Assembly (NCBI RefSeq): GCF_000402035.1
Contig: NC_021289.1
Coordinates: forward strand, 1,116,001-1,180,000
Reading direction: 5' to 3'
Length of the DNA: 64,000 nucleotides
From: Caballeronia insecticola
Lineage (GTDB): Bacteria; Pseudomonadota; Gammaproteobacteria; Burkholderiales; Burkholderiaceae
The notes below the pieces were generated by a model that saw only the letters and a list, made by a program, of their open reading frames with translations, searched no databases and was not told the DNA's origin. This document shows, in pieces, positions 1-64,000 of the stretch (within the stretch, counting starts at the first letter, position 1; every line of letters begins with the position of its first letter). The position numbers were made by a program, and so were the translations under genes.

Positions 1-450
1 TACTGGTTTGCGTGGACATTGGGCGCGTGGATTGCGGAAGCCAAAGTGAAGGGCTTCGAGGCTCGGCGTCACATAGGTTTGATCGCGGCCTTGATCGCGC
101 TAGTCGGCTGCGGCGCGTTCAGCCTCGCGCAGTATGTGGCGTTTCAGCTTTGGGCCATTGCGTTCGCACTATATCTCTTCGCCGCGCTCGATATGCCCAT
201 GCGTGAGACGTTTGTGGTGCGCGGCTTGTCATGGCTCGGCGAGTTCAGCTTCTCGCTCTATGTCGTCCATCTGCCCATTTTCGTGCTGCTCGGATCGATC
301 TTCTTCAGATCGGCATTGCAGACGGATATCTGGGCTTCGATTGCTTTTACTGTCGTCGCCGTCGGGGCCGCTTACGTGTTCTATTTCGTCGTCGAGCGGC
401 CCGCGATGATGTGGTCTGCGGCGCTCAAGAAGGTGCGGCGCCCTGCTTGA
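1..450 (+). CDS. Acyltransferase 3 family protein, C-terminal part (cut by window edge)
   Basis: This is the last 149 codons of a membrane acyltransferase of the OafA/acyltransferase-3 type; the gene starts before the window. About four hydrophobic segments are visible. The family-typical C-terminal features are present: SFSLYVVHLP in the penultimate helix and a short VERPAM motif near the end. Members O-acetylate or otherwise acylate surface sugars. It ends 13 bp from the end of the convergent glycosyltransferase gene bceR. Cepacian bce-II clusters carry several such acyltransferases, so this is probably one of them, but the fragment cannot be assigned to a particular bce letter. Confidence 0.8.
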   Translation, partial: YWFAWTLGAWIAEAKVKGFEARRHIGLIAALIALVGCGAFSLAQYVAFQLWAIAFALYLFAALDMPMRETFVVRGLSWLGEFSFSLYVVHLPIFVLLGSIFFRSALQTDIWASIAFTVVAVGAAYVFYFVVERPAMMWSAALKKVRRPA

Positions 451-463
451 GTCAGGGCCGACC

Positions 464-2935
464 TTACCCGCGCTTGCGTGAACGTTCCGCCACGTCCTCC
501 AGAATCTTCTCCACGCTCTCCACATATCGCTGCGTGCCGAAGCGGCTTGTCGCATTGACATAACCCTGCTCGACGAGCCTATCGCGCAACGGCGCATTGC
601 TCTTCAGCCGCTCCAGGATTCGCGCCAGTTCGGCCGCATCGCCGGGTGAACACAGCAGGCCGTTCTCCCCGTCCTCGACAATATCCATCACGCCGCCCGC
701 GCGCGATGCCACGACCGGCCGCTTGGACAGCATCCCTTCGATGATCACGCGCCCGAACGGCTCCGCCATGATCGACGTATGCGTCACGACATCGACGGCC
801 TTCATGCATGCGGCGATATCGTCCTGAAAGCCGAGAAAATGCACGCGATCTCCGAGCGCGTGTTCACTCACGAACGCACGTAACTCGGCCTCATAGTCGT
901 CTTCGCCGAACAGCGCCGCGCCGACGAATACCGCATGCATCTCGGGACATTCCAGCAGCGCCTCAAGCAACACATGCTGTCCTTTCCAGCGCGCGAGGCG
1001 GCTAAAACAGCCGACCAGAAACGCATCGCGCGGCAAGCCGAAACGCGCGCGCAACTCGTGCTGCGCAACAGCTTCGATATCCGTGAAAGGCTCGGCGGAG
1101 ATGCCGTTAAACACGACATCGAGCCGTTCCTCGCGCAAACGCGTGAGCGCCGTCACGGCCGCAGCAGACGCCGTCGAGTTCGCAATTACATGTTCGAGCA
1201 TCAGCTTCGTGCACCACTTGATGACCGCAAGCTGAGTGCGGCCGAAATGCTCCTCGCTGACGATATCGCGCAGATGCCACACTACAGGCCTGCGCGAGAT
1301 GAGACCGGCAATCGCGCCGATGACCATCGCGCGTTGCGTGTTCACATAGATGACATCCGCATTGCGCGACTTTTCGAGCGTGCCGCGCAAAAGCCTGAGC
1401 ACGCCGCTCAGCATGCTCATGCCCGGACGCGTCTTACCGTCCTTGCGCACGTCGCCGAGCGACTTGCCGTCGAGCACGTCGACCTTCACGCCGACCGCTT
1501 CCAGTGCAATGCGGAACGGGCCGTCATCGAACAGAACGGTCTCCACGTTGCCGCGCATGTTCTTGACGACCTCTAGCATCGACAACTCTGCGCCGCCCAA
1601 TGCTCCGCTCTGATCGACGGCAAGCACGCGCAAATCGCTCGGCGTTTCGGTCTTAACCGGTGTCACCTTCTGCTCTTCGACGGGCAACGGCGGCAGCGTG
1701 AACTGCGGCGCGATACGCGTCACATGCGCATGCAATGCCGCGCGAAAATGCGCATTCGAGAAGCGCTCTGCATTCTTGCGGCAATCGGCCGGGCGAAACG
1801 TCATTGCGCCGCTTTCGAATTCATCGACTGCATCGATGATCGCTTGCGGTGTCTGCGTCGGAAAGAACATGCCGGTGGGCGCGTCATACGATGCATCGAG
1901 CACGGTTTCGAGCGCGCCGCCCTTGCCATACGCGATGACCGGCGTGCCGCACGCCTGCGCTTCGACAACCGAAATCCCGAAGTCCTCTTCCGCCGCGAAG
2001 ACGAATGCCTTGGCGCGCTGCATCTTTTCGTGCAACACATCGAACGGCTGATAACCCATGATCTCGACGTTAGGCGTAGCCTTTGCGCGAATCTTCGCCA
2101 TGTCGGGACCATCGCCGATCACGACGAGCTTGCGCTCCGGCATGCGTGCAAACGCTTCAACGATCAGATCGATCTTCTTGTACGGCACCATGCGCGACGC
2201 AGTCAGATAAAAATCTTCCTTCTGCTCGCGAAGCACGAACGAAGCCACATCGACCGGCGGAAAGATCACCTTCGACGTGCGCCTGTAGACCTTGTGTATG
2301 CGTCGCGCAATAAAGTCCGAGTTGGCGATGAAATGATTCACCGAATTCGACGTGCGAATATCCCAGTTGCGCATGTAATGCAGGATCAGCCGCGCAAACA
2401 GCGACTTCATGCCCGCCGTCAGATTCGATTGCTGAAGATATTGATGCTGCAAGTCCCATGCGTAGCGTATCGGCGAATGCACATAGCTCACATGCACCTG
2501 ATCAGGTCCGGTCAACACGCCCTTGGCCACCGCATGACTGCTCGATATGATCAGGTCGTATCCGGAAAGATCGAGCTGTTCGATGGCAAGCGGCATGAGC
2601 GGCAAATACGCGCGATAACGCTTCTTCGCGAACGGCAGTTTCTGAATGAACGAAGTCGTCGCATGCTTGCCGCGCAGAAACGAACGATCTTCGAGGAAGT
2701 CGACCACGCTGAAGATATCCGCATCCGGAAAGCACGCGATGATCTGCTCCAGCACGCGCTCGGCGCCCGCGTAAGTGACGAGCCAGTCGTGCACGATCGC
2801 CACGCGCGGCGCGCCGTTTTCGCGCGTGACAGTGCGCTCGCGTTGCGGCGTCGGCGTCATCGCCGGTCCGCTCTCATGTAGAAAGTGACGAGTCTTTGCG
2901 CGTCCGATAAACGCGTCTTCGAAATCCATTTTCAT
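464..2935 (-). CDS. bceR: Two-domain GT4 glycosyltransferase, BceR-like
   Basis: An 823-residue protein built from two complete GT-B glycosyltransferases. The first domain, about residues 43-395, begins with APRVAIVHDWL and holds the nucleotide-sugar motif EEDFGISVVEAQACGTPV. The second, about 430-815, begins with LRVLAVDQSGALGGAE and holds AEPFGRVIIEGMLSKRPV. Both ends resemble retaining GT4 enzymes, so one chain probably adds two sugars of the repeat unit on the cytoplasmic face. Length and fusion match the ~820-residue BceR described for cepacian clusters. The start codon overlaps the stop of the flippase gene (ATGA), so the two are translationally coupled. Confidence 0.8.
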   Translation of the reverse strand: MKMDFEDAFIGRAKTRHFLHESGPAMTPTPQRERTVTRENGAPRVAIVHDWLVTYAGAERVLEQIIACFPDADIFSVVDFLEDRSFLRGKHATTSFIQKLPFAKKRYRAYLPLMPLAIEQLDLSGYDLIISSSHAVAKGVLTGPDQVHVSYVHSPIRYAWDLQHQYLQQSNLTAGMKSLFARLILHYMRNWDIRTSNSVNHFIANSDFIARRIHKVYRRTSKVIFPPVDVASFVLREQKEDFYLTASRMVPYKKIDLIVEAFARMPERKLVVIGDGPDMAKIRAKATPNVEIMGYQPFDVLHEKMQRAKAFVFAAEEDFGISVVEAQACGTPVIAYGKGGALETVLDASYDAPTGMFFPTQTPQAIIDAVDEFESGAMTFRPADCRKNAERFSNAHFRAALHAHVTRIAPQFTLPPLPVEEQKVTPVKTETPSDLRVLAVDQSGALGGAELSMLEVVKNMRGNVETVLFDDGPFRIALEAVGVKVDVLDGKSLGDVRKDGKTRPGMSMLSGVLRLLRGTLEKSRNADVIYVNTQRAMVIGAIAGLISRRPVVWHLRDIVSEEHFGRTQLAVIKWCTKLMLEHVIANSTASAAAVTALTRLREERLDVVFNGISAEPFTDIEAVAQHELRARFGLPRDAFLVGCFSRLARWKGQHVLLEALLECPEMHAVFVGAALFGEDDYEAELRAFVSEHALGDRVHFLGFQDDIAACMKAVDVVTHTSIMAEPFGRVIIEGMLSKRPVVASRAGGVMDIVEDGENGLLCSPGDAAELARILERLKSNAPLRDRLVEQGYVNATSRFGTQRYVESVEKILEDVAERSRKRG

Positions 2936-4431
2936 GCGTCACTCCTCGCTTTAAGCGGTGAAGGGGTGCGTCCGATAATCTTTTGCGCGAATGCCACGAC
3001 AAGCGCCCGCAAAGCCGGATGCGTCAGCGCGGACCATGCTGCATTGACAATCGCAAGCAGCAATGCCGCGCCGATTGCGCAGAGCGGATGAGTCATCGCA
3101 TCGATGACATCGCCGAGCGCGAGACCGGCGACAAGGAACACGAGATGCGCGAGCATGTCGAGGGCGATGGGCTTTGCGCGCACGCGCGACATCCACAAGA
3201 GCACCGCGTAATCCGCAAGCGAGCGCAACGCGACAACACTCGCTGCGCCCACCGGTCCGAATCGTTCGATGCCGAACCAGAGCAAGGCGACGAAGAACGG
3301 CAACTGAACGAGCCCGGCGCGCGCGGCTGTCGCGGGATTGATCTGCGACTGAATCAAAATGCGCGTGACGCTCGCCTGCCCGACGAGCCACACCGCGAGC
3401 ACCAGAATGCGGCCCACCGGCGCACTTGCAACGGCCAGGTCTGCGCCGATCCACACGTGCAGGAACGGTTCGAGCACGAGCATCGCGAACAACGCGAATG
3501 GCGTGAAGACGCCGTTGAGAAAGACGAGCGACGTCGTCGCCATGCCGTTCGCATCGCTGCGATCGATCGCGGAGAGGCGCGGAAAGAGCGTGCGCACCAT
3601 CGCGTTGGGCAACATGTTCAGACGCGTGACGAGGTTCTGCGGCACCGTGTAATAGGTAACGAAGCGTGCGCCGAGATGCGCGCCGAGCAGCACGCGATCG
3701 AGTGAATCGGTGAGCATCGTCGTGATGGATGACACCAGCATCCAGCCGCCGAAGCGAAACAGGCCGCCCGCTACGTGACGTCTCGGCCAGTCGATGCGGC
3801 GAATCTCCAGCAGCTTGAAACTGGCTCGCGCAAGCAACAGCGCGGCGAGCAAACGCGCGAGCACAGCGGCTGCGATAACCGTCTGCAGATTCGGTGCGAT
3901 GAACCACGCCGCGCCCAACGGCAACAACTGAAAGAGAAAAGTGCCGAAGGTCTGGTTCGCGTTGTAGATGCCGAAGCGCTCCATCGCGTTGATCGCGCCC
4001 GCGAAGACCCACGAGACATTCGCAAGCGGAATGGCCAGTGCGAGCCACGGCAACGCGCGATAAACCTCTTGCTGCAAAGCGGGCGCCGAATGCGCGACAT
4101 ACGCCGTGTACATGAATGCGCCGAAATAAATCGCAAGGCCACCGATCACACCGGTCGCGAAGTTGAGCCACACCGCGCTCCAGAACACGCGCGTGCGTTG
4201 TTCGACATCGCCCGATGCCTGCGCGCGTGCGATCTGATGCTGCGCCGCCATGCTCATGCCCAGATCGAGAATGCTGAAGTAGCCGATCAGCGTCCACACC
4301 AGACTGATAACGCCATAACGTTCGACGCCTACGAGCCGGATATATGCGGGCACCGTCGCGAGCGAAACGAAAGTCGGCAAAATCAACCCGATGAAGTTGA
4401 TCCCGACGTTCCTGACCATGCTCTTTTCCAT
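2932..4431 (-). CDS. bceQ: Wzx-type repeat-unit flippase, BceQ-like
   Basis: A 499-residue polytopic membrane protein of the polysaccharide export (MATE/MOP) superfamily, with roughly 12-14 hydrophobic segments beginning NVGINFIGLILPTFVSLATV. It should flip the lipid-linked cepacian repeat unit across the inner membrane. The open frame runs 101 codons further upstream, but that part is arginine-rich shadow sequence antisense-like to the upstream gene. The ATG at 4431 is preceded by a good GAGGAAAG ribosome site and lies 17 bp after the preceding gene. The downstream overlap with bceR is ATGA. Confidence 0.82.
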   Translation of the reverse strand: MEKSMVRNVGINFIGLILPTFVSLATVPAYIRLVGVERYGVISLVWTLIGYFSILDLGMSMAAQHQIARAQASGDVEQRTRVFWSAVWLNFATGVIGGLAIYFGAFMYTAYVAHSAPALQQEVYRALPWLALAIPLANVSWVFAGAINAMERFGIYNANQTFGTFLFQLLPLGAAWFIAPNLQTVIAAAVLARLLAALLLARASFKLLEIRRIDWPRRHVAGGLFRFGGWMLVSSITTMLTDSLDRVLLGAHLGARFVTYYTVPQNLVTRLNMLPNAMVRTLFPRLSAIDRSDANGMATTSLVFLNGVFTPFALFAMLVLEPFLHVWIGADLAVASAPVGRILVLAVWLVGQASVTRILIQSQINPATAARAGLVQLPFFVALLWFGIERFGPVGAASVVALRSLADYAVLLWMSRVRAKPIALDMLAHLVFLVAGLALGDVIDAMTHPLCAIGAALLLAIVNAAWSALTHPALRALVVAFAQKIIGRTPSPLKARSDA

Positions 4432-4448
4432 CGACTTTCCTCGCGCGT

Positions 4449-6653
4449 TCAGCTCTGGGGTGTCCAGCGGTACATCATCACCTTGCCGCGCGCGTCTTCT
4501 TCGACGAACACGAGATACTCGCCATTGCCGCGCCGGTGCGCGCTCACGCCGTTGGGCACATCCACCCAGCCGGATGCATGGCCGACTTCCGCTCCCGGTT
4601 TGATGACGCCAACTTCTCGGCCCGAGTCCTTGTCGTACACATGCACATCGCCGACCGGCTCGACTGCAAACACGTATTGCCCTTCCACCGTGATGCCGAT
4701 GACAGTCGAAAGCGGCTTCGCCTGCGTGTCCCACGGAAGATCGATCGAATAGCGCGCGCGTGCATCGCTCGACCAGTGGTCGTAGCGCACGAAACGCCGC
4801 CCGACTTCCTTCCAGTAACGGCGGTCATACGGCTCATCCGCGGTATAGCCGGTGACGTACATCGTGTCCGATGCTGCGTCATATACGGCGCGGCGCAATT
4901 CGGTGAACGGCGCGGGCACGGGGTAGGTCTGCATGTTCGCGTAGTCGTAGACGGGATTGCCCTGCTTGTCGAGGCCGCCATAACGCAGACGATGAATGCC
5001 CTTCACATCGCTCGTGCGCCAGATATCGCCTTTGATGTCGACCCACCAGCCCCATCCGCCCGTGATGCGTGCCGCGCCCGGATTGCGTTGAAACTCGCCG
5101 GTATCGAAACGTCCGTCGCCGTTCTGATCGCGCCAGATCCATTCGCCGCCTTCCGGACGATTCGGCACGTTCTGCACCGGACGCGGACGTCCCGCGATAA
5201 AGCCCGATGGAATCGCGAGTTCGCCGTCGCGTTTCGCATCGAAGCGATAGATCTTCAAATGGTCCGCATACATGTCCGTCAGATAGAGAAACGTGCGGCC
5301 ATCGAGCCTGCGTGCGATCGGCAAGCCCGGCCACTGATCGACATGAAATACCGGGTCATCCGGATACCTGAAGCGGCCCGATAGAAAGCCCGCGTATTTC
5401 CATTCCTGTCCCGCAGGCTTCGAGAGATCCAGTTCGAAGCGCTTGTTGCCCGTGTAGACGCTATCGGGCCGGCCGGGATCGATCCATGCGCCATCGACAA
5501 AAAGCAGGCCCTGCATCTGCCAGCGCAACGTGCCATCGGGTGCATAGCTTTCCAGCGTCGCACCGAGTCCCGCGCCGATCGGGCCATCATGCGTGCCGAT
5601 TCCATTCGCCGATACATAGACGTTGCCCGCCGCATCCACGCCCACGCCCGTCAACCCGTTGAAGCGTCGCGGCCCCGGCTTGCCCGCCACGCCCGAAAAA
5701 ATTCCGCCGCGCTCGCCCAATGCGCTTGATTCGCGATAGACGCTGCCTTCCTTCGCGAAGAAAAGCACTTGCTGACGCGGCCCGTTGTCCGCCACGAGCA
5801 CGCGTCCTTGCTTGTCCAGCGCGATATCGACCGCCATGCTGTCCGCCGCCAAACGCGGTGCATCACTCAAGGTTTGACCCGACGCGCCGTAATGCACGAC
5901 ACGCGGATGCTCGCCGCGACTCTCGACGATCGCCCATAACGAGCCATCGGCACCAAGCGCGATACGCCCCGGCTGCGGCGCGCTCCATTGCGATTTCTTT
6001 TGCATCGAAGCTGCGTCGTACAGCTCGATGCGATCCTGCGATGTATTCGCCACATACAGCAACGCATCGCTTGCCGCCAGACCGCCGATATCCTGACGCG
6101 CGTCGTCAGGCGTGTCGTTGATCGTCAGAAAGCTGCGTGCGAGCACCGCGCGCGAATCTTTGTCGTTCGCAAGCGCCTTTTGCGCGATGCCGTCCTCGAA
6201 AGGCGCGGGACGTTTCATGTCGCCGATATCGCGCCGTGTCACGCCGATCCAATGCCGGCCCGAACGCGGCCACACACCTTCCTTGACGAGCCGCCCTTTC
6301 TCGTTGCCCACACCAACCGCGACATATACGTAGCGCGAATTCACCGCGACCGCATTGCCGCCCGCTGCGCCCCATCCGTGCGTGCCGCCCGCGTAGCCGA
6401 GCATCTGGCCGTCGCGATACACGCTGGCTTCCGCGCCGCTCTCGTCCCACGGCGAATTGGTGAACACGCGTCCATCGGGTGCAACGGCAATCGCCGTGAT
6501 GTTGATCTGCGTCCAAGCGCCGTTGCCGAAGCCGAACGTATTGCCGATCCACGAAGACTTCGCGTCGAGCACGCGCGACGGCGCCGCTTCCGCATGTGTG
6601 ACGCTTAGACTCAAGCCAAGCGCGATGCAAAGAAAAAAACCGGTGCGCCGCAA
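4449..6653 (-). CDS. Secreted beta-propeller (NHL/SMP-30-like) protein of the EPS locus
   Basis: A 734-residue protein with a signal peptide (RRTGFFLCIALGLSLSV, likely cut after AEA near residue 24). The rest is rich in propeller-type repeats such as ITAIAVAPDGRVF, IALGADGSLWAIV, IALDKQGRVLVADN and GVGVDAAGNVYVSANG. It also has a DQNGDGRFDTGEF loop that resembles a calcium-binding EF-hand or dockerin loop. No catalytic motif is recognisable. It is first in a minus-strand run with the flippase and BceR and diverges from bceN, so a periplasmic role in export or modification of the polysaccharide is inferred. The bce-II module is reported to contain a gene of unassigned function; I do not assign a letter. 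Confidence 0.7.
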   Translation of the reverse strand: MRRTGFFLCIALGLSLSVTHAEAAPSRVLDAKSSWIGNTFGFGNGAWTQINITAIAVAPDGRVFTNSPWDESGAEASVYRDGQMLGYAGGTHGWGAAGGNAVAVNSRYVYVAVGVGNEKGRLVKEGVWPRSGRHWIGVTRRDIGDMKRPAPFEDGIAQKALANDKDSRAVLARSFLTINDTPDDARQDIGGLAASDALLYVANTSQDRIELYDAASMQKKSQWSAPQPGRIALGADGSLWAIVESRGEHPRVVHYGASGQTLSDAPRLAADSMAVDIALDKQGRVLVADNGPRQQVLFFAKEGSVYRESSALGERGGIFSGVAGKPGPRRFNGLTGVGVDAAGNVYVSANGIGTHDGPIGAGLGATLESYAPDGTLRWQMQGLLFVDGAWIDPGRPDSVYTGNKRFELDLSKPAGQEWKYAGFLSGRFRYPDDPVFHVDQWPGLPIARRLDGRTFLYLTDMYADHLKIYRFDAKRDGELAIPSGFIAGRPRPVQNVPNRPEGGEWIWRDQNGDGRFDTGEFQRNPGAARITGGWGWWVDIKGDIWRTSDVKGIHRLRYGGLDKQGNPVYDYANMQTYPVPAPFTELRRAVYDAASDTMYVTGYTADEPYDRRYWKEVGRRFVRYDHWSSDARARYSIDLPWDTQAKPLSTVIGITVEGQYVFAVEPVGDVHVYDKDSGREVGVIKPGAEVGHASGWVDVPNGVSAHRRGNGEYLVFVEEDARGKVMMYRWTPQS

Positions 6654-6862
6654 ATGTTCCTCCGTTAGCGCCGCATCGACGGCCCCTTTTAGACGCTTAG
6701 AGGGTAGAGGCCAAATAAAGCTAAAAAAACGGAAATTAATCTCAGGAAAATTGCGCGTCGTCGCTTAAAAAATACGAGTGCCTGGCGCTAAAGAAATGCG
6801 GATATTTTTCCGTTTTCTTTTCCCTATCATCGGCTCATGACATCATCGACGAGGTAGAACCC
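6654..6862. promoter_or_regulatory. Divergent promoter region between beta-propeller gene and bceN
   Basis: 209 bp, AT-richer than its surroundings, serving minus-strand and plus-strand EPS genes. It holds three copies of the TTAGC/GCTAA motif (TTAGCG 6665-6670, GCTAA 6720-6724, GCTAA 6787-6791). The last copy lies in CGCTAAAGAAAT (6786-6797), which recurs exactly at 21809-21820 before bceA. No convincing -35/-10 pair was picked out. Confidence 0.5.
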
Positions 6863-7906
6863 ATGGCCACGCAGCAGAAGGCGATCATCACAGGCGTATC
6901 GGGACAGGACGGCGCGTATCTTGCAAAGCTGCTGCTCGATAAAGGGTACGAAGTGGTCGGCACCTACCGGCGCACAAGTTCGGTGAACTTCTGGCGCATC
7001 GCGGAGCTTGGCATCGATCGTCATCCGAAGCTCAAGCTCGTCGAGCACGATCTGACCGATCTCGGTTCCAATCTTCGTTTGCTCGAAACAGCCGAAGCGG
7101 GCGAACTCTATAACCTCGCAGCGCAAAGTTTCGTCGGCGTGTCATTCGATCAGCCTTCGACCACTGCGGGCGTTACCGGTTTGGGCGCGCTCAATCTGCT
7201 CGAAGCGATCCGCGTGATCGATCCGACCATGCGCTATTACCAGGCGTCCACCTCCGAGATGTTCGGCAAGGTGCAGGCCATTCCGCAATCCGAGGAAACG
7301 CCCTTCTATCCGCGCAGTCCTTACGGCGTGGCCAAGCTGTTTGCCCACTGGACCACGATCAATTATCGCGAGTCGTACAACATCTTCGGATGCAGCGGCA
7401 TTCTGTTCAATCACGAATCCCCGTTGCGTGGGCGCGAATTCGTCACGCGCAAGATCACGGACACCGTCGCGAAAATTCATCTCGGCAAGGAAGAGCTTCT
7501 TGAACTCGGCAATCTCGATGCCAAGCGCGACTGGGGCTTTGCAGCCGAATATGTCGAAGGCATGTGGCGCATGTTGCAGACGAGCGAGCCCGACACCTAT
7601 GTGCTCGCGACGAATCGCACCGAAACCGTGCGCGATTTCGTGCGCATGGCCTTCGCCGCCGCGGGTTATCAGCTCGAATGGGCGGGCAAGGGTGAACGCG
7701 AGCGCGGCATCGATATCTCGACGGGCCGCACGCTCGTGCGCGTGAACCCGAAGTTCTATCGTCCGGCGGAAGTCGATCTGCTGATCGGCAGCGCGGACAA
7801 GGCGCGCGAGAAGCTCGGCTGGGCGCCCAAGACCACGCTCGAAGAACTTTGCAAGATGATGGTCGACGCCGACTTGCGGCGCAACGAACTTCAGCCGACG
7901 TTCTAG
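6863..7906 (+). CDS. bceN: GDP-mannose 4,6-dehydratase (BceN/Gmd)
   Basis: A 347-residue short-chain dehydrogenase of the Gmd type. The N-terminal Rossmann motif is GVSGQDGAY (residues ~10-18), followed by the family signature [11 protein letters not shown]. The catalytic pair is in YGVAK, and the [17 protein letters not shown] stretch is typical of Gmd. It converts GDP-D-mannose to GDP-4-keto-6-deoxymannose, the precursor of D-rhamnose in cepacian. A GAGG ribosome site stands before ATG 6863. The next gene, a reductase, starts 7 bp after its stop, so the two form an operon. Confidence 0.92.
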
Positions 7907-7913
7907 GCGACCC

Positions 7914-8831
7914 ATGGCACGACGCGCACTCATTACGGGCCTCTCGGGCTTCACGGGCCGCCATATGGCGGTGGAACTGATGAACGCGGGCTACGACGTG
8001 TGGGGTACGACCACGCCTTCACCAGATGGAGACGTGGCCGATACCGTCGGCATTCCGGTCGATCTGCTCGATGCGGATGCGCTCAAGTCGTTCGTCACGG
8101 ATGCGCGTCCCGATGTCGTCGTGCATCTCGCGGGCGCGGCGCACGTCACGGGCAATCCGCCCAGCAAGACGTATATGGTGAATATCGTCGGCACGCGCAA
8201 TCTGCTTGCGGCCCTCACCGTGCTCGACAAAAAGCCGCGCGCGGTGCTGCTCGCGAGCACCGCGAACGTGTATGGCAATGCAGCCGTCGAGACCATCGAT
8301 GAAGACGTCTCCATTCAGCCCGCCAACGATTACGCGGTCAGCAAGCTCGCGATGGAACATGCGGCGCGGCTCTGGATCGATCGCTTGCCGCTTATCTTCG
8401 TGAGGCCGTTCAACTATACGGGCGTCGGTCAGAGCGAGGATTATGTGCTGCCGAAGATCGTCGGGCATCATGCGCGGCGCGAGGCGCGCATATCGCTGGG
8501 CAATCTCAATGTGAGCCGCGATTTCTCGGACGTGCGCGATGTCGTCGCGACCTATGCAAAGCTGTTGCACGCGGCGCCCGTCGGCGAGACGTTCAACATC
8601 TGCTCAGGACATAGCCATTCATTGGGTCAGATGTTGCAGATGCTTGCGCGCATTGCGGGCTATGAGATCGATGTCTTCGTCGATCCGCGCTTCATGCGAC
8701 GCAATGAGATTGCGAGGCTCGTCGGATCGAATCGCAAGCTGCGGCAAGTGATCGGACACGTACCGCATACGCCCATTGCGGATACGCTCGAATGGATGTA
8801 CGACCATATGAGTGCTCAGGTCGCGGTGTAA
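7914..8831 (+). CDS. bceM: GDP-6-deoxy-4-keto-mannose reductase (Rmd-like, BceM)
   Basis: A 305-residue NAD-dependent epimerase/dehydratase-fold protein. It has GLSGFTGRH at the nucleotide-binding loop and YAVSK as the catalytic motif. It directly follows the Gmd gene and should reduce the 4-keto intermediate to GDP-D-rhamnose. The specificity (Rmd, giving D-rhamnose, rather than a fucose synthase) is inferred from the cepacian context and the absence of fucose genes. It ends at a strong hairpin shared with the convergent bceK. Confidence 0.82.
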   Translation: MARRALITGLSGFTGRHMAVELMNAGYDVWGTTTPSPDGDVADTVGIPVDLLDADALKSFVTDARPDVVVHLAGAAHVTGNPPSKTYMVNIVGTRNLLAALTVLDKKPRAVLLASTANVYGNAAVETIDEDVSIQPANDYAVSKLAMEHAARLWIDRLPLIFVRPFNYTGVGQSEDYVLPKIVGHHARREARISLGNLNVSRDFSDVRDVVATYAKLLHAAPVGETFNICSGHSHSLGQMLQMLARIAGYEIDVFVDPRFMRRNEIARLVGSNRKLRQVIGHVPHTPIADTLEWMYDHMSAQVAV

Positions 8832-8837
8832 CTTACT

Positions 8838-8861
8838 CCGGCGCGTTCTTCAACGCGCCGG
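8838..8861. terminator. Bidirectional hairpin between bceM and bceK
   Basis: A perfect 10-bp stem (CCGGCGCGTT at 8838-8847 and AACGCGCCGG at 8852-8861) closes a CTTC tetraloop. It lies exactly between two convergent genes. The T-tracts on either side are short, so termination is likely but not classic. Confidence 0.6.
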
Positions 8862-8870
8862 TTCGCAGAC

Positions 8871-10049
8871 TCAATGCACGGGCCCTGCTTCAATCGCTTC
8901 TTCATAAACCGCAGCAACGCGCTTCGCAATGACCGAACGATCGAAGTGTTCCCACGCATAGCGCCTGCATGCGGCTTCGTCGGGCAGGTCGAGCGTGCCA
9001 TCGAAGCTTGCGATCAGGCCGTTCGCAATCGCATCGGCGCCGGTCGATTCGAGCACCAGATCCTTCGATAAGCCTCTCACCGCTTCCGGCAATCCACCTA
9101 CGGGCGTCACCAGCACCGGCGTACCCGACGCAAGCGACTCGACCGTGATCAAACCGAAGCCTTCGAGCGCGACAGTCGGCACGATGCTCACATCGGCGGC
9201 ACGATAAAGCGCGGCGAGATGATCGTCCGGCACGAAGCCGAGCAGACGCACGTTTTCGTCCAGACCCGCGGCATCGATACGCGCCTGCAATTCCTCCGCA
9301 AGACGCCCCTTGCCCGCGATGAGCAGCAGCACGTCCGGGACTTTCTGCTTGACGCGCGTCATCGCGTCGATGAGCGATTCGAGCCCCATGCGCCGCACGA
9401 GCCTGCGCACCGCGAGCACGACCGGCCGCCCGAGCGGCAATTGCAGGCGCCTGCGCGCCTCCGTGCGCGTCATCTTCAGGTCGAACTGCGCGACATCCAC
9501 GCAACCCGGCACAACGCGAATGCGCTCTTCCGGCACGCCATAGCGCGCATTCAGGATCTGCCCGAACGCTTCCGACAACACGATCAAACGCGACGAACGC
9601 GCATACACGCGCCGCTCCAGCATGAACTTCGCGCGCTGGCCAAACGAATCCGCGCCTTCGACATGACTCTCGTCTGCCCACGGCCCCTGAAAATGCGAGA
9701 CCTGTGCGATACCGCGCGTCACGTCGAGACCAGGAAACGTATAAAGCGCAAAGTGCGATGAGACGACATCCGGCCGCTCGTCGCGCAACGTATCGCGCAA
9801 CGCGCTGCGTGCATTCATCAAGCGACGCGGCAGCGACTGCGCCGCCGGTCCGAATCCGCGGATCGCACCGCCCGTATCCACGGCCACGCGCGGCGATCCG
9901 GCCACCACGCCGCGCACTTCGACGCCCGCCGCCGGCAATGCACCGACCAGCGTGTAATACATACGGTCGAGACCGCCCGCGCGCTCGGGAAACCAGTGCA
10001 TTCCGATTTGCAGCGACTTGATGGATTGCGTGCTCGCGTGTGTGCTCAT
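8871..10049 (-). CDS. bceK: GT4 glycosyltransferase, BceK-like
   Basis: A 392-residue GT-B glycosyltransferase. Its C-terminal half has the group-1 motif EGFGLITVESLASGTPVLVTPVGG. The N-terminus SLQIGMHWFPERAGGLDRMYY is typical of enzymes acting on lipid-linked saccharides. It is the last gene of the bce operon. An alternative GTG start at 10088 would overlap the bceJ stop (GTGA) and add 13 residues. I prefer ATG 10049, which has an AGGGCAGG ribosome site close upstream. Confidence 0.8.
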   Translation of the reverse strand: MSTHASTQSIKSLQIGMHWFPERAGGLDRMYYTLVGALPAAGVEVRGVVAGSPRVAVDTGGAIRGFGPAAQSLPRRLMNARSALRDTLRDERPDVVSSHFALYTFPGLDVTRGIAQVSHFQGPWADESHVEGADSFGQRAKFMLERRVYARSSRLIVLSEAFGQILNARYGVPEERIRVVPGCVDVAQFDLKMTRTEARRRLQLPLGRPVVLAVRRLVRRMGLESLIDAMTRVKQKVPDVLLLIAGKGRLAEELQARIDAAGLDENVRLLGFVPDDHLAALYRAADVSIVPTVALEGFGLITVESLASGTPVLVTPVGGLPEAVRGLSKDLVLESTGADAIANGLIASFDGTLDLPDEAACRRYAWEHFDRSVIAKRVAAVYEEAIEAGPVH

Positions 10050-10084
10050 ATGCCTGCCCTGTTCGATGTGATTTGACCCGCCGC

Positions 10085-11269
10085 TCACGCGCCCGATTGC
10101 GCCGATGCCGCGTTCAACGGCGTCGCCGATTCGTTGCGCTCGTGCCGCGCGAAGCTGCGATAAAGATCGAGATAACGCCGCGCCATGCGCGCCCAGTTGA
10201 AATGCGATGCAAGCTCGCGCGCTGATTCGCCCATGCGTCCGCGTCGCGCAGGCGCTGTAGCGAGTTCATCGATTGCATGCGCGAGTGCGGCTGCATCGTC
10301 GGGATCTTCGAGCACAATGCCGCATTCCTCACCGATGATCTCCGCCCCGCCCGCCGTGCGCGCGGTGATCACGGGCAACCCGGCGGCGAGCGCTTCGAGC
10401 AGCGAGAGACTCATCGCTTCATAACGCGAAGGAAACACGAAGGTATCGACGGAGTGCATCAACGTCGGCATGTTCTTCACGAGGCCGAGAAAATGCACGC
10501 GATCCGCGATGCCAAGTGCACGCGCCTGATCCGGATAAGGACTGCCCGGCAGATAACCCGCGACGACAAGCTGTACGTGCGACGGCAACGCCACGAGCGC
10601 ATGCAGCACGGTCTGCAGATTCTTGCGCGGCGTGCGCAGGTCACCGACGAACAGCATCAGGAATGCATCGTCTTTGAGGCCGAAGGACGCACGATCAGGC
10701 GCCGCCGCACTGAAGGCCGTCGTATCGACGCCGTTATAGACGACCTCGACGCGATCCTTCTCGATACCGCCCGCGCGAATCTCTTCCGCGACTTTCTCCG
10801 ACACCGCCGCGACCACGCGCGAACGTCGATAAGCCCAGCCTTCGAGCCACGCGTTCAGCCGGCTATAGATCACCTGATACGCGGACCACGCGCCGCCGCG
10901 CAAACGAAACGGGTAATAGGCGCTCTTCATCCACCCGCCGTGTACGAAGTGCGCGGTATTCACATCGGCGCGCGCCCAGGTGATGAAGCCGTTCACGTGC
11001 AGCACGTCATAGTCGTCGCGATGCGTGCGCAGCCACAGCGCGCTCTTGATGGCAAACACCTGTTGCTTGACGAGGCGCGTCGGCCATACGCGGCCCGCGA
11101 TCACGCGCACCCAGCGCAGGCGCGGATGGTCGAGCAACTCGGGCGCGACATGCGATGCGACGAGAATGACCTCGTGCCCTTCGGCCAGCGCCGCGCGCGC
11201 GATTTCGTAGTTGACGCGCCCTTGTCCGTCGTTATGCCGCACGACGTGCGTGACGATCGCGATTCTCAT
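10085..11269 (-). CDS. bceJ: GT4 glycosyltransferase, BceJ-like
   Basis: A 394-residue GT-B glycosyltransferase opening with RIAIVTHVVRHNDGQGRVNYE and carrying PSRYEAMSLSLLEALAAGLPV as the donor-binding motif. It should add one sugar to the cepacian repeat. The start lies 38 bp inside the end of the polymerase gene, a long overlap that implies translational coupling. The product has no membrane span and probably works at the inner face of the membrane. Confidence 0.8.
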   Translation of the reverse strand: MRIAIVTHVVRHNDGQGRVNYEIARAALAEGHEVILVASHVAPELLDHPRLRWVRVIAGRVWPTRLVKQQVFAIKSALWLRTHRDDYDVLHVNGFITWARADVNTAHFVHGGWMKSAYYPFRLRGGAWSAYQVIYSRLNAWLEGWAYRRSRVVAAVSEKVAEEIRAGGIEKDRVEVVYNGVDTTAFSAAAPDRASFGLKDDAFLMLFVGDLRTPRKNLQTVLHALVALPSHVQLVVAGYLPGSPYPDQARALGIADRVHFLGLVKNMPTLMHSVDTFVFPSRYEAMSLSLLEALAAGLPVITARTAGGAEIIGEECGIVLEDPDDAAALAHAIDELATAPARRGRMGESARELASHFNWARMARRYLDLYRSFARHERNESATPLNAASAQSGA

Positions 11270-12758
11270 TGGCTAGCCCTTGAGTTTTAAAAATGAAAGC
11301 GTTGCGTCGACGCATGAGCTTCGCGTGATGTCGCGCGGCGATGATCGAGAACAGGCTCGTGAACAACAACGATCCGCCCGTGCTCACGAAGGTGTTGGCG
11401 AAGAGCAGAATGCCGATCATCGAGAACGCGAGGCTCAACGCGGCTTGCGCGAATTTGTCGTCACGTAGCGAGAACGACGCGCGCAATGCGCGCACGAGCA
11501 GCAGCACGACACCCGCCGTATAGAGCAGCCCGCCCGGCCAGCCGAGCACGAACGGCACGTTCATCACGCCGCTGTCGAAGCTGCCGTATTTGCCGAGATC
11601 GCCGTTCGCGCTCGCGAGCTTGGTCGATGTGCCGGTTGCGCCGAAGCCTTCGCCGGTGACATCGGTAAAGGCCGTCACCATGAAGGTCGTATAGAACTCG
11701 TTGCGCGCCGCGTAGCTGCTGTCGTCGCTCAGGTTGGTCATGGTTTGCAAGCGCGTGCCGAGACGATCCGCGATCGGACCCACCGTCATCACCGGCACCG
11801 ACAGTGCAATCAGCACGATTGCGCCGAGCAAAATGCGCAGACGCACGCGATTGCTCGCCTTGATCAGTTGCAGCACCATCGAGATGATCCATCCGCCCCA
11901 TGCCGAACGCACCAGCGACAAACCGAACGAGACGAAGCCGAGACCGCCCGCGATCCAGCGTGCGCGCTGCGTGCCGGCCATGACGAAAGTGAGCCCCGCC
12001 ATCGCGACGAGCGCGAACGGACCCGATGAATTCATCGTGCTGAACACGCGCACGCCGAGCGGCACGGGCTCGCCTTGCGACGCCATCTGCGAGCCGATCA
12101 TCCACATCGAATCCCATGCCGGCATGATGAAGAACTGCACGATGCCGTATGCGCCCATCACGAGCAGGCCGTATACGAAGGTGTCGAGCAACACCTTTCG
12201 ATACTTCGGATACTCGTGCGCGTTCACCATGATGTGAAAGCCGATCAGCACCGGATACAGCCAGTTCGCGAGATCGTAGGTCGCCGCCATCGGTCCGCTC
12301 GACGCCACGCCAATCAGATACGCATACGCAATGCCGAGCAACATGAGCAGCATCGGCAAGCCACGGCGCTGCGCGAGCACGCGATACTGACGCAACAGCG
12401 TGAGCCCGCAGATCATCGTGACGACGAGCGGCGCGATCTGGATCAGGCTCGTCGGCGTGAACGATCCCTTGCCCCAGTCCGCGAGACGCCGCACTTCCGG
12501 GCTCAGGAACCACACCCACCACATGAAGCCGATATAGCGCGCCGGGCTTTTGAAGTACAGCCACAGCGCGGCGAGCGTCGACATCAACGGAAATGCGAGC
12601 GTGAGCACCGTGCCCTGACGCGCGAGCACGAGGAGCGCAGTGAGCCCCCACACGATGGCCTGCGCGGTCCATTCGGGCGGACCTTGGCGCGCCGGTCGCA
12701 ACGTGCCGATGCGGCCTGCAAGATCGCGTGGCGCGCGAGGCAGCGACGGTGTGCTCAT
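11232..12758 (-). CDS. bceI: Wzy-type exopolysaccharide polymerase, BceI-like
   Basis: A 508-residue membrane protein with about 11-12 hydrophobic segments, among them AIVWGLTALLVLA, LIQIAPLVVTMICGLTLL and ILLGAIVLIALSVPVM. O-antigen polymerases share little sequence, so the call rests on topology, size and position between glycosyltransferases in a bce-ordered operon. It would join the flipped repeats in the periplasm. Its start overlaps the bceH stop (ATGA) and its 3' end overlaps bceJ. Confidence 0.78.
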   Translation of the reverse strand: MSTPSLPRAPRDLAGRIGTLRPARQGPPEWTAQAIVWGLTALLVLARQGTVLTLAFPLMSTLAALWLYFKSPARYIGFMWWVWFLSPEVRRLADWGKGSFTPTSLIQIAPLVVTMICGLTLLRQYRVLAQRRGLPMLLMLLGIAYAYLIGVASSGPMAATYDLANWLYPVLIGFHIMVNAHEYPKYRKVLLDTFVYGLLVMGAYGIVQFFIMPAWDSMWMIGSQMASQGEPVPLGVRVFSTMNSSGPFALVAMAGLTFVMAGTQRARWIAGGLGFVSFGLSLVRSAWGGWIISMVLQLIKASNRVRLRILLGAIVLIALSVPVMTVGPIADRLGTRLQTMTNLSDDSSYAARNEFYTTFMVTAFTDVTGEGFGATGTSTKLASANGDLGKYGSFDSGVMNVPFVLGWPGGLLYTAGVVLLLVRALRASFSLRDDKFAQAALSLAFSMIGILLFANTFVSTGGSLLFTSLFSIIAARHHAKLMRRRNAFIFKTQGLANENRDRHARRAA

Positions 12759-13888
12759 CGCGTCAGCTCGTGCGATGCGAACACGGTTTGCGTGTTCGTC
12801 ACGGCTTCGCTCGCGCCCTGACCGCGTCCCAATGCTTCGCGCGTCAGGCGTACATGCTGAAGCGCGAACTCGCGTGTCGTGTAGTCTCGCGCGACGAAGT
12901 GCCGAAGCGCGGCTTGCGCACGCGCGAGCGCAAGTGCCGGATCCGCGCGCAGTTCATCGAGCGCGCGCCGCAACGCGACCGCATCGTGCGCGGGCACATA
13001 AGACACGTGTCCCGTGCCGAAGTAATCGCGCAGGCCGCCCACGTCCGTCACGATAACGGGCTTGCCCAGCGCGACCGCTTCGAGCAGCACGGTCAGTCCC
13101 GACGCATGCGTGTTCGCGCGCAATGGCACGACAATCACATCGGCCCAGTCGTAGAGTTCGCGCGCAGCGTTCAGGCCGATGGCGGGCGCGATATGTACGT
13201 TATCCGCGTGCAGCGAAGCCGGAACGCGCCGCCGCGTCGCGATGCGCACGTCGTAGCGATCGTCGTTGCGGAAAGCTGTGGCGAGCGTCGCCCAGTCGCG
13301 ATCGCGATCATTGCCGATCGCGCCGACGCGCAGCGGCGTATGCGCCGTCCACTCGCGCGGTGCGTTCAGCGAGAAGTCTTGCGTGTTGAGACCATAGAAC
13401 ACCTGAGTCGCATCGCGGCCGAAGTATTCGCGCACGAGTGCGGCATTCACACTCGAATGTGTCGTGAGAATATCGGCGCGTGCAATCAGCTTGCGAACCA
13501 TCCAGCGGCGCAACGCGCCATAGCCGTTCCATTTGTCGAGCAGCCAGATCGATTGCGCGAGCAGAAGCGGCTTGCTCTTTCCCCGCGCTTTCAACAAAAG
13601 CAGCAATGCCGCCGAAAGATATTCCTGCTCCGTATGCGTCCACACGGCATCGCAAGAGAGAATCGCATCGCGATTGCGCCACGTATGAATGAAGTCGAAA
13701 CCGAGCGCGGCCTTCAACGCGCGCCGGATGAAACGCACCGGCTTGCTCTCGTGCGCATCGCGCGAATATGACAACGCGAATTCAGGCGACTCCGCATGGT
13801 GATAGCCGTACAGGCAGCCGATGTCGTCGCCCTTGCGATAATGCCGCGGGTCCGCGCCATGAAAGAGATGCACATGGACGTTTGTCAT
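12755..13888 (-). CDS. bceH: GT-B glycosyltransferase, BceH-like
   Basis: A 377-residue glycosyltransferase starting TNVHVHLFHGADPRHYRKGDD. The C-terminal donor-site region is HASGLTVLLEAVALGKPVI. The open frame runs 64 codons further upstream, but that lies inside the end of bceG. ATG 13888 makes an ATGA overlap with the bceG stop, which fixes the start. It is part of the bceB-K operon. Confidence 0.78.
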   Translation of the reverse strand: MTNVHVHLFHGADPRHYRKGDDIGCLYGYHHAESPEFALSYSRDAHESKPVRFIRRALKAALGFDFIHTWRNRDAILSCDAVWTHTEQEYLSAALLLLLKARGKSKPLLLAQSIWLLDKWNGYGALRRWMVRKLIARADILTTHSSVNAALVREYFGRDATQVFYGLNTQDFSLNAPREWTAHTPLRVGAIGNDRDRDWATLATAFRNDDRYDVRIATRRRVPASLHADNVHIAPAIGLNAARELYDWADVIVVPLRANTHASGLTVLLEAVALGKPVIVTDVGGLRDYFGTGHVSYVPAHDAVALRRALDELRADPALALARAQAALRHFVARDYTTREFALQHVRLTREALGRGQGASEAVTNTQTVFASHELTR

Positions 13889-14862
13889 AGCGTCCTCGCG
13901 GGGGAAATCGTCGGCGCGGATGCATCGCGCATGCGGCGTGCATCGCGACGCGCCTGCAATGCGCCCTTGCGTACCGCGCGAAAGCGTTGCCATGCACGCG
14001 CTATGCCGCTGCGCATCGCGATCACGGTATGCAGCACGCCCGGATAAACGCGCGTGCCGATCAGCGCATACCAGACCCACGCGATATCGCGATGCGCCGG
14101 TTCGAGCTGCTCGCCGAGAATGAGATGGAAGTTATACGCGGCATCGCTCAATGCGCCGAGCGTTTGCGCATCGCGGCGGTCGTCGTCGAAACGTTCGGCG
14201 GGAAAGTGATCCACCGCAACGAGCGGATCGTAGAGCACGCTCCAGCCCGCGCGGCGCACGCTCATGCTGAACGCCATGTCGTTGTGGACTTGCGCGCCCG
14301 CGCCGCGCAGACGCGTATCGAAACGCAGCGTCGACACCGCCGCGCGCCGATAGCTCATGTTCGCGCCCTTCAGCATGCGCACTTCGCGCGCCGCGCCCAC
14401 GCCAAGATGATGATTACCTACGATGCGTCCCGTGCGCCGGATCACGCCGACTTCATGACATGAACCATCGAGCACGCGGCCCTTTTCGTGTACCCAGTCG
14501 CGACCACCGATTGCACCGAGACGCTCGTCGGCTTCGAAGGCGCGCGCAATGCGTTCGATCCAGTCGGGATGCGGCGCGGCGTCGTCGTCGGTGATCGCGA
14601 TGATGTCGCCCTCCGCCGATTCCAGCCCGCGATTGAGCGCGGCCACCTGCCCGCCCGCGCCGGTGTCGATCACGCGCAGCGCGAAGCGGCTGGCGCTTTT
14701 CAGTTCGATGGCAAGGCGTCGCGCGGTGGCATCGTCTTCGGCACGTGCGATCACGAGTACTTCATCGGGCATGCGTGTCTGTGCGCGCAGCGCCGCAAGA
14801 CACCGCTTCAGGTCCGCCGGCCGCCGATAGGTCGGCACCACCACGGAGACTTTCATCTTCAT
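13885..14862 (-). CDS. bceG: GT2 family glycosyltransferase, BceG-like
   Basis: A 325-residue GT-A enzyme. The N-terminal VSVVVPTYRRPADLKRCL is the GT2 nucleotide-binding strand. IIAITDDDAAPHPDW contains the DXD-type metal site, and the acceptor-side residues follow. It should transfer a sugar to the lipid carrier at the inner membrane as one of the first elongation steps. It lies 21 bp downstream of the kinase gene bceF and is coupled to bceH by an ATGA overlap. Confidence 0.82.
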   Translation of the reverse strand: MKMKVSVVVPTYRRPADLKRCLAALRAQTRMPDEVLVIARAEDDATARRLAIELKSASRFALRVIDTGAGGQVAALNRGLESAEGDIIAITDDDAAPHPDWIERIARAFEADERLGAIGGRDWVHEKGRVLDGSCHEVGVIRRTGRIVGNHHLGVGAAREVRMLKGANMSYRRAAVSTLRFDTRLRGAGAQVHNDMAFSMSVRRAGWSVLYDPLVAVDHFPAERFDDDRRDAQTLGALSDAAYNFHLILGEQLEPAHRDIAWVWYALIGTRVYPGVLHTVIAMRSGIARAWQRFRAVRKGALQARRDARRMRDASAPTISPARTL

Positions 14863-14883
14863 CGCTCGCTCTCCTTTCGTGCG

Positions 14884-17103
14884 TCACGTGCCCGCATATT
14901 CTTCGACCGCCGCGTAATGCGCGCGGCCATAACCGCGTGCGCGCTGCGGCGTGCCGTTGAGAATCGCCCCCTGCACCGCGATGCCCGCCGTGCGCAAGCG
15001 GCGCGTTGCTTCGGTGATTTCCGCTTCGTTGTGCGCGCCGGAACGCAGCACGAGAAAGTTCGTGCCCGCGAGCTTGCCGACGATCAGCGCATCCGTCACC
15101 GCGAGCACCGGCGGCGTGTCGATGAGGATCGCGTCATACGTGCGCCCGAGCGCGTCGAGATAATGCTGAAGACGCGGCGACATCAACAGTTCCGACGGAT
15201 TCTCCGGGCGCTTGCCCGCCGCGATGAAGTCGAGCGAAGCGATGCGCGTCGTGCGAATCGCGTCTTCCATGCTGATCGATCCGGCGAGCAGTTCCGCGAG
15301 ACCCGGTACACGTTCGCCGTTGAACGAGCGTTCGAGCTTGCCGCGCCGCATGTCGGCATCGATCAGCAGTACCCGCTTGCCGGTCGCCGCGAGCAATACG
15401 GCGAGGTTGGTCGTGAGAAAGCTCTTGCCCACGCCCGACACCGGTCCCGTCACCATCACGACGCGATTGCGCGCTTCCATCAACGAGAATTGAATCGACG
15501 TGCGCAGGCTGCGCATGATTTCGACGCATACGTCGTTGGGACGCATCGACGCGAGAATGGGCGCTTCATGATCGCGTTCGCGGCGGCGCTTCGCATCGGT
15601 ATCGAACTTCGTCTGTTCGACGCTGAGCGGCACGAGGCCGAAGATCGGCAACGAAGAGACGCGTTCGAGACGCTCGGGATCGTCGATGCCCTTGAAGATC
15701 GCGCGGCGCGCAAACACGAAACCGGTGCCGAGTATCAGCCCGAGAATCACGGCCGCCGACATGATCAGCACCTTCTTCGGCTTGACGGGGTCGCCCGGCC
15801 GCAACGCTGCATCGACGATATGCACGTTGCCGCCCGTGCCCGCGCGCTGCACCGAAAGCTCCTGCACGCGATTGAGCAGCAGCACGTAGATGTCCTCGGC
15901 CACTTTCGCATCGCGCTGCAACGCAACCGCCTTTACTTCCGATTGCGGCAGATCGCGGAAGCGCGACGCATAACGTTCGCGCTGCGTTTCAAGCTGCGCG
16001 AGCTGCTGACGCGCTGTGGTCAGCGACGGATGCAGATTGCCGTAACGTTGCTCCAGCGACGATATCTGCAAACGTAACGCCGAGATTTGCGCTTCGTAGT
16101 TGATGCTGCCTTCGAGATAGACCTTGGCTTCGTCGCTCGCATTGATGACGCCGGCCTGCCGCTGATACTCGGTCAAGGCCGCTTCTGCATGTTGCAGATC
16201 GGCCTTGAGGCGCGGCTCTTCGGTGCGAAGGAACTCGAGCATCTTGCTCGCATCGGCCTGCTTGCTCTCCACATGCTGACGCAGATACGACTGCGCCAGC
16301 GCATTGGCAATCTCTGCGGCCTTCTCGGGATTTTGATTCTCGAGCGATATCTGAATGACGCCAGTCTGCTTGCCCTGCTCCGTCACCGTGATGCCCGACT
16401 GGAAGCTCGCAATAGCCGAGAGATCGTTCGCGCGCATCACCTTGAAGCGCGTGCCGGGACGCGCGACGAGCTTCTTCACGAACAAACTCACGCCGTTACC
16501 GCTCGCGTTTTCGCCGGCTTTGCCCTGAAGCAACTCATGCCCTTGCTGATCGGCGAGCGAGTAACGTCCGTCGCCGAGCGCGGTGAGCATGAGGTCCTTG
16601 CCTTCCCATTGCGGATCGACATCGATCGAATCGACCTCCGCGATCTCGCCGCCCCATGCATACGACGCCAGCCCGAACCACGGCTTCGCGGGCGTGCCCG
16701 GCGTCGCGAAACGCGCAGCTAGGCTGCCGAGCACCGGCAGCGTCACCGGCGACACGAAGAAGTTCAGCTTGCATTCCGCGACCACGGGTGCGACCACGCC
16801 ACGGCTCTTGATGATCTCGATCTCGGCATCGGTCGGCAACGCGCTCGAACCCGAGTTGATGGCCTGGCCGGTTTGCGTCTGCGTGAGCGCCTGCGATGTG
16901 TTGTCGTTGGTCTCGACGCGCACATGCGCATCCGCCGAATACACCGGCCTCGCGATGTAGCAATACACGGCCGCCGCCATGATCACGAACGCTGCAACGC
17001 CGATGAGCCACCCAATATCGTCGATCACGGTCTGAATCAGATTGCCGAGAACGACATCTTCCTCATCGGGCTTTTGCAGATAGGGATGTTCTTGCATATT
17101 CAC
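14884..17103 (-). CDS. bceF: Polysaccharide co-polymerase / bacterial tyrosine kinase (BceF)
   Basis: A 739-residue Wzc-type protein that controls chain length and export. The N-terminal Wzz-like domain is flanked by membrane segments at about residues 36-54 and 445-470, with a coiled-coil stretch between roughly 270 and 390. The cytoplasmic kinase domain has Walker A GPVSGVGKSF, Walker A' LLIDADMRRGK and Walker B ILIDTPPVLAV. The C-terminal tyrosine cluster is short (Tyr 725, 730, 736). BceD is the expected cognate phosphatase and BceE the outer-membrane partner. It sits 13 bp downstream of bceE. Confidence 0.9.
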   Translation of the reverse strand: MNMQEHPYLQKPDEEDVVLGNLIQTVIDDIGWLIGVAAFVIMAAAVYCYIARPVYSADAHVRVETNDNTSQALTQTQTGQAINSGSSALPTDAEIEIIKSRGVVAPVVAECKLNFFVSPVTLPVLGSLAARFATPGTPAKPWFGLASYAWGGEIAEVDSIDVDPQWEGKDLMLTALGDGRYSLADQQGHELLQGKAGENASGNGVSLFVKKLVARPGTRFKVMRANDLSAIASFQSGITVTEQGKQTGVIQISLENQNPEKAAEIANALAQSYLRQHVESKQADASKMLEFLRTEEPRLKADLQHAEAALTEYQRQAGVINASDEAKVYLEGSINYEAQISALRLQISSLEQRYGNLHPSLTTARQQLAQLETQRERYASRFRDLPQSEVKAVALQRDAKVAEDIYVLLLNRVQELSVQRAGTGGNVHIVDAALRPGDPVKPKKVLIMSAAVILGLILGTGFVFARRAIFKGIDDPERLERVSSLPIFGLVPLSVEQTKFDTDAKRRRERDHEAPILASMRPNDVCVEIMRSLRTSIQFSLMEARNRVVMVTGPVSGVGKSFLTTNLAVLLAATGKRVLLIDADMRRGKLERSFNGERVPGLAELLAGSISMEDAIRTTRIASLDFIAAGKRPENPSELLMSPRLQHYLDALGRTYDAILIDTPPVLAVTDALIVGKLAGTNFLVLRSGAHNEAEITEATRRLRTAGIAVQGAILNGTPQRARGYGRAHYAAVEEYAGT

Positions 17104-17116
17104 GATACGACTCCCC

Positions 17117-18301
17117 TTAGCGCGTCAGCTGCTTCAAGTAGAACAGCGTCTGCAAGGTCGGCAACACCTGATTGATCAGGCGATTGAACTGCACCGCGCC
17201 CGCCGTGCCCACATAGACGACGTCCTGCGGATGAAGCTGAAACTGTGTCGACAGCAGCAGCGAATCGGGCTGCGACATATCGAGGCGATAGATGTCCGGC
17301 TTCGACGGGTTGTTGCGCACGCCGCGCACGACATAGACCTGACGCACGTTGGCATCGGTATCGAGCACGCCGCCTGCCTGCGTGAGCGCATCCGCAATCG
17401 ATGCGCGGCCGCGCACCATGTTCACGGGCATCGGCGTCTTCACTTCGCCCATCACGAAGATGCGGCTGTCGTAACGGTCCGGCACGTTGAGGATGTCGCC
17501 CGCCTGCAGCATCACGTTCTGGCTGATGTCGCCGCGATCGAGCATGCCGTTCGCATCGAGCACATAGAGCTTGCCGTTGCGCGTGAGCCGCACGCGCTGC
17601 AAGTCGGCTTCGCCCGTTGTGCCGCCCGAACGCGTGATCGCATCGACGAGCGTCAGCGGCACGTCGCTGATGGCAAGCGGGCCGGGCTGCTTCACTTCGC
17701 CCGTCACCGCGATCTTCTGGCTTCGGTAGGCAAGCACGCGCACGTCGAGTTGCGGGTTCTTGATGTAGGGCGAAAGCGCGGCCGCCATCTCGTCGCGAAC
17801 TTCGCCCGTGGTCTTGCCCGCGACGCGCACCTTGCCGATGAACGGAAAGAAGATCGTGCCGTTCGCCGAGACCGTCTGTCCGTACGGATCGGCCTGACCC
17901 GGCAGCGCCTGCGTATAGGGCTGCTGCAACGCGCCCGCGACGGTTTGCGTGGTGTTGCCGCCGGTCGACAGCGTGCTGCCTTGCGGCGTCGTCAGTTCGG
18001 GGTGATCCCATAACGTCACGCCGAGAATGTCCTGCGGCGCGATGCGATACACGTACTGCGCCGCATCCGCAAAACGCGCGGGCGGCAACGGCTGCGCGGC
18101 CTCGGGCGTCGCCTGCTCCTGCGCGATGGTATCGACGGTGATGAGATGCACGGGATAAGTCGTGGTCGGCGTCGGGTCCTTGTCTTCGAGTCGCGATGTA
18201 TCGAGAAAATTGCCCGGCGCGGTGCCGCACGCGGACAAGAGCGCCGACATAAAAAACGTCAGCAAAAGAACACGTGAAATCAGCATATTTTGTTGAGCCA
18301 T
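17117..18301 (-). CDS. bceE: Polysaccharide export outer-membrane lipoprotein (OPX, BceE)
   Basis: A 394-residue Wza-type export protein. It begins with a lipoprotein signal (LLSACG, lipidated Cys 25). Poly_export and SLBB-type regions follow, for example YRIAPQDILGVTLWDHPEL and KIAVTGEVKQPGPLAISD. It should form the outer-membrane channel for the polymer together with BceF. The start lies 22 bp inside the end of bceD, so the two genes overlap. Confidence 0.88.
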   Translation of the reverse strand: MAQQNMLISRVLLLTFFMSALLSACGTAPGNFLDTSRLEDKDPTPTTTYPVHLITVDTIAQEQATPEAAQPLPPARFADAAQYVYRIAPQDILGVTLWDHPELTTPQGSTLSTGGNTTQTVAGALQQPYTQALPGQADPYGQTVSANGTIFFPFIGKVRVAGKTTGEVRDEMAAALSPYIKNPQLDVRVLAYRSQKIAVTGEVKQPGPLAISDVPLTLVDAITRSGGTTGEADLQRVRLTRNGKLYVLDANGMLDRGDISQNVMLQAGDILNVPDRYDSRIFVMGEVKTPMPVNMVRGRASIADALTQAGGVLDTDANVRQVYVVRGVRNNPSKPDIYRLDMSQPDSLLLSTQFQLHPQDVVYVGTAGAVQFNRLINQVLPTLQTLFYLKQLTR

Positions 18302-18723
18302 CCGAGCACTAACCGTTCGATAAGTCCAAAGCTCTCGCGATACGCGGCCTCATGGCCGCCATAAGGGTCCGCGACTTCCGAGTCTTCCCATTTGCCGAGC
18401 AAATGCACCTTGCCGCGCGTCGTTGGCGCGAGACGCGCGATCGCGTCGATCTGCTTGCGCTCGGGCACGAGGATCAGATCCGCATCGCGCGCCATGCGGC
18501 GATCGAGCCGTCGCGAACGATGCCCCGACGCTTCCAGTCCCTGCTCCGCAAGCAGCCGCTGCATCGTCGGGTCGATGTCTTCGCCTTCCTGCGCGTAGAG
18601 TCCGGCCGAACGGAACTCGATCGGCCTCGCCCCACGCTTGTCCAGATGCGCGCGAAACAGCATTTCCGCCGCGGGACTGCGGCAGATGTTCGCGTGACAG
18701 ACGATCAGAACGCTTCCGAACAT
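18280..18723 (-). CDS. bceD: Low-molecular-weight protein tyrosine phosphatase (BceD)
   Basis: A 147-residue LMW-PTP. The active-site loop is CHANICRS with nucleophile Cys 9 and Arg 15 (C-X5-R). The general acid Asp is in the late DPYGG motif. It should dephosphorylate the tyrosine kinase BceF. The open frame extends upstream into bceC, but the family-conform start is ATG 18723, 8 bp after the bceC stop. Confidence 0.9.
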   Translation of the reverse strand: MFGSVLIVCHANICRSPAAEMLFRAHLDKRGARPIEFRSAGLYAQEGEDIDPTMQRLLAEQGLEASGHRSRRLDRRMARDADLILVPERKQIDAIARLAPTTRGKVHLLGKWEDSEVADPYGGHEAAYRESFGLIERLVLGWLNKIC

Positions 18724-18731
18724 AGGCCGCG

Positions 18732-20129
18732 TCAGACGATGCTCGCGGCAACGTTCGCTTCGACGCGGCGCACGCCGCGACCGATCGCGTGATACTCGAT
18801 GCCCATTTCGTTCATCGTTTCCGGCTCGTATAGATTGCGGCCGTCGAAGATCACCGGGTGCTTCAGGCGGCGCTTGATCGCATCGAAGTCCGGGCTCTTG
18901 AAGACCTTCCATTCGGTGACGATCACGAGTGCATCCGCGCCGTCGAGCGCATCTTTGTGATTGGCCGCGTAGGACAGACGTGCGCGCGCTTCCGGCTGGC
19001 CTTGCAGATCGAGCGCGAACACGCGGCGCGCTTCGTCGACGGCAACGGGGTCATACGCGACGATCTTCGCGCCGCGCGCAAGCAATGCGGCCGCGAGCAC
19101 GCGGCTCGGGGCATCGCGCATGTCGTCGGTGTTTGGCTTGAACGCGAGGCCCCACAGCGCGAACGTGCGACCCGACAGATCGTCGCCGAAGCGCTCGACG
19201 ATCTTGCGCGTGAGCGTGTCCTTCTGCGCTTCGTTCACGTTCGAAACGGCCTTGAGAATGCTCATTTCATGGCCTAATCCTGAAGCAGTCTGGATCAGCG
19301 AGCGCACGTCCTTCGGAAAGCACGAGCCGCCATAGCCGCAGCCCGCATACAGGAAGTCATAACCGATGCGCGGGTCCGAGCCGATGCCGCGCCGCACCGC
19401 TTCGATATCGGCGCCCACGCGGTCCGCGAAGTTCGCGAGTTCGTTCATGAACGAGATGCGCGTGGCGAGCATCGCATTGGCCGCGTACTTGGTGAACTCC
19501 GCCGATTGCACATCCATATACAGCGTGCGTTCGTGATTGCGGTTGAACGGCGCATAGAGACGCTTCATGCGCTCTTTCGCGCGCTCGCCCGGCACGTCTT
19601 CGTCGCAACCGATCACAATGCGGTCGGGCCGCGTGAAGTCTTCGATCGCCGCGCCTTCCTTGAGGAACTCGGGATTCGACACGACCGAGAACATATGGCT
19701 CACGCCACGCGCATTCAGTTCATGTTCGATAGCCGCCTTCACGCGCTTTGCGGTGCCCACGGGTACGGTCGATTTATCGACGATCACCTTGAAGCCGTTC
19801 ATGTAGCGGCCAATATCACGCGCCGCACCGAGCACGTATTGCAGATCGGCCGAGCCGTCTTCATCGGACGGCGTGCCGACCGCAATGAACAACATCTCGC
19901 CGTGCTCGACCGCCTGCTGCACGTTCGACGTGAACGCGAGACGCCCGGCATCGCGATTGCGATCGATCACGTCCTGAAGACCCGGTTCGTGAATCGGAAT
20001 GCCGCCGCCGTTCAGAATGGCGATCTTGCGTTGGTCGACGTCGAGGCACAACACGTCGTTGCCGATGTCCGCGAGGCATGCGCCCGTCACGAGTCCAACG
20101 TAGCCGCTGCCGATGATCGTCAGTTTCAT
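18732..20129 (-). CDS. bceC: UDP-glucose 6-dehydrogenase (BceC)
   Basis: A 465-residue UDP-glucose dehydrogenase that makes UDP-glucuronate, one of the cepacian sugars. It has the N-terminal NAD site [17 protein letters not shown] and the catalytic-cysteine segment [16 protein letters not shown]. The C-terminal UDP-binding domain includes [19 protein letters not shown]. It lies 34 bp downstream of bceB, inside the bce operon. Confidence 0.92.
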
Positions 20130-20163
20130 GATCCCACTCCAGGTGTTGTTTGCTTGATCGGTT

Positions 20164-21561
20164 TCAGTAAGCGTTCGCGCCGGCGAAGCCTTTCCACAGC
20201 GTCATCGCGACGATCTTCATGTCGAGACCGAAGGTCCAGTGCTGCATGTAATAGAGATCGAGCTTCACGCGGCCCGACATCTTTTCGATGCGGTCCGTCT
20301 CGCCGCGAAAGCCGTTCACTTGCGCCCAGCCCGTGATGCCCGGCTTGATGCGATATCGATGCATATAGCCTTTGACGAGATCCTTATAGATGTCGTCGTG
20401 TTCGAGCGCATGCGGACGCGGACCCACGACCGACATCTCGCCCTTGAGCACGTTGATGAATTGCGGCAACTCGTCGAGGCTCGTGCGGCGCAGGAACGCG
20501 CCGACCTTCGTCACGCGCTTGTCGCCGCGCCGCGCCTGCGTGATGTGTCCCGCTGTCTCGGCGTGCACTTTCATCGAACGGAACTTGTAGATTTCGAATT
20601 CGCGGCCATCGATACCCTTGCGCTTCTGCCTGAAGAACACCGGCCCCGGCGACGACAACTTGACGAGCACCGCGATCGCCATGAGCACCGGCGACATGCC
20701 GAGCAGCACGCACGCGGCGAACACGCGATCGAACACGAGCTTCGGCAGAACCTTGATATCCGTGATCGGCGACGCCGCGAGATTGATCGCGGGCACGCCG
20801 AGCAGATCGACCACGGCATGGCCGAAGAACGACAGGCTCCGCACATCGGGGATGAAGCGCACGTTGACGAAATCGTCGCGAAACTCGGTGACGATGCGGT
20901 GAATCGTTTGCTCTTGCGAAATGGGCAAAGCGAGCCACAACTCGCGAATGCCGCTCTTGCGCACCTGCGTGACCAGTTGCGCGAAATCGCGCTCGATGCG
21001 CACGCCCGCGAGCGTATCGCCTTCCATCCCGCTGCCTTTTGCATCGAGTTCCGTGCCGAGATCGAACACGCAAACGGGACTAAAGCCTGCATCGGGACGG
21101 CCGCGCATCTGCTCGATCAGAAAGTGCGCATACGGCGCCGAGCCGACAATCGCAACGCTCTTTTGATTGAAGCCCTCACGCCGCAGAAACTTGAGCGCCG
21201 TATAGATGACCGTCTTCGAAACGATGAACAAGCCGACGGTGCATGCCGCCCAATACATGAGCCACAAACGCGACAGCGACTCCGAGCGATGAATGCTGAA
21301 GGTGAGCAGCACGCCCGCGCTTTCGACCAGCAGCCACGCTATCGTCACGCGCAGCAGCAGGTCGTAGACGGGCTTGCCGCGCCATGACTGATAGATTCCG
21401 AACGACGGAAACGTCATGATCATCAGCACGCACGAGAAGCCGAGCATGGTGCGTTCGACATCGTCGAGCCAGACGAATGCGCCCGCGCCCAGCGACGCAC
21501 CGAGCGATGCGCCCAGCACTGCCATGGCTATATCGACGACTCTCGATAACATGCTCAACAT
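20164..21561 (-). CDS. bceB: Undecaprenyl-phosphate glucose-1-phosphate transferase (BceB)
   Basis: A 465-residue WbaP/WcaJ-type priming transferase that attaches the first sugar phosphate to the lipid carrier. About four N-terminal membrane segments are followed by a CoA-binding-like middle region. The C-terminal bacterial sugar transferase domain carries [40 protein letters not shown] and VGPRPHA. The open frame extends 64 codons upstream. ATG 21561 has a GAGGTGG site at the right distance and gives the usual family length. First gene of the bceB-K operon. Confidence 0.9.
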
Positions 21562-21919
21562 CGCATCCACCTCGGGAAGAAGAAGGCAAAACGGTTCCTT
21601 ATTGCTCACTGCATGTTGCTCATTGCATGGTGGTATGGAACTTGAATAAATATGTCGGTGCAACCGCGAAAATATGCATCGGCAAATGGCCGGATTTTTT
21701 TCTCTTTTTTTATCGTTCGAGGCCTTGCCTGACGGGGGTTTAGGGCATTTCACGCAAGTCGTGCAAATAATTCCCTTGGCGATCGCGGCGTGTTCTTAGT
21801 GTTTTATTCGCTAAAGAAATCGTCCATTTTTTTAGCGGTTTTTTGTTTTATCGACGCATTTGCTCCGTGCTAAAAATTGGCGAGTCCGTTATTGCGATCA
21901 CGCGCCAGGAGGCACTTCA
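21562..21919. promoter_or_regulatory. Divergent control region of bceB operon and bceA
   Basis: 358 bp without a gene. It contains a 14-bp imperfect tandem repeat (21602-21629) close to the bceB start and long T-tracts at 21695-21711. Nearer bceA are three TTAGC/GCTAA motifs: 21810-21814, 21832-21837 and 21869-21873. The first of these lies in the 12-mer CGCTAAAGAAAT (21809-21820), which also occurs before bceN. No consensus sigma-70 or sigma-54 promoter could be picked with confidence. Confidence 0.5.
21602..21629. repeat. 14-bp tandem repeat upstream of bceB
   Basis: TTGCTCACTGCATG is followed directly by TTGCTCATTGCATG, 13 of 14 positions identical. It lies 41-68 bp upstream of the bceB start codon, in the probable leader or promoter of the whole bceB-K operon. 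Confidence 0.75.
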
Positions 21920-23431
21920 ATGAATGCGACAGACACCGCGCTCGCCAGCGCATCCACGATTAGCGCCGATGCCGGCGTGCGGCTCAGCATTCAGCCGGTC
22001 ATTCTCGCGGGAGGCTCGGGCACGCGGCTTTGGCCGATGTCGCGCGAGCACTTTCCGAAGCAACTCATCGGCCTTATCGGAGATCAGTCGCTGTTGCAGG
22101 CCACCGCGAACCGTCTCGACGGCCTGGCGCCGATGGGCATGCGCGTTGCCGATGCCATCGTCGTGTGCAACGACGAACATCGCTTCACGACCGCCGAGCA
22201 ATTGCGCAATCACGGACGCCGTGCACGTCTCGTGCTTGAACCGGTACCGCGCAACACCGCGCCCGCACTGACCGCAGCCGCGCTGCACGCGTTGCGCGGA
22301 GGCGAGGACGCCGTGCTCGTCGTGATGCCCGCGGATCATGTGGTGGCGAACAAGGACGCCTTTCATCGCGCGATCGACGAAGGCGCGCGCTGCGCGGAAG
22401 AAGGCGCGATCGTCACGTTGAGCGTCGTGCCGTCGCACGCCGAAACCGGCTACGGCTACATCAAGACAGGCCCGGCGATACCCGGACGCGGCGCGTGGCG
22501 GCTCGAACGCTTCGTCGAGAAGCCGCATCTCGAACTCGCACAGCAGTATCTCGGCTCAGGCGATTACGGCTGGAACGCGGGCATTTTCATCGTGCGCGCA
22601 TCGACATGGATCGCGGCAATCGAGCACTATCAGCCCGCGATGCATGCCGCCTGTCTCGCGGCATTCGAACGCGGTATCGATGACGGCGAGTGCTTGCGGC
22701 TCGACCGCGACGCGTTCGCTTCGTCGCCGTCGGACTCGATCGACTATGCCGTGATGGAACAGCTTGCAAGCGAGCGCGGCGACGACATGTTCGCGGGCGC
22801 GGTCGTACCGCTCGACGCGGGCTGGTCCGACGTCGGCTCATGGGACGCGATCTGGAACATCTTGCCGAAGGACGATGCATCGAATGTCGCGCGTGGCCGC
22901 GTGATGTTCGAGGGCGCGTCATCGACCTATGCGCATTCCGAAGGGCGCTTGATCGCGTGCGTGGGCACGCGCAATCTCGTCGTTGTCGAGACGGCGGACG
23001 CGATTCTCGTCGCGGATAAATCGTGCGCGCAGGACGTGAAGGCGATCGTCGGGCGCATCAAGTCGGAGCGCGGCAGCGAAGCGGCGGACCATCGCAAGGT
23101 GCATCGTCCGTGGGGGCATTACGATTCGGTGGATCAGGGCGATCGCTTTCAGGTGAAGCGTATTGTCGTGAAGCCGGGCGCGCGGCTCTCGTTGCAGATG
23201 CATCATCATCGCGCGGAGCATTGGATTGTCGTGCGCGGCACGGCGCTCGTCACGCGTGGCACCGAAACGTTCATCCTGGCCGAGAACGAATCGACTTATA
23301 TTCCGATCGGCGTGCAGCATCGCCTGGAGAATCCCGGCAAGATGCCGCTCGAAATCATCGAAGTGCAATCAGGAACGTATCTCGGCGAAGACGATATCGT
23401 TCGCTTCGACGATACCTACGGACGCAGTTGA
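21920..23431 (+). CDS. bceA: Bifunctional mannose-1-phosphate guanylyltransferase / mannose-6-phosphate isomerase (BceA)
   Basis: A 503-residue type II PMI/GMP enzyme. The N-terminal pyrophosphorylase has GGSGTRLWP (residues 31-39) and the sugar-binding FVEKP. The C-terminal isomerase cupin has QMHHHRAEHW, which supplies metal ligands. It makes GDP-mannose, used directly and as precursor for GDP-D-rhamnose through BceN and BceM. ATG 21920 follows a full AGGAGG ribosome site; the 20 upstream codons are not needed. It diverges from the bceB-K operon. Confidence 0.92.
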   Translation: MNATDTALASASTISADAGVRLSIQPVILAGGSGTRLWPMSREHFPKQLIGLIGDQSLLQATANRLDGLAPMGMRVADAIVVCNDEHRFTTAEQLRNHGRRARLVLEPVPRNTAPALTAAALHALRGGEDAVLVVMPADHVVANKDAFHRAIDEGARCAEEGAIVTLSVVPSHAETGYGYIKTGPAIPGRGAWRLERFVEKPHLELAQQYLGSGDYGWNAGIFIVRASTWIAAIEHYQPAMHAACLAAFERGIDDGECLRLDRDAFASSPSDSIDYAVMEQLASERGDDMFAGAVVPLDAGWSDVGSWDAIWNILPKDDASNVARGRVMFEGASSTYAHSEGRLIACVGTRNLVVVETADAILVADKSCAQDVKAIVGRIKSERGSEAADHRKVHRPWGHYDSVDQGDRFQVKRIVVKPGARLSLQMHHHRAEHWIVVRGTALVTRGTETFILAENESTYIPIGVQHRLENPGKMPLEIIEVQSGTYLGEDDIVRFDDTYGRS

Positions 23432-23438
23432 TGCCGCA

Positions 23439-23478
23439 CCGAATGCATCGCCTCGCTCACGTGAGGCGATGCATTCGG
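23439..23478. terminator. Very long perfect hairpin after bceA
   Basis: A 16-bp perfect inverted repeat (23439-23454 and 23463-23478) with an 8-nt loop lies between the convergent bceA and the transposase-domain gene, starting 7 bp after the bceA stop. Neither side has a clear T-tract, so it may act as a terminator, an RNA-stability element or a processing site. Confidence 0.6.
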
Positions 23479-23483
23479 CTTCG

Positions 23484-24305
23484 CTATTCCGCCGACGCGC
23501 GCTCTTCCGAGCGGACTTCGCGCATGCTCACGTTCACATCGGCGCGCGTGGCCTGAGCGGCAATCCAGCGCTTCGCCCATTCGAGCGCATACGTGCGCGC
23601 TTCTTCCGCCGATGCGAAGCGCGGTCCGATGAGACCCGAGCGTTCGACACGGCTGCCGTCCTTCACGATCTCCGCCCAGCCGCGATACATGCCGCCGGAC
23701 ACGTCGCGCGCGATCGGATAGATGTTATAGCCGCGCACATCGCCAACAGGCGCGCAGGTCGGCTCGAAGGGCAATGGCGCTTCATAAGGCCGCGCAGGAC
23801 GCGGCATGCGTGCGCGCGCAGGCGCGGGCCTCGATGCGTTGGCCTGCACGACATCGCGCGCCTCCGGCAGACGGCGCGGCACATTGGCGACCCGATTGAA
23901 CGGCATGGCATCCGGCGATTGCCACGATTCCGGGTTCTGCCAGAACACGCCTCTCAGGCGGTCGCAATCGTATGTCTGCGCCACGGGTCGCGGCGCTGCT
24001 TCGACCACCGGCTGACGCGGCACGTAGGCGAAAGAACGGCCTGCATTGGCCAGCACTTTCACCATTTCGATGAGCGTTCCATTCAATTGCCACTCCACAA
24101 ACCGCCGACGGCAAGTCGGCACGGTCGGATAGTGGCTCGGTAATCTCGACCAGGTTTCACCTGTCGTGAGAATCCATAACACGGCATTGACGATAGTGCG
24201 TGGATGGGCTCTGGGACGGCCGCGACGATGCTCACGCACCTCACTCTCGCCGATCAAACCTGAGACCATCACCCACTCTTCATTGCTGAGTTCGCTAAAA
24301 AACAT
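23484..24305 (-). CDS. Protein with an IS5-type transposase N-terminal domain (DUF4096-like), probable domesticated regulator
   Basis: A 273-residue protein. Residues ~3-85 read like the N-terminal helix-turn-helix domain of IS5-family transposases (LSNEEWVMVSGLIG, GRPRAHPRTIVNAVLWIL, GETWSRLPSHY). The DDE catalytic core is not there. A proline/arginine-rich linker (~100-175) follows, then a C-terminal region (~185-260) with GYNIYPIARDVSGGMYRGWAEI and a helix EEARTYALEWAKRWIA, which I do not recognise. GGAG 7 bp before the ATG supports the start. No terminal inverted repeats or target duplications are seen. It is likely a DNA-binding protein kept for regulation of the flanking EPS genes; this is inference. 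Confidence 0.65.
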   Translation of the reverse strand: MFFSELSNEEWVMVSGLIGESEVREHRRGRPRAHPRTIVNAVLWILTTGETWSRLPSHYPTVPTCRRRFVEWQLNGTLIEMVKVLANAGRSFAYVPRQPVVEAAPRPVAQTYDCDRLRGVFWQNPESWQSPDAMPFNRVANVPRRLPEARDVVQANASRPAPARARMPRPARPYEAPLPFEPTCAPVGDVRGYNIYPIARDVSGGMYRGWAEIVKDGSRVERSGLIGPRFASAEEARTYALEWAKRWIAAQATRADVNVSMREVRSEERASAE

Positions 24306-24635
24306 TGCTTTGCTCCATGCAGTCGGCTTCGCTGCGGATGTCGGTCGGCGCGCTAACGAAAATCAAACGGCAAGCCGGAAATTCCAGCTTTTTGCACACC
24401 CGAACCAGGACTCTCGAGGTACTCGCAAACGTTTGCTCAAACAACAAAATGGTGCATCCGGCTGCATTTCGAATCGATCATGGTGCAGTAATCGATCCAT
24501 AACAGCGCACGGAGCGTGGTCTCGCTCGTGTATGAAGATATTTGCACGAAGCATACCATTACTATGGTTTGCCCGAATATGACAACACCCTACAATTCGA
24601 GCGACACTTAGCAGTTTTTCCGCTAAGACTTCCAC
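24306..24635. promoter_or_regulatory. 330-bp non-coding region upstream of the transposase-domain gene
   Basis: No gene is supported here. It must hold the promoter of the minus-strand gene starting at 24305. Visible elements are a perfect 12-bp palindrome GCAAACGTTTGC (24425-24436) and TTAGC/GCTAA motifs at 24352-24356, 24608-24612 and 24622-24626. A further copy at 24636-24640 overlaps the stop of the neighbouring acyltransferase gene. Confidence 0.5.
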
Positions 24636-24642
24636 TTAGCGG
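24620..24642. repeat. Inverted repeat CCGCTAAG ... CTTAGCGG
   Basis: An 8-bp perfect dyad with a 7-nt spacer overlaps the stop codon of the acyltransferase gene that ends at 24636. It is a paired version of the TTAGC motif found in the EPS promoters. No T-tract follows, so an operator is as likely as a terminator. Confidence 0.6.
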
Positions 24643-25766
24643 GAAAGCGCGCCCTCGCCGGCTTGGGCCGATTCGTTCTTGCGCGCAAAGCGCCGGTTCT
24701 TGAGCCGCAGGATGGGCTCTTCGATGAAACGCCATGACAATCTGGCGAGCATTAGCGTAAGCAGGAACGATGCGGTAATGCTTGCCGCATGCACCCAAAG
24801 CGGAATGCCCGACGCGCCGAACAGCGCGATAACCCTAGCGCTTTTAGTGAAATCCGGAATGAAGCCGTGGTAAAGATAAAAGCCATAGCTGATCCGGCCT
24901 AGCGACATTAACGGCCGCCATTCGAGCACACGCATCAGCGCCGCGCTCTCGCTGCACGCGACTGCGCACACGAGCGTCGCAATGCACGCACCATAGAACA
25001 CATAGAGCGCGGTGAAGCGCCACGGATCCGCAATGTCTTCCCATGCCGGTTCCGCTCGGCACAACAGCGCGATACACACCAGCAGCATCAACGCGACGGG
25101 AAACGGCCTCAGACAGCGCCTGAACGCGCCGCCCTCGCGCAACAGCGCGCCGCCGATGCCGCCCAGCGCAAGCAGCCAGAAATTCGTGAGCGGATGCGTA
25201 TAAATAACGATCGACGGATCGCCCGCCGCTTTCATCAAAGCAAGCGCCACGATGCCGCTCGCGAATACCGCACAGCAAATCCGCACGTGCCATCTGGCAT
25301 TCATGGCAAGCAGCAGCGGCGCGAAAACGAGGTAAAACTGCTCCTCGATCGACAAGCTCCACAAATGCGAATAGCGCCCCGGCCAGTAATGCAAAACATC
25401 CGCGATCCAGAAATTGGACAGATACGCGAAATGAAACGGCATGCCGCCCGCGAGTTCCGGACCGGCAAAGCCGATCGTCATCATCAGCGCGAGCGTGATG
25501 AGCAGCAGATAGTAGATCGGGAAGATCCGCAGCGTGCGCCGGTAAAGAAATCGCTTGAGTTCCGCGGCGAAAGAACTCGAGCCGGCATCTATATAACTTC
25601 GCTGTGTCGTCAGTATGTCAGTGATGAGAAAACCACTTAGCGCAAAGAATATCCATACGCCGAGGTGTCCCAGGCCGCTGCCTTCCGCCATTGCCTTGTG
25701 ATGGATAAAGACCAGCAGGACGGCAAGCGCGCGCAAGCCGTCGAATCCGCGAATTCTTTCGTTCAT
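24636..25766 (-). CDS. Acyltransferase 3 family membrane protein (EPS acylation)
   Basis: A 376-residue OafA-type acyltransferase with about ten membrane segments. It opens with RIRGFDGLRALAVLLVFIHH, the family's N-terminal motif with the functional His pair region. It also has WSLSIEEQFYLVFAPLLL and ends with a basic tail. It likely O-acetylates the exopolysaccharide at the inner membrane. ATG 25766 is chosen because the family motif starts five residues later; the 48 upstream codons are basic and unlike the family. It diverges from a second acyltransferase. Confidence 0.82.
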   Translation of the reverse strand: MNERIRGFDGLRALAVLLVFIHHKAMAEGSGLGHLGVWIFFALSGFLITDILTTQRSYIDAGSSSFAAELKRFLYRRTLRIFPIYYLLLITLALMMTIGFAGPELAGGMPFHFAYLSNFWIADVLHYWPGRYSHLWSLSIEEQFYLVFAPLLLAMNARWHVRICCAVFASGIVALALMKAAGDPSIVIYTHPLTNFWLLALGGIGGALLREGGAFRRCLRPFPVALMLLVCIALLCRAEPAWEDIADPWRFTALYVFYGACIATLVCAVACSESAALMRVLEWRPLMSLGRISYGFYLYHGFIPDFTKSARVIALFGASGIPLWVHAASITASFLLTLMLARLSWRFIEEPILRLKNRRFARKNESAQAGEGALSR

Positions 25767-26043
25767 GGTGCGCTTTATCGATGCGGTGAACGCAGCCGCG
25801 TGGGCCGCTCGTAAGCGCCTCATCGTAAAGCGCAAGAAAAAGAAAAAAATCCTTAGCGAATTCTTTGCCGATTTTTCACCGAGCGTTAGCGCGTCCCACC
25901 CTGCTCGCAAGAAATATTTGCTAACAAGGCGAATTATTTCTTGCCTAATTTTTTAGCAGATGCTTGTGCCTTATGTGCAGGAATCGTGCAGCCATGGCGC
26001 GGCGATGGGGACGCCGCGCTCGAATCGATCGAGAGGATCTTTC
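25767..26043. promoter_or_regulatory. Divergent promoter region of the two acyltransferase genes
   Basis: 277 bp, AT-rich in its middle, with four TTAGC/GCTAA motifs (25853-25857, 25886-25890, 25920-25924, 25953-25957). This is the same motif as in the bceN, bceA and transposase-domain-gene regions, suggesting shared control of the acyltransferases and the bce genes. Confidence 0.5.
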
Positions 26044-27165
26044 ATGAAAAATCATGTGCAAGAGCTGACGGGCCTGCGTTGCGTCGCGGTGACGATGGTC
26101 GTCATCGGTCATGCGCAGCACATGATCGCCGGCGGCTATAGCGGCTTGCTCGCGCCCTTGCGCCTCATTTCCGATGGGCGCCTCGGCGTGCTTATCTTCT
26201 TCGTGCTGAGCGGCTATCTGATCACGGGAATCCTGAATGCCGAGTGGAAGGCATGCGGTTCGATTCGTCTTCTGCCGTTCTATGCCAAGCGCGCGCTAAG
26301 AATCTGGCCCGCGTTCTATAGCTATCTCGTGATCGTCGCGCTGATGTCGTTTGCAGGTCTGATCGATATCGACCATCGGCAAGTCGTGGTCGCCGCGCTG
26401 CATCTATGGAATTATTCGGGCATCGCGGGCATGAGTTCGCTCAACGCAGCGCATGCGGATGGCGCGTGGTATCTCGGCCATTTCTGGACGCTCGCGCTCG
26501 AAGAACAGTTCTACTGGTTCTGGCCGCCGCTGCTGTTTCATATCCTCAAGCGCGGCAATCAGCGCGCGCTCGTCGCGTTGATCGTGCTCGTGCCGCTCGT
26601 CAGAATCGCGACTTACTTCGCCGTGCCGAGCCTGCGCGGTCAATTGAACATGATGCTGCATACCGGTATCGATCCGATCCTTGTCGGCTGCTATGTCGCG
26701 TTGAACAAAGATGCCCTCAAGGCGCGTGTCGCGGCGCTTCCTTGGGGACCGCTCATTCCCAGCGCGATGGTCCTCCTGCTCATCTTTGGCGTCCCGCCCT
26801 TGCAAGCGAAGCTGGGCGGACTCTGGCACGCGACCTATGGCACGACAATCGAATCGGCGATGGTCGGCTTCGTCATCGTCGTGCTCATTTCGCAGAAGGA
26901 TTTCTGGTTCTCTCGGCTTCTGCGCACGGCGCCGTTCGTGTATGTGGGCACGATTTCCTTCAGCCTTTATCTGTGGCAACAACTCTTCAGCAACGCGCAT
27001 TCGCCGGTTGCCTATGGCTTTCCGCTCTGCGTGATCGAAGCGCTCGTTGCGGCAAGCCTCAGCTATTACCTGATCGAAACACCGCTCCTGCGTATCAAGG
27101 ATCGTTTCGGCGCGCGCGGCCGCGTGGCCGACAATGTGCCTTTGCAGGCGGAAGCATCTAAATAG
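26044..27165 (+). CDS. Acyltransferase 3 family membrane protein (EPS acylation)
   Basis: A 373-residue OafA-type acyltransferase. It opens with VQELTGLRCVAVTMVVIGHA, has HFWTLALEEQFYWFWPPLLF in the middle and ends with the SFSLYLWQQLF and LIETPLLRIKD motifs. About ten membrane segments are visible. It probably acetylates a different sugar position from its divergent neighbour. ATG 26044 follows GAGAGGATCT; 28 upstream in-frame codons lack family similarity. Confidence 0.82.
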   Translation: MKNHVQELTGLRCVAVTMVVIGHAQHMIAGGYSGLLAPLRLISDGRLGVLIFFVLSGYLITGILNAEWKACGSIRLLPFYAKRALRIWPAFYSYLVIVALMSFAGLIDIDHRQVVVAALHLWNYSGIAGMSSLNAAHADGAWYLGHFWTLALEEQFYWFWPPLLFHILKRGNQRALVALIVLVPLVRIATYFAVPSLRGQLNMMLHTGIDPILVGCYVALNKDALKARVAALPWGPLIPSAMVLLLIFGVPPLQAKLGGLWHATYGTTIESAMVGFVIVVLISQKDFWFSRLLRTAPFVYVGTISFSLYLWQQLFSNAHSPVAYGFPLCVIEALVAASLSYYLIETPLLRIKDRFGARGRVADNVPLQAEASK

Positions 27166-27194
27166 AGAGAAAGGGCTGCGGACACGGGCGTCGC

Positions 27195-27200
27195 TATAAT
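27195..27200 (+). promoter_or_regulatory. Perfect -10 box (TATAAT) before the first MarR gene
   Basis: TATAAT lies 39 bp upstream of the ATG at 27239. No good TTGACA-like -35 is found at 16-18 bp, so the promoter may be activator-dependent or weak. Confidence 0.45.
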
Positions 27201-27238
27201 CGCGGGACGACTCATCGTGCAATCACCTGCAGGCAGAC

Positions 27239-27706
27239 ATGTCCCGTGCCCCGGCTCCCTCTTCGCGCGCATCCGACGACTATCACTTCAACGAGCAAGT
27301 CGGTCACTTGTTGCGGCGCGCGTATCAGCGTCACGTTGCGATCTTTCAGCAAGCGATTCCCGATTCCCAACTGACCGCCGCGCAATTCGTCACGCTGTGC
27401 GCGGTGCGCGATCAGCAGGGCGCGTCGCTCAACGACATCGCGAAGATCACCGCGATCGATCAGGCGACGATACGCGGCGTGGTCGAACGTCTGCAAACGC
27501 GCGGGTTGATCACCGTGGCGCGCGATGCCACCGACGGACGCAAGGTCACGGTCACGACCACGCCCGAAGGCGATGCGCTGACCGAGCGTACCGTGCCGTT
27601 CGCGCATGACATCACGGAGCAGACTTACGGGCCGCTGAATCCGGCGGAACGTGTCGCGCTGGTTTATTTGCTCAAGAAAATGATCGACGCGCCCGACGTC
27701 GTCTGA
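27239..27706 (+). CDS. MarR family regulator, NicR-like paralog
   Basis: A 155-residue winged-helix MarR protein. The core runs from EQVGHLLRRAYQRHVAIF to LNPAERVALVYLLKK. The recognition helix region is AIDQATIRGVVERLQTRG and the wing DATDGRKVTVTTTPEG. It is clearly paralogous to the next gene, sharing EQxGHLLRxAYQRHxAIF and the AIDxATxRGxxERL core. Position beside nic genes suggests a nicotinate or 6-hydroxynicotinate sensor. It is convergent with its paralog. Confidence 0.85.
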   Translation: MSRAPAPSSRASDDYHFNEQVGHLLRRAYQRHVAIFQQAIPDSQLTAAQFVTLCAVRDQQGASLNDIAKITAIDQATIRGVVERLQTRGLITVARDATDGRKVTVTTTPEGDALTERTVPFAHDITEQTYGPLNPAERVALVYLLKKMIDAPDVV

Positions 27707-27725
27707 TTTATCGCCGGGCTTTTCT

Positions 27726-28214
27726 TCAAGCCGGCGCAGACGCGCTCAGCTTGCGCAGCAGCATGAGTGCAGCCACGCGCTCGACTTCGTTCAGATCGCT
27801 CATCGTCAATTCGCTCACGCGCTGCGCGGCGGGCGTGGCGCGTTCAACGAGATCGCGGCCCGCGTCGGTCAGTTCGACCGTCGTCTTTCTGCGGTCCGCG
27901 AGATTCGTCTTCAGTTCGATCAACGCGCGCCCTCTCAATCGCTCGATGATGCCGCGCACCGTGGCCCCGTCGATGGCGGTCGCCTTGCCGAGATCGCTCA
28001 TCGACGATGGTCCCATGCGCCGGCTCGCGCTCAACACCGCGAATTGCACGGCGGTGAGTTGCGGATCGCCGATCGTCTGGCTGAATATCGCGAGATGACG
28101 CTGATACGCCTTGCGTAACAAATGACCGATTTGCTCGGAGACGTCATACGCTTGCGTAGCCGCTTCGATCGCTTCGATCGGTTCAGGATCGAGCGGCGTC
28201 TTCATATAGTTCAT
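27726..28214 (-). CDS. nicR: MarR family regulator, probable NicR
   Basis: A 162-residue MarR protein with EQIGHLLRKAYQRHLAIF, the recognition-helix region AIDGATVRGIIERLRGR and the wing NLADRRKTTVELTDAG. It lies 17 bp downstream of the cytochrome-bearing nicotinate dehydrogenase gene and reads in the same direction, so it is probably co-transcribed. NicR of Pseudomonas represses nic genes and is relieved by 6-hydroxynicotinate; the same role is inferred. ATG 28214 is preferred over 28205 because GAGG precedes it. Which of the two paralogs is the true NicR cannot be decided from sequence. Confidence 0.75.
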   Translation of the reverse strand: MNYMKTPLDPEPIEAIEAATQAYDVSEQIGHLLRKAYQRHLAIFSQTIGDPQLTAVQFAVLSASRRMGPSSMSDLGKATAIDGATVRGIIERLRGRALIELKTNLADRRKTTVELTDAGRDLVERATPAAQRVSELTMSDLNEVERVAALMLLRKLSASAPA

Positions 28215-28231
28215 TTCTGCCTCATACGTCT

Positions 28232-30895
28232 TTAATGCCCCGCAGCGCGGATTCGGGCCGTGGCTTGCGCAAGCCCGCTCCATGCGGGTTCGCGAGGCGC
28301 AAACTCCGCGCGAATATAGGCGGCGAGTTCCGCGACTTGCCGGTCGTCGAAAGAATCCTTGAAGCCGGGCATATAACCCAGTTCATCGGTGGCGGGCGCG
28401 TCGATGCCGTGCAGAATCACATGCAGCAAGTTATCCGGCGATGCATCGCTGACGCTCGTATTGAGCGACAGGAGCGGCCGCACGCCGAAATTGCCGACAC
28501 CGCCCGTCTGCGCATGACAGACCGCGCAGGCCGCATCGAACGTGCGCCGTCCGTTATCGAGCGCGTGCAGGCGCAGTGCATCGGGCTGAGACGGCGCGCG
28601 CGTCTCGACGGCAACGGGCGACAACGACGCGACGTAGTGCGCCATCGCGCGCACGTCTTCGGCGGGCAGCGTCGCGAGATGCGAGACGACCGGCGCCATC
28701 GGTCCCGCGGCCACGCCGTGCTCGTGCGAGAAGCCCGTGCGCAGATAGTCGAAGAGTGCCTGCTCGGTCCAACGCACTGGCAACTTCGAATTCGCGACCA
28801 GCGACGGCGCCATCCAGCCTTCCGCGCTGCCGCCCGTGAGATAGAGCCGCCCGCCCTTTTCCGCGCCGATCGCGTTGCGCGGCGAGTGGCAAGCGCCGCA
28901 ATGGCCCGCGCCATCGACCAGATATTTGCCGCGATTCCACAGCGCCGAACGCGTGGCATCGGGCACATACTCGCCCTGCTTCAGATACAGCGCGTTCCAT
29001 CCCGCGACGAGCCCGCGCTGATTCAACGGAAACGGCAGACGCGTCTGCGGCGGCGTCGATTCGACAGCGGGCTGCGACATCAAATACGCATAGAGCGCGG
29101 TCATGTCGGCGTCGCTGATCTTCGCGAACGAGGTGTATGGAAACGCGGGATACAGATGATGACCGTCGCGCGAAATGCCTTGCCGCATCGCGCGATCGAA
29201 CGCGGCGAACGACCAGTTGCCGATGCCGGTCTTCTCATCGGGCGTGATGTTCGTCGTGTAGACCGTGCCGAATGGCGTCTCCAGCCCGAGGCCGCCCGCG
29301 TTGACCGCGCCGCCCGGCGCCGTGTGGCAGACCGCGCAATCGCCGGCGGCGGCGACGTCGCGTCCGCGTGCGATGGTGGCCTGCGACCACGTCGATGCAT
29401 CGGGCTTTGCAATCGATGCGATCGGTGCGCGCAGCGGCCACGCCGTGCACGCAAGCGCGACGAGTCCGCCCAGACCCGTCGCCGCCATTGCGCCGCGCAG
29501 CGTGCGGCGCATGCGTCGCGGCAACGCGTTGCCTGGCGCGCTCGCGCCGTTCAATGCGTCACGCACGCGCTCCGGCGTGAACGGCGGCGCACGGAAGCGC
29601 ACGCCGGTTGCATCGTAGAGTGCATTGGCGATCGCCGCAGCGGCAGGCGACGTATCGATCGACGGCGCTTCACGCGTGGCCGGCGTGTCTTGAAGCGCAG
29701 TCGTTTCGATGCGATGCGCAAGCGGTTGCGCACGCGGCGTCTCATCGTGCGCGGCGTGCGCATCGAGCCGCACGCCGATCAGTTTCGATGCCGCCGCCGC
29801 GATACGCGCCGACGACATGCCCGCAATTGCACCGATGCTGCGCCGTCCCTTCGCGCTTCCCGCGACGACGCGCTGTATCGCGACATCGCCGGTTGCGCGG
29901 TTCACATCGAGATCGACGATCCATGCGCTGTACGCGTCGTCGCGCTTGTCGAACGCGAAGCCTCGGCCTTGCAGGTTTTTGGCGTTGCCCGCGCGTTTCG
30001 CTTTCGTGGTCCACGACGCGCGGTCGGCCAGCGTGTCGATCAGTTCGCGCGCGCCTGCATCGTCTATCGGATCGAGATGCGCGAGGCGATACTGCAGCGG
30101 ATCGATTGCGCGTGCATCGGCAATTTCATCGATGAAGGATTCGCGCGCGAACGCGTGCGCCGTGTGGGGAATCGTTTCGAAGCCATCGTCCGTGTGCAGC
30201 GTTTCATCGCGCACCGCGTAAGGGTTAGGCGTATGTTCGCTCGATGTCTCGTGCATCGAACGGCCCGTGTCGGCGTCGTAGCGCCATGCATTCAGATGCC
30301 CGGCTTCGTCGAGCGATGCGCCAAGACTCATGCGCACGTCTTTCGTTTCGCGCGCGCTCATCACGCCGCGCACATGCACCGCGCGTCCGGTGCGATGCAG
30401 CAGCATGACCGCCGCAAGCGTCGCCACGAAGGACTCGTCTTCGATATTCGACGTTGCACGTATTGCGAATCGCGTGGCAGGCAAGCCCGACGCATGAGCG
30501 AGTTGTGCGCAAAGCTGCTGCGCGTCGGAAGTGGCGCAACGTAGTTCGATCGATGTGCCATCGTCGCGCGCGAGGACGTCGCATGCATGGAGCGCATCGT
30601 CGAAAAGCGGCCACGTATAGCGCTTTTCGTGCGGCAAGCGTTCGCGCGACGTCACGATGGCCGATGCCTCCGCGTCCGGTTGCGCGAGCGCCGCAGCGAG
30701 CCGCCGCGCCGCATCGAATGCATGCTGCGCTTCATCCGCGACGAACGCGCCCATGCTTCCCGCCGCAATCCACGACACGCCCGCATCCAGCGACATGCGC
30801 GCGGCAAGCGTCGCGATATCATCATCGATATCGACGATCACGCATGCAGCAAGCGTGGCTATCTCACACACGCGCAGATCGCTCATATCGTTCAT
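28232..30895 (-). CDS. Nicotinate dehydrogenase cytochrome subunit with shortened molybdopterin domain (NicB-like)
   Basis: An 887-residue fusion. Residues ~1-445 resemble the later part of a molybdopterin-binding dehydrogenase subunit (SFIDEIADARAIDPLQYRL, AYSAWIVDLDVNRATGDV, ANALYDATGVRFRAPPFTPE). A membrane segment follows (~467-489). Three c-type haem sites then come at CAVCH 520-524, CGACH 666-670 and CAVCH 790-794. In the usual NicB the molybdenum part is about 730 residues; here it is far shorter and the G-x-G-E catalytic motif is missing before ANALYDATG. It likely serves as membrane electron acceptor for hydroxylation of nicotinate. ATG 30895 overlaps the nicA stop. Confidence 0.78.
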   Translation of the reverse strand: MNDMSDLRVCEIATLAACVIVDIDDDIATLAARMSLDAGVSWIAAGSMGAFVADEAQHAFDAARRLAAALAQPDAEASAIVTSRERLPHEKRYTWPLFDDALHACDVLARDDGTSIELRCATSDAQQLCAQLAHASGLPATRFAIRATSNIEDESFVATLAAVMLLHRTGRAVHVRGVMSARETKDVRMSLGASLDEAGHLNAWRYDADTGRSMHETSSEHTPNPYAVRDETLHTDDGFETIPHTAHAFARESFIDEIADARAIDPLQYRLAHLDPIDDAGARELIDTLADRASWTTKAKRAGNAKNLQGRGFAFDKRDDAYSAWIVDLDVNRATGDVAIQRVVAGSAKGRRSIGAIAGMSSARIAAAASKLIGVRLDAHAAHDETPRAQPLAHRIETTALQDTPATREAPSIDTSPAAAAIANALYDATGVRFRAPPFTPERVRDALNGASAPGNALPRRMRRTLRGAMAATGLGGLVALACTAWPLRAPIASIAKPDASTWSQATIARGRDVAAAGDCAVCHTAPGGAVNAGGLGLETPFGTVYTTNITPDEKTGIGNWSFAAFDRAMRQGISRDGHHLYPAFPYTSFAKISDADMTALYAYLMSQPAVESTPPQTRLPFPLNQRGLVAGWNALYLKQGEYVPDATRSALWNRGKYLVDGAGHCGACHSPRNAIGAEKGGRLYLTGGSAEGWMAPSLVANSKLPVRWTEQALFDYLRTGFSHEHGVAAGPMAPVVSHLATLPAEDVRAMAHYVASLSPVAVETRAPSQPDALRLHALDNGRRTFDAACAVCHAQTGGVGNFGVRPLLSLNTSVSDASPDNLLHVILHGIDAPATDELGYMPGFKDSFDDRQVAELAAYIRAEFAPREPAWSGLAQATARIRAAGH

Positions 30896-31401
30896 CGCGT
30901 GCACGCCCGCATTTCGTCGCGCACATACTTCGCCGCGCGCCGCACCGCCGCGAGTATCTCCAGATGCGTACCGCAGCGGCACAGGTTGAAGCGCAAGGCA
31001 TCCTTGATCGCATCGTCGTCGGGATCGGGATTGCGGTCGAGCAGCGCCTTCGTGCTCATGATCATGCCGTTCAGGCAATAGCCGCATTGCGCCGCCTGCT
31101 CGTCGATGAACGCGCGCTGAATCGGATGCGGCGCGTGGATATCGCCGAGGCCTTCGAGCGTTGTCGTCTCGCGGCCGATGGCGGCGGCCACCGGCACCAC
31201 GCACGAACGCGTCGCGCCGCCGTTCATCAGCACGGTACACGCGCCGCATTGTCCGAGTCCGCAGCCGTACTTCGGGCCGTTCAACTCGAAGTCGTTGCGC
31301 AGCACGTAGAGTAGCGGCGTGCTGCGTTCGGTGACGACGGTGCGCGTGCAGCCGTTGACGGTGAGCGTCACGGCCTGCGCGTTCGATACGGGCTCGGTCA
31401 T
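30892..31401 (-). CDS. nicA: Nicotinate dehydrogenase [2Fe-2S] subunit (NicA)
   Basis: A 169-residue small subunit of the xanthine dehydrogenase family. Cys 47, 52, 55 and 67 form the plant-type [2Fe-2S] site (GCGLGQCGAC). Cys 106, 109, 141 and 143 form the second (CGYC and CRC). It passes electrons from the molybdenum centre during hydroxylation of nicotinate to 6-hydroxynicotinate. It is coupled to the cytochrome subunit by an ATGA overlap and lies 55 bp after nicC. Confidence 0.88.
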   Translation of the reverse strand: MTEPVSNAQAVTLTVNGCTRTVVTERSTPLLYVLRNDFELNGPKYGCGLGQCGACTVLMNGGATRSCVVPVAAAIGRETTTLEGLGDIHAPHPIQRAFIDEQAAQCGYCLNGMIMSTKALLDRNPDPDDDAIKDALRFNLCRCGTHLEILAAVRRAAKYVRDEMRACTR

Positions 31402-31456
31402 CGGCTATCTTGATTCATGGTGAAGCGCCGCCGAACGAGTGCGACGGCGCGTGACG

Positions 31457-32770
<1,314 letters not shown>

Positions 32771-32837
32771 TCACGGGTTTTCCCTGAAGGAGTGCGAGCA
32801 TGCACCAACAAGAAAGTCATGATCTCGCTTGTTTAAT

Positions 32838-32852
32838 TGCAGTGTGTACACT
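32838..32852 (-). promoter_or_regulatory. Putative regulator site 2 at the nicE promoter
   Basis: An exact inverted copy of the 15-mer at 32687-32701 (TGCAGTGTGTACACT on the plus strand), about 57 bp upstream of the nicE start codon. The symmetric placement fits co-ordinate control of both divergent nic operons. Confidence 0.65.
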
Positions 32853-32908
32853 AGACTTTGCTTGACCGATATCAATCCTGCGTACCTGACATACGGAGTC
32901 GAACAGAG

Positions 32909-33661
32909 ATGAGCAAGAGCTTTCGCATCGGCCAGATCGTGCCGAGTTCCAACACGACGATGGAAACCGAGATTCCGGCGATGCTGCTCGCGCGGCAAAC
33001 CATCCGCCCGGAGCGCTTCACGTTTCATTCGAGCCGCATGCGCATGAAGAAGGTCGTGAAGGAAGAACTCGCCGCAATGGACGCCGAGTCGGACCGCTGC
33101 GCCGTCGAACTGTCCGATGCGCGTGTCGATGTGCTCGGCTATGCGTGTCTCGTCGCGATCATGGCAATGGGGCGCGGCTATCACCGCGTGTCGCAGGCGC
33201 GTCTCACGAAGCACACCGCCGAGAACGGCGGCGCCGCGCCAGTGATCACGAGCGCGGGCGCGCTGGTCGATGCGCTCAAGGTGATGAAGGCGAAGCGCGT
33301 TGTGGTGGTGGCGCCTTATATGAAGCCGTTGACGGAACTGGTTGTCGATTACATCCAGAACGAAGGCTTCGAAGTGATCGACTATCGCGCGCTGGAAATT
33401 CCCGACAATCTCGATGTCGCGCGTCACGATCCGCGCAATCTGCCGGGCATCGTGCAATCGATGAAGTATCAGGACGCGGACGTCATCGTGCTCTCGGCCT
33501 GCGTGCAGATGCCGTCGTTGCCCGCAGTGCCGAAGGTCGAGGCGCTCACCGGCAAGCCGGTGCTGACCGCGGCCATCGCCACGACTTACGCAATGCTGCG
33601 CGAGCTCGATCTCGAACCGGTCGTGCCCGGCGCGGGCGCGCTTCTGTCCGGAGCCTATTGA
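32909..33661 (+). CDS. nicE: Maleate cis-trans isomerase (NicE)
   Basis: A 250-residue member of the Asp/Glu racemase superfamily. The first catalytic cysteine region is replaced by the family's VPSSNTTMETEIPAML; the second cysteine lies in VIVLSACVQMPSLP. It turns maleate into fumarate, the last step of nicotinate degradation. ATG 32909 fits the family N-terminus; upstream in-frame codons include the operator. First gene of the plus-strand nicE-D-X-F run. Confidence 0.9.
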   Translation: MSKSFRIGQIVPSSNTTMETEIPAMLLARQTIRPERFTFHSSRMRMKKVVKEELAAMDAESDRCAVELSDARVDVLGYACLVAIMAMGRGYHRVSQARLTKHTAENGGAAPVITSAGALVDALKVMKAKRVVVVAPYMKPLTELVVDYIQNEGFEVIDYRALEIPDNLDVARHDPRNLPGIVQSMKYQDADVIVLSACVQMPSLPAVPKVEALTGKPVLTAAIATTYAMLRELDLEPVVPGAGALLSGAY

Positions 33662-33664
33662 GCG

Positions 33665-34492
33665 ATGCCATCGACCTATCTTTACGGCGCGAACGTCAAT
33701 GCGAACGGCATCCGCCAGCACTATTTGCGCTATGGCGGCAACGAAGGCGAACGGGCGAAGCGCGACGCCGTCATCCTGATTCCGGGCATCACGAGCCCGG
33801 CGGTGACGTGGGGCTTTGTCGCCGAGACGCTCGGCCGTCAGTTCGATACCTACGTGCTCGATGTGCGCGGCCGCGGTCTCTCCGAAGCATCGACTACGCT
33901 CGACTACAGCCTCGACGCGCAAGCCGAAGATGTGCGCGCGCTCGCTCAGGCACTGAAGCTCGAACGCTATGCATTCGTCGGCCACTCGATGGGCGCGCGC
34001 ATCGCGCTCCGCGCCGCGCGCACGCAGCCGCGCGGCCTCACGCGCGCCGTGCTGATCGACCCGCCGGTGTCCGGTCCGGGCCGCCGTGCGTATCCGTCGA
34101 AGCTGCCGTGGTATGTCGATTCGATCGCGCTGGCCACGAAAGGCATCGACGCGGAAGGCATGCGCGCGTTCTGCCCGACGTGGACCGAAGAACAACTGCG
34201 TCTGCGCGCGCAATGGCTGCATACGTGCGACGAACGCGCGATCCGCGCGAGCTTCGAAGGCTTTCATACCGACGACATCCACGCCGACCTGCCGAAGCTG
34301 CGCGTGCCCGCGCTGCTGATGACGGCAGAACGCGGCGACGTCGTGCGCGAGACAGACGTCGCCGAAATGCAGACGCTCGCGCCGGAACTGCAACACACGC
34401 GTGTGCCGAACGCGGGCCACATGATTCCGTGGGACAACGAAGCCGGCTTCTATGCGGCCTTCGGCGATTTCCTCGGCGCGCGGCTGGTTTAA
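33665..34492 (+). CDS. nicD: N-formylmaleamate deformylase (NicD)
   Basis: A 275-residue alpha/beta hydrolase. Ser 108 in GHSMG, Asp 132 in LIDPP and His 252 in NAGHMIPW make up the triad described for NicD. It removes formate from N-formylmaleamate to give maleamate. It starts 3 bp after the nicE stop. Confidence 0.88.
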   Translation: MPSTYLYGANVNANGIRQHYLRYGGNEGERAKRDAVILIPGITSPAVTWGFVAETLGRQFDTYVLDVRGRGLSEASTTLDYSLDAQAEDVRALAQALKLERYAFVGHSMGARIALRAARTQPRGLTRAVLIDPPVSGPGRRAYPSKLPWYVDSIALATKGIDAEGMRAFCPTWTEEQLRLRAQWLHTCDERAIRASFEGFHTDDIHADLPKLRVPALLMTAERGDVVRETDVAEMQTLAPELQHTRVPNAGHMIPWDNEAGFYAAFGDFLGARLV

Positions 34493-34510
34493 ACGAAGGA
34501 GCCAACGAAC

Positions 34511-35545
34511 ATGGCCATCAGCGATTACGAAATGATCGACGCCTGGAAACGCGTGCTGACGCTCTCGAAGCTTCAGCCCGGCCAGACGGTCACGATACTC
34601 ACGAGCGCATCGACGCATCCGCAGACGCTATCGACCGCGCTTGTCGCCACGCAGTCGATGGGCGCGGTCGTCAACCGCCTCGATCTGCTGCCGGTGAACG
34701 GCGAGAAGGCGCTGTCGCGCGATTCGCTCGCGTATCTCGGCACCACACCGCTCACGGGGAATCACGCGGCCATCGCCGCATTGAAGGCGAGCGATCTCGT
34801 GCTCGATCTGATGACGCTGTTGTTCTCGCCGGAGCAGCACGACATTCTGAAGAGCGGCACCAAGATTCTGCTCGCGGTCGAGCCACCCGAAGTGCTCGCG
34901 CGCCTCGTGCCGACCGAAGCCGATCGCACGCGCGTGCGCGCCGCCGCGAAGCGTATCGAGGGCGCGCGCCGCGTGAGCGTCAAGTCGAAGTCCGGCACCG
35001 ATCTCGTGTGTCCGCTCGGCGAGTTTCCGGCGATCTCCGAATACGGTTTCGTCGATGAACCCGGCCGCTGGGATCACTGGCCGAGCGGTTTCGTGCTGAC
35101 GTTCCCGAACGAAGGCGCGACGCGCGGGCAGATCGTCATCGATCGCGGCGACATTCTGCTGCCGCAAAAACGCTATGTGAACGACCCGATCACGCTGACC
35201 GTCGAAAACGGCTACGCGACGCAGATCGAAGGCGGCGTCGATGCGGCCTTGCTGCGCGACTACATGGAATCGTTCAACGATCCCGAAGGTTATGCGATCT
35301 CGCACATCGGCTGGGGATTGCAACCGCGCGCGCGCTGGTCGACGCTCGGTCTCTACGACCGCGAAGCGACCATCGGCATGGATGCGCGCGCGTTCGAAGG
35401 CAATTTCCTGTTCTCGCTCGGACCGAACAACGAGGCGGGCGGAAGCCGCACCACGACCTGTCATATCGACATTCCGCTGCGCCATTGCGACGTGATGCTC
35501 GACGGCGATCCCGTCGTGCTGAACGGCGTCGTGATGGATCGTTAA
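34511..35545 (+). CDS. nicX: 2,5-dihydroxypyridine 5,6-dioxygenase (NicX)
   Basis: A 344-residue iron-dependent ring-cleaving dioxygenase of the NicX/leucyl-aminopeptidase-like family. Family length is about 350. The C-terminal half has candidate metal-binding His and Asp residues in HIGWGLQPRARW and TTTCHIDIPLRHCD. It opens 2,5-dihydroxypyridine to N-formylmaleamate, the NicD substrate. AAGGAG precedes ATG 34511. Confidence 0.88.
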   Translation: MAISDYEMIDAWKRVLTLSKLQPGQTVTILTSASTHPQTLSTALVATQSMGAVVNRLDLLPVNGEKALSRDSLAYLGTTPLTGNHAAIAALKASDLVLDLMTLLFSPEQHDILKSGTKILLAVEPPEVLARLVPTEADRTRVRAAAKRIEGARRVSVKSKSGTDLVCPLGEFPAISEYGFVDEPGRWDHWPSGFVLTFPNEGATRGQIVIDRGDILLPQKRYVNDPITLTVENGYATQIEGGVDAALLRDYMESFNDPEGYAISHIGWGLQPRARWSTLGLYDREATIGMDARAFEGNFLFSLGPNNEAGGSRTTTCHIDIPLRHCDVMLDGDPVVLNGVVMDR

Positions 35546-35564
35546 ATACGTGAGGGGCACGCAC

Positions 35565-36218
35565 ATGAGCGTTATCGAAAGCCACGCCGAATCGGGCGTG
35601 TACAAAAGCCAGGGCTTCGGCACGCCGCTGCCTGTGAAGGGCAACGTGGGCTTGCTGATCGTCGATTTCGTCGTCGGCTTCGCGGACCCGCACACGTTCG
35701 GCGGCGGCAATATCGAGCCGGCCATCGCGCGCACGGTGCATCTGCTCGCGGCCGCGCGCCGCCACGGCTGGCCGGTCGCGCACAGCCGCATTGTCTATGC
35801 GGACAACGGCAGCGACGACAACATCTTCTCCATCAAGGTGCCCGGCATGGCCACGCTGACGGAAGATCATCCGAACAGCGCGATCGTGCCCGAGCTCACG
35901 CCCGCGCGCGGCGAACTCGTCGTGCGCAAGACCGTGCCTTCCGCGTTCTTCGGCACGCAGCTCGCGCCGTGGCTGTCGCAACGCGCGGTGCAGACGCTGT
36001 TGGTGGCGGGCGCGGTGACGAGCGGATGCGTGCGCGCCAGTGTCGTCGATGCGATGTCGCATGGCTTTCGTCCGCTCGTCGTGTCCGATTGCGTCGGCGA
36101 CCGCGCGATTGCGCCGCACGAAGCGAATCTCTTCGACATGGCGCAGAAATACGCGGCGGTCATGCCGCTCGAAGACGCGCTTCATACGCTGGAAAGCGCC
36201 GCCGCAGCGGCCCGCTGA
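35565..36218 (+). CDS. nicF: Maleamate amidohydrolase (NicF)
   Basis: A 217-residue isochorismatase-fold amidase. The catalytic Asp is in LLIVDFVVGF, the Lys in VVRKTVPSAF and the nucleophile Cys in VAGAVTSGCVRAS. It hydrolyses maleamate to maleate and ammonium. ATG 35565 is preceded by GAGGGG; five earlier codons are not needed. It is last in the nicE-D-X-F run. Confidence 0.88.
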   Translation: MSVIESHAESGVYKSQGFGTPLPVKGNVGLLIVDFVVGFADPHTFGGGNIEPAIARTVHLLAAARRHGWPVAHSRIVYADNGSDDNIFSIKVPGMATLTEDHPNSAIVPELTPARGELVVRKTVPSAFFGTQLAPWLSQRAVQTLLVAGAVTSGCVRASVVDAMSHGFRPLVVSDCVGDRAIAPHEANLFDMAQKYAAVMPLEDALHTLESAAAAAR

Positions 36219-36236
36219 ACCCGTTTCCCGCAGCAC

Positions 36237-36272
36237 CGGAAGTCCCCGCGCAGGCCGCCCGGGGCGCTTCCG
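36237..36272 (+). terminator. Possible terminator hairpin after nicF
   Basis: A GC-rich interrupted stem: CGGAAG (36237-36242) plus CCCCG pairs with CGGGG plus CTTCCG (36267-36272). No T-tract follows, so termination, if any, would be partial. Confidence 0.4.
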
Positions 36273-36446
36273 CACGCCTGGCCAAAATAACAATAACTAT
36301 ATGATTTAAAAGCGATTTATTTCGAAAACCATTGCTTTCCGGATTTTGTCTTCGTAACTTATTTTCGTGGCTGAACGCAGGTCGCTACGCACGCTGATTC
36401 GCTCGCGGTGGCGCAAACAACGCTTCGATTTTCCAAGGAACACGAC

Positions 36447-37763
36447 ATGTCTTCCCCTTCACTCGACACGACGCGCGCCCCGGTGCTGACCGACGCGCAA
36501 GCCGAGCGCGCGCTATACCGCAAGCTCACGTGGCGGCTCATACCGTTCTTCTGTCTGTGCTATTTCTCGGCTTATCTGGACCGCGTGAACGTGGGTCTCG
36601 CGAAGCTGCAGATGCTCGACGCGCTCAAGTTCAGCGACACCGTCTACGGTCTCGGCGCGGGTTTGTTCTTCGTCGGCTATATCCTCTTCGAAGTGCCGAG
36701 CAACCTGATTCTGCAAAAGGTCGGCGCAAAGTTGTGGATCGCGCGGATCATGGTCACGTGGGGCATCCTCTCCGGCCTCACCATGTTCGTCACCACGCCC
36801 ACGCAGTTCTACGTGCTGCGCTTTCTGCTCGGCGTGGCCGAAGCCGGTTTTCTGCCGGGCGTGCTGCTCTATCTCACGAACTGGTTTCCGGATGCGCGCC
36901 GCAGCAAGATCATCGCGCTCTTCATGATGGGGCTGCCGCTGTCGAGTCTGGTCGGCGGGCCGCTGTCGGGCTGGATCGTCACGTTCTTCGACGGCCTGCA
37001 CGGCTGGCAAGGCTGGCAATGGCTCTTCGGTCTGGAAGCGCTGCCGTCGATCTTTCTCGGCGTGCTCGTGTTCTTCTATCTGCCGAACACGCCCGATACA
37101 GCCAAGTTCCTCGACCACGACGAACGCGCGCGCCTCAAGCTCGATCTCGCGGGCGAAGCGCATGGCGGGAAGCGTCATCGGCTGATGGATGCGTTCACCG
37201 ATCCGAAGGTCTGGGCGCTCGGCCTGATCGACTTGTGCGTGCTGCTCGGCACCTACGCGATCAGCTTCTGGATGCCGACAATGCTGCGCGACTCCGGCGT
37301 GCACAGCGCGCTCACCATCGGCATGCTGACCGCGATTCCGAATGCGCTCGCCGTCGTCATGATGCTCGTCACCGGCGCGAGTTCCGACAAGTTCCGCGAA
37401 CGCCGCTGGCATATCGTCGTGCCGTTCGCCTGCACCGCGTTCGGTCTGATCGCGAGCACGTTCTTCACCGGCAGCACGGCGGCGCTCGTTATCCTCTTGT
37501 CGATTGCGAATGCGGGCGTGGCCGCGGCGATGCCGGTTGTGTGGGCGCTGCCGTCCACGTTCCTGACAGGCACCGCGGCCGCCGCGGGCATTGCGTTCGC
37601 CTGTTCGATCGCCAATCTCGGCGGCTTCGCGAGCACCTACGTAATCGGCTGGCTGAAGGACTGGACGCACAGCATGAGCGCGGGTCTCATCGTGTTCGGC
37701 GTGTGCATGTTCTTCGGCTGCGTGCTCGCACTCGCGATGCCGAAGCACATCGTCAATCGTTGA
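36447..37763 (+). CDS. nicT: MFS transporter, NicT-like (ACS family)
   Basis: A 438-residue major facilitator protein of the anion:cation symporter family with about 12 membrane segments. The start helix is LIPFFCLCYFSAYLDRVNVG, and the loop 2-3 family motif appears as EVPSNLILQKVGAKLWIARI. In this context it probably imports nicotinate or a pathway intermediate. ATG 36447 follows AAGGAA. The next gene begins 1 bp after its stop, so both are co-transcribed. Confidence 0.8.
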   Translation: MSSPSLDTTRAPVLTDAQAERALYRKLTWRLIPFFCLCYFSAYLDRVNVGLAKLQMLDALKFSDTVYGLGAGLFFVGYILFEVPSNLILQKVGAKLWIARIMVTWGILSGLTMFVTTPTQFYVLRFLLGVAEAGFLPGVLLYLTNWFPDARRSKIIALFMMGLPLSSLVGGPLSGWIVTFFDGLHGWQGWQWLFGLEALPSIFLGVLVFFYLPNTPDTAKFLDHDERARLKLDLAGEAHGGKRHRLMDAFTDPKVWALGLIDLCVLLGTYAISFWMPTMLRDSGVHSALTIGMLTAIPNALAVVMMLVTGASSDKFRERRWHIVVPFACTAFGLIASTFFTGSTAALVILLSIANAGVAAAMPVVWALPSTFLTGTAAAAGIAFACSIANLGGFASTYVIGWLKDWTHSMSAGLIVFGVCMFFGCVLALAMPKHIVNR

Positions 37764-37764
37764 T

Positions 37765-40020
37765 ATGTCCATGCGCCGTGAATTGCTGGCGCGCGACGGA
37801 CGTCTCGTCGTCGTGCGCCAGCCCGCAGCACCGCCGAAGCCCGCGCCCGGCCAGCCGGGCAGCGCATCGACGTATGTGCAGGATTCGCCCGAGGTGTTCG
37901 TCGCCGTGCTCGACGACGAACGCATCCTCGCGTTCAACGGTCACGTCGATCTCGGCACGGGCATCCGCACATCGCTTGCGCAGATCGTCGCGGAAGAACT
38001 CGATGTGGCCGCCGAGCGCGTGTGCATGGTGCTCGGCGATTCAAGCGAAACGCCGAATCAAGGCCCGACGATTGCGAGCGCGTCGATTCAGATTTCCGCC
38101 GTGCCGTTGCGCGCGGCGGCGGCACAGGCGCGGCATGCGCTGGCCGAACTGGCGGCGGCGCGCTGGCAGGTCGATGCCGCGTCGTTGCGCACGGAAGACG
38201 GCTTCGTCATCGCTCGCGACGGCGCGCGGCTTTCCTTCGGCGCCTTGCTGCGCGGCCAGCGCGTCACGCTCACGCTCGATACCGCGACGGCCGTGAAAGA
38301 CCCGTCGCGCTATCGCGTGGTCGGGACATCGTCGCCGCGCGTCGATTTGCCCGCGAAAGCCACCGGCACGCTCACCTTCGTTCACGACATGCGCGTGCCC
38401 GGCATGCTGCACGGACGCGTCGTGCGCCCGCCGTATCACGGGCATGACGGCGGCGCGTTCGTCGGCACTTCGCTGATCGATGTCGATCGCGCGTCCGTCG
38501 CGCATCTTCCCGGCGTGCGCGGCGTGGTGGTGATCGGCGATTTCATCGGCGTCGTGGCGGAGCGCGAAGAGCAGGCAATGCGCGCGGCGAAAGCCCTCAA
38601 GGTGCGCTGGCGCGATCTTCCCGCGCTGCCCGATCTCTCCGATCCCGCCCGCGCAATCAGCCGCGCGCCCGCGACTCGCAGGCTCTTGCAGGAAAGCGGC
38701 GATGTCGATGCCGCATGCAACGCGCCCGGCGTCACGACCTTGCAGCGGCGTTACGAATGGCCGTATCAGATGCACGCGTCGATCGGGCCGTCGTGCGCGC
38801 TCGCCGATTATCGTGACGATCGCATCGTCGTATGGTCGGGCACGCAGAATCCGCAGTCGCTACGCCACGATCTCGCGAAACTCGCAGGCCGCAACGAAGC
38901 CGATGTCGATATCGTGCGCATGGAAGCCGCGGGCTGCTATGGCCGCAACTGCGCCGACGATGTCGCGGGCGACGCGCTGCTGCTCTCCCGCGCGATGGGC
39001 GCGCCGGTGCGCGTGCAGCTATCGCGCGCGGACGAGCATCTGTGGGAACCGAAAGGCACCGCGCAAGTGATGGACGTGACGGGCAGCGTGTCGGCGGCGG
39101 GCGAGACGGTCGCGTATTCGCTCGCGACACGCTATCCGTCGAACGATGCGCCCTTGCTCGCGCTCCTGCTCACCGGCGCGATGCCGGCCGAGGCGCGCGT
39201 GTTCGAAATGGGCGATCGCACCGCCGTGTCGCCGTACACGTTTCCGCATACGCGCTTCGTCTGCGAAGACATGGCGCCGCTCGTGCGCTCGTCGTGGCTG
39301 CGGGGCGTATCGGCGCTGCCGAACTCGTTCGCGCACGATGCGTTCATCGACGAACTCGCGGTGCTCGCCGGTGCGGATCCGCTCGAATTCCGCCTGCGCC
39401 ATCTCGCCGACGAACGCGCGCGCGAATTGCTGCAAGCCGTCGCGGCGCGCGCAGGCTGGCAGACGCGCTCGAAGCCGCGTCATCTCGAACAGACGGGCGA
39501 GCGCCGCGTGCGCGGGCGCGGCATCGCGTATGCGCGTTACGTGCATAGCCGTTTTCCGGGCTTCGGCGCGGCGTGGGCGGCGTGGATCGTTGATCTCGAG
39601 GTGGATCGCGTGACAGGCGAGATTCGCATCGAACGCGTGACGATCGGACAGGACACCGGCACGATGGTCAATCCCGACGGCGTGCGTCATCAGATTCACG
39701 GCAACGTCGTGCAGACGCTCGGCCGCACGCTGAAAGAGCGCGTGCGCATGAGCGACGGTATGGTGGCGTCGCGCGAATGGGGCAGCTATCCGCTGATCAC
39801 GTTCGCGGAGCTGCCCGCCGTGGATGTCGTGCTGATGCCGCGTCAGGGCGAGCCGCCGCTCGGCTCCGGCGAATCGGCTTCGGTGCCGGGGCCGGCTGCC
39901 ATCGCCAATGCCTTGTTCGATGCCACCGGCGTGCGCTTCTACGCGCCGCCGTTCACGCCGGAAACGGTGCGCGCGCAGTTGGAAGCGCCATGCACTGAAG
40001 GTCAGTCCCTGGGCCCGTAA
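37765..40020 (+). CDS. Molybdopterin-binding subunit of nicotinate dehydrogenase (stand-alone, no haem)
   Basis: A 751-residue xanthine-dehydrogenase-family large subunit. The N-terminus has GHVDLGTGIRTSLAQIVAEE, a molybdopterin-binding segment. The C-terminus keeps the catalytic glutamate motif GSGES (Glu 703). It has no CXXCH haem motif. Its final 35 residues are close to the matching part of the cytochrome subunit at 28232-30895 (NALFDATGVRFYAPPFTPE versus NALYDATGVRFRAPPFTPE). This suggests that it is the working molybdenum subunit for NicA and the cytochrome protein. The gene overlaps the convergent DUF899 gene by 19 bp. Confidence 0.8.
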   Translation: MSMRRELLARDGRLVVVRQPAAPPKPAPGQPGSASTYVQDSPEVFVAVLDDERILAFNGHVDLGTGIRTSLAQIVAEELDVAAERVCMVLGDSSETPNQGPTIASASIQISAVPLRAAAAQARHALAELAAARWQVDAASLRTEDGFVIARDGARLSFGALLRGQRVTLTLDTATAVKDPSRYRVVGTSSPRVDLPAKATGTLTFVHDMRVPGMLHGRVVRPPYHGHDGGAFVGTSLIDVDRASVAHLPGVRGVVVIGDFIGVVAEREEQAMRAAKALKVRWRDLPALPDLSDPARAISRAPATRRLLQESGDVDAACNAPGVTTLQRRYEWPYQMHASIGPSCALADYRDDRIVVWSGTQNPQSLRHDLAKLAGRNEADVDIVRMEAAGCYGRNCADDVAGDALLLSRAMGAPVRVQLSRADEHLWEPKGTAQVMDVTGSVSAAGETVAYSLATRYPSNDAPLLALLLTGAMPAEARVFEMGDRTAVSPYTFPHTRFVCEDMAPLVRSSWLRGVSALPNSFAHDAFIDELAVLAGADPLEFRLRHLADERARELLQAVAARAGWQTRSKPRHLEQTGERRVRGRGIAYARYVHSRFPGFGAAWAAWIVDLEVDRVTGEIRIERVTIGQDTGTMVNPDGVRHQIHGNVVQTLGRTLKERVRMSDGMVASREWGSYPLITFAELPAVDVVLMPRQGEPPLGSGESASVPGPAAIANALFDATGVRFYAPPFTPETVRAQLEAPCTEGQSLGP

Positions 40021-40718
40021 TCGAGCTTCGGATACCAGTCCTTCGCGCGCCCTTCCGGCGTCATGTCGAGCACGGTCCACAGCGGCATCAGGTCCGGCGC
40101 GCCGCGTGGGTCTTCGCCGGGATCGGCGGTCGAGAAATCCATCTCGCCGCTCCAGAAATGACGGATCACGCCGCCGCGCCGCGTGAACACGTTGAGCGCG
40201 GGCTCGTCGCCGCCTTCCTTCGAGATGGCGTGATAGTCGCGGCTGAAATTGCCGTTCACATCGGAAAAGAGCCGCAGATCGCGCCAGCCGCGCGCCTTCT
40301 TGAACGCGACGAGCTTCGCGAGCGGCGAACGCGCGATCACCGCGAGCGCCACGCGCTGTTCGATATCGCGCGCCTCGCCTTCCCACGCCGACAGCAGCGA
40401 CGTGCACATCGGGCAAGGCCGTTCGCGCTGCGGCCCGAACATATAGCTGTAGGTGACGAGCGTGTCCTTGTCGCCGAACAGGCCCGCAAAATCCACCGGA
40501 CCGCGCTCGCCGTCGAAGCGATAATCGCCGTCGACCTGACCGCCCGGCGGCAACGCGCGACGCAGCTGCGCGACGCGCTCGATATGCCGCCGCAACTCGA
40601 TTTCCTCGGCCAGCAATTCGGTTCGCGCCCGGCGATACTCGGCGCTTTCGTTGGGGAATCGCATGGTGGCGCGGCTCGCCAGTTCGGCGGCGGGAATGTA
40701 GTTCGATGCAGACGTCAT
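40002..40718 (-). CDS. DUF899 family thioredoxin-like protein
   Basis: A 238-residue protein of the DUF899 family, a thioredoxin-fold group of unknown function. Typical segments are DLAGLF-like VDFAGLFGDKDTLVTYSYMFGP, CPMCTSLLSAW and VFTRRGGVIRHFW. AAGGAG stands before ATG 40718. Tail-to-tail overlap with the molybdenum subunit gene is 19 bp. No link to the nic pathway is visible. Confidence 0.82.
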   Translation of the reverse strand: MTSASNYIPAAELASRATMRFPNESAEYRRARTELLAEEIELRRHIERVAQLRRALPPGGQVDGDYRFDGERGPVDFAGLFGDKDTLVTYSYMFGPQRERPCPMCTSLLSAWEGEARDIEQRVALAVIARSPLAKLVAFKKARGWRDLRLFSDVNGNFSRDYHAISKEGGDEPALNVFTRRGGVIRHFWSGEMDFSTADPGEDPRGAPDLMPLWTVLDMTPEGRAKDWYPKLDYGPRD

Positions 40719-40747
40719 CAGCAGTCTCCTTTTCGATCAGAACAGAT

Positions 40748-41407
40748 TCAATCGCGATCCGGCGCGCCGAGCGGAAACAGCGCCCGATACGGCCGCGCTT
40801 CATCGACCGCGCGCGCGAACGACGGCCGCGCGAGCAGTCGCTTGCGATACGCGATCACGTTCGCAAACTCCGCGCCGATTCGATGGCACCAGTCCGCATA
40901 AAACAGGAACGGCGCGGCGGCGCAATCGGCGAGGCTGAACGCGTTGCCGGCGGCCCATTCGCGCGTGGCCATCACGCGGTCGAGGAACGCGTAGGACGTG
41001 TCGAGCATCGCGCGGGCGTCGGCGACACCGCGCGCATCGCGTTCGTTTTCGGCGCGCATGGCATCGAAGACGATCTTCTGCTGCGGCGTCGCGACGTAGT
41101 TGTCGAAGAAGCGGTCCATCCAGCGCACCTCGAGCGCGGCGCGCGGATCTTCAGGAATCAGCCGCACCGGCCCGGGATGAAACAATCCCAGATATTCGAT
41201 GATGATCGTCGATTCGATTACATGCCTTCCGTCATCCACTAGTACAGGAAAGCGTCTCATCGGCCATATTTCGCTGAGTTCGCGCATTGATTGCGGCGTC
41301 TCGGGCGTCAGCGCGCGCCATTCAAACGGCGTGCCGTTTTCGTAGAGCGCCGTCAGGACCTTCTGGCAGTAGGAGGAGAAAGGGTGCGCATACAGTTGCA
41401 GGCTCAT
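40748..41407 (-). CDS. Glutathione S-transferase family protein
   Basis: A 219-residue GST. The N-terminal thioredoxin-like domain has the SSYCQK active-site region and RFPVLVDDGRHVIEST, with a cis-Pro and the Glu-Ser glutathione contact. An all-helical C-terminal domain follows. It lies 29 bp upstream of the DUF899 gene on the same strand. The substrate is unknown. Confidence 0.85.
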   Translation of the reverse strand: MSLQLYAHPFSSYCQKVLTALYENGTPFEWRALTPETPQSMRELSEIWPMRRFPVLVDDGRHVIESTIIIEYLGLFHPGPVRLIPEDPRAALEVRWMDRFFDNYVATPQQKIVFDAMRAENERDARGVADARAMLDTSYAFLDRVMATREWAAGNAFSLADCAAAPFLFYADWCHRIGAEFANVIAYRKRLLARPSFARAVDEARPYRALFPLGAPDRD

Positions 41408-41616
41408 CTGACAAGTCTCCGTGTTGTCGGACAGATTTCGAATGCGGCGCGACAGACGCGTGCCGTCTCACTGCGCCTCTTGTCGACACGACGAACGGCT
41501 GGTCGCGGAATCGACACGTCAGCCCCGTGAAAATGCAAAATTTTGTTGTGCGGCGCAACCGGCGTAAGGCGTTTGCTAACGTGCCCGGTTTTACTCCAGA
41601 CGGCTCACGAATCATC

Positions 41617-42168
41617 ATGCGCGCATACAGGATCAGAATCGTCGTGGCGGAGAGCCGGCCTGTGGTCGTGGCGGGATTGCAGCACTGGTTCCGTGCGCGC
41701 GGGCGCTTCGATCTGGCCGCGAGCGTTGCCGACGGCGCGCAGTTGATCGACGCGCTGGCATCCGTCGAATGCGATCTGATCGTGCTGAGCGGCGGCATCG
41801 AAAATATCGAAGATATCGAAGGCCAAGGCGACGACGCGTTCGCGCTGCTGCGCGCGGTGCGGGCGTTGCGCCCGGATACGCCGGTCGTCATCTTCACCGA
41901 CGAGCGCGATCCGGCGGCCCTCGTCGCGATGCAGCGCGCAGGCGCAACAGGCATAGCAAGCGTGCTCGACGATGCGCGCGCCTTCGAACGCGTCTGCGAC
42001 CGCGTGCTGTCCGGCGCGAAACATGTCGTCTCGACGCGCATCGCGGCGTGTTCGCAGCCTGTCGCGGAGGCGCCCATAGTGATAGCCGCTCCCGCAGAGC
42101 CCGCCGACGCAAGCCCGGACTACGGCAACATGCGTCTGAACATCAGGCAGGTCGTCGGGCGAACGTAA
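41617..42168 (+). CDS. Stand-alone pseudo-receiver (RcsB-like) protein
   Basis: A 183-residue protein resembling the receiver domain of NarL/RcsB response regulators (RIRIVVAESRPVVVAGLQHWF). The phospho-acceptor position reads LIVLSGG instead of LxxxD, and no C-terminal DNA-binding domain follows; the tail is alanine/proline-rich. The Thr in FTDERDP is kept. It may sense or bind without phosphorylation. The start is uncertain: ATG 41617 lacks a clear ribosome site and a longer start at 41533 is possible. Confidence 0.65.
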   Translation: MRAYRIRIVVAESRPVVVAGLQHWFRARGRFDLAASVADGAQLIDALASVECDLIVLSGGIENIEDIEGQGDDAFALLRAVRALRPDTPVVIFTDERDPAALVAMQRAGATGIASVLDDARAFERVCDRVLSGAKHVVSTRIAACSQPVAEAPIVIAAPAEPADASPDYGNMRLNIRQVVGRT

Positions 42169-42180
42169 TGTGAAGGCGGC

Positions 42181-42885
42181 TCACGGCGCCGCGCTTTGTC
42201 CCATGCGTTCGCGCATCGCGCGGCAATGCCGCACGAAATTGTCCTGAGCAGCAACGAAGCGCCTGAGCGGCGTATCGATATCGTAGAAATAAATATTCGC
42301 GACGAAGCCATACACGGCGGCGTCGATGCTCGCGGGCGACGCGCCGAACATGAACGGCTGGTCGCCCAACCGGTTCGCCACCGCCTGAAGATCGCCGATG
42401 CCGCGCGCGTAGGCGTCGTCGGGTTCGTATCGGCCGATGCCCTGATAGCGATAACGCTCGAAGTTGTACTGCCGCGCGCCTTCGAGCGCGTCCGCGCCGA
42501 CATCCGGAAGCGCCGCCAGCAGCGCGTCGCGAAAGCGCGGCCAGAAGCGGTCGTCGCGCCAGCGCGAATACGACATGACCCAGTAGAGATCGTCGAGCGT
42601 GCGGCGGATCAGCAGATCGAGGTCGCGCTGTTCGGGCGTGTGCGCGTCGTCGAGCGTGAGCGCGTATTTGCGCTTCAGGTGCGCGATGATCGCATCGCTG
42701 TCGCCGACGGTGACGTTGTCATCGACGAGATACGGAAGCTGGCCGCGCGGCGCCGCGCTCGTATCGATCACATGACGATGCTCGAACGGCAAGCCCGCCA
42801 GCTTCAGGAACGCGAACACCTTGAGCCCGAACGGATTGTTGTCCTCCAGGCCGAACAACTGAGGATACGAATAGAGCACGATCAT
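42181..42885 (-). CDS. Glutathione S-transferase-like protein
   Basis: A 234-residue GST-fold protein. The N-terminal part contains GLKVFAFLKLAGLPFEHRH and RGQLPYLVDDNVTVGDSDAII. The C-terminal part has NRLGDQPFMFGASPASIDAAVYGFVA, which resembles metaxin/failed-axon-connection-type GSTs. The open frame runs 46 codons further up without similarity. ATG 42885 is the natural start. The substrate is unknown. Confidence 0.8.
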   Translation of the reverse strand: MIVLYSYPQLFGLEDNNPFGLKVFAFLKLAGLPFEHRHVIDTSAAPRGQLPYLVDDNVTVGDSDAIIAHLKRKYALTLDDAHTPEQRDLDLLIRRTLDDLYWVMSYSRWRDDRFWPRFRDALLAALPDVGADALEGARQYNFERYRYQGIGRYEPDDAYARGIGDLQAVANRLGDQPFMFGASPASIDAAVYGFVANIYFYDIDTPLRRFVAAQDNFVRHCRAMRERMGQSAAP

Positions 42886-43037
42886 GGTTGACTCCGCGAA
42901 CACGCGTTGGCCGACGCAGCAATGAGGCGTCGCCCTGCAAGGACGCGCCAAGTTCGCTACGATTCCCTGTTGCTCCTGCATCTTCCCGTCACGCGCGCGT
43001 GCGTTCGGCCCGCGCGCCGCCACACACGAAAAATACT

Positions 43038-43964
43038 ATGCCCACGCCGCCTCTTGCCATCGGTTTCACGCTCGATCCGCTCGACCGCGTTTCGGAAAAG
43101 CGCGATGACGACGCGTTCGTCGCCTCGCTGCGCGACGATCCGTCCACGCGCTTCCTGCTGTTCGCGAACAACGTGCCGCTGTTCAAGCGGACCGGCGGCC
43201 ACGATCCGCTGTTCGACGCGCGCGAAACCGCGCCGCTCGGCGCGCCCTTGCAGACGGTGTTTCTGGGCCTCGACGCGGACAAACGCGCGCTTTTCGCCCT
43301 CGATCTCGACAACGCCGCAAAAAGCCAGCTCGAAGCCGATGCGATCGAAGCCGTCGAACTTCGCCCGATCGCGATGCAAGGGCTCGTTGCGCCGCCGCTC
43401 GTCAGCGCGCTCGGCGAAGCGCGCTCGATGCTGGACTGGCATCGCCGTCACCGTTTCTGCGCGAATTGCGGCCAGCCGACGAATGCCGCGGGCGCGGGCT
43501 GGCGGCGCATCTGCGGCCATTGCGGCGCGCAGCATTTTCCGCGTGTCGATCCGGTCGTCATCATGCTCGTCAGCGACGGCGAGCGCTGTCTGCTCGGCCG
43601 TCAGCCGCAATTCCTGCCCGGCATGTATTCGGCGCTCGCGGGCTTTATCGAACCGGGTGAAACGTTCGAGCACGCGGTGTTTCGCGAAGTGCTGGAGGAA
43701 TCGGGCATCCGCTGCACGGACGTGCGTTATTTCGCGTCGCAGCCGTGGCCGTTTCCGTCGTCGCTGATGATCGGCTGCTTCGCGCGCACGACGGAAACGG
43801 AGATCGTCGTCGATGAAAAGGAACTCGAAGATGCGCGCTGGTTCTCGCGCGCCGAAGTCGCCGCGATGCTCGACGGCACGCATGAGCAAGGACTGTCCGC
43901 GCCGAAGCCGTTCGCGATCGCGCATCATTTGCTGAAGGCATTCGCGACGGGCGAAATCGCCTGA
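43038..43964 (+). CDS. nudC: NADH pyrophosphatase / NAD-capped RNA hydrolase (NudC)
   Basis: A 308-residue NudC. The zinc ribbon is CANCGQ plus CGHCGAQ. The Nudix box runs GFIEPGETFEHAVFREVLEE. The NudC-specific SQPWPFPSSLM follows the box. It cleaves NAD(H) and removes NAD caps from RNA. ATG 43038 fits the family N-terminus although no strong ribosome site is seen. Confidence 0.92.
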   Translation: MPTPPLAIGFTLDPLDRVSEKRDDDAFVASLRDDPSTRFLLFANNVPLFKRTGGHDPLFDARETAPLGAPLQTVFLGLDADKRALFALDLDNAAKSQLEADAIEAVELRPIAMQGLVAPPLVSALGEARSMLDWHRRHRFCANCGQPTNAAGAGWRRICGHCGAQHFPRVDPVVIMLVSDGERCLLGRQPQFLPGMYSALAGFIEPGETFEHAVFREVLEESGIRCTDVRYFASQPWPFPSSLMIGCFARTTETEIVVDEKELEDARWFSRAEVAAMLDGTHEQGLSAPKPFAIAHHLLKAFATGEIA

Positions 43965-43998
43965 CGCGCCGGTTTTTTTCAGACACAGGGTGAACGAC

Positions 43999-44583
43999 AT
44001 GAGCGAGAAAGGCGGCGTCCATATCTGGCTGATAAGGCATGGGGAAACCGAGTGGAGCAAGTCGGGCCAGCACACCGGCACGACCGACGTGCCGCTCACC
44101 GACGAGGGCCGCAAGCAGGCGGCGGCGCTCGCGCCCGTTCTGGCGGCGCAGCGTTTCGATCTCGTGCTGACGAGCCCGATGGGCCGCGCGATCGAAACTT
44201 GCCGGCTCGCCGGTCTCGGCGAAGGCGCGCAGGTCGAGCCGGAGTTGCACGAATGGAACTACGGCGTCTACGAAGGGCGCAAGACGCCGGACATTCGCCA
44301 GGAGATTCCGGACTGGTCCGTGTGGACGTCGCCGATTCCGCAAGGCGAAAATCTCGCGGATATCGGACGGCGCGCGCAGGCGCTTATCGACAAACTGATC
44401 GCCACGAACGCGACGAATATCGCGCTGTTCTCGCACGCGCACTTTTCGCGCGTGTTCGGCGCGCAATGGGCGACCGGCTCGCCCGCGCTCGGCGCGCATC
44501 TCGCGATGGATACCGCCGCCATGAGCGTGCTTGGGTTCGAGCGCGAGGTGCGGGCTATTCTTAAGTGGAATTTGTTGCCGTAG
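43999..44583 (+). CDS. Histidine phosphatase family protein
   Basis: A 194-residue phosphoglycerate-mutase-like phosphatase. The catalytic RHG is in WLIRHGETEWS and the second His in LFSHAHFSRVF. AGGGTG lies before ATG 43999; a GTG at 43990 is possible. It sits 34 bp after nudC and may be in the same transcript. Substrate not predictable. Confidence 0.85.
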   Translation: MSEKGGVHIWLIRHGETEWSKSGQHTGTTDVPLTDEGRKQAAALAPVLAAQRFDLVLTSPMGRAIETCRLAGLGEGAQVEPELHEWNYGVYEGRKTPDIRQEIPDWSVWTSPIPQGENLADIGRRAQALIDKLIATNATNIALFSHAHFSRVFGAQWATGSPALGAHLAMDTAAMSVLGFEREVRAILKWNLLP

Positions 44584-44589
44584 GCCCAC

Positions 44590-45606
44590 TCACAGCGTTT
44601 CCCGCTCGACCAGCTCGAACCCCACATCCACACAGGTGCGCTCCGTCGCGCCGTCGAGCCGGTCGATCAAACAGCGCGCCGCCGTCGCACCGATGCGCCT
44701 GCCATCGACGCGTACGGTGGTAAGCGCGGGAATCGTGTCGGCGGTGAATTCGAGCGCGCCGAAGCCGCACACGGCAATGCGCCCCGGAATGTCGATCGCG
44801 AGCCGCCGCGCCTCCGCCACCACGCCGAGCGCGAGCAGATCGGAACTGCAGAAGATCGCATCGACGCCCGCGCGCGCCTCGATAATGCGCCGCAAGCCTT
44901 CCTTGCCGAGCGCAACGGAACTGGGCGGCGGCATCAACATTTCGGCGACATCGGCGATGCCACGTTGTGCCAGCGTCTCGACGAAGCCGCGCCGCCGCGC
45001 GAGCGCCCGCTGATCGTTGGCGGACACGAGCGCGGGCCGGCGCGCGCCGCGTGCGAGAAAGCGTTCGGCCACGGCCACGCCGATCCGGTAATGCGAAAAG
45101 CCGACGAGCATGTCGATAGGATCGTCGCTCATGTCCCACGTTTCCACGATCGGAATGGCGAGCTTGCGCAGGCGCTCGCGCAGCGTCGCGGTATGCGCCA
45201 CGCCCGTCAGCAGCACGCCTTCCGGACGGCGGCTCAGCATCGCATCGAGGAGCGGGCCTTCGTGTTCATTCTGGTCCGTGTCGCCGTAACCGGACAGGCC
45301 GAGCAGCACCTGATAACCGGCGCGCGACATCGTATCGCTGAAGACCTGGATCGTTTCCGAGAAGAGCGAGTGCGCGAGCGTCGGCACGATCGCCGCGATC
45401 AGCCGCGATTTCGCCGACGACAATCCGCCCGCAAGCCGGTTCGGCACATAGCCCAGTTCGGCGACGGCCCGGCGCACGCGGGCGAGCGTTTCCGGCGCGA
45501 CGGTATCGGGCGCATTGAAAACACGCGACACAGTGATCGGCGCGACGCCCGCCGCCGCGGCCACGTCGGTAATGCGAATGCCTTTCGCGCCCGTGCGAGT
45601 CGCCAT
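44590..45606 (-). CDS. LacI family transcriptional regulator (GntR-like)
   Basis: A 338-residue LacI-type repressor. The helix-turn-helix is at residues ~10-30 (DVAAAAGVAPITVSRVFN), followed by the hinge region and a periplasmic-binding-like sensor domain. It lies 43 bp downstream of the RraA-like gene on the same strand. It probably controls the dehydratase operon through the operator at 48149-48164. AGGAGA precedes the ATG. Confidence 0.88.
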   Translation of the reverse strand: MATRTGAKGIRITDVAAAAGVAPITVSRVFNAPDTVAPETLARVRRAVAELGYVPNRLAGGLSSAKSRLIAAIVPTLAHSLFSETIQVFSDTMSRAGYQVLLGLSGYGDTDQNEHEGPLLDAMLSRRPEGVLLTGVAHTATLRERLRKLAIPIVETWDMSDDPIDMLVGFSHYRIGVAVAERFLARGARRPALVSANDQRALARRRGFVETLAQRGIADVAEMLMPPPSSVALGKEGLRRIIEARAGVDAIFCSSDLLALGVVAEARRLAIDIPGRIAVCGFGALEFTADTIPALTTVRVDGRRIGATAARCLIDRLDGATERTCVDVGFELVERETL

Positions 45607-45649
45607 GGCGTCTCCTGCGTGATGAGCGTCACAAGCGTAATGCGCAAGC

Positions 45650-46378
45650 TCAGCCGCGCTGCGCCCGCCACGCCCGGTAAGCGGCGAGCGTTTCCTCGTT
45701 CGGCGGATAAGTGCCGCGCAGCACCGCGCCGCCCTCCACGCGCGCCGACAGAAACTCCTCCATGATTTCCTGCTCGGCCGAGTCCCGCGCGACTTCCTCG
45801 GCCATATGACGCGGCACGATCACGACGCCGTCCACATCGCCGACGACGATATCGCCCGGATACACCGCCACGCCGCCGCACGCGATCGGCACGTCCATGT
45901 CGACAGCGTGATGCTTTGCGAGATTGAGCGTGGCGCTCGCGCCCGCGCAAAACAGCGGCAGCCCGATATCGCCGATGGTGCCGCTGTCGCGCACGCAGCC
46001 GTCCGACACCATGCCCGCGACGCCGCGAATCTTGAGGCGCGTCGTGAGAATCGAACCCGTCGATGCGACGCCGCGTTCGCCGCGGCAATCCTGCACGAGC
46101 ACGCTGCCCGGCGGCGCGGTCTCGACGGCTTTGCGCTGCGGATGGTCCGGGTCCTGAAACACGCCGACGTGATCCAGATCTTCGCGCGCCGGGATATTGC
46201 GCAGCGTGAACGCGGGCCCGACCATGTTCGGCGCGCCCTTCGCGGGTTTCACGAGCGGCGCGACGCCTTGCAGAAACACGTTGCGCAGGCCGCGCTTGAA
46301 AAGCTGCGTCGTGAGCGTCGCGGTGCTGACGTGGCGCAGCAGTTCGATGGTGTCGTCGGAGATGTTCGTCATCGTCAT
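45650..46378 (-). CDS. RraA family protein (probable oxoacid aldolase/decarboxylase)
   Basis: A 242-residue RraA-fold protein with GVAGMVSDGCVRDSGTI, the family's Arg-Asp active-site segment, and YPGDIVVGDVDGVVIVP. Members include 4-hydroxy-4-methyl-2-oxoglutarate aldolases. Next to an IlvD/Edd dehydratase it probably acts on a 2-keto-3-deoxy sugar acid or its product. It starts 10 bp after the dehydratase stop. The start could also be ATG 46372. Confidence 0.8.
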   Translation of the reverse strand: MTMTNISDDTIELLRHVSTATLTTQLFKRGLRNVFLQGVAPLVKPAKGAPNMVGPAFTLRNIPAREDLDHVGVFQDPDHPQRKAVETAPPGSVLVQDCRGERGVASTGSILTTRLKIRGVAGMVSDGCVRDSGTIGDIGLPLFCAGASATLNLAKHHAVDMDVPIACGGVAVYPGDIVVGDVDGVVIVPRHMAEEVARDSAEQEIMEEFLSARVEGGAVLRGTYPPNEETLAAYRAWRAQRG

Positions 46379-46388
46379 GGAGTTGCGC

Positions 46389-48134
46389 TCAGTGGATCTC
46401 GGGTTCATCGCCGGACGTGGTGTGTTCTTCGATGCGCTCTTCGAGGAAATCGAAGTCGCAGCCCTTGTCGGCCTGCGTCACATGCAGTTGATGCATCACG
46501 CCGAAACCGCGCTCGAACGGACGCTTCGGCGGCTTCCATGCGGCGCGGCGCGCGGCGAGTTCTTCGTCGCTCACATCGAGATGCAGGCGGCGCGCGGGCA
46601 CGTCCAGTTCGACGATATCGCCGTCCTTCACCAGCGCGAGCGGCCCGCCGACGAACGATTCCGGCGCCACGTGCAGCACGCACGCGCCGTAACTCGTGCC
46701 GCTCATGCGCGCGTCCGAGATGCGCACCATGTCGCGCACGCCTTGCTTCAAAAGCTTTTGCGGGATCGGTAACTGGCCCCATTCCGGCATGCCCGGCGCG
46801 CCGACCGGCCCCGCATGCTTGAGCACGATCACGGAATCGGCGGTGATGTCGAGCGTTTCGTCGTCGATGCGCGCGGCCATGTCGGCGTAATCGCGGAACA
46901 CGACCGCCGGACCGCGATGTTTCAGCAAGTGCGCTTCCATCGCGGCGGGTTTGATGACGGCGCCGTCCGGCGCGAGATTGCCGGTGAGCACGGCGAGGCC
47001 GTCGTTCGGGACGAGAGGATTGTCGCGGCGGCGAATCACGTCGTCGTTGAAAATCTCGGCGCCCGCGATGTTTTCGCCGAGCGTGCGGCCATTGACGGTG
47101 CGTTGCGAGCCGTCGATCAGATCGCCGAGTTCCGCGAGCAGCGCGCGCAGGCCGCCCGCGTAGAAGAAGTCTTCCATCAGGTACTTGCCCGCCGGACGGA
47201 TATTGCCGATCACCGGCGTCACGCGCGCGAGTTCGTCGAAACGCGCGGTCGTGAGCGGCACGCCCGCGCGCCGCGCAACCGCCACCAGATGCACGATCGC
47301 GTTGGTCGAGCCGGACATCGCGAGCACGGTCGTCACCGCGTTGTCGAAGGCTTTCGGCGTGAGGATGTCGGACGGCTTGAGGTCCGTCCACACCATCTCG
47401 ACGATGCGCTGTCCCGTCAGCGACGCGTGCTGCGCGTGCCGCGAATCGACCGCCGGAATCGACGCGAAGCCCGGCAGCGTCAGGCCCAGCGCTTCGGCGG
47501 CGCTCGTCATGGTGGAGGCGGTGCCCATCGTCATGCAATGGCCCGGCGAGCGCGCGATGCCGCTCTCCACGCCCTTCCACTCGTCTTCGCTGATCTTGCC
47601 CGCGCGCAGTTCCGCCCAGTATTTCCACGTGTCGGAGCCGCTGCCGAGCGTGCGGCCGTTCCAGTCGCCGCGCAGCATCGGGCCGGCGGGAAGGTAGATC
47701 GCGGGGAGATTCATGCTGATCGCGCCCATCAGCAGGCCGGGCGTGGTTTTGTCGCAGCCGCCCATCAGCACGCAGCCGTCGAACGGATACGAGCGCAGCA
47801 CTTCCTCGACTTCCATCGCGAGGAAATTGCGGTAGAGCATGGTGGTCGGCTTCTGGAACGGCTCGGCGAGCGTCATCACCGGCATTTCGACGGGAAAGCC
47901 GCCCGCCTGCCACACGCCGCGCTTCACTTCCTCGACGCGTTGCTTGAAATGCGTGTGGCACGAGTTGATCTCGCTCCACGTGTTCAGCACGGCGATGACC
48001 GGCTTGCCCATGTAGTCCGACGGGTGATAGCCCATCTGCGCCGTGCGCGAGCGATGCCCGAACGAGCGCAGATCGTTCACGCCGTACCAACGGTGACTGC
48101 GCAGTTCCTCCGGCGTCTTGCGGTGGGAAGTCAA
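46389..48134 (-). CDS. IlvD/Edd family sugar-acid dehydratase
   Basis: A 581-residue Fe-S dehydratase. It has [13 protein letters not shown] (cluster cysteine), [18 protein letters not shown] and [19 protein letters not shown]. It resembles the pentonate/hexonate dehydratase branch rather than the biosynthetic IlvD, supported by the neighbouring LacI regulator and RraA-like enzyme. I choose TTG 48134 as start because AAGGAG lies 7 nt upstream and [17 protein letters not shown] begins there. The ATG at 48164 would place the operator inside the coding region. Confidence 0.82.
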
Positions 48135-48148
48135 ACAGCGTCTCCTTG

Positions 48149-48164
48149 ATGGTAGCGTTACCAT
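48149..48164. promoter_or_regulatory. LacI-type operator upstream of the dehydratase operon
   Basis: ATGGTAGCGTTACCAT is a near-perfect palindrome of the form TGGTAGC-GTTACCA with the central CG typical of LacI-family sites. It lies immediately upstream of the ribosome site of the dehydratase gene, a repressor position. Confidence 0.75.
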
Positions 48165-48230
48165 TCGAATCGAAAAAATGGTAGCCCCGTCATCCGCGAG
48201 CGTCGCTTGGGGTTTATCCCCACGAATTGC

Positions 48231-48896
48231 TTATTTAAGGTTGAGCTGGACGGACGAGAGCAGTTCGGACAAGCCGAGCCACAGAATCTGCACGCCGATG
48301 CAGAAGATCACGAACGCGAACAGGCGCATGGCGACCTGCGTGCCGACGGTGCCGAGCAGCCGTTCGAGATGCCCGGCGAAGCGCACGCACACATAGATGC
48401 TGATGCAGAGAATCACGAGCCCGACGCCCACGCCCGCGAGATGCACCGGCTGCAGGCCGTGGCGCGGCGAACCGGTGCCGAGCGCAATGGCGACGGCAAT
48501 CGCGCCCGGACCGACGGTAATCGGCAAGGTGAGCGGATAGAACGCCTTCGCGCGCAGCGATGCGCCGCTGCGCGGCTTGGGCACGGTTTCGGCGGAATCG
48601 TCGTCGTCGGGTGCCTGGAGCAGGCCCCAGCCCGCCATCGCGACGACAAAGCCGCCCGCGACCCGCAACACGGCAATCGAGATGCCGAAGAACGACAGCA
48701 CATAAGCGCCGATGGACAGCGACGCCAGCAAAATCGCGAAACTGTTGATCGATATGCGCCGCGCCAGTTCGGCGCGATCCGCGTCGCCGATATGCGGCAG
48801 CATGCTCAGCACGACGAGCGCCGTCGCCGGTGGATTGATGATCGGGAACAGACCGGCGACGATCACGAGAACCGTCTTGGCGAATTCGTTGAGCAT
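48231..48896 (-). CDS. MarC family integral membrane protein
   Basis: A 221-residue protein with six hydrophobic segments. It opens with TVLVIVAGLFPIINPPATALV and has the family's LTLPITVGPGAIAVAIALG re-entrant-like repeat. MarC family proteins have no established function. ATG 48896 fits the family; the upstream in-frame extension is non-hydrophobic shadow. Confidence 0.85.
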   Translation of the reverse strand: MLNEFAKTVLVIVAGLFPIINPPATALVVLSMLPHIGDADRAELARRISINSFAILLASLSIGAYVLSFFGISIAVLRVAGGFVVAMAGWGLLQAPDDDDSAETVPKPRSGASLRAKAFYPLTLPITVGPGAIAVAIALGTGSPRHGLQPVHLAGVGVGLVILCISIYVCVRFAGHLERLLGTVGTQVAMRLFAFVIFCIGVQILWLGLSELLSSVQLNLK

Positions 48897-48982
48897 GCGG
48901 GCGATTGTGTGTTCATCATTTGGCCGCATTGTGCCCGTGGCACGCGCGGCGTGCAGGGAACCGGCAATCGGGCGAACCGCAA

Positions 48983-49354
48983 TCAGGCAAACGGCGCCGT
49001 GAGAATCAGCGCGCATTCGGTCAGGAACGAACCGAGCCCGACGCCGATCAGCACGCGCGCGATGTACGTCCACATGCGGTTATCGACATTGCCGGAACAG
49101 CGCCACGCGAGCGTGCACCACAGCAGATAGAGCGCGGCACACGCGGCGAACAGGCCCAGCATGCCGGGCCAGAACCAGACGGTGATCAGCAGGAAGGTTT
49201 CGGGAGCGAGGCCGCTGATCCAGAGGTCGAGGTAGACGAACCACCAGACGAGGTGGATCGGCACGCCCAACAGCCACCAGACTTTCCAGAAGCGTTCTTC
49301 TCCGCGCCAGGCCTTGCGAAACATGGGTTGCGATGCAGTGAAAGAGGCACGCAT
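48983..49354 (-). CDS. Small hypothetical inner-membrane protein
   Basis: A 123-residue protein with three hydrophobic stretches (VWWLLGVPIHLVWWFVYL, TFLLITVWFWPGMLGLFAAC, YIARVLIGVGLGSFL). No family is recognised. A GGGAGAG site lies four bases before ATG 49354. It is followed by marC and preceded, 35 bp away, by the PilZ gene, all on the same strand. Confidence 0.65.
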   Translation of the reverse strand: MRASFTASQPMFRKAWRGEERFWKVWWLLGVPIHLVWWFVYLDLWISGLAPETFLLITVWFWPGMLGLFAACAALYLLWCTLAWRCSGNVDNRMWTYIARVLIGVGLGSFLTECALILTAPFA

Positions 49355-49389
49355 TCTACTCTCCCACGCGCGCCGCGCCGGCGGCCGGA

Positions 49390-50148
49390 TCATGCCGACA
49401 GGCTGCGTCGTCTGGCTTCCATGCGCGTGATGAGCCGTTGCAGCACGTTCTCCGCCGCGCCGGAAAGCCGCACGAAGCGGAATCCGACGATATAACGCAC
49501 ATCGCCGCGTGGCGTCGTGACGCTGCGCGGCGAGATCAGTTCGAGATCGACGGAAAAGGCCGCGCCCGGACCGAGATGCAGCGTGACATCGCCGAACACG
49601 GTGCCGACTTCCGTTTCCGCCAGACGCGCCGTGTCCATTCTCAACGCGACGCCGCCGAGCGACAGGTCGTGCACTTCGTAGCGGAAGGCTTCGCCGTCGG
49701 CGTAGGTGCCTCGGGCGTAGTACGGATCGAGGATCGGCGTCGGCACGCGGAAGTATTCGCGGCGCTGGAACTGATAGAGCTTGCGCGGGAAATCGACTTC
49801 GAACGCCTGCCGGCCTTCGTAGGTCACGGCGCGCGCGGCGTCGGTGGTGAACTCGACGCGCACGCCCTCCGGCGCGGCCTTGAAATAGAGCTGACGCGCG
49901 GCGAGCAGCGCGCGGTTGTCCGACTCCACGCCGCCCCAGTCGAACACGATGCGCGCCTCGCGGGCATCGACTTCCAGCAACTGCGTGACGATCTGGTCGG
50001 GTCCGCTCGTCACCGTCAGCATGTCGCGGCGCAGCGCGAGACTGCGCAGGCAGACGGAAATTTCGGAAGGCGTGTGACGCGCGAAGCGTTCGTGATCTTC
50101 GGCGAATTTTTCGATGTCGGATGTGTGCGGCAACGGTTCAGCGAGCAT
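49390..50148 (-). CDS. ycgR: YcgR-like flagellar brake protein with PilZ domain
   Basis: A 252-residue protein with an N-terminal YcgR-N domain (~20-115) and a PilZ domain (~120-245). The PilZ domain carries the c-di-GMP motif QRREYFR (RxxxR) and DLSLGG (DxSxxG). It should slow or steer the flagellar motor when c-di-GMP is high, the same second messenger that commonly drives exopolysaccharide production. ATG 50148 fits; the upstream 17 codons are dispensable. Confidence 0.85.
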   Translation of the reverse strand: MLAEPLPHTSDIEKFAEDHERFARHTPSEISVCLRSLALRRDMLTVTSGPDQIVTQLLEVDAREARIVFDWGGVESDNRALLAARQLYFKAAPEGVRVEFTTDAARAVTYEGRQAFEVDFPRKLYQFQRREYFRVPTPILDPYYARGTYADGEAFRYEVHDLSLGGVALRMDTARLAETEVGTVFGDVTLHLGPGAAFSVDLELISPRSVTTPRGDVRYIVGFRFVRLSGAAENVLQRLITRMEARRRSLSA

Positions 50149-50349
50149 GATGGTCCAATCTAATTTTCGGTTTGGGACGACAAACTGCGCGAGCGGCATC
50201 GCCCATGCTTCTTCGATGCGACGGCCTGATGTCAGATATGTTGCACGAAAAATCCGGCTTCAGTCGGTCAGTAACAACTAGATTTCCACGCTAATTCAGC
50301 GTTTTGCAGGGCAGCAAAGGACACTTTCTTACGTTTTCTTTGCTCAGAT

Positions 50350-50378
50350 GAAAAAGGCCGGACGCATGGTCCGGCCTT
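50350..50378 (-). terminator. Rho-independent terminator of the diiron-protein gene
   Basis: A 10-bp perfect stem AAGGCCGGAC/GTCCGGCCTT with a GCATG loop (50354-50378). Read on the minus strand it is followed by a T-run, and it lies 22 bp after the gene that ends at 50400. Confidence 0.85.
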
Positions 50379-50399
50379 CGTGTGCTTCACAAAAACGTA

Positions 50400-51380
50400 T
50401 TACGCAAGCACATCGACCTCGCTGGCGAGCGCACGGCGTCGCAGGGGCGCGAGCGCCGCGCCCAGCCGCTCGCCGTGCGCCTCGCTGATCACGCGCCCCA
50501 GCACTTCGCCGAAGCGCGGTTCATCGACGCCCGACACGATGTACTGCCAGCGATACGCATCCAGCAACCCCGCATGCACGCGCGCCTCTTCGTCGCCGGA
50601 CAAAGCGCGGTCGAGATGCGTGACGAAGTAATGCGCGTCGGCGACGGCCTGCGCCTGCAACATGCCGTCGATCGCGGCGACGAGTTCGATCAGGTCGCCG
50701 ATGGCGGCATCGCGCGCCGTGTCGCTGATGCGCGCGTCCTCGCGCATCCATTCCAGTTCGTCGATGATCGCGTGCTGCGATTCCTCTTTCCAGTGGAACA
50801 GGAAGATGTCCTTGAATAGCGGCGACAACGTGCTGTCGGCCTCGATGCTCTGCCGGTAATGCACCTGCGTGACGATCTCGATGCAGCACGTCAGCGCGAG
50901 AATCGACCACGTCGATTTGCCGAGCACGAACGTGGCGACGTCATCGGCCTGCGGAATGAAGCGGTAGCCGGGCGGCAGCGCCTCGGCGGCGAGCGACTCG
51001 ACGCGGCGGAACAGTTCCTGATGCTTCAGTTCCTCGTCGGTGAAGCGGACGATCGCCTCGAGCGCGGTCTGATCGCCGAGCGCGTGTTCGCAGCCGACTT
51101 CCATCATCTTCGCGCCGATGAAGCGTTCGATCATGCCGAACATGTTGGCGTACGTGCGGCCCTGAATCTGCGACATCAGGCGGCGTTCGCGCGCATCCAG
51201 AAACGGCAGCCGATGCACTTCGCTGAGCCCGTCGGGCATGAAGGCGTGTGCGGGATCGAAGCGGCGGCCGCGCAACACGTCGCGATCGATATCCCAGCGA
51301 ATACGGCGGGACACTTCGATGCACTTGGCGTAGCGCTGCTGCGTGCTCAGGGTGCTTAACTCGGGGTGAACGGCATTCAT
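50400..51380 (-). CDS. Ferritin-like diiron protein (possible oxygenase)
   Basis: A 326-residue, mostly helical protein. Glu/His clusters in MMEVGCEHALG, FTDEELKHQELF and KEESQHAIIDELEW look like the two E-xx-H pairs of a carboxylate-bridged diiron centre. The exact family (AurF-like N-oxygenase or another) is not certain. It has its own strong terminator. GGAG precedes ATG 51380. The 49 upstream in-frame codons are basic and unlikely to be translated. Confidence 0.7.
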   Translation of the reverse strand: MNAVHPELSTLSTQQRYAKCIEVSRRIRWDIDRDVLRGRRFDPAHAFMPDGLSEVHRLPFLDARERRLMSQIQGRTYANMFGMIERFIGAKMMEVGCEHALGDQTALEAIVRFTDEELKHQELFRRVESLAAEALPPGYRFIPQADDVATFVLGKSTWSILALTCCIEIVTQVHYRQSIEADSTLSPLFKDIFLFHWKEESQHAIIDELEWMREDARISDTARDAAIGDLIELVAAIDGMLQAQAVADAHYFVTHLDRALSGDEEARVHAGLLDAYRWQYIVSGVDEPRFGEVLGRVISEAHGERLGAALAPLRRRALASEVDVLA

Positions 51381-51536
51381 ATGCGAACTCCGGATGATGC
51401 TGCGTCGATGACGGCGGATGAACGGGCCGCCAGGGCGGCGGCTCGATACGTCGAACAGGTCGGCGTAGTGGAGGCGTCGCGTCACCGTTCTGCGAAGCAT
51501 TCTCGGCAGATGCACGCTTGCGCACATGAGGCGCTT

Positions 51537-51595
51537 GTCCCGGACACGAACCGGGACGCGAGGTTTTGGCGGCTGATGAGTGGGACTAGTGTCCC
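51537..51595. promoter_or_regulatory. Two dyads in the promoter region of the diiron gene
   Basis: GTCCCGG-7 nt-CCGGGAC (51537-51557) and GGGAC-TAGT-GTCCC (51582-51595) share the GGGAC half site. They lie between the diiron gene start and the end of the LuxR-hydrolase gene. They may be operators for one of the neighbouring regulators or transcript hairpins. Confidence 0.4.
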
Positions 51596-51614
51596 GACGA
51601 GGTCAGGCAGCAGA

Positions 51615-52700
51615 TCAGGCAGCGGGTGCGTCGAACCCGGCGCGGCGCGCGAGCACGATGGCCTGCGCCCGGCTCTCGACTTCGAGCTTCGCGAAGATGC
51701 TGGTGATGTGATTGCGCACGGTCTTTTCGCTCAGCGCGAGACGCGCGGCGATCTGCGCGTTGTCGCGCCCGCCGGCGAGCAATTCGACGATATCGCGCTC
51801 GCGCGGCGTCAACGCGGAAAACGCGGGATCGATCGCCGGCGCCGACGGCAAAAATGCGTGCACTTCCTCGCGCCACCGCTGCCACGCGGCGTCGCTTTCG
51901 AGCACCAGATGATTCTCGCTTTCCAGCGGCACGAAACGCGCGCCGGGAATCTGTCCGGCGAGCAGACGGCTTTCGTCGAAGGGCACGCGCGCGTCGCCGC
52001 TTGCGTGCAGCACGAGCGTCGGGCATTCCACGCGCGGCAGCAGATCGACCACGTCGATTTCATTGAACACGCGCATGATGCGCGCGGCGTTGCGCGGCGT
52101 GGTCGTGAGCCGTTCGAGTTCGTTGAACCAGTGGTGCTGCGCGGGCGTGCCGCCAGGGATGAACTGCGTCGTGAAAAACTGGCGGAAAGCGGGATTGTGC
52201 TTGCCCCAGCCGAGTTCCGCGAGTTTGACGAGCATCTCGGCTTCCTCGTGCTGCGCGGGATCGCGGGTGCGCTTGAGCCGGCCGCGCGCATAGCCGCCGT
52301 GCAGCACGAGATGCGTCACGCGTTCCGGATGCGCGACCGCATACGCGATGGCAATCGACGCACCCTGCGATATGCCGAGCAACGGAAAGCGTTCGAGCCC
52401 GCTCGCTTCGACCACCGTTTCGAGATCGCGCAACCAGGCGTCGAAGGAAATATCGGCAACGTCATGATCCGAGAGGCCGCAGCCGCGCTGATCGTAGCGA
52501 ATCAACTGATGCCGTCCGCACAGCTCGACCATCAGATGGCTCCAGACCGGACTCGTGAAATCCAGTTCCAGATGACTGAGCCAGTTCGCCGCCTTGATGA
52601 GCGGAGGGCCGGAGCCGCACGTCGCGTACGCGATGCGCACGCCGTCGCTGGCCGTGCACAGGCGGATCTGCTGACGAGGCGTGGGCGGGCGCGTCACCAT
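51615..52700 (-). CDS. Alpha/beta hydrolase fused to a LuxR-type DNA-binding domain
   Basis: A 361-residue fusion. Residues ~15-285 form an alpha/beta hydrolase with GISQGAS (nucleophile Ser), a likely Asp in HASGDARVPFD and His in ESENHLVL. Residues ~295-355 form a LuxR HTH (LTPRERDIVELLAGGRDNAQIAARLALSEKTVRNHI split across the helices). Such proteins probably use the hydrolase fold to bind or cleave a small ligand and then act on promoters. ATG 52700 is the best start although its ribosome site is weak. Confidence 0.82.
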   Translation of the reverse strand: MVTRPPTPRQQIRLCTASDGVRIAYATCGSGPPLIKAANWLSHLELDFTSPVWSHLMVELCGRHQLIRYDQRGCGLSDHDVADISFDAWLRDLETVVEASGLERFPLLGISQGASIAIAYAVAHPERVTHLVLHGGYARGRLKRTRDPAQHEEAEMLVKLAELGWGKHNPAFRQFFTTQFIPGGTPAQHHWFNELERLTTTPRNAARIMRVFNEIDVVDLLPRVECPTLVLHASGDARVPFDESRLLAGQIPGARFVPLESENHLVLESDAAWQRWREEVHAFLPSAPAIDPAFSALTPRERDIVELLAGGRDNAQIAARLALSEKTVRNHITSIFAKLEVESRAQAIVLARRAGFDAPAA

Positions 52701-52833
52701 CGATGAAAAATGTAAGTATGGACTACGTACAAAGCGATGGCCGCACGGCATTCGCGCGCGACTGCCCATGCTCGCGCGTAAACGTTTGGAAAGTCAATAT
52801 CGTAAGCTGGCGCGCGGCGTCAGCCTGTTGCGT

Positions 52834-53466
52834 TCAGGATTGCGCGCGCACCGGCAGCGTCGCGACGAACTGTTCGATTGCCGCGAACAGCGCCGCCCGG
52901 CGCACGCCGTCCTGCGCCTGAATCGACAAACCCGCGAACAGCGTCATGCACAGCGCGGCGAGCGCCGGGACGTTGGTGCGCGGGTCGAGTTCGCCGTTTT
53001 CGACCGCCCGCGCCAACCGCTCCGCGACAATGCCCGCAACCCGGCGCCTGCGCTCGTGCAATTCGGCGCGTAATTGCGCGTGCTCGGCGCCGACCGACAT
53101 CGCGCCGAGAAAGATCATGCAGCCGCGCGGATTCGCCGAGCCGGTAAAAAGCTCGGCGCTCGTGCGAAACATTGCGCGCAGGCCTTCGCTCACCGACTCG
53201 TGCGCGAGCAACTGGCGCAACGCCGCGCCGCCTTCGGCGTCGATATACAGATCCACCGCCTCGCGATACAGGTCTTCCTTGCTGCCGAACGCGGCGTAAA
53301 GGCTCGGCGAATTGATGCCCATGGCATCGACGAGATCGGCCATCGAGCAGGTGTCGTAGCCCTTGTCCCAGAACACGTTCATTGCGCATCTGAGCGCCGC
53401 CTCGCGGTCGAACTCGCGCGGGCGGCCGCGCGCCTTGTGATGCGTCTCCTGTGCTGCCGACGACAT
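52834..53466 (-). CDS. TetR/AcrR family regulator
   Basis: A 210-residue TetR protein. The N-terminal HTH includes DREAALRCAMNVFWDKGYD and SMADLVDAMGINSPSLYAAFGSKEDLY. The C-terminal domain resembles the group with RGCMIFLGAMSVG. GGGAG precedes ATG 53466. Targets are unknown; it diverges from a small secreted protein gene. Confidence 0.85.
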   Translation of the reverse strand: MSSAAQETHHKARGRPREFDREAALRCAMNVFWDKGYDTCSMADLVDAMGINSPSLYAAFGSKEDLYREAVDLYIDAEGGAALRQLLAHESVSEGLRAMFRTSAELFTGSANPRGCMIFLGAMSVGAEHAQLRAELHERRRRVAGIVAERLARAVENGELDPRTNVPALAALCMTLFAGLSIQAQDGVRRAALFAAIEQFVATLPVRAQS

Positions 53467-53651
53467 GTCTCGCTCCCTTATTCGCATTTTTAGTCGTATG
53501 AATCGCCGTGCCTGCCATTGTTCAGCCGGACGCAATTCTGAATTATGTGTCGATCGTAACAAAATAACTGGACCTTGTCCCGGCCGGATGTTTAAATATC
53601 TGTATTGATCGTCACATAAATCGCGAACTACTACTTTTGGAGCGTATTCCC

Positions 53652-53924
53652 ATGAAATCGACCTTGTCCGCGCTTGCCGCCGCGTTGTTGCTTGCCAGCC
53701 CGTTGGTCACGTTTGCCCAGACCGACGCGCCGGCTGCGTCGCCCGCGCCGTACTCCGTCTTCGTCGATCAGCCCACCGGTTTCACGTTCGTCAAGATGCC
53801 GGCCGGCTGGAAGTTCGTCGGCGCGGTGTCGAAGGAAGACGCGCAGCATGTGCCCGCCAATGTGCTGACCTCGGTGCTGCCCGCCGATTCCGCCCGTCCG
53901 ATGAACACCGCATCGGTCAAGTAA
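53652..53924 (+). CDS. Small secreted hypothetical protein
   Basis: A 90-residue protein with a clear signal peptide (KSTLSALAAALLLASPLVTF, cleavage near AFA-Q at about residue 22). The mature part is ~65 residues including FVDQPTGFTFVKMPAGWKFV. No family is recognised. GGAG lies 10 nt before the ATG. Its last 157 bp are antisense to the tail of the mutase reading frame. Confidence 0.7.
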   Translation: MKSTLSALAAALLLASPLVTFAQTDAPAASPAPYSVFVDQPTGFTFVKMPAGWKFVGAVSKEDAQHVPANVLTSVLPADSARPMNTASVK

Positions 53925-55990
53925 GCCTTCTCGCTCTTTTGAATCAGCGAGACCAGTCGCTCGACAATCGCATGCATCGTCGAGCCTGGACCGAATATGT
54001 CGGCGACGCCGAGCGTGCGTAACGTGCGCGCATCGTCGTCCGGCACGATTCCACCGACAACTACGGGCGCCCGCACATTGCGCGCGGCGAGTTCCCGCAT
54101 GAGTGCGGACACCAGCGCGACATGCGCTCCCGCCAGCGACGACACACCGACCACATCGAAGCATTCCTCTGCAGCAAGCGTGGCGGCCTGCACAGGCGAT
54201 GCGAATAGTCCGCTCGTCGTCACTTGAAAACCCGCGTCCGCGAGCGCAGCGGCAATCACGCTGGCGCCGCGATCGTGTCCGTCCAGTCCCAACTTTGCGA
54301 TCAGCACGCGCGGCTTTCTGCGTAGCGTGTGCGCGAGACGCGCGACCTGTGCGCATGCGGCGCGCCATGCATCATCGTCGCGGCGAGTGGCGCCATAAAT
54401 TTCGGACGATGCGCCCGCGATCTGCACATGGCGCGGCCACACCGCTTCGAGCGCGCGCGTGCATTCGCCGACCGTCGCTCGCGCGCGCATGCAATCGAGC
54501 GCGGCTTCGAGCAGGTTGCCATCGTCGTCGCGGGCGGCGCGCGTCAGAGCGGCCAGTGTTGAGCGCACGCGTGTATCGTCGCGGCGGCGTCTGACTTCGG
54601 CGATTCTGCGCGACTGCTGCACGCGGACGCGCTCGCCGTCGATGGCGAGGCACGCGGGCGCGTCGTCATCGCATTCGGACGCGACAAACGCGTTCGTGCC
54701 GACGATCACCTGTTCGCCCGCATCGATGCGCGCCTGCGTCGCCGCCGCGCTCTCGCGGATACGACGCTGCACCCAGCCGGTGCGTATCGCTTCGAGCGCG
54801 CCGCCGTGCGCATCGATTTCGTCGATGAGCGCGCGCGCCTGATCGACGAGCCCCGCCGTCAGCGATTCCATCATGTATGAGCCGGCCCACGGATCGATCA
54901 CATCGCACAAGCCCATTTCGTGCTGAAGAATCAACTGCGTGTCGCGCGCAAGCTGCGCCGCCGATGCCGACGGCAACGCAAGCGCCTCGTCATGCGCGTT
55001 CGTGTGCAGCGACTGCGTGCCGCCGAACACGGCAGCCATCGCCTCGACGGTCGTGCGCACGATATTGTTTTGCGTGCGCACCGGGCTCAGCGACCAGCCC
55101 GATGTCTGACAATGCATGCGCAGCGCGCGGCTCTTCGCCGTGCGCGCGCCCTCTTGTTCCGCGATGTCCGACCACATGAGCCGCGCCGCACGCAGCTTCG
55201 CGATCTCCGTATAGAAGTCCGTGCCGGTGCCGAAGAAAAAGCTCAACTGCTCGCAGACGGTATCGGCGCACAGGCCGCGCGAACGCATCGAACGAAGGTA
55301 CGTGCGCGCGTTGGCGAAAGTCAGCGCCAGTTCCAGCGATGCATCCGCGCCCGCTTCCTGAAAGTGATAGCCGGACACGGAAAGCGCCTTGAAACGCGGC
55401 ATGTGCTCACCGAGAAACCGCGCAATATCCGCGACAATGCGCAGCGACGGTTCCGGCGCGAACACCCACGCGTTGCGCACCATGAACTCCTTGAGGATGT
55501 CGTTCTGCACGGTGCCCGAAAGCGATTCCATTCCGATGCCGCGCTCCTCCGCCGCAACGATGAACGCCGCGAGCACGGGCAGCACGGCTCCGTTCATCGT
55601 CATCGAGACGGAGACGCGTTCGAGCGCGATGCCTTCGAACAGACGCGTCATATCGTCGACGGTATCGATCGCCACGCCCGCCAGGCCGACATCGGCGCGC
55701 GCCGCTTCATCGGTGGAATCGTAGCCGCGCTGGGTCGGCAGATCGAACGCAACGGACAACCCTTGCGCGCCGCGTTCGAGCGCGCGGCGAAACGCGAGAT
55801 TGGAATCGGCGGCGTCGGCATAGCCCGCATACTGGCGAATGGTCCACGGCTTGCTCGTGTACATCGACGTATAAGGTCCGCGCACGAACGGTGCGACGCC
55901 GGGCTGCGAATGCAAGTGCGCAAGGCCGTCGAGATCGGCCGATGTATAGAGCGGCTTCAGCGGCACGCGTCGATGCCGAACGCCGCTCAT
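53768..55990 (-). CDS. Adenosylcobalamin-dependent acyl-CoA mutase, methylmalonyl-CoA mutase type
   Basis: A 740-residue single-chain mutase. The catalytic barrel has RGPYTSMYTSKPWTIRQYAG, VAFDLPTQRGYDS, VSMTMNGAVLPVLAAF and LRMHCQTSGWSLSP. The C-terminal B12 domain has DGHDRGASVIAAAL (axial His ~572) and VVVGGIVPDDD. It interconverts succinyl-CoA and methylmalonyl-CoA. A related acyl substrate is possible because the usual YATMY reads YTSMY. Its start overlaps the LnmK-like gene (ATGA). About 55 residues beyond the usual family end run antisense over a small secreted-protein gene. No MeaB-type chaperone gene is nearby. Confidence 0.82.
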   Translation of the reverse strand: MSGVRHRRVPLKPLYTSADLDGLAHLHSQPGVAPFVRGPYTSMYTSKPWTIRQYAGYADAADSNLAFRRALERGAQGLSVAFDLPTQRGYDSTDEAARADVGLAGVAIDTVDDMTRLFEGIALERVSVSMTMNGAVLPVLAAFIVAAEERGIGMESLSGTVQNDILKEFMVRNAWVFAPEPSLRIVADIARFLGEHMPRFKALSVSGYHFQEAGADASLELALTFANARTYLRSMRSRGLCADTVCEQLSFFFGTGTDFYTEIAKLRAARLMWSDIAEQEGARTAKSRALRMHCQTSGWSLSPVRTQNNIVRTTVEAMAAVFGGTQSLHTNAHDEALALPSASAAQLARDTQLILQHEMGLCDVIDPWAGSYMMESLTAGLVDQARALIDEIDAHGGALEAIRTGWVQRRIRESAAATQARIDAGEQVIVGTNAFVASECDDDAPACLAIDGERVRVQQSRRIAEVRRRRDDTRVRSTLAALTRAARDDDGNLLEAALDCMRARATVGECTRALEAVWPRHVQIAGASSEIYGATRRDDDAWRAACAQVARLAHTLRRKPRVLIAKLGLDGHDRGASVIAAALADAGFQVTTSGLFASPVQAATLAAEECFDVVGVSSLAGAHVALVSALMRELAARNVRAPVVVGGIVPDDDARTLRTLGVADIFGPGSTMHAIVERLVSLIQKSEKAYLTDAVFIGRAESAGSTEVSTLAGTCCASSFDTAPTNFQPAGILTNVKPVG

Positions 55991-56796
55991 GCGCGCCTCC
56001 GCGCCTTGTGCGTGAGCACATCGGCGATCTTTTTGCCGTCGCTCGCGCGCTCGATCTCGCACCAGTGCGCGACGCGCGTATCGTCGATGCACGCGCGGCG
56101 GAACGTCAGCCGCAAGCTATCGCCCACGTCGATGTTGCCGTGATAGTGCAACTCGCGCGACACAAGCGTGGGCGTGTCCGCAAGACGCCACGTCTGCCAT
56201 TCCGCGCGATCGACGAAGCCCTGAAAACTCGCGAAGTAGAGAAAGTCGGCGCCGTTGAAATCGTTATAGGGGCACGGAAAAAAATCGATGGACGCGCACG
56301 CTGTCTCGGGCAAATCCGTATCGGCTTCGCGCAGGCGAAAGCGGCGCGCGGCGTCCTGCATGTCGGCGATATGCGCATTCATCGGCGCGATATGGCCTCG
56401 AAGATTCGCGAAGCTCGCACGCGCGACCGAGCGGTTAGTCCGCGATTCGGTGCGGTGCACGAAGGTGGACATCATCGACACATGGGCGATGGTTCCAGTC
56501 GTGCCCGCCACGCGATGCTCGCTGAAATGCCGCACCGGTCCGATGCGCGAAAGCTCGCTGCGAATGCGGAACGTATCGTTCTCGCGTAGTTCGTGCATGC
56601 CGTTCGCGCGCAGTCTGATCGACGTGAAGGCGGCATAGGCGCGGCTGCCTTCATCGGAGATGAAATCGCTTTGCGTCTCGCGCGAAAGCGCATCCCAGTG
56701 ACGGTCGCCGCATTCCTTGAGCAGCCAGTTCTCCGAGAGCCCGGCGATGTTCAACTGCGGCATGCCCGCGCGATACGTATCGTCGTGATGAGGCAT
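55987..56796 (-). CDS. LnmK-like (Pnap_2097 family) acyltransferase/decarboxylase, double hot-dog fold
   Basis: A 269-residue protein beginning with MPQLNIAGLSENWLLKECGDRHW, the signature I recall for LnmK-type and Pnap_2097 proteins of natural-product clusters. LnmK moves methylmalonyl from CoA to an acyl carrier protein and decarboxylates it to propionyl. Here the gene is coupled by ATGA to a methylmalonyl-CoA mutase gene and starts 9 bp after the flavoprotein gene. No carrier protein gene is in the window, so the acceptor is unknown. Family assignment is from memory of motifs. Confidence 0.65.
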   Translation of the reverse strand: MPHHDDTYRAGMPQLNIAGLSENWLLKECGDRHWDALSRETQSDFISDEGSRAYAAFTSIRLRANGMHELRENDTFRIRSELSRIGPVRHFSEHRVAGTTGTIAHVSMMSTFVHRTESRTNRSVARASFANLRGHIAPMNAHIADMQDAARRFRLREADTDLPETACASIDFFPCPYNDFNGADFLYFASFQGFVDRAEWQTWRLADTPTLVSRELHYHGNIDVGDSLRLTFRRACIDDTRVAHWCEIERASDGKKIADVLTHKARRRA

Positions 56797-56805
56797 GAGG
56801 TTCCT

Positions 56806-58119
56806 TCACGCGCACGTGATCGAAGCACGCGAAGCAGGCGACGCAAGCAACACGCGATCCGGCGCGCTCGCACGTTCCGCGCAGATGGCATCGACGATAT
56901 ATTGCGCATCGCGCGCCACGCCCGAAAAGCGCCCCGAACCCCACGTATGCAGCCACGGCAAGCCGACGAAATACAGTCCCGGCACGGCCGTCACGCCACG
57001 CATGTGCGACGGATACCCGCGCCCGTTGAAGACCGGCGCATCGAGCCAGCCGAAGTCCGGCGTGAAGCCGATGCACCACACCACCGCAGCGATACCGCTC
57101 GCCTGCAAATCCAGTTCCGCGCGTTCGTGCGACGGTTGCCAGAGCGGTTCGTAACGCGCGGCGGGCGGCGCGTCGATGCCGTGCTTCTCGATGAAGCCGT
57201 CGATGCTCGCGTTGATGCGGTTATAAGTATCGTCCGCGTCGTCGAGATTCGCGCGCAGGTTCGGTGCGAAACGCAGCTTGCCGTCGCGGAAATCTTCCAG
57301 CCGGCCGAACAACTCCATGCCTTCGAGCGCGAAGCGGCGCAGGTCGATGTCGCGTCCGCCGTCGCGGCCGGTCACGTAATGATTGGTGTTGTCGCGCACG
57401 CCTTCGCGCAACGGATGATCGGTCACGGGCATGTCGTAATAGCGCATGTCCGCGAGCCAGTCGACCACATCGCGGCCGCGATAAAAGCGCGCACAACGCG
57501 GCGCCTCGCCGACCGCGAGATGCACCTTGCGTCCCGACAGATGCAAATCTTCCGCGATCTGCGCGCCCGACTGACCCGAGCCGACCACGAGCACGGCGCC
57601 AGGCGGCAGCGCGTCGGCATTGCGATACTCCGACGACTGCACTTGGACGACGCTCTGCGGCAAACGCTCGGCCATGCGCGGCACGATCGGCGTGTGATAG
57701 CCGCCCGATGCAACCACGATCTGATCCGCCGTGAACGTGCCGCGCGTGCTCGTCACGATGTAACGCGCTTGCGCATCGCGCGTCACGCGCGTGACCGCCG
57801 CGCCTTCGAGCACCGGCGCGTTCACCTTGGCGATGAACGCATCGAGATACGCGATGATCTCGTCCTTCTTCATGAAGCCGTGCGGGTCCGCGCCGTCATA
57901 CGCATGCCCCGGCAGCGCGCATTGCCAGTTGGGCGTCACGAGACAGAACCTGTCCCAGCGTTGCGTGCGCCATGTGTGCGTCACGCTGTGCTTTTCGAGC
58001 ACGAGATGATCGATGTTCGCCTGCTGCAAAAAATAGCTGACCGAAAGCCCCGCCTGCCCGCCGCCGATGACGATCACGCTGTAATGCGCCGCCGTCTGGA
58101 TTGAATCGATATTCGACAT
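56806..58119 (-). CDS. MSMEG_0569-type flavin-dependent oxidoreductase (Nit1C cluster)
   Basis: A 437-residue FMO/YUCCA-like flavoprotein. It has the FAD site IGGGQAGLSVSYFL, the NADPH site VVGSGQSGAQIAEDL and WCIGFTPDFGWLD near the C-terminus. In Nit1C clusters this enzyme is conserved beside the nitrilase; its substrate is unknown. AAGGAG lies before ATG 58119. It follows the MSMEG_0570 gene by 56 bp that contain a tandem repeat. Confidence 0.82.
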   Translation of the reverse strand: MSNIDSIQTAAHYSVIVIGGGQAGLSVSYFLQQANIDHLVLEKHSVTHTWRTQRWDRFCLVTPNWQCALPGHAYDGADPHGFMKKDEIIAYLDAFIAKVNAPVLEGAAVTRVTRDAQARYIVTSTRGTFTADQIVVASGGYHTPIVPRMAERLPQSVVQVQSSEYRNADALPPGAVLVVGSGQSGAQIAEDLHLSGRKVHLAVGEAPRCARFYRGRDVVDWLADMRYYDMPVTDHPLREGVRDNTNHYVTGRDGGRDIDLRRFALEGMELFGRLEDFRDGKLRFAPNLRANLDDADDTYNRINASIDGFIEKHGIDAPPAARYEPLWQPSHERAELDLQASGIAAVVWCIGFTPDFGWLDAPVFNGRGYPSHMRGVTAVPGLYFVGLPWLHTWGSGRFSGVARDAQYIVDAICAERASAPDRVLLASPASRASITCA

Positions 58120-58149
58120 TTCCGCTTCTCCTTCGACAAATTCGACGAT

Positions 58150-58182
58150 TGAGTCATTCGTGAGTCATTCCTGAGTCATTCG
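58150..58182. repeat. Three tandem copies of an 11-bp unit at the MSMEG_0570 stop codon
   Basis: TGAGTCATTC is repeated three times, with a single variable base after each copy. The last copy includes the stop codon of the gene ending at 58176; the other two fill much of the 56-bp gap to the flavoprotein gene. Confidence 0.8.
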
Positions 58183-58460
58183 AGCCCGAGCACGGTCACG
58201 CGCGCGTCGTGCGTTTGCGTGAAGCGGCGCGCGTCTTCTTCGATGCGTGCAAGTTGATCGAGCGCGGCCGAACACGCGAAGCCGTATTTCTCGCGCACAC
58301 GCTCCGAGCCGATGTTCAGCGCCTTGCGCGAACGCGCGACGAAATCGCCGATGGCATAGCTTTCGCCCGCCGTGAAAAATTCGCCGACAACCGTCGATGG
58401 CGAATAGCAATTCGCTTCGACGCCATCCGGCCAACGTATCCGAAAGTGCATGACTGGCAT
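58176..58460 (-). CDS. MSMEG_0570-type nitrogen-starvation response protein
   Basis: A 94-residue protein with MHFRIRWPDGVEANCYSPST near the start and SERVREKYGFACSAALDQL in the second half, as in the small MSMEG_0570 family of Nit1C clusters. The function is unknown. GAGGCC precedes the ATG and the glycosyltransferase stop is 2 bp upstream. Confidence 0.82.
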   Translation of the reverse strand: MPVMHFRIRWPDGVEANCYSPSTVVGEFFTAGESYAIGDFVARSRKALNIGSERVREKYGFACSAALDQLARIEEDARRFTQTHDARVTVLGLE

Positions 58461-58462
58461 GT

Positions 58463-59647
58463 TCAGGCCTCGCCAATGAGTTGATTACGGGTGAGTTGCT
58501 TGCTGTAGATGTCGAGATGACGCAGGGCGCTGGCTTGCCACGTAAAGCGCTTCAATAGCGCAGGCACCGCATGATCGAAGTCGATGCCGCCGCTGCCTTC
58601 GAGCGCGTGCGACAGCGCATCGGCGATCGAATGTGCATCGTGCGGATCGGCGAAGCGGCAAGTTGCATCGTCGAGATATTCGGTGAACGGCGCGATACGC
58701 GACACGACAACCGGCCGCGCGCTCGCCAGCGCCTCGAGCACGACGAGCCCGAAGCCTTCGCGCAGCGAGACCATCGAGACCGCATCGGCCACGCGGTAGA
58801 GCGCGGGCATTGCGGCATCGTCGAGTGCGCCCGTGACGATCACTGGCGTGTTCGTGCCGCTCACGTCGAGTTGCAATTCGGCGGCGCGCGCGAGAAAGCG
58901 GCGCGTGTAGGCATCGTGATCGAGCAGGCTCGCGCCGCCCGCAAGCACGAGTTGCGCGGACGGTCGTTGCGCACGCAATAACGCGAAGGCTTCGAGCAGC
59001 ATCGACGTATTCTTGCGTTCCTCGATGCCGCCCACCGCAAGCACGACCGGTCCCGCGCCGATGCCGAGGCGCTCGCGAAGCGTTTGCTTGTCGCGGTCCG
59101 CGCACGCACCGTAGCGCGATGCGTCGATGCCGTTCGCGACCGTTTGCGCCGCTATGCCGTAGGCGTCGCGCATCGTGCGCGTCCATGTGTCGCTCACGCA
59201 TAGCACCGTATCGGCGTCTTGCCATGCGCGGCGTTGCCAGCGCGCGAGTTGCGCATCGTCGAAATGATCGAGATGATGAACCGTGCGGACGAAGCCGCCG
59301 ACCGCACCTTGCTGCTTCAACTCGGCAAGCGCATTGCCGCCGATGCTGTCCTGCGCATGCAACACGTCGAAGCGCGCTGCATGCTCATCCGCGAGCGCCA
59401 GCTTCAATGCGCGAATGCGTTCATCGACCATGCCGACGAGTCCTCGCACACCCGCAACCCGCGCCAGCACGATACGGCAAGGCGATGCGCGAAACATCGC
59501 CTCACCTGCGCGCGCGGGTGCGAACACGGTGACATCGTGTCCGAGTTTGTGCAATGCGCGTGCGAGTTCGAGCGTATGCACAACGCCGCCGCGCGGATTC
59601 ACCGAATGCGTGAGCAGCGCGATACGCAGCGGGTTTATCGCGCGCAT
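58463..59647 (-). CDS. MSMEG_0565-type GT4 glycosyltransferase (Nit1C cluster)
   Basis: A 394-residue GT-B enzyme. It has LRIALLTHSVNPRGGVVHTLELA at the start and SLREGFGLVVLEALASARPVVV as donor site. It is conserved in the nitrilase cluster and suggests a glycosylated product. ATG 59647 overlaps the preceding gene by 13 bp; a start nine codons earlier is possible. Confidence 0.82.
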   Translation of the reverse strand: MRAINPLRIALLTHSVNPRGGVVHTLELARALHKLGHDVTVFAPARAGEAMFRASPCRIVLARVAGVRGLVGMVDERIRALKLALADEHAARFDVLHAQDSIGGNALAELKQQGAVGGFVRTVHHLDHFDDAQLARWQRRAWQDADTVLCVSDTWTRTMRDAYGIAAQTVANGIDASRYGACADRDKQTLRERLGIGAGPVVLAVGGIEERKNTSMLLEAFALLRAQRPSAQLVLAGGASLLDHDAYTRRFLARAAELQLDVSGTNTPVIVTGALDDAAMPALYRVADAVSMVSLREGFGLVVLEALASARPVVVSRIAPFTEYLDDATCRFADPHDAHSIADALSHALEGSGGIDFDHAVPALLKRFTWQASALRHLDIYSKQLTRNQLIGEA

Positions 59648-60594
59648 ATGAACGGCTCCTCGCGCAAGTTCCACAACAGCGCGGAATCGCGGCCCCGCGT
59701 CACCACGACTTCGTGCGACGCATCCACTTCGCCGATCACGGCGCTTGCCAGCGAACGGGATGCAAAGCGCGCGAGCACTTCATCGACATGATCGCGCCGC
59801 ACGGAAAGCACGAAGCCGAAGCTCGGAAACGCCGCGAGCCATCGCTCAAAATCGACATCGGCGGGACGCGGCAACGCATCGAGATCGATGCGCGCGCCGA
59901 CCTTCGAGCATTCGAGCAACATCAACGCGGTGCCGAGCGCGCCTGCCATGCTGATGTCCTTCGCGGCATCGCACAGGCCGTCTTCGGCGAGCGCGGGCAG
60001 CAGTTCGAAATCGGCGCGGGCGCGGGCTTCGGGTGCACCCACCGATGCGTTCCAGAACGGATACGGTTCTTCAAACTTGCCGCGCAGATCGACGGCCATC
60101 ACGAGCGCATCGCCGGGGCGCGCGTCGAAACTCGTCAGCAGCTTGCGCGCCCGTCCGACGATCGCGACCGCGAGTTGCGCGCCGTCGCTGCGCACGTTGC
60201 TATGGCCGCCGACAATCGGCACGCCATACGCCGCCGAGGCCGCTGCCATGCCCGCGAGAACTGCGCCGGCGTCATCGGCATTGCCGCTCCACAATGCATC
60301 GACGACGGCGAGCGGGCGGCCGCCCATCGCGTAGATATCGCTCACGTTCACCATCACGCCGCTATAGCCCGCGAACCACGGCATCGTGCGTACGAAGTCG
60401 CTGACGAGGCCTTCGATTGCGAAGAGCAGGAAGCCGTCGCCATCGGGAATCGCGGCGCAGTCGTCGCCGATTGCTACAGGTGAAGCGCCCGCCGCACCGA
60501 CCGGCAAACGCGCGAGAACCTGCGAGATATCGTGCTTGTGACGAAAGCCGCGGCTCTCGCGCAAACGCTCGACCAACGCAGCGAGCGAGTTCAC
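59635..60594 (-). CDS. sll0787-type AIR synthase-like (PurM fold) protein
   Basis: A 319-residue PurM/ThiL-fold protein. VAIGDDCAAIPDGDGFLLFAIEG is the metal/ATP-binding strand, and GGHSNVRSDGAQLAVAIVG follows. It probably activates or phosphorylates a small molecule with ATP in the Nit1C pathway. I choose GTG 60594, which overlaps the upstream stop as GTGA. The long frame further upstream is shadow of the GNAT gene. Confidence 0.8.
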   Translation of the reverse strand: MNSLAALVERLRESRGFRHKHDISQVLARLPVGAAGASPVAIGDDCAAIPDGDGFLLFAIEGLVSDFVRTMPWFAGYSGVMVNVSDIYAMGGRPLAVVDALWSGNADDAGAVLAGMAAASAAYGVPIVGGHSNVRSDGAQLAVAIVGRARKLLTSFDARPGDALVMAVDLRGKFEEPYPFWNASVGAPEARARADFELLPALAEDGLCDAAKDISMAGALGTALMLLECSKVGARIDLDALPRPADVDFERWLAAFPSFGFVLSVRRDHVDEVLARFASRSLASAVIGEVDASHEVVVTRGRDSALLWNLREEPFICAR

Positions 60595-61151
60595 GGCAGC
60601 CTCCGCGCCAGCGCGACGAAACCGCTTTGCGGCGTGACGCATGGCGGATACGCATCGAGTTGCGCGCGCATCAGATGATGTGCGCGGCCGAAGAGCGTCT
60701 CTTCCTGCTGCGTGTCCCAGCGCAAGCGCCGGAACAGCGGCACGTTCTGCGCCTGCACATGCGCAAGGAACGTCTCGCAGCCGAGTGCATGCGCGCTCGA
60801 CACCGCGAGCCGGATCAGCGTCGAACCGATCTTGCCGTGCGAACGAAACGCCGCATGCACTGCAAGCCGCGAGCCGAACCACACGCCCGGTTCCGTCTCA
60901 TGAATGCGCACCGTGCCGACCACTTGCTCCGGCATGCCCGCGACGCAACTCAGCGCGACCAGCAGTTGTGCGCGTTCGTCGATGTCGTCGCGATCGTCGC
61001 CGACGAACACGCCCTGCTCGATGCAGAACACCGCGCGCCGCAGCTTGTACGCTTCGTTCGCTTCCCACGCCAGCGTCGCCCATTTCACGCGGTATTCGAC
61101 CGGCGTGAAGTCGAGTTCGAACGCATCGCCTTCCATGGCTTCGACGAACAT
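60591..61151 (-). CDS. MSMEG_0567-type GNAT N-acetyltransferase
   Basis: A 186-residue GNAT protein. The acetyl-CoA loop appears as HAAFRSHGKIGSTLIRLAVSSA, with ETFLAHVQAQNVPLFRRLRW following. In some relatives this domain is fused to the PurM-like protein; here the two genes are separate but overlap by 4 bp. It lies 1 bp downstream of the radical SAM gene. Confidence 0.82.
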   Translation of the reverse strand: MFVEAMEGDAFELDFTPVEYRVKWATLAWEANEAYKLRRAVFCIEQGVFVGDDRDDIDERAQLLVALSCVAGMPEQVVGTVRIHETEPGVWFGSRLAVHAAFRSHGKIGSTLIRLAVSSAHALGCETFLAHVQAQNVPLFRRLRWDTQQEETLFGRAHHLMRAQLDAYPPCVTPQSGFVALARRLP

Positions 61152-61152
61152 G

Positions 61153-62265
61153 TCACACCTCGTACGATGAAAGCGACGAACACGCGCCGCATTTGCCGCA
61201 GCCCGCCTTGATATCGGCGGAACGCATGCCCGCCTGCGACAGCATCGCGCCGATGGGCATCAGCACCGAGCGCATGAATTCGGGCGCGGGCGCGGGATGA
61301 TCTTCGAGCGGCGTTCCGCTGATCGGCACGAACGGCACGACGAACGGGTACACGCCGAGCGCGATCAACGCGCGCGCCATATCGACGATGGCGTCCGCGC
61401 TATCGCCCAGTCCCGCGAGAATGTACGTGCTCACCTGGCCGCGTCCGAACACGGCGACCGCCGCCTCGAATGCCTCCATGTAGCGCGACACCGGCACGCT
61501 CGCCTTGCCCGGCATGACGCGTTCGCGCACCGCAGGCGTCACCGCTTCGAGATGCATGCCGAGCGTATCGATGCCGCTCGCCTTCATGCGTTCGAACCAG
61601 CGGTCGTCGTCGGGCGGCTCGCATTGCGCCTGAATCGGCAGATTCACTGCCGCCTTGATCGCGAACGCGCTTTCGCAAAGAATCTGCGCGCCGCGATCTG
61701 ATGTCGGCGGCGTGCCGGTGGTCAGGACCATGTGCTTCACGCCATCGAGCAGCACGGCCGCGCGCGCCACTTCGGCAAGCTGCTCCGGCGTCTTGCGCGC
61801 AATCGTGCGGCCCGCCGCGAGCGATTGCCCGATCGCGCAGAACTTGCACGACTTACGGCGGCTCTCGTAACGGATGCACGTTTGCAGCACGGTGGTCGCG
61901 AGCACATCGGCGCTGTGCAACGTGGCGATGTGCGAATACGGCACGCCGTCGAGCGTCTGCATCGCGTAGAAGCGCGGCGCTTGCGGAAAGCGGATGCTCG
62001 CAATCGGAATCGTGTTGCGCATCAGCGCGCTGTTGCCGTTCGCATCCGGTGCGGCCGCGACGAACGGCGAATCCCACGCGGTGCTCGTGTGCACGGGCAC
62101 CATGATCGTGACGCCATCGACAGTCACCGCCTTGTGATCCGACGGTCCCGCGCCGCCGCGCCGGCTCGCCACGCCCGCGCGCGGATCGGCGAGCCGCAGT
62201 CCGGTCGACTGCAATTCAGTCATCAATTGCCGGCTCGATGCCGGCAGGTTCTCGAAGGCGCTCAT
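61153..62265 (-). CDS. MSMEG_0568-type radical SAM protein
   Basis: A 370-residue radical SAM-like enzyme of the Nit1C cluster. The cluster-binding cysteines would be Cys 130, 140 and 143 ([14 protein letters not shown]), i.e. C-X9-C-X2-C in place of the classic C-X3-C-X2-C. A C-terminal GCGKCGAC with Cys 356, 359 and 362 may hold a second cluster. Its start overlaps the nitrilase gene by 50 bp. Confidence 0.82.
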
Positions 62266-63223
62266 CGTCGCGGGTGTCCTTGAAAGAGGTGACGGGCGAA
62301 GCGGGCCGGTCGTTGATCGCGAGACTCAGCAACTCGGGACGCGCGTAGTGACCGACCGAATCCATCATGCGTTTGCGCTTCGTGATCAGCGACATGTCGA
62401 GATCGGCGATCACCATGCCCTCGCCTTCGCGCAACGGCTCCGCGAGATGCTGGCCTTCGGGCGAGACGATCGCCGTGTTGCAGCCGCCGCGCAATGCGCG
62501 TTGCAGGTTAGGATCGGGCGTGATGGCTTCGATCTGCGCATCGGTGAGCCAGCCCGTCGCATTGACGACGAAGCAGCCCGATTCCAGCGCGTGATGACGG
62601 ATCGTCACTTCGATCTGCTCCGCGAAGATCGGACCGACGAGCGAGCCGGGAAACTGGCTGCAATGGATCTCTTCGTGCTGCGTCATCAATGCATAGCGCG
62701 CGAGCGGGTTGTAGTGCTCCCAGCACGCGAGCGCGCCCACGCGGCCCACATTCGTATCGACGACCTTCAGGCCCGCGGCATCGCCTTGGCCCCAGATCAT
62801 GCGTTCATGAAACGTCGGCGTGATCTTGCGGCGCTTGAGCAGCAGCCGGCCATCGGTATCGAAGACGAGTTGCGTGTTGTACAGGCTGCCGTGATCGCGC
62901 TCGTTCACGCCGAGCACGACGACCATGTTCGCAAGCCGCGCGTGTTCGGCGACCGCCTGCGTGACCAGCCCCGGCACGATCACCGCCTGCTCGTAGAGCT
63001 TCATGTGATCCGCGCCCATTGCGACCGGCGTGCGCACGAACGAGAAGTACGGGTAATACGGCACGAAGGTCTCGGGGAACACGATCAGCTGCACGCCTTG
63101 CGCCGCGGCTTCGTCGATGGCCGTGCACACGCGATCGAGCGTGCCGCCCGGACGCTCGAAGTCCGGCGCGATCTGCACCGCGGCGGCGCGCACGATGCGC
63201 TTCGTTGAAGAGGCATCGGCCAT
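62216..63223 (-). CDS. Nit6803/Nit1-type nitrilase
   Basis: A 335-residue nitrilase. The triad is Glu 51 ([12 protein letters not shown]), Lys 133 (LKRRKITPT) and Cys 167 ([15 protein letters not shown]). It hydrolyses a nitrile to the acid and ammonium. Nit1C clusters have been linked to cyanide assimilation in Pseudomonas. ATG 63223 is the family start and lies 5 bp after the preceding stop. The frame extending further upstream is spurious. The C-terminal tail overlaps the next gene. Confidence 0.9.
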
Positions 63224-63228
63224 GATCG

Positions 63229-63711
63229 TCACACGGTCCACGTATGAATGACGAGCGCGTTCTCCTTGCGATGAAGCAGCTGGAGATCGAGCACGTCGAG
63301 CGGGTTGATCGGACGAATACCTTCGATCAGCGAGGCTTCGCCGTGTCCGTAGAGCGCCTGCAACGCGAAGCGGCACGCATAGACCTTGCCGCCTTCGGCC
63401 ATGAACTTCTGCAGTTGCTTGTTGAAGTTGAGATGGCCGGGGAAGGCTTCGTCGCCGAGCGTCGGGAAGCCGCGTTGCAGGCCGAGCGTGACGCCGGGGC
63501 CGTACAGCAGCACGGAAGTATCGAAGCCCTTGCGTTGCAGGCGTGTCGCCTGAAGGAGATTGACGAAGCCGATCGAGCCTTCGAACGCGACCGTATGAAA
63601 CGTGACGAGCGCCTTTTCGCCCGGCTCGGCCTTGACGTCTTCGAAGACCTTTTCTTCGTAGTCGACCAGATAATCGCCGTTCTTGTGAAGCGGTTGATTG
63701 ACTGCGGGCAT
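63229..63711 (-). CDS. MSMEG_0572-type nitrogen-starvation response protein (first gene of Nit1C operon)
   Basis: A 160-residue protein of the MSMEG_0572 family, with a DsrE-like look ([52 protein letters not shown]). The function is unknown; relatives are induced on nitrogen starvation. ATG 63711 fits the family although the GGAGA site is very close. A start at 63756 is less likely because it leaves only about 10 nt after the predicted transcript start. Confidence 0.8.
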
Positions 63712-63777
63712 GGCATTCTCCGATGTGTGGTTTCGCGTTGACGCCGTGCTTTTCATCGCGACGGCGAACGCTCAAAC

Positions 63778-63792
63778 GCAACGGATATGCCA
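63778..63792 (-). promoter_or_regulatory. Sigma-54 (-24/-12) promoter of the Nit1C operon
   Basis: On the minus strand TGGCATATCCGTTGC fits the sigma-54 consensus, with GG and GC separated by exactly 10 nt. It lies 67 bp upstream of the first start codon. Sigma-54 control agrees with the nitrogen-starvation association of the cluster. Confidence 0.65.
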
Positions 63793-63828
63793 ATGATTGG
63801 CCCGCAAAATGCAATCACTTTGCAATCA

Positions 63829-63845
63829 AGCAAAACCTGGTTGCA
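63829..63845. promoter_or_regulatory. Weak NtrC-like dyad upstream of the sigma-54 promoter
   Basis: AGCAAAACCTGGTTGCA has GCAA and TTGC half sites with a TGGT-like centre. It only partly matches the NtrC consensus and lies only about 40 bp upstream of the -24 element, closer than usual. Low confidence. Confidence 0.25.
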
Positions 63846-64000
63846 TGCGGAACGCGAAAATTTTTTAGCGCGACTTGAACGCACGGGCTTGCGCCGCGTT
63901 TCGCGCAAGCCATGCCGCACTTGAGCACGCACGATTTCAGCGCAGCCAGGCATGCGCGTGGTGCGCGGCACACCGAAGCCGTGCATCGATGCGATCAATG

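Follow-up and report, generated by a model that had tools for sequence, protein, structure and literature searches.

The Nit1C nitrilase operon of Caballeronia insecticola is extended at its end by two further genes, which code for an LnmK-like protein with a predicted double hot-dog fold and a methylmalonyl-CoA mutase. Our preferred reading, to which we assign a probability of a little under 60%, is that this pair constitutes a real, optional Nit1C module that would supply a propionyl group derived from succinyl-CoA to the Nit1C pathway. All coordinates refer to the window: the entire stretch of 64,000 nucleotides analyzed here (contig NC_021289.1, positions 1,116,001 to 1,180,000).

The available portions of earlier reports describe Nit1C as known since 2005 and present in several phyla, with strong induction under nitrogen starvation wherever this was tested and with links to cyanide assimilation and redox state (PMC1199592, PMC11049912, PMC6039565). 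Extra enzymes with a predictable chemistry are a concrete clue to the product of this long-unexplained operon: the pair hints at the kind of building block that may be fed into Nit1C, and offers an isotope handle (13C from succinate) on the product. It also places the LnmK family, which comes from rare antitumour polyketides in the accessible text of one report (PMC9396626), in ordinary soil and plant bacteria with no obvious carrier protein.

Organization of the operon and its promoter

The ten genes all lie on the minus strand, as originally predicted, and the first eight, which had been taken to be the conserved Nit1C set, each exceed the curated cut-off of their NCBIfam model. In order these are: the MSMEG_0572/Sll0783 family protein NitB (63229..63711; TIGR04044, 286.8 bits), with a start at MPAVN that is present in other loci too; the Nit6803-type, branch 1 nitrilase NitC (62216..63223; TIGR04048, 580.9 bits); the MSMEG_0568 radical SAM protein NitD (61153..62265; TIGR04043, 607.2 bits); the MSMEG_0567-type GNAT acyltransferase NitE (60591..61151; TIGR04045, 239.1 bits); the sll0787 AIR-synthase-like protein NitF (59635..60594; TIGR04049, 475.5 bits), which shares a GTGA overlap with the GNAT gene; the MSMEG_0565 glycosyltransferase, an optional member (58463..59647; TIGR04047, 509.7 bits); the MSMEG_0570 family protein NitG (58176..58460; TIGR04042, 131.8 bits); and the MSMEG_0569 flavin-dependent oxidoreductase NitH, hereafter the flavoprotein (56806..58119; TIGR04046, 694.3 bits). 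The starts of the nitrilase, AIR-synthase-like and glycosyltransferase genes were read from the sequence. Membership in Nit1C is established by all of these components other than the glycosyltransferase. The window operon has all eight genes known from Nit1C systems (Podar 2005; the Pseudomonas nit and Mycobacterium smegmatis gpr MSMEG_0565-0572 clusters) and, relative to these systems, two further genes at its end. In Burkholderia Nit1C too a glycosyltransferase is found, between ORFs 5 and 6, in the available portions of PMC1199592, PMC11049912 and PMC6039565.

Most junctions are overlaps or very short gaps, as expected; the exception is the 56 bp gap between MSMEG_0570 and MSMEG_0569. The LnmK-like gene (55987..56796, minus strand) begins with an ATG at 56796, 9 bp behind the flavoprotein end at 56806, and the mutase gene (53768..55990, minus strand) begins with an ATG at 55990-55988, which shares bases with the LnmK-like stop in an ATGA overlap; both junctions had been called correctly. 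Converging on the mutase from the plus strand is a small open frame (53637..53924), the border of the two-gene module, which has a signal-peptide-like start by eye and no match in a Pfam search. The final ~54 residues of the mutase frame (past about residue 686, ~53933) are antisense to this small frame, indicating that the conserved body of the mutase ends before the stop at 53768. An Rfam search of the window gave zero matches.

Ahead of the operon lies a sigma54-like -24/-12 element, TGGCATATCCGTTGC (63778..63792, minus strand), read from the sequence. A pattern of this kind occurs within 300 bp ahead of MSMEG_0572 in 42/54 loci with the LnmK-like gene, 20/27 without it and 49/74 other loci, against a background of 27 in 3120 random 300-bp stretches. 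Most of the loci examined also have a divergent MocR-type GntR/aminotransferase regulator, and both the element and the regulator accompany Nit1C with or without the pair. The accessible literature on the Pseudomonas Nit1C reports a sigma54-dependent NitA, a comparison that on the side of the present loci covers the MocR-type regulator.

The LnmK-like protein and the mutase

The LnmK-like protein scores 269.7 bits with the LnmK model TIGR04098 (cut-off 100) and 296.7 bits with TIGR04099, the Pnap_2097 model (cut-off 125). Its structural model (pLDDT 94.7), searched against the PDB, recovers the seven LnmK entries at ranks 1-7 (TM 0.80-0.83, E <= 2e-16), with hot-dog acyl-ACP thioesterases ranking after them; it is thus predicted to have the double hot-dog fold of LnmK, at an identity to the solved LnmK of 18-19%. 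With positions set by alignment to a solved LnmK chain, Tyr54, which we take to be the catalytic tyrosine sited in the LnmK literature, is kept in 138/138 aligned rows and Asn181 in 137, the remaining row being gapped. Going by a published title, LnmK reportedly specifies (2R)-methylmalonyl-CoA, and 2R is the epimer that methylmalonyl-CoA mutase makes. In the available parts of two reports, LnmK has a catalytic asparagine (PMC8666670) and is an acyl transferase and decarboxylase in one enzyme (PMC9396626). The window protein accordingly resembles LnmK (leinamycin) and LrgK (largimycin) in NCBIfam domain model, predicted fold, catalytic Tyr and Asn and proposed methylmalonyl-CoA substrate, but differs in its low identity, in being ~50 residues shorter, in having no partner carrier nearby and in belonging to another pathway. 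We propose that it may act as a methylmalonyl decarboxylase/propionyl transferase.

The mutase scores 960 bits with NF006944 (cut-off 876) and has a fused B12-binding domain (PF02310, 78.3 bits). Among 72 cluster mutases, in which some genomes are counted twice, the carboxylate-binding tyrosine and arginine and the catalytic histidine (presumably Tyr89, Arg207 and His244 in the P. shermanii numbering) are kept in all 72, and the Asp and His of the B12 motif DxH in 69. In a tree built without L283, the mutase of genome G092, all 26 of 26 cluster mutases fall on one side of a single branch (support 95/91).

Spread and linkage of the pair

In the window's genus the LnmK-like gene is present in 14 of 58 genomes, in all 14 between the Nit1C flavoprotein and the mutase. 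The 398 Burkholderiaceae genomes searched yielded 62 LnmK-like genes, of which 60 come immediately after the Nit1C flavoprotein and 56 have the mutase next in line; Nit1C is present in 61 of the 62 LnmK-positive genomes (Fisher p 4e-41, for genomes that are not independent), and the pair is missing from 46 of the 107 genomes with Nit1C. Mutases of at least 550 bits adjoin an LnmK-like gene in 56/66 cases of this family sample (excluding the genus groups g12 and g2), and none of the 46 genomes with Nit1C lacking the LnmK-like gene has such a mutase among the at most three candidates scored per genome. The family searches scored the best six, four or three candidates per genome, which makes absences in them slightly less firm; all candidates were scored in the genus-level LnmK-like search, the mutase search of the window's own genome and the 40 named genomes discussed below.

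Among species genomes, Nit1C genes flank 75 of the 80 best LnmK-like relatives. On the strength of this linkage we count the LnmK-like gene as a ninth, optional member of Nit1C and the mutase as a tenth, found mostly in betaproteobacteria. The recurrence of the pair beside Nit1C in other genomes, on which the original prediction had staked itself, is borne out very strongly by this adjacency, both in the family and among the best relatives. The Nit1C-linked LnmK-like genes come from alphaproteobacteria, betaproteobacteria and a single gammaproteobacterium. Over 125 loci, LnmK-like distances correlate with nitrilase distances (r 0.83) and with flavoprotein distances (r 0.75). The two genes form a pair in most of the family cases but are separable: alphaproteobacterial and some betaproteobacterial loci have the LnmK-like gene in Nit1C without the mutase.

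Two loci are rearranged: in L195 an extra GNAT frame overlaps the LnmK-like gene by 4 bp, with the mutase present, and in L045 the order is MSMEG_0572-GNAT-flavoprotein-LnmK-mutase, with the nitrilase, radical SAM, AIR-synthase-like and MSMEG_0570 genes missing. L063 and L064, two Caballeronia clusters that lack the pair, have a homologue of the small frame 53637..53924 directly behind the flavoprotein, which indicates that the pair sits between the flavoprotein and this bordering gene. A candidate ‘mutase scar’ in these clusters was rejected, being mostly the antisense of the conserved neighbor gene.

The original prediction knew of no description of this arrangement; the gene order has, however, been listed before: a Nit1C nitrilase contig from Atlantis II (PMC4751646, 2016) shows the flavoprotein, a ‘conserved hypothetical protein’ and a putative methylmalonyl-CoA mutase in the same arrangement. 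In the accessible portions of that report the hypothetical protein is not recognized as LnmK-like, and function and recurrence are not discussed.

Among 40 named LnmK-bearing genomes, 5/5 with a cluster mutase carry no second mutase, and 33 of the 35 without one have a canonical mutase of at least 850 bits elsewhere; in Cupriavidus campinensis, which has the LnmK-like gene, the sole mutase is IcmF-type. The window's genome has a single mutase, that of the cluster, and a cobalamin adenosyltransferase. Neither an epimerase (best 28.7 bits, cut-off 114.95) nor MeaB (best 21.2 bits, cut-off 240.75) exceeds its cut-off in this genome, which on these two components falls short of the canonical propionate pathway.

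Proposed pathway and competing explanations

Under the propionyl-module reading, the B12-dependent mutase would convert succinyl-CoA to (2R)-methylmalonyl-CoA; the LnmK-like protein would take the methylmalonyl group via the conserved Tyr54, decarboxylate it through the Asn181 loop and hand on the propionyl group; its user within Nit1C would most plausibly be the GNAT acyltransferase NitE; and the outcome would be a propionylated version of the Nit1C product. The reaction direction, the propionyl acceptor, the GNAT as user and the product are what we infer. The original prediction of a product combining the nitrilase pathway with a propionyl or methylmalonyl unit fits the sequence, the predicted fold, the catalytic residues, the complementarity of the mutases and the lack of an epimerase over cut-off, and as to activity and product it stays at that same level. 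More tentatively, and at somewhat short of even odds, we suggest that the Nit1C product is acylated and that the LnmK-like protein is a dedicated, carrier-protein-free donor of the mutase-derived propionyl group, which would pass directly from the tyrosine (or by way of CoA or the housekeeping carrier) to the NitE/GNAT product, such that a propionylated nitrogen-starvation metabolite replaces the form from LnmK-less clusters.

In E. coli, the mutase Sbm (ScpA) and the methylmalonyl decarboxylase YgfG (ScpB) make propionyl units from succinyl-CoA. The fold of YgfG is unrelated to that of the LnmK-like protein, and the Sbm operon has a MeaB-type GTPase, whereas the window's genome has no MeaB over cut-off. 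By this shared chemistry the pair could be a general succinyl-CoA to propionyl-CoA shunt, induced by nitrogen starvation, for odd-chain acyl units such as 3-hydroxyvalerate in polyhydroxyalkanoate. The sigma54-like operon promoter would agree with this, as would the impaired PHB under nitrogen starvation of a Synechocystis mutant in sll0783, the MSMEG_0572 homologue, in the available part of PMC3901256. Such a shunt is nevertheless unlikely, given the near-constant position of the family LnmK-like genes directly behind the Nit1C flavoprotein (60/62), their staying in Nit1C even in genomes with canonical mutases, and the description of LnmK, in the accessible text, as also an acyl transferase and not a decarboxylase alone (PMC9396626).

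Were the LnmK-like protein a plain hot-dog thioesterase or acyltransferase for another acyl group, the mutase might dispose of methylmalonyl-CoA toward succinyl-CoA. The thioesterases that come after LnmK in the fold search and the lack of a carrier protein nearby in Nit1C-linked loci are compatible with this, but we judge it quite improbable: the LnmK entries come first, the LnmK Tyr and Asn are conserved and, on the epimerase side only, no epimerase over cut-off connects the mutase with propionyl-CoA carboxylase. That the two genes are passengers, inserted behind Nit1C and kept by linkage only, would account for the genomes with Nit1C that lack the pair and for L063 and L064, where the counterpart of the window's bordering gene comes directly after the flavoprotein. 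The presence of the LnmK-like gene in Nit1C across the Alpha-, Betaproteobacteria and one gammaproteobacterium, the retention of catalytic residues, the pair's staying with a GNAT in L195 and L045, and the mutase complementarity across the named genomes make this very improbable indeed.

Carrier proteins and the GNAT component

In the Nit1C-linked loci, a small profile run over frames of 50-200 residues found no acyl carrier protein. Built with L137, L174 and L266, it detects these and also L175 and L176, which are independent of it, and misses an annotated carrier in L142. The carrier protein being the known LnmK acceptor, this observation counts against the propionyl-module reading; further points against it are the lack of a separating GNAT column, the shrinking of the GNAT rate difference and the unspecific FeeM-like signature described below, the C. 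campinensis case, the absence of the pair from 46/107 genomes and the 18-19% identity to LnmK.

A faster divergence of the GNAT in clusters without the LnmK-like gene was considered and rejected: the effect shrank to a small one once spurious N-terminal extensions of some open frames were trimmed, and MSMEG_0570 shows an equally large effect in the opposite direction. A FeeM-like GNAT signature was likewise discarded as a mark of LnmK-positive clusters, not being specific to them (15/20 LnmK-negative versus 14/28 LnmK-positive GNATs). With L045, L105, L121 and L134 left out of the GNAT residual-distance and column analyses, no GNAT column in the untrimmed frames separates clusters with the LnmK-like gene from those without it; the columns that best separate the two are in the nitrilase, MSMEG_0572 and the flavoprotein.

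Gene order of the operon

The window lies within contig 3 of the Caballeronia insecticola genome (6.96 Mb, five contigs) and contains a ten-gene operon on the reverse strand (53768-63711). The eight genes of the conserved nitrogen-starvation operon Nit1C are followed by an LnmK-like gene of the Pnap_2097 family (55987-56796) and an acyl-CoA mutase (53768-55990), each of the ten scoring over its curated cut-off. The layout on which the original prediction was built, namely ten genes on one strand with the LnmK-like gene starting 9 bp past the flavoprotein end and overlapping the mutase at ATGA, is read directly in the sequence. About 54 residues of the mutase frame (region 53637-53933) are antisense to a converging small open frame, and the match to the mutase stops near residue 686 in most relatives. 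Elsewhere in the window, exopolysaccharide-type genes (467-21753) encode glycosyltransferases, a flippase-like protein, a Wzc-like kinase and a bacterial sugar transferase.

The arrangement was not known as described to the original prediction; PMC4751646 gives the same gene order (flavoprotein, hypothetical protein, mutase), though the relevant portion of that paper passes it without remark. No other text with this order was found in the portions of the open-licence PMC literature covered, a scope that may miss subscription papers on LnmK relatives. Within the same literature, no mention of Pnap_2097 was found in papers on MSMEG_0565-0570, nor any joint treatment of nitrilase, methylmalonyl-CoA mutase, cyanide and Burkholderia; the word 'methylmalonyl' is absent from the main texts of PMC1199592 and PMC11049912.

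Association of the LnmK-like gene with Nit1C

The Nit1C flavoprotein scores over cut-off in 38 of 58 genomes of the genus (39 copies) and the LnmK-like gene occurs in 14 of the 58, in every case after a Nit1C flavoprotein and before a mutase (the window and 13 other loci). Across 398 Burkholderiaceae genomes, the LnmK-like gene is found in 62 (59 over cut-off) and the flavoprotein in 107: 61 have both, 46 Nit1C only, one the LnmK-like gene only and 290 neither (Fisher p 3.9e-41, for genomes that are not independent). The single LnmK-like-only genome (G092) has a fragment at a contig start. The recurrence of the pair beside Nit1C, proposed as a check in the original prediction, is thus borne out: 60 of the 62 LnmK-like genes lie directly downstream of the flavoprotein on the same strand, with a model-to-model gap of 59-116 bp, the two others being G092 and G146, in which LnmK and mutase lie upstream on the same contig. 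At 40 inspected places of the 48 outside the genus, Nit1C genes adjoin in 40/40 and a mutase in 38/40. We regard the association of the LnmK-like gene and mutase with Nit1C as practically certain.

In a scan of GTDB species genomes, we analysed the best 80 of 231 LnmK-like relatives, and this set overlaps the Burkholderiaceae genomes (L198 = G035, L195 = G146, L202 = G122, L218 = G011) and is not independent of them. Nit1C genes adjoin 75 of the 80: at least four in 73, three in L198, and the flavoprotein alone in L209, a 4.8-kb contig. The remaining five comprise four from Stappia (L174-L176, L179) and a contig edge (L177). A mutase is present at 20 of these best 80 loci. A 398-genome sample of the phylum gave ten LnmK-like matches, six over cut-off, of which four are in Nit1C (the window, L261-L263) and two outside it (L264, L265; 131 bits). 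Of 59 matching plasmid records nine were inspected, two of them unannotated. In those of Rhizobium, Agrobacterium, Tabrizicola and Methylocystis, Pnap_2097 accompanies Nit1C and the inspected stretch lacks a mutase; those of Thalassospira, Roseobacter and Azospirillum have Pnap_2097 elsewhere than in Nit1C. Over 125 loci, LnmK-like distances correlate with nitrilase distances (r 0.83) and with flavoprotein distances (r 0.75). At eight Azospirillum loci (L180, L182-L186, L191, L192) the flavoprotein stands between the radical SAM and GNAT genes, with the LnmK-like gene behind MSMEG_0570.

Linkage and complementarity of the mutase

With genus groups g12 and g2 set aside (their mutases score mostly 867-905 bits) and at most three candidates scored per genome, the 398 Burkholderiaceae genomes yielded 66 mutases of at least 550 bits. 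Directly behind the LnmK-like gene lie 56 of these, at a gap of 28-160 bp in 55 and 1206 bp in one; the other ten comprise three with LnmK or mutase at a contig end (G092, G369, G377), five at 779-810 bits, one second copy (G285) and one partial (G079). Six of the 62 LnmK-like genes have no adjoining mutase: those same three contig-end cases, two LnmK fragments (G087, G263) and Cupriavidus campinensis (G122, = L202), where the absence is real. None of the 46 genomes with Nit1C and no LnmK-like gene has a mutase of at least 550 bits among the up to three candidates scored. In a tree that combines 26 cluster mutases with 17 others, the former occupy one side of a branch (support 95/91), which takes in Derxia, Methylotenera, Methylophilus and the gammaproteobacterium Oceanobacter.

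No acyl-CoA mutase other than that of the cluster was found in the window's genome. Searching 40 of the 80 named LnmK-bearing genomes, we found exactly one match, at the cluster, in each of the five that have a cluster mutase (L188, L190, L203, L206, L207), and a canonical mutase of at least 850 bits elsewhere in 33 of the 35 without one, including a Stappia genome whose locus (L174) is not Nit1C. The two others are L196, with only a 573-residue relative, and C. campinensis (L202/L112), which has the LnmK-like gene in Nit1C and just an IcmF-type match (307 bits, 1134-residue frame) and is the one clear exception to this complementarity. Since Alphaproteobacteria probably often have canonical mutases in any case, it is the Betaproteobacteria that are informative here: three Methyloversatilis, Rhodoferax and one Burkholderiales bin, each with LnmK alone and a canonical mutase in another part of the genome. 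The most straightforward interpretation is that LnmK requires methylmalonyl-CoA and that the cluster supplies a mutase in genomes otherwise lacking one.

Predicted chemistry and possible acceptor

Modelled with AlphaFold (61-row alignment, mean pLDDT 94.7), the LnmK-like protein has all seven LnmK entries as its best structural matches (TM 0.80-0.83, 18-19% identity), with acyl-ACP thioesterases ranking below. A profile search retrieves LnmK at E 4e-12, aligning Tyr54 with the tyrosine of the LnmK motif PTYLAF and Asn181 with the asparagine of RDVNG. LnmK is reportedly acylated at Tyr62. Tyr54 is present in 138/138 rows and Asn181 in 137/138, the remaining row being gapped. A passage of PMC8666670 has LnmK working with an asparagine loop, and a reference title cited there describes it as 'specifying (2R)-methylmalonyl-CoA'. 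Neither an epimerase nor MeaB scores over cut-off in the window's genome, and a cobalamin adenosyltransferase is present. All 72 cluster mutases retain the equivalents of Tyr 89, Arg 207 and His 244 (P. shermanii numbering), residues with a part in dicarboxylic-substrate binding. Methylmalonyl-CoA mutases yield the 2R epimer, so the mutase product would suit LnmK directly and, with no epimerase scoring over cut-off in this genome, could not join a carboxylase route. It is likely that the two enzymes are a mutase and an LnmK relative that uses a methylmalonyl substrate. The original prediction joined the nitrilase pathway to a propionyl or methylmalonyl unit; among single readings, entry of a propionyl group into the Nit1C product is the best one, with a probability of about 0.5-0.6.

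A search with a small profile found no carrier-protein-like frame of 50-200 residues in Nit1C-linked loci. The profile does match beside LnmK genes outside Nit1C, in Thalassospira and at three of four Stappia loci; it missed the annotated carrier of locus L142, and three of the five loci matched were in the profile itself. Two rearranged loci, which keep the GNAT with LnmK and mutase, point to it as the candidate propionyl user. In Ralstonia sp. NFACC01 (L195/L121), a GNAT-LnmK-mutase block precedes a complete set of Nit1C genes that includes a second, more diverged GNAT (59% identity to the window's, vs 67% for that of the block). Caballeronia sp. dw_19 has a mini-cluster (L045/L198; MSMEG_0572-GNAT-flavoprotein-LnmK-mutase) with its own sigma54-like site, from which the nitrilase, radical SAM, AIR-like and MSMEG_0570 genes are missing, and a complete Nit1C without LnmK at a separate locus (L058). 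Residue and rate tests on the GNAT gave no support for this role, and that it uses the propionyl group is a guess.

Control of the operon

A sigma54-type element (TGGC[AC][CT]N5TTGC) precedes MSMEG_0572 at 42/54 Nit1C loci with the LnmK-like gene, 20/27 without it and 49/74 other loci, the pattern occurring in 27 of 3120 random stretches. Of 52 loci, none carries it within LnmK or in the 300 bp upstream of the LnmK frame. Just past the window end (64000) on contig 3, and divergent from the operon, lies a MocR-type regulator with GntR and aminotransferase domains (L287:1022-2485). Such a divergent regulator lies at most 1.5 kb upstream at 50/53, 26/27 and 62/71 loci of the same three classes, four further loci with short flanks being left out. 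Both features go with Nit1C itself rather than with the pair, and would be compatible with a single nitrogen-controlled transcript. In Pseudomonas, by contrast, a passage of PMC11049912 reports the sigma54-dependent regulator NitA for Nit1C.

Away from Nit1C, a second MSMEG_0569-like oxidoreductase (L288:5434-6759; G000 C2:855541-856731) scores 372.5 bits, below cut-off, and 34 of the 58 genus genomes have a match of this kind, at about 360-435 bits. A MocR regulator next to a sigma54-like promoter is itself unusual.
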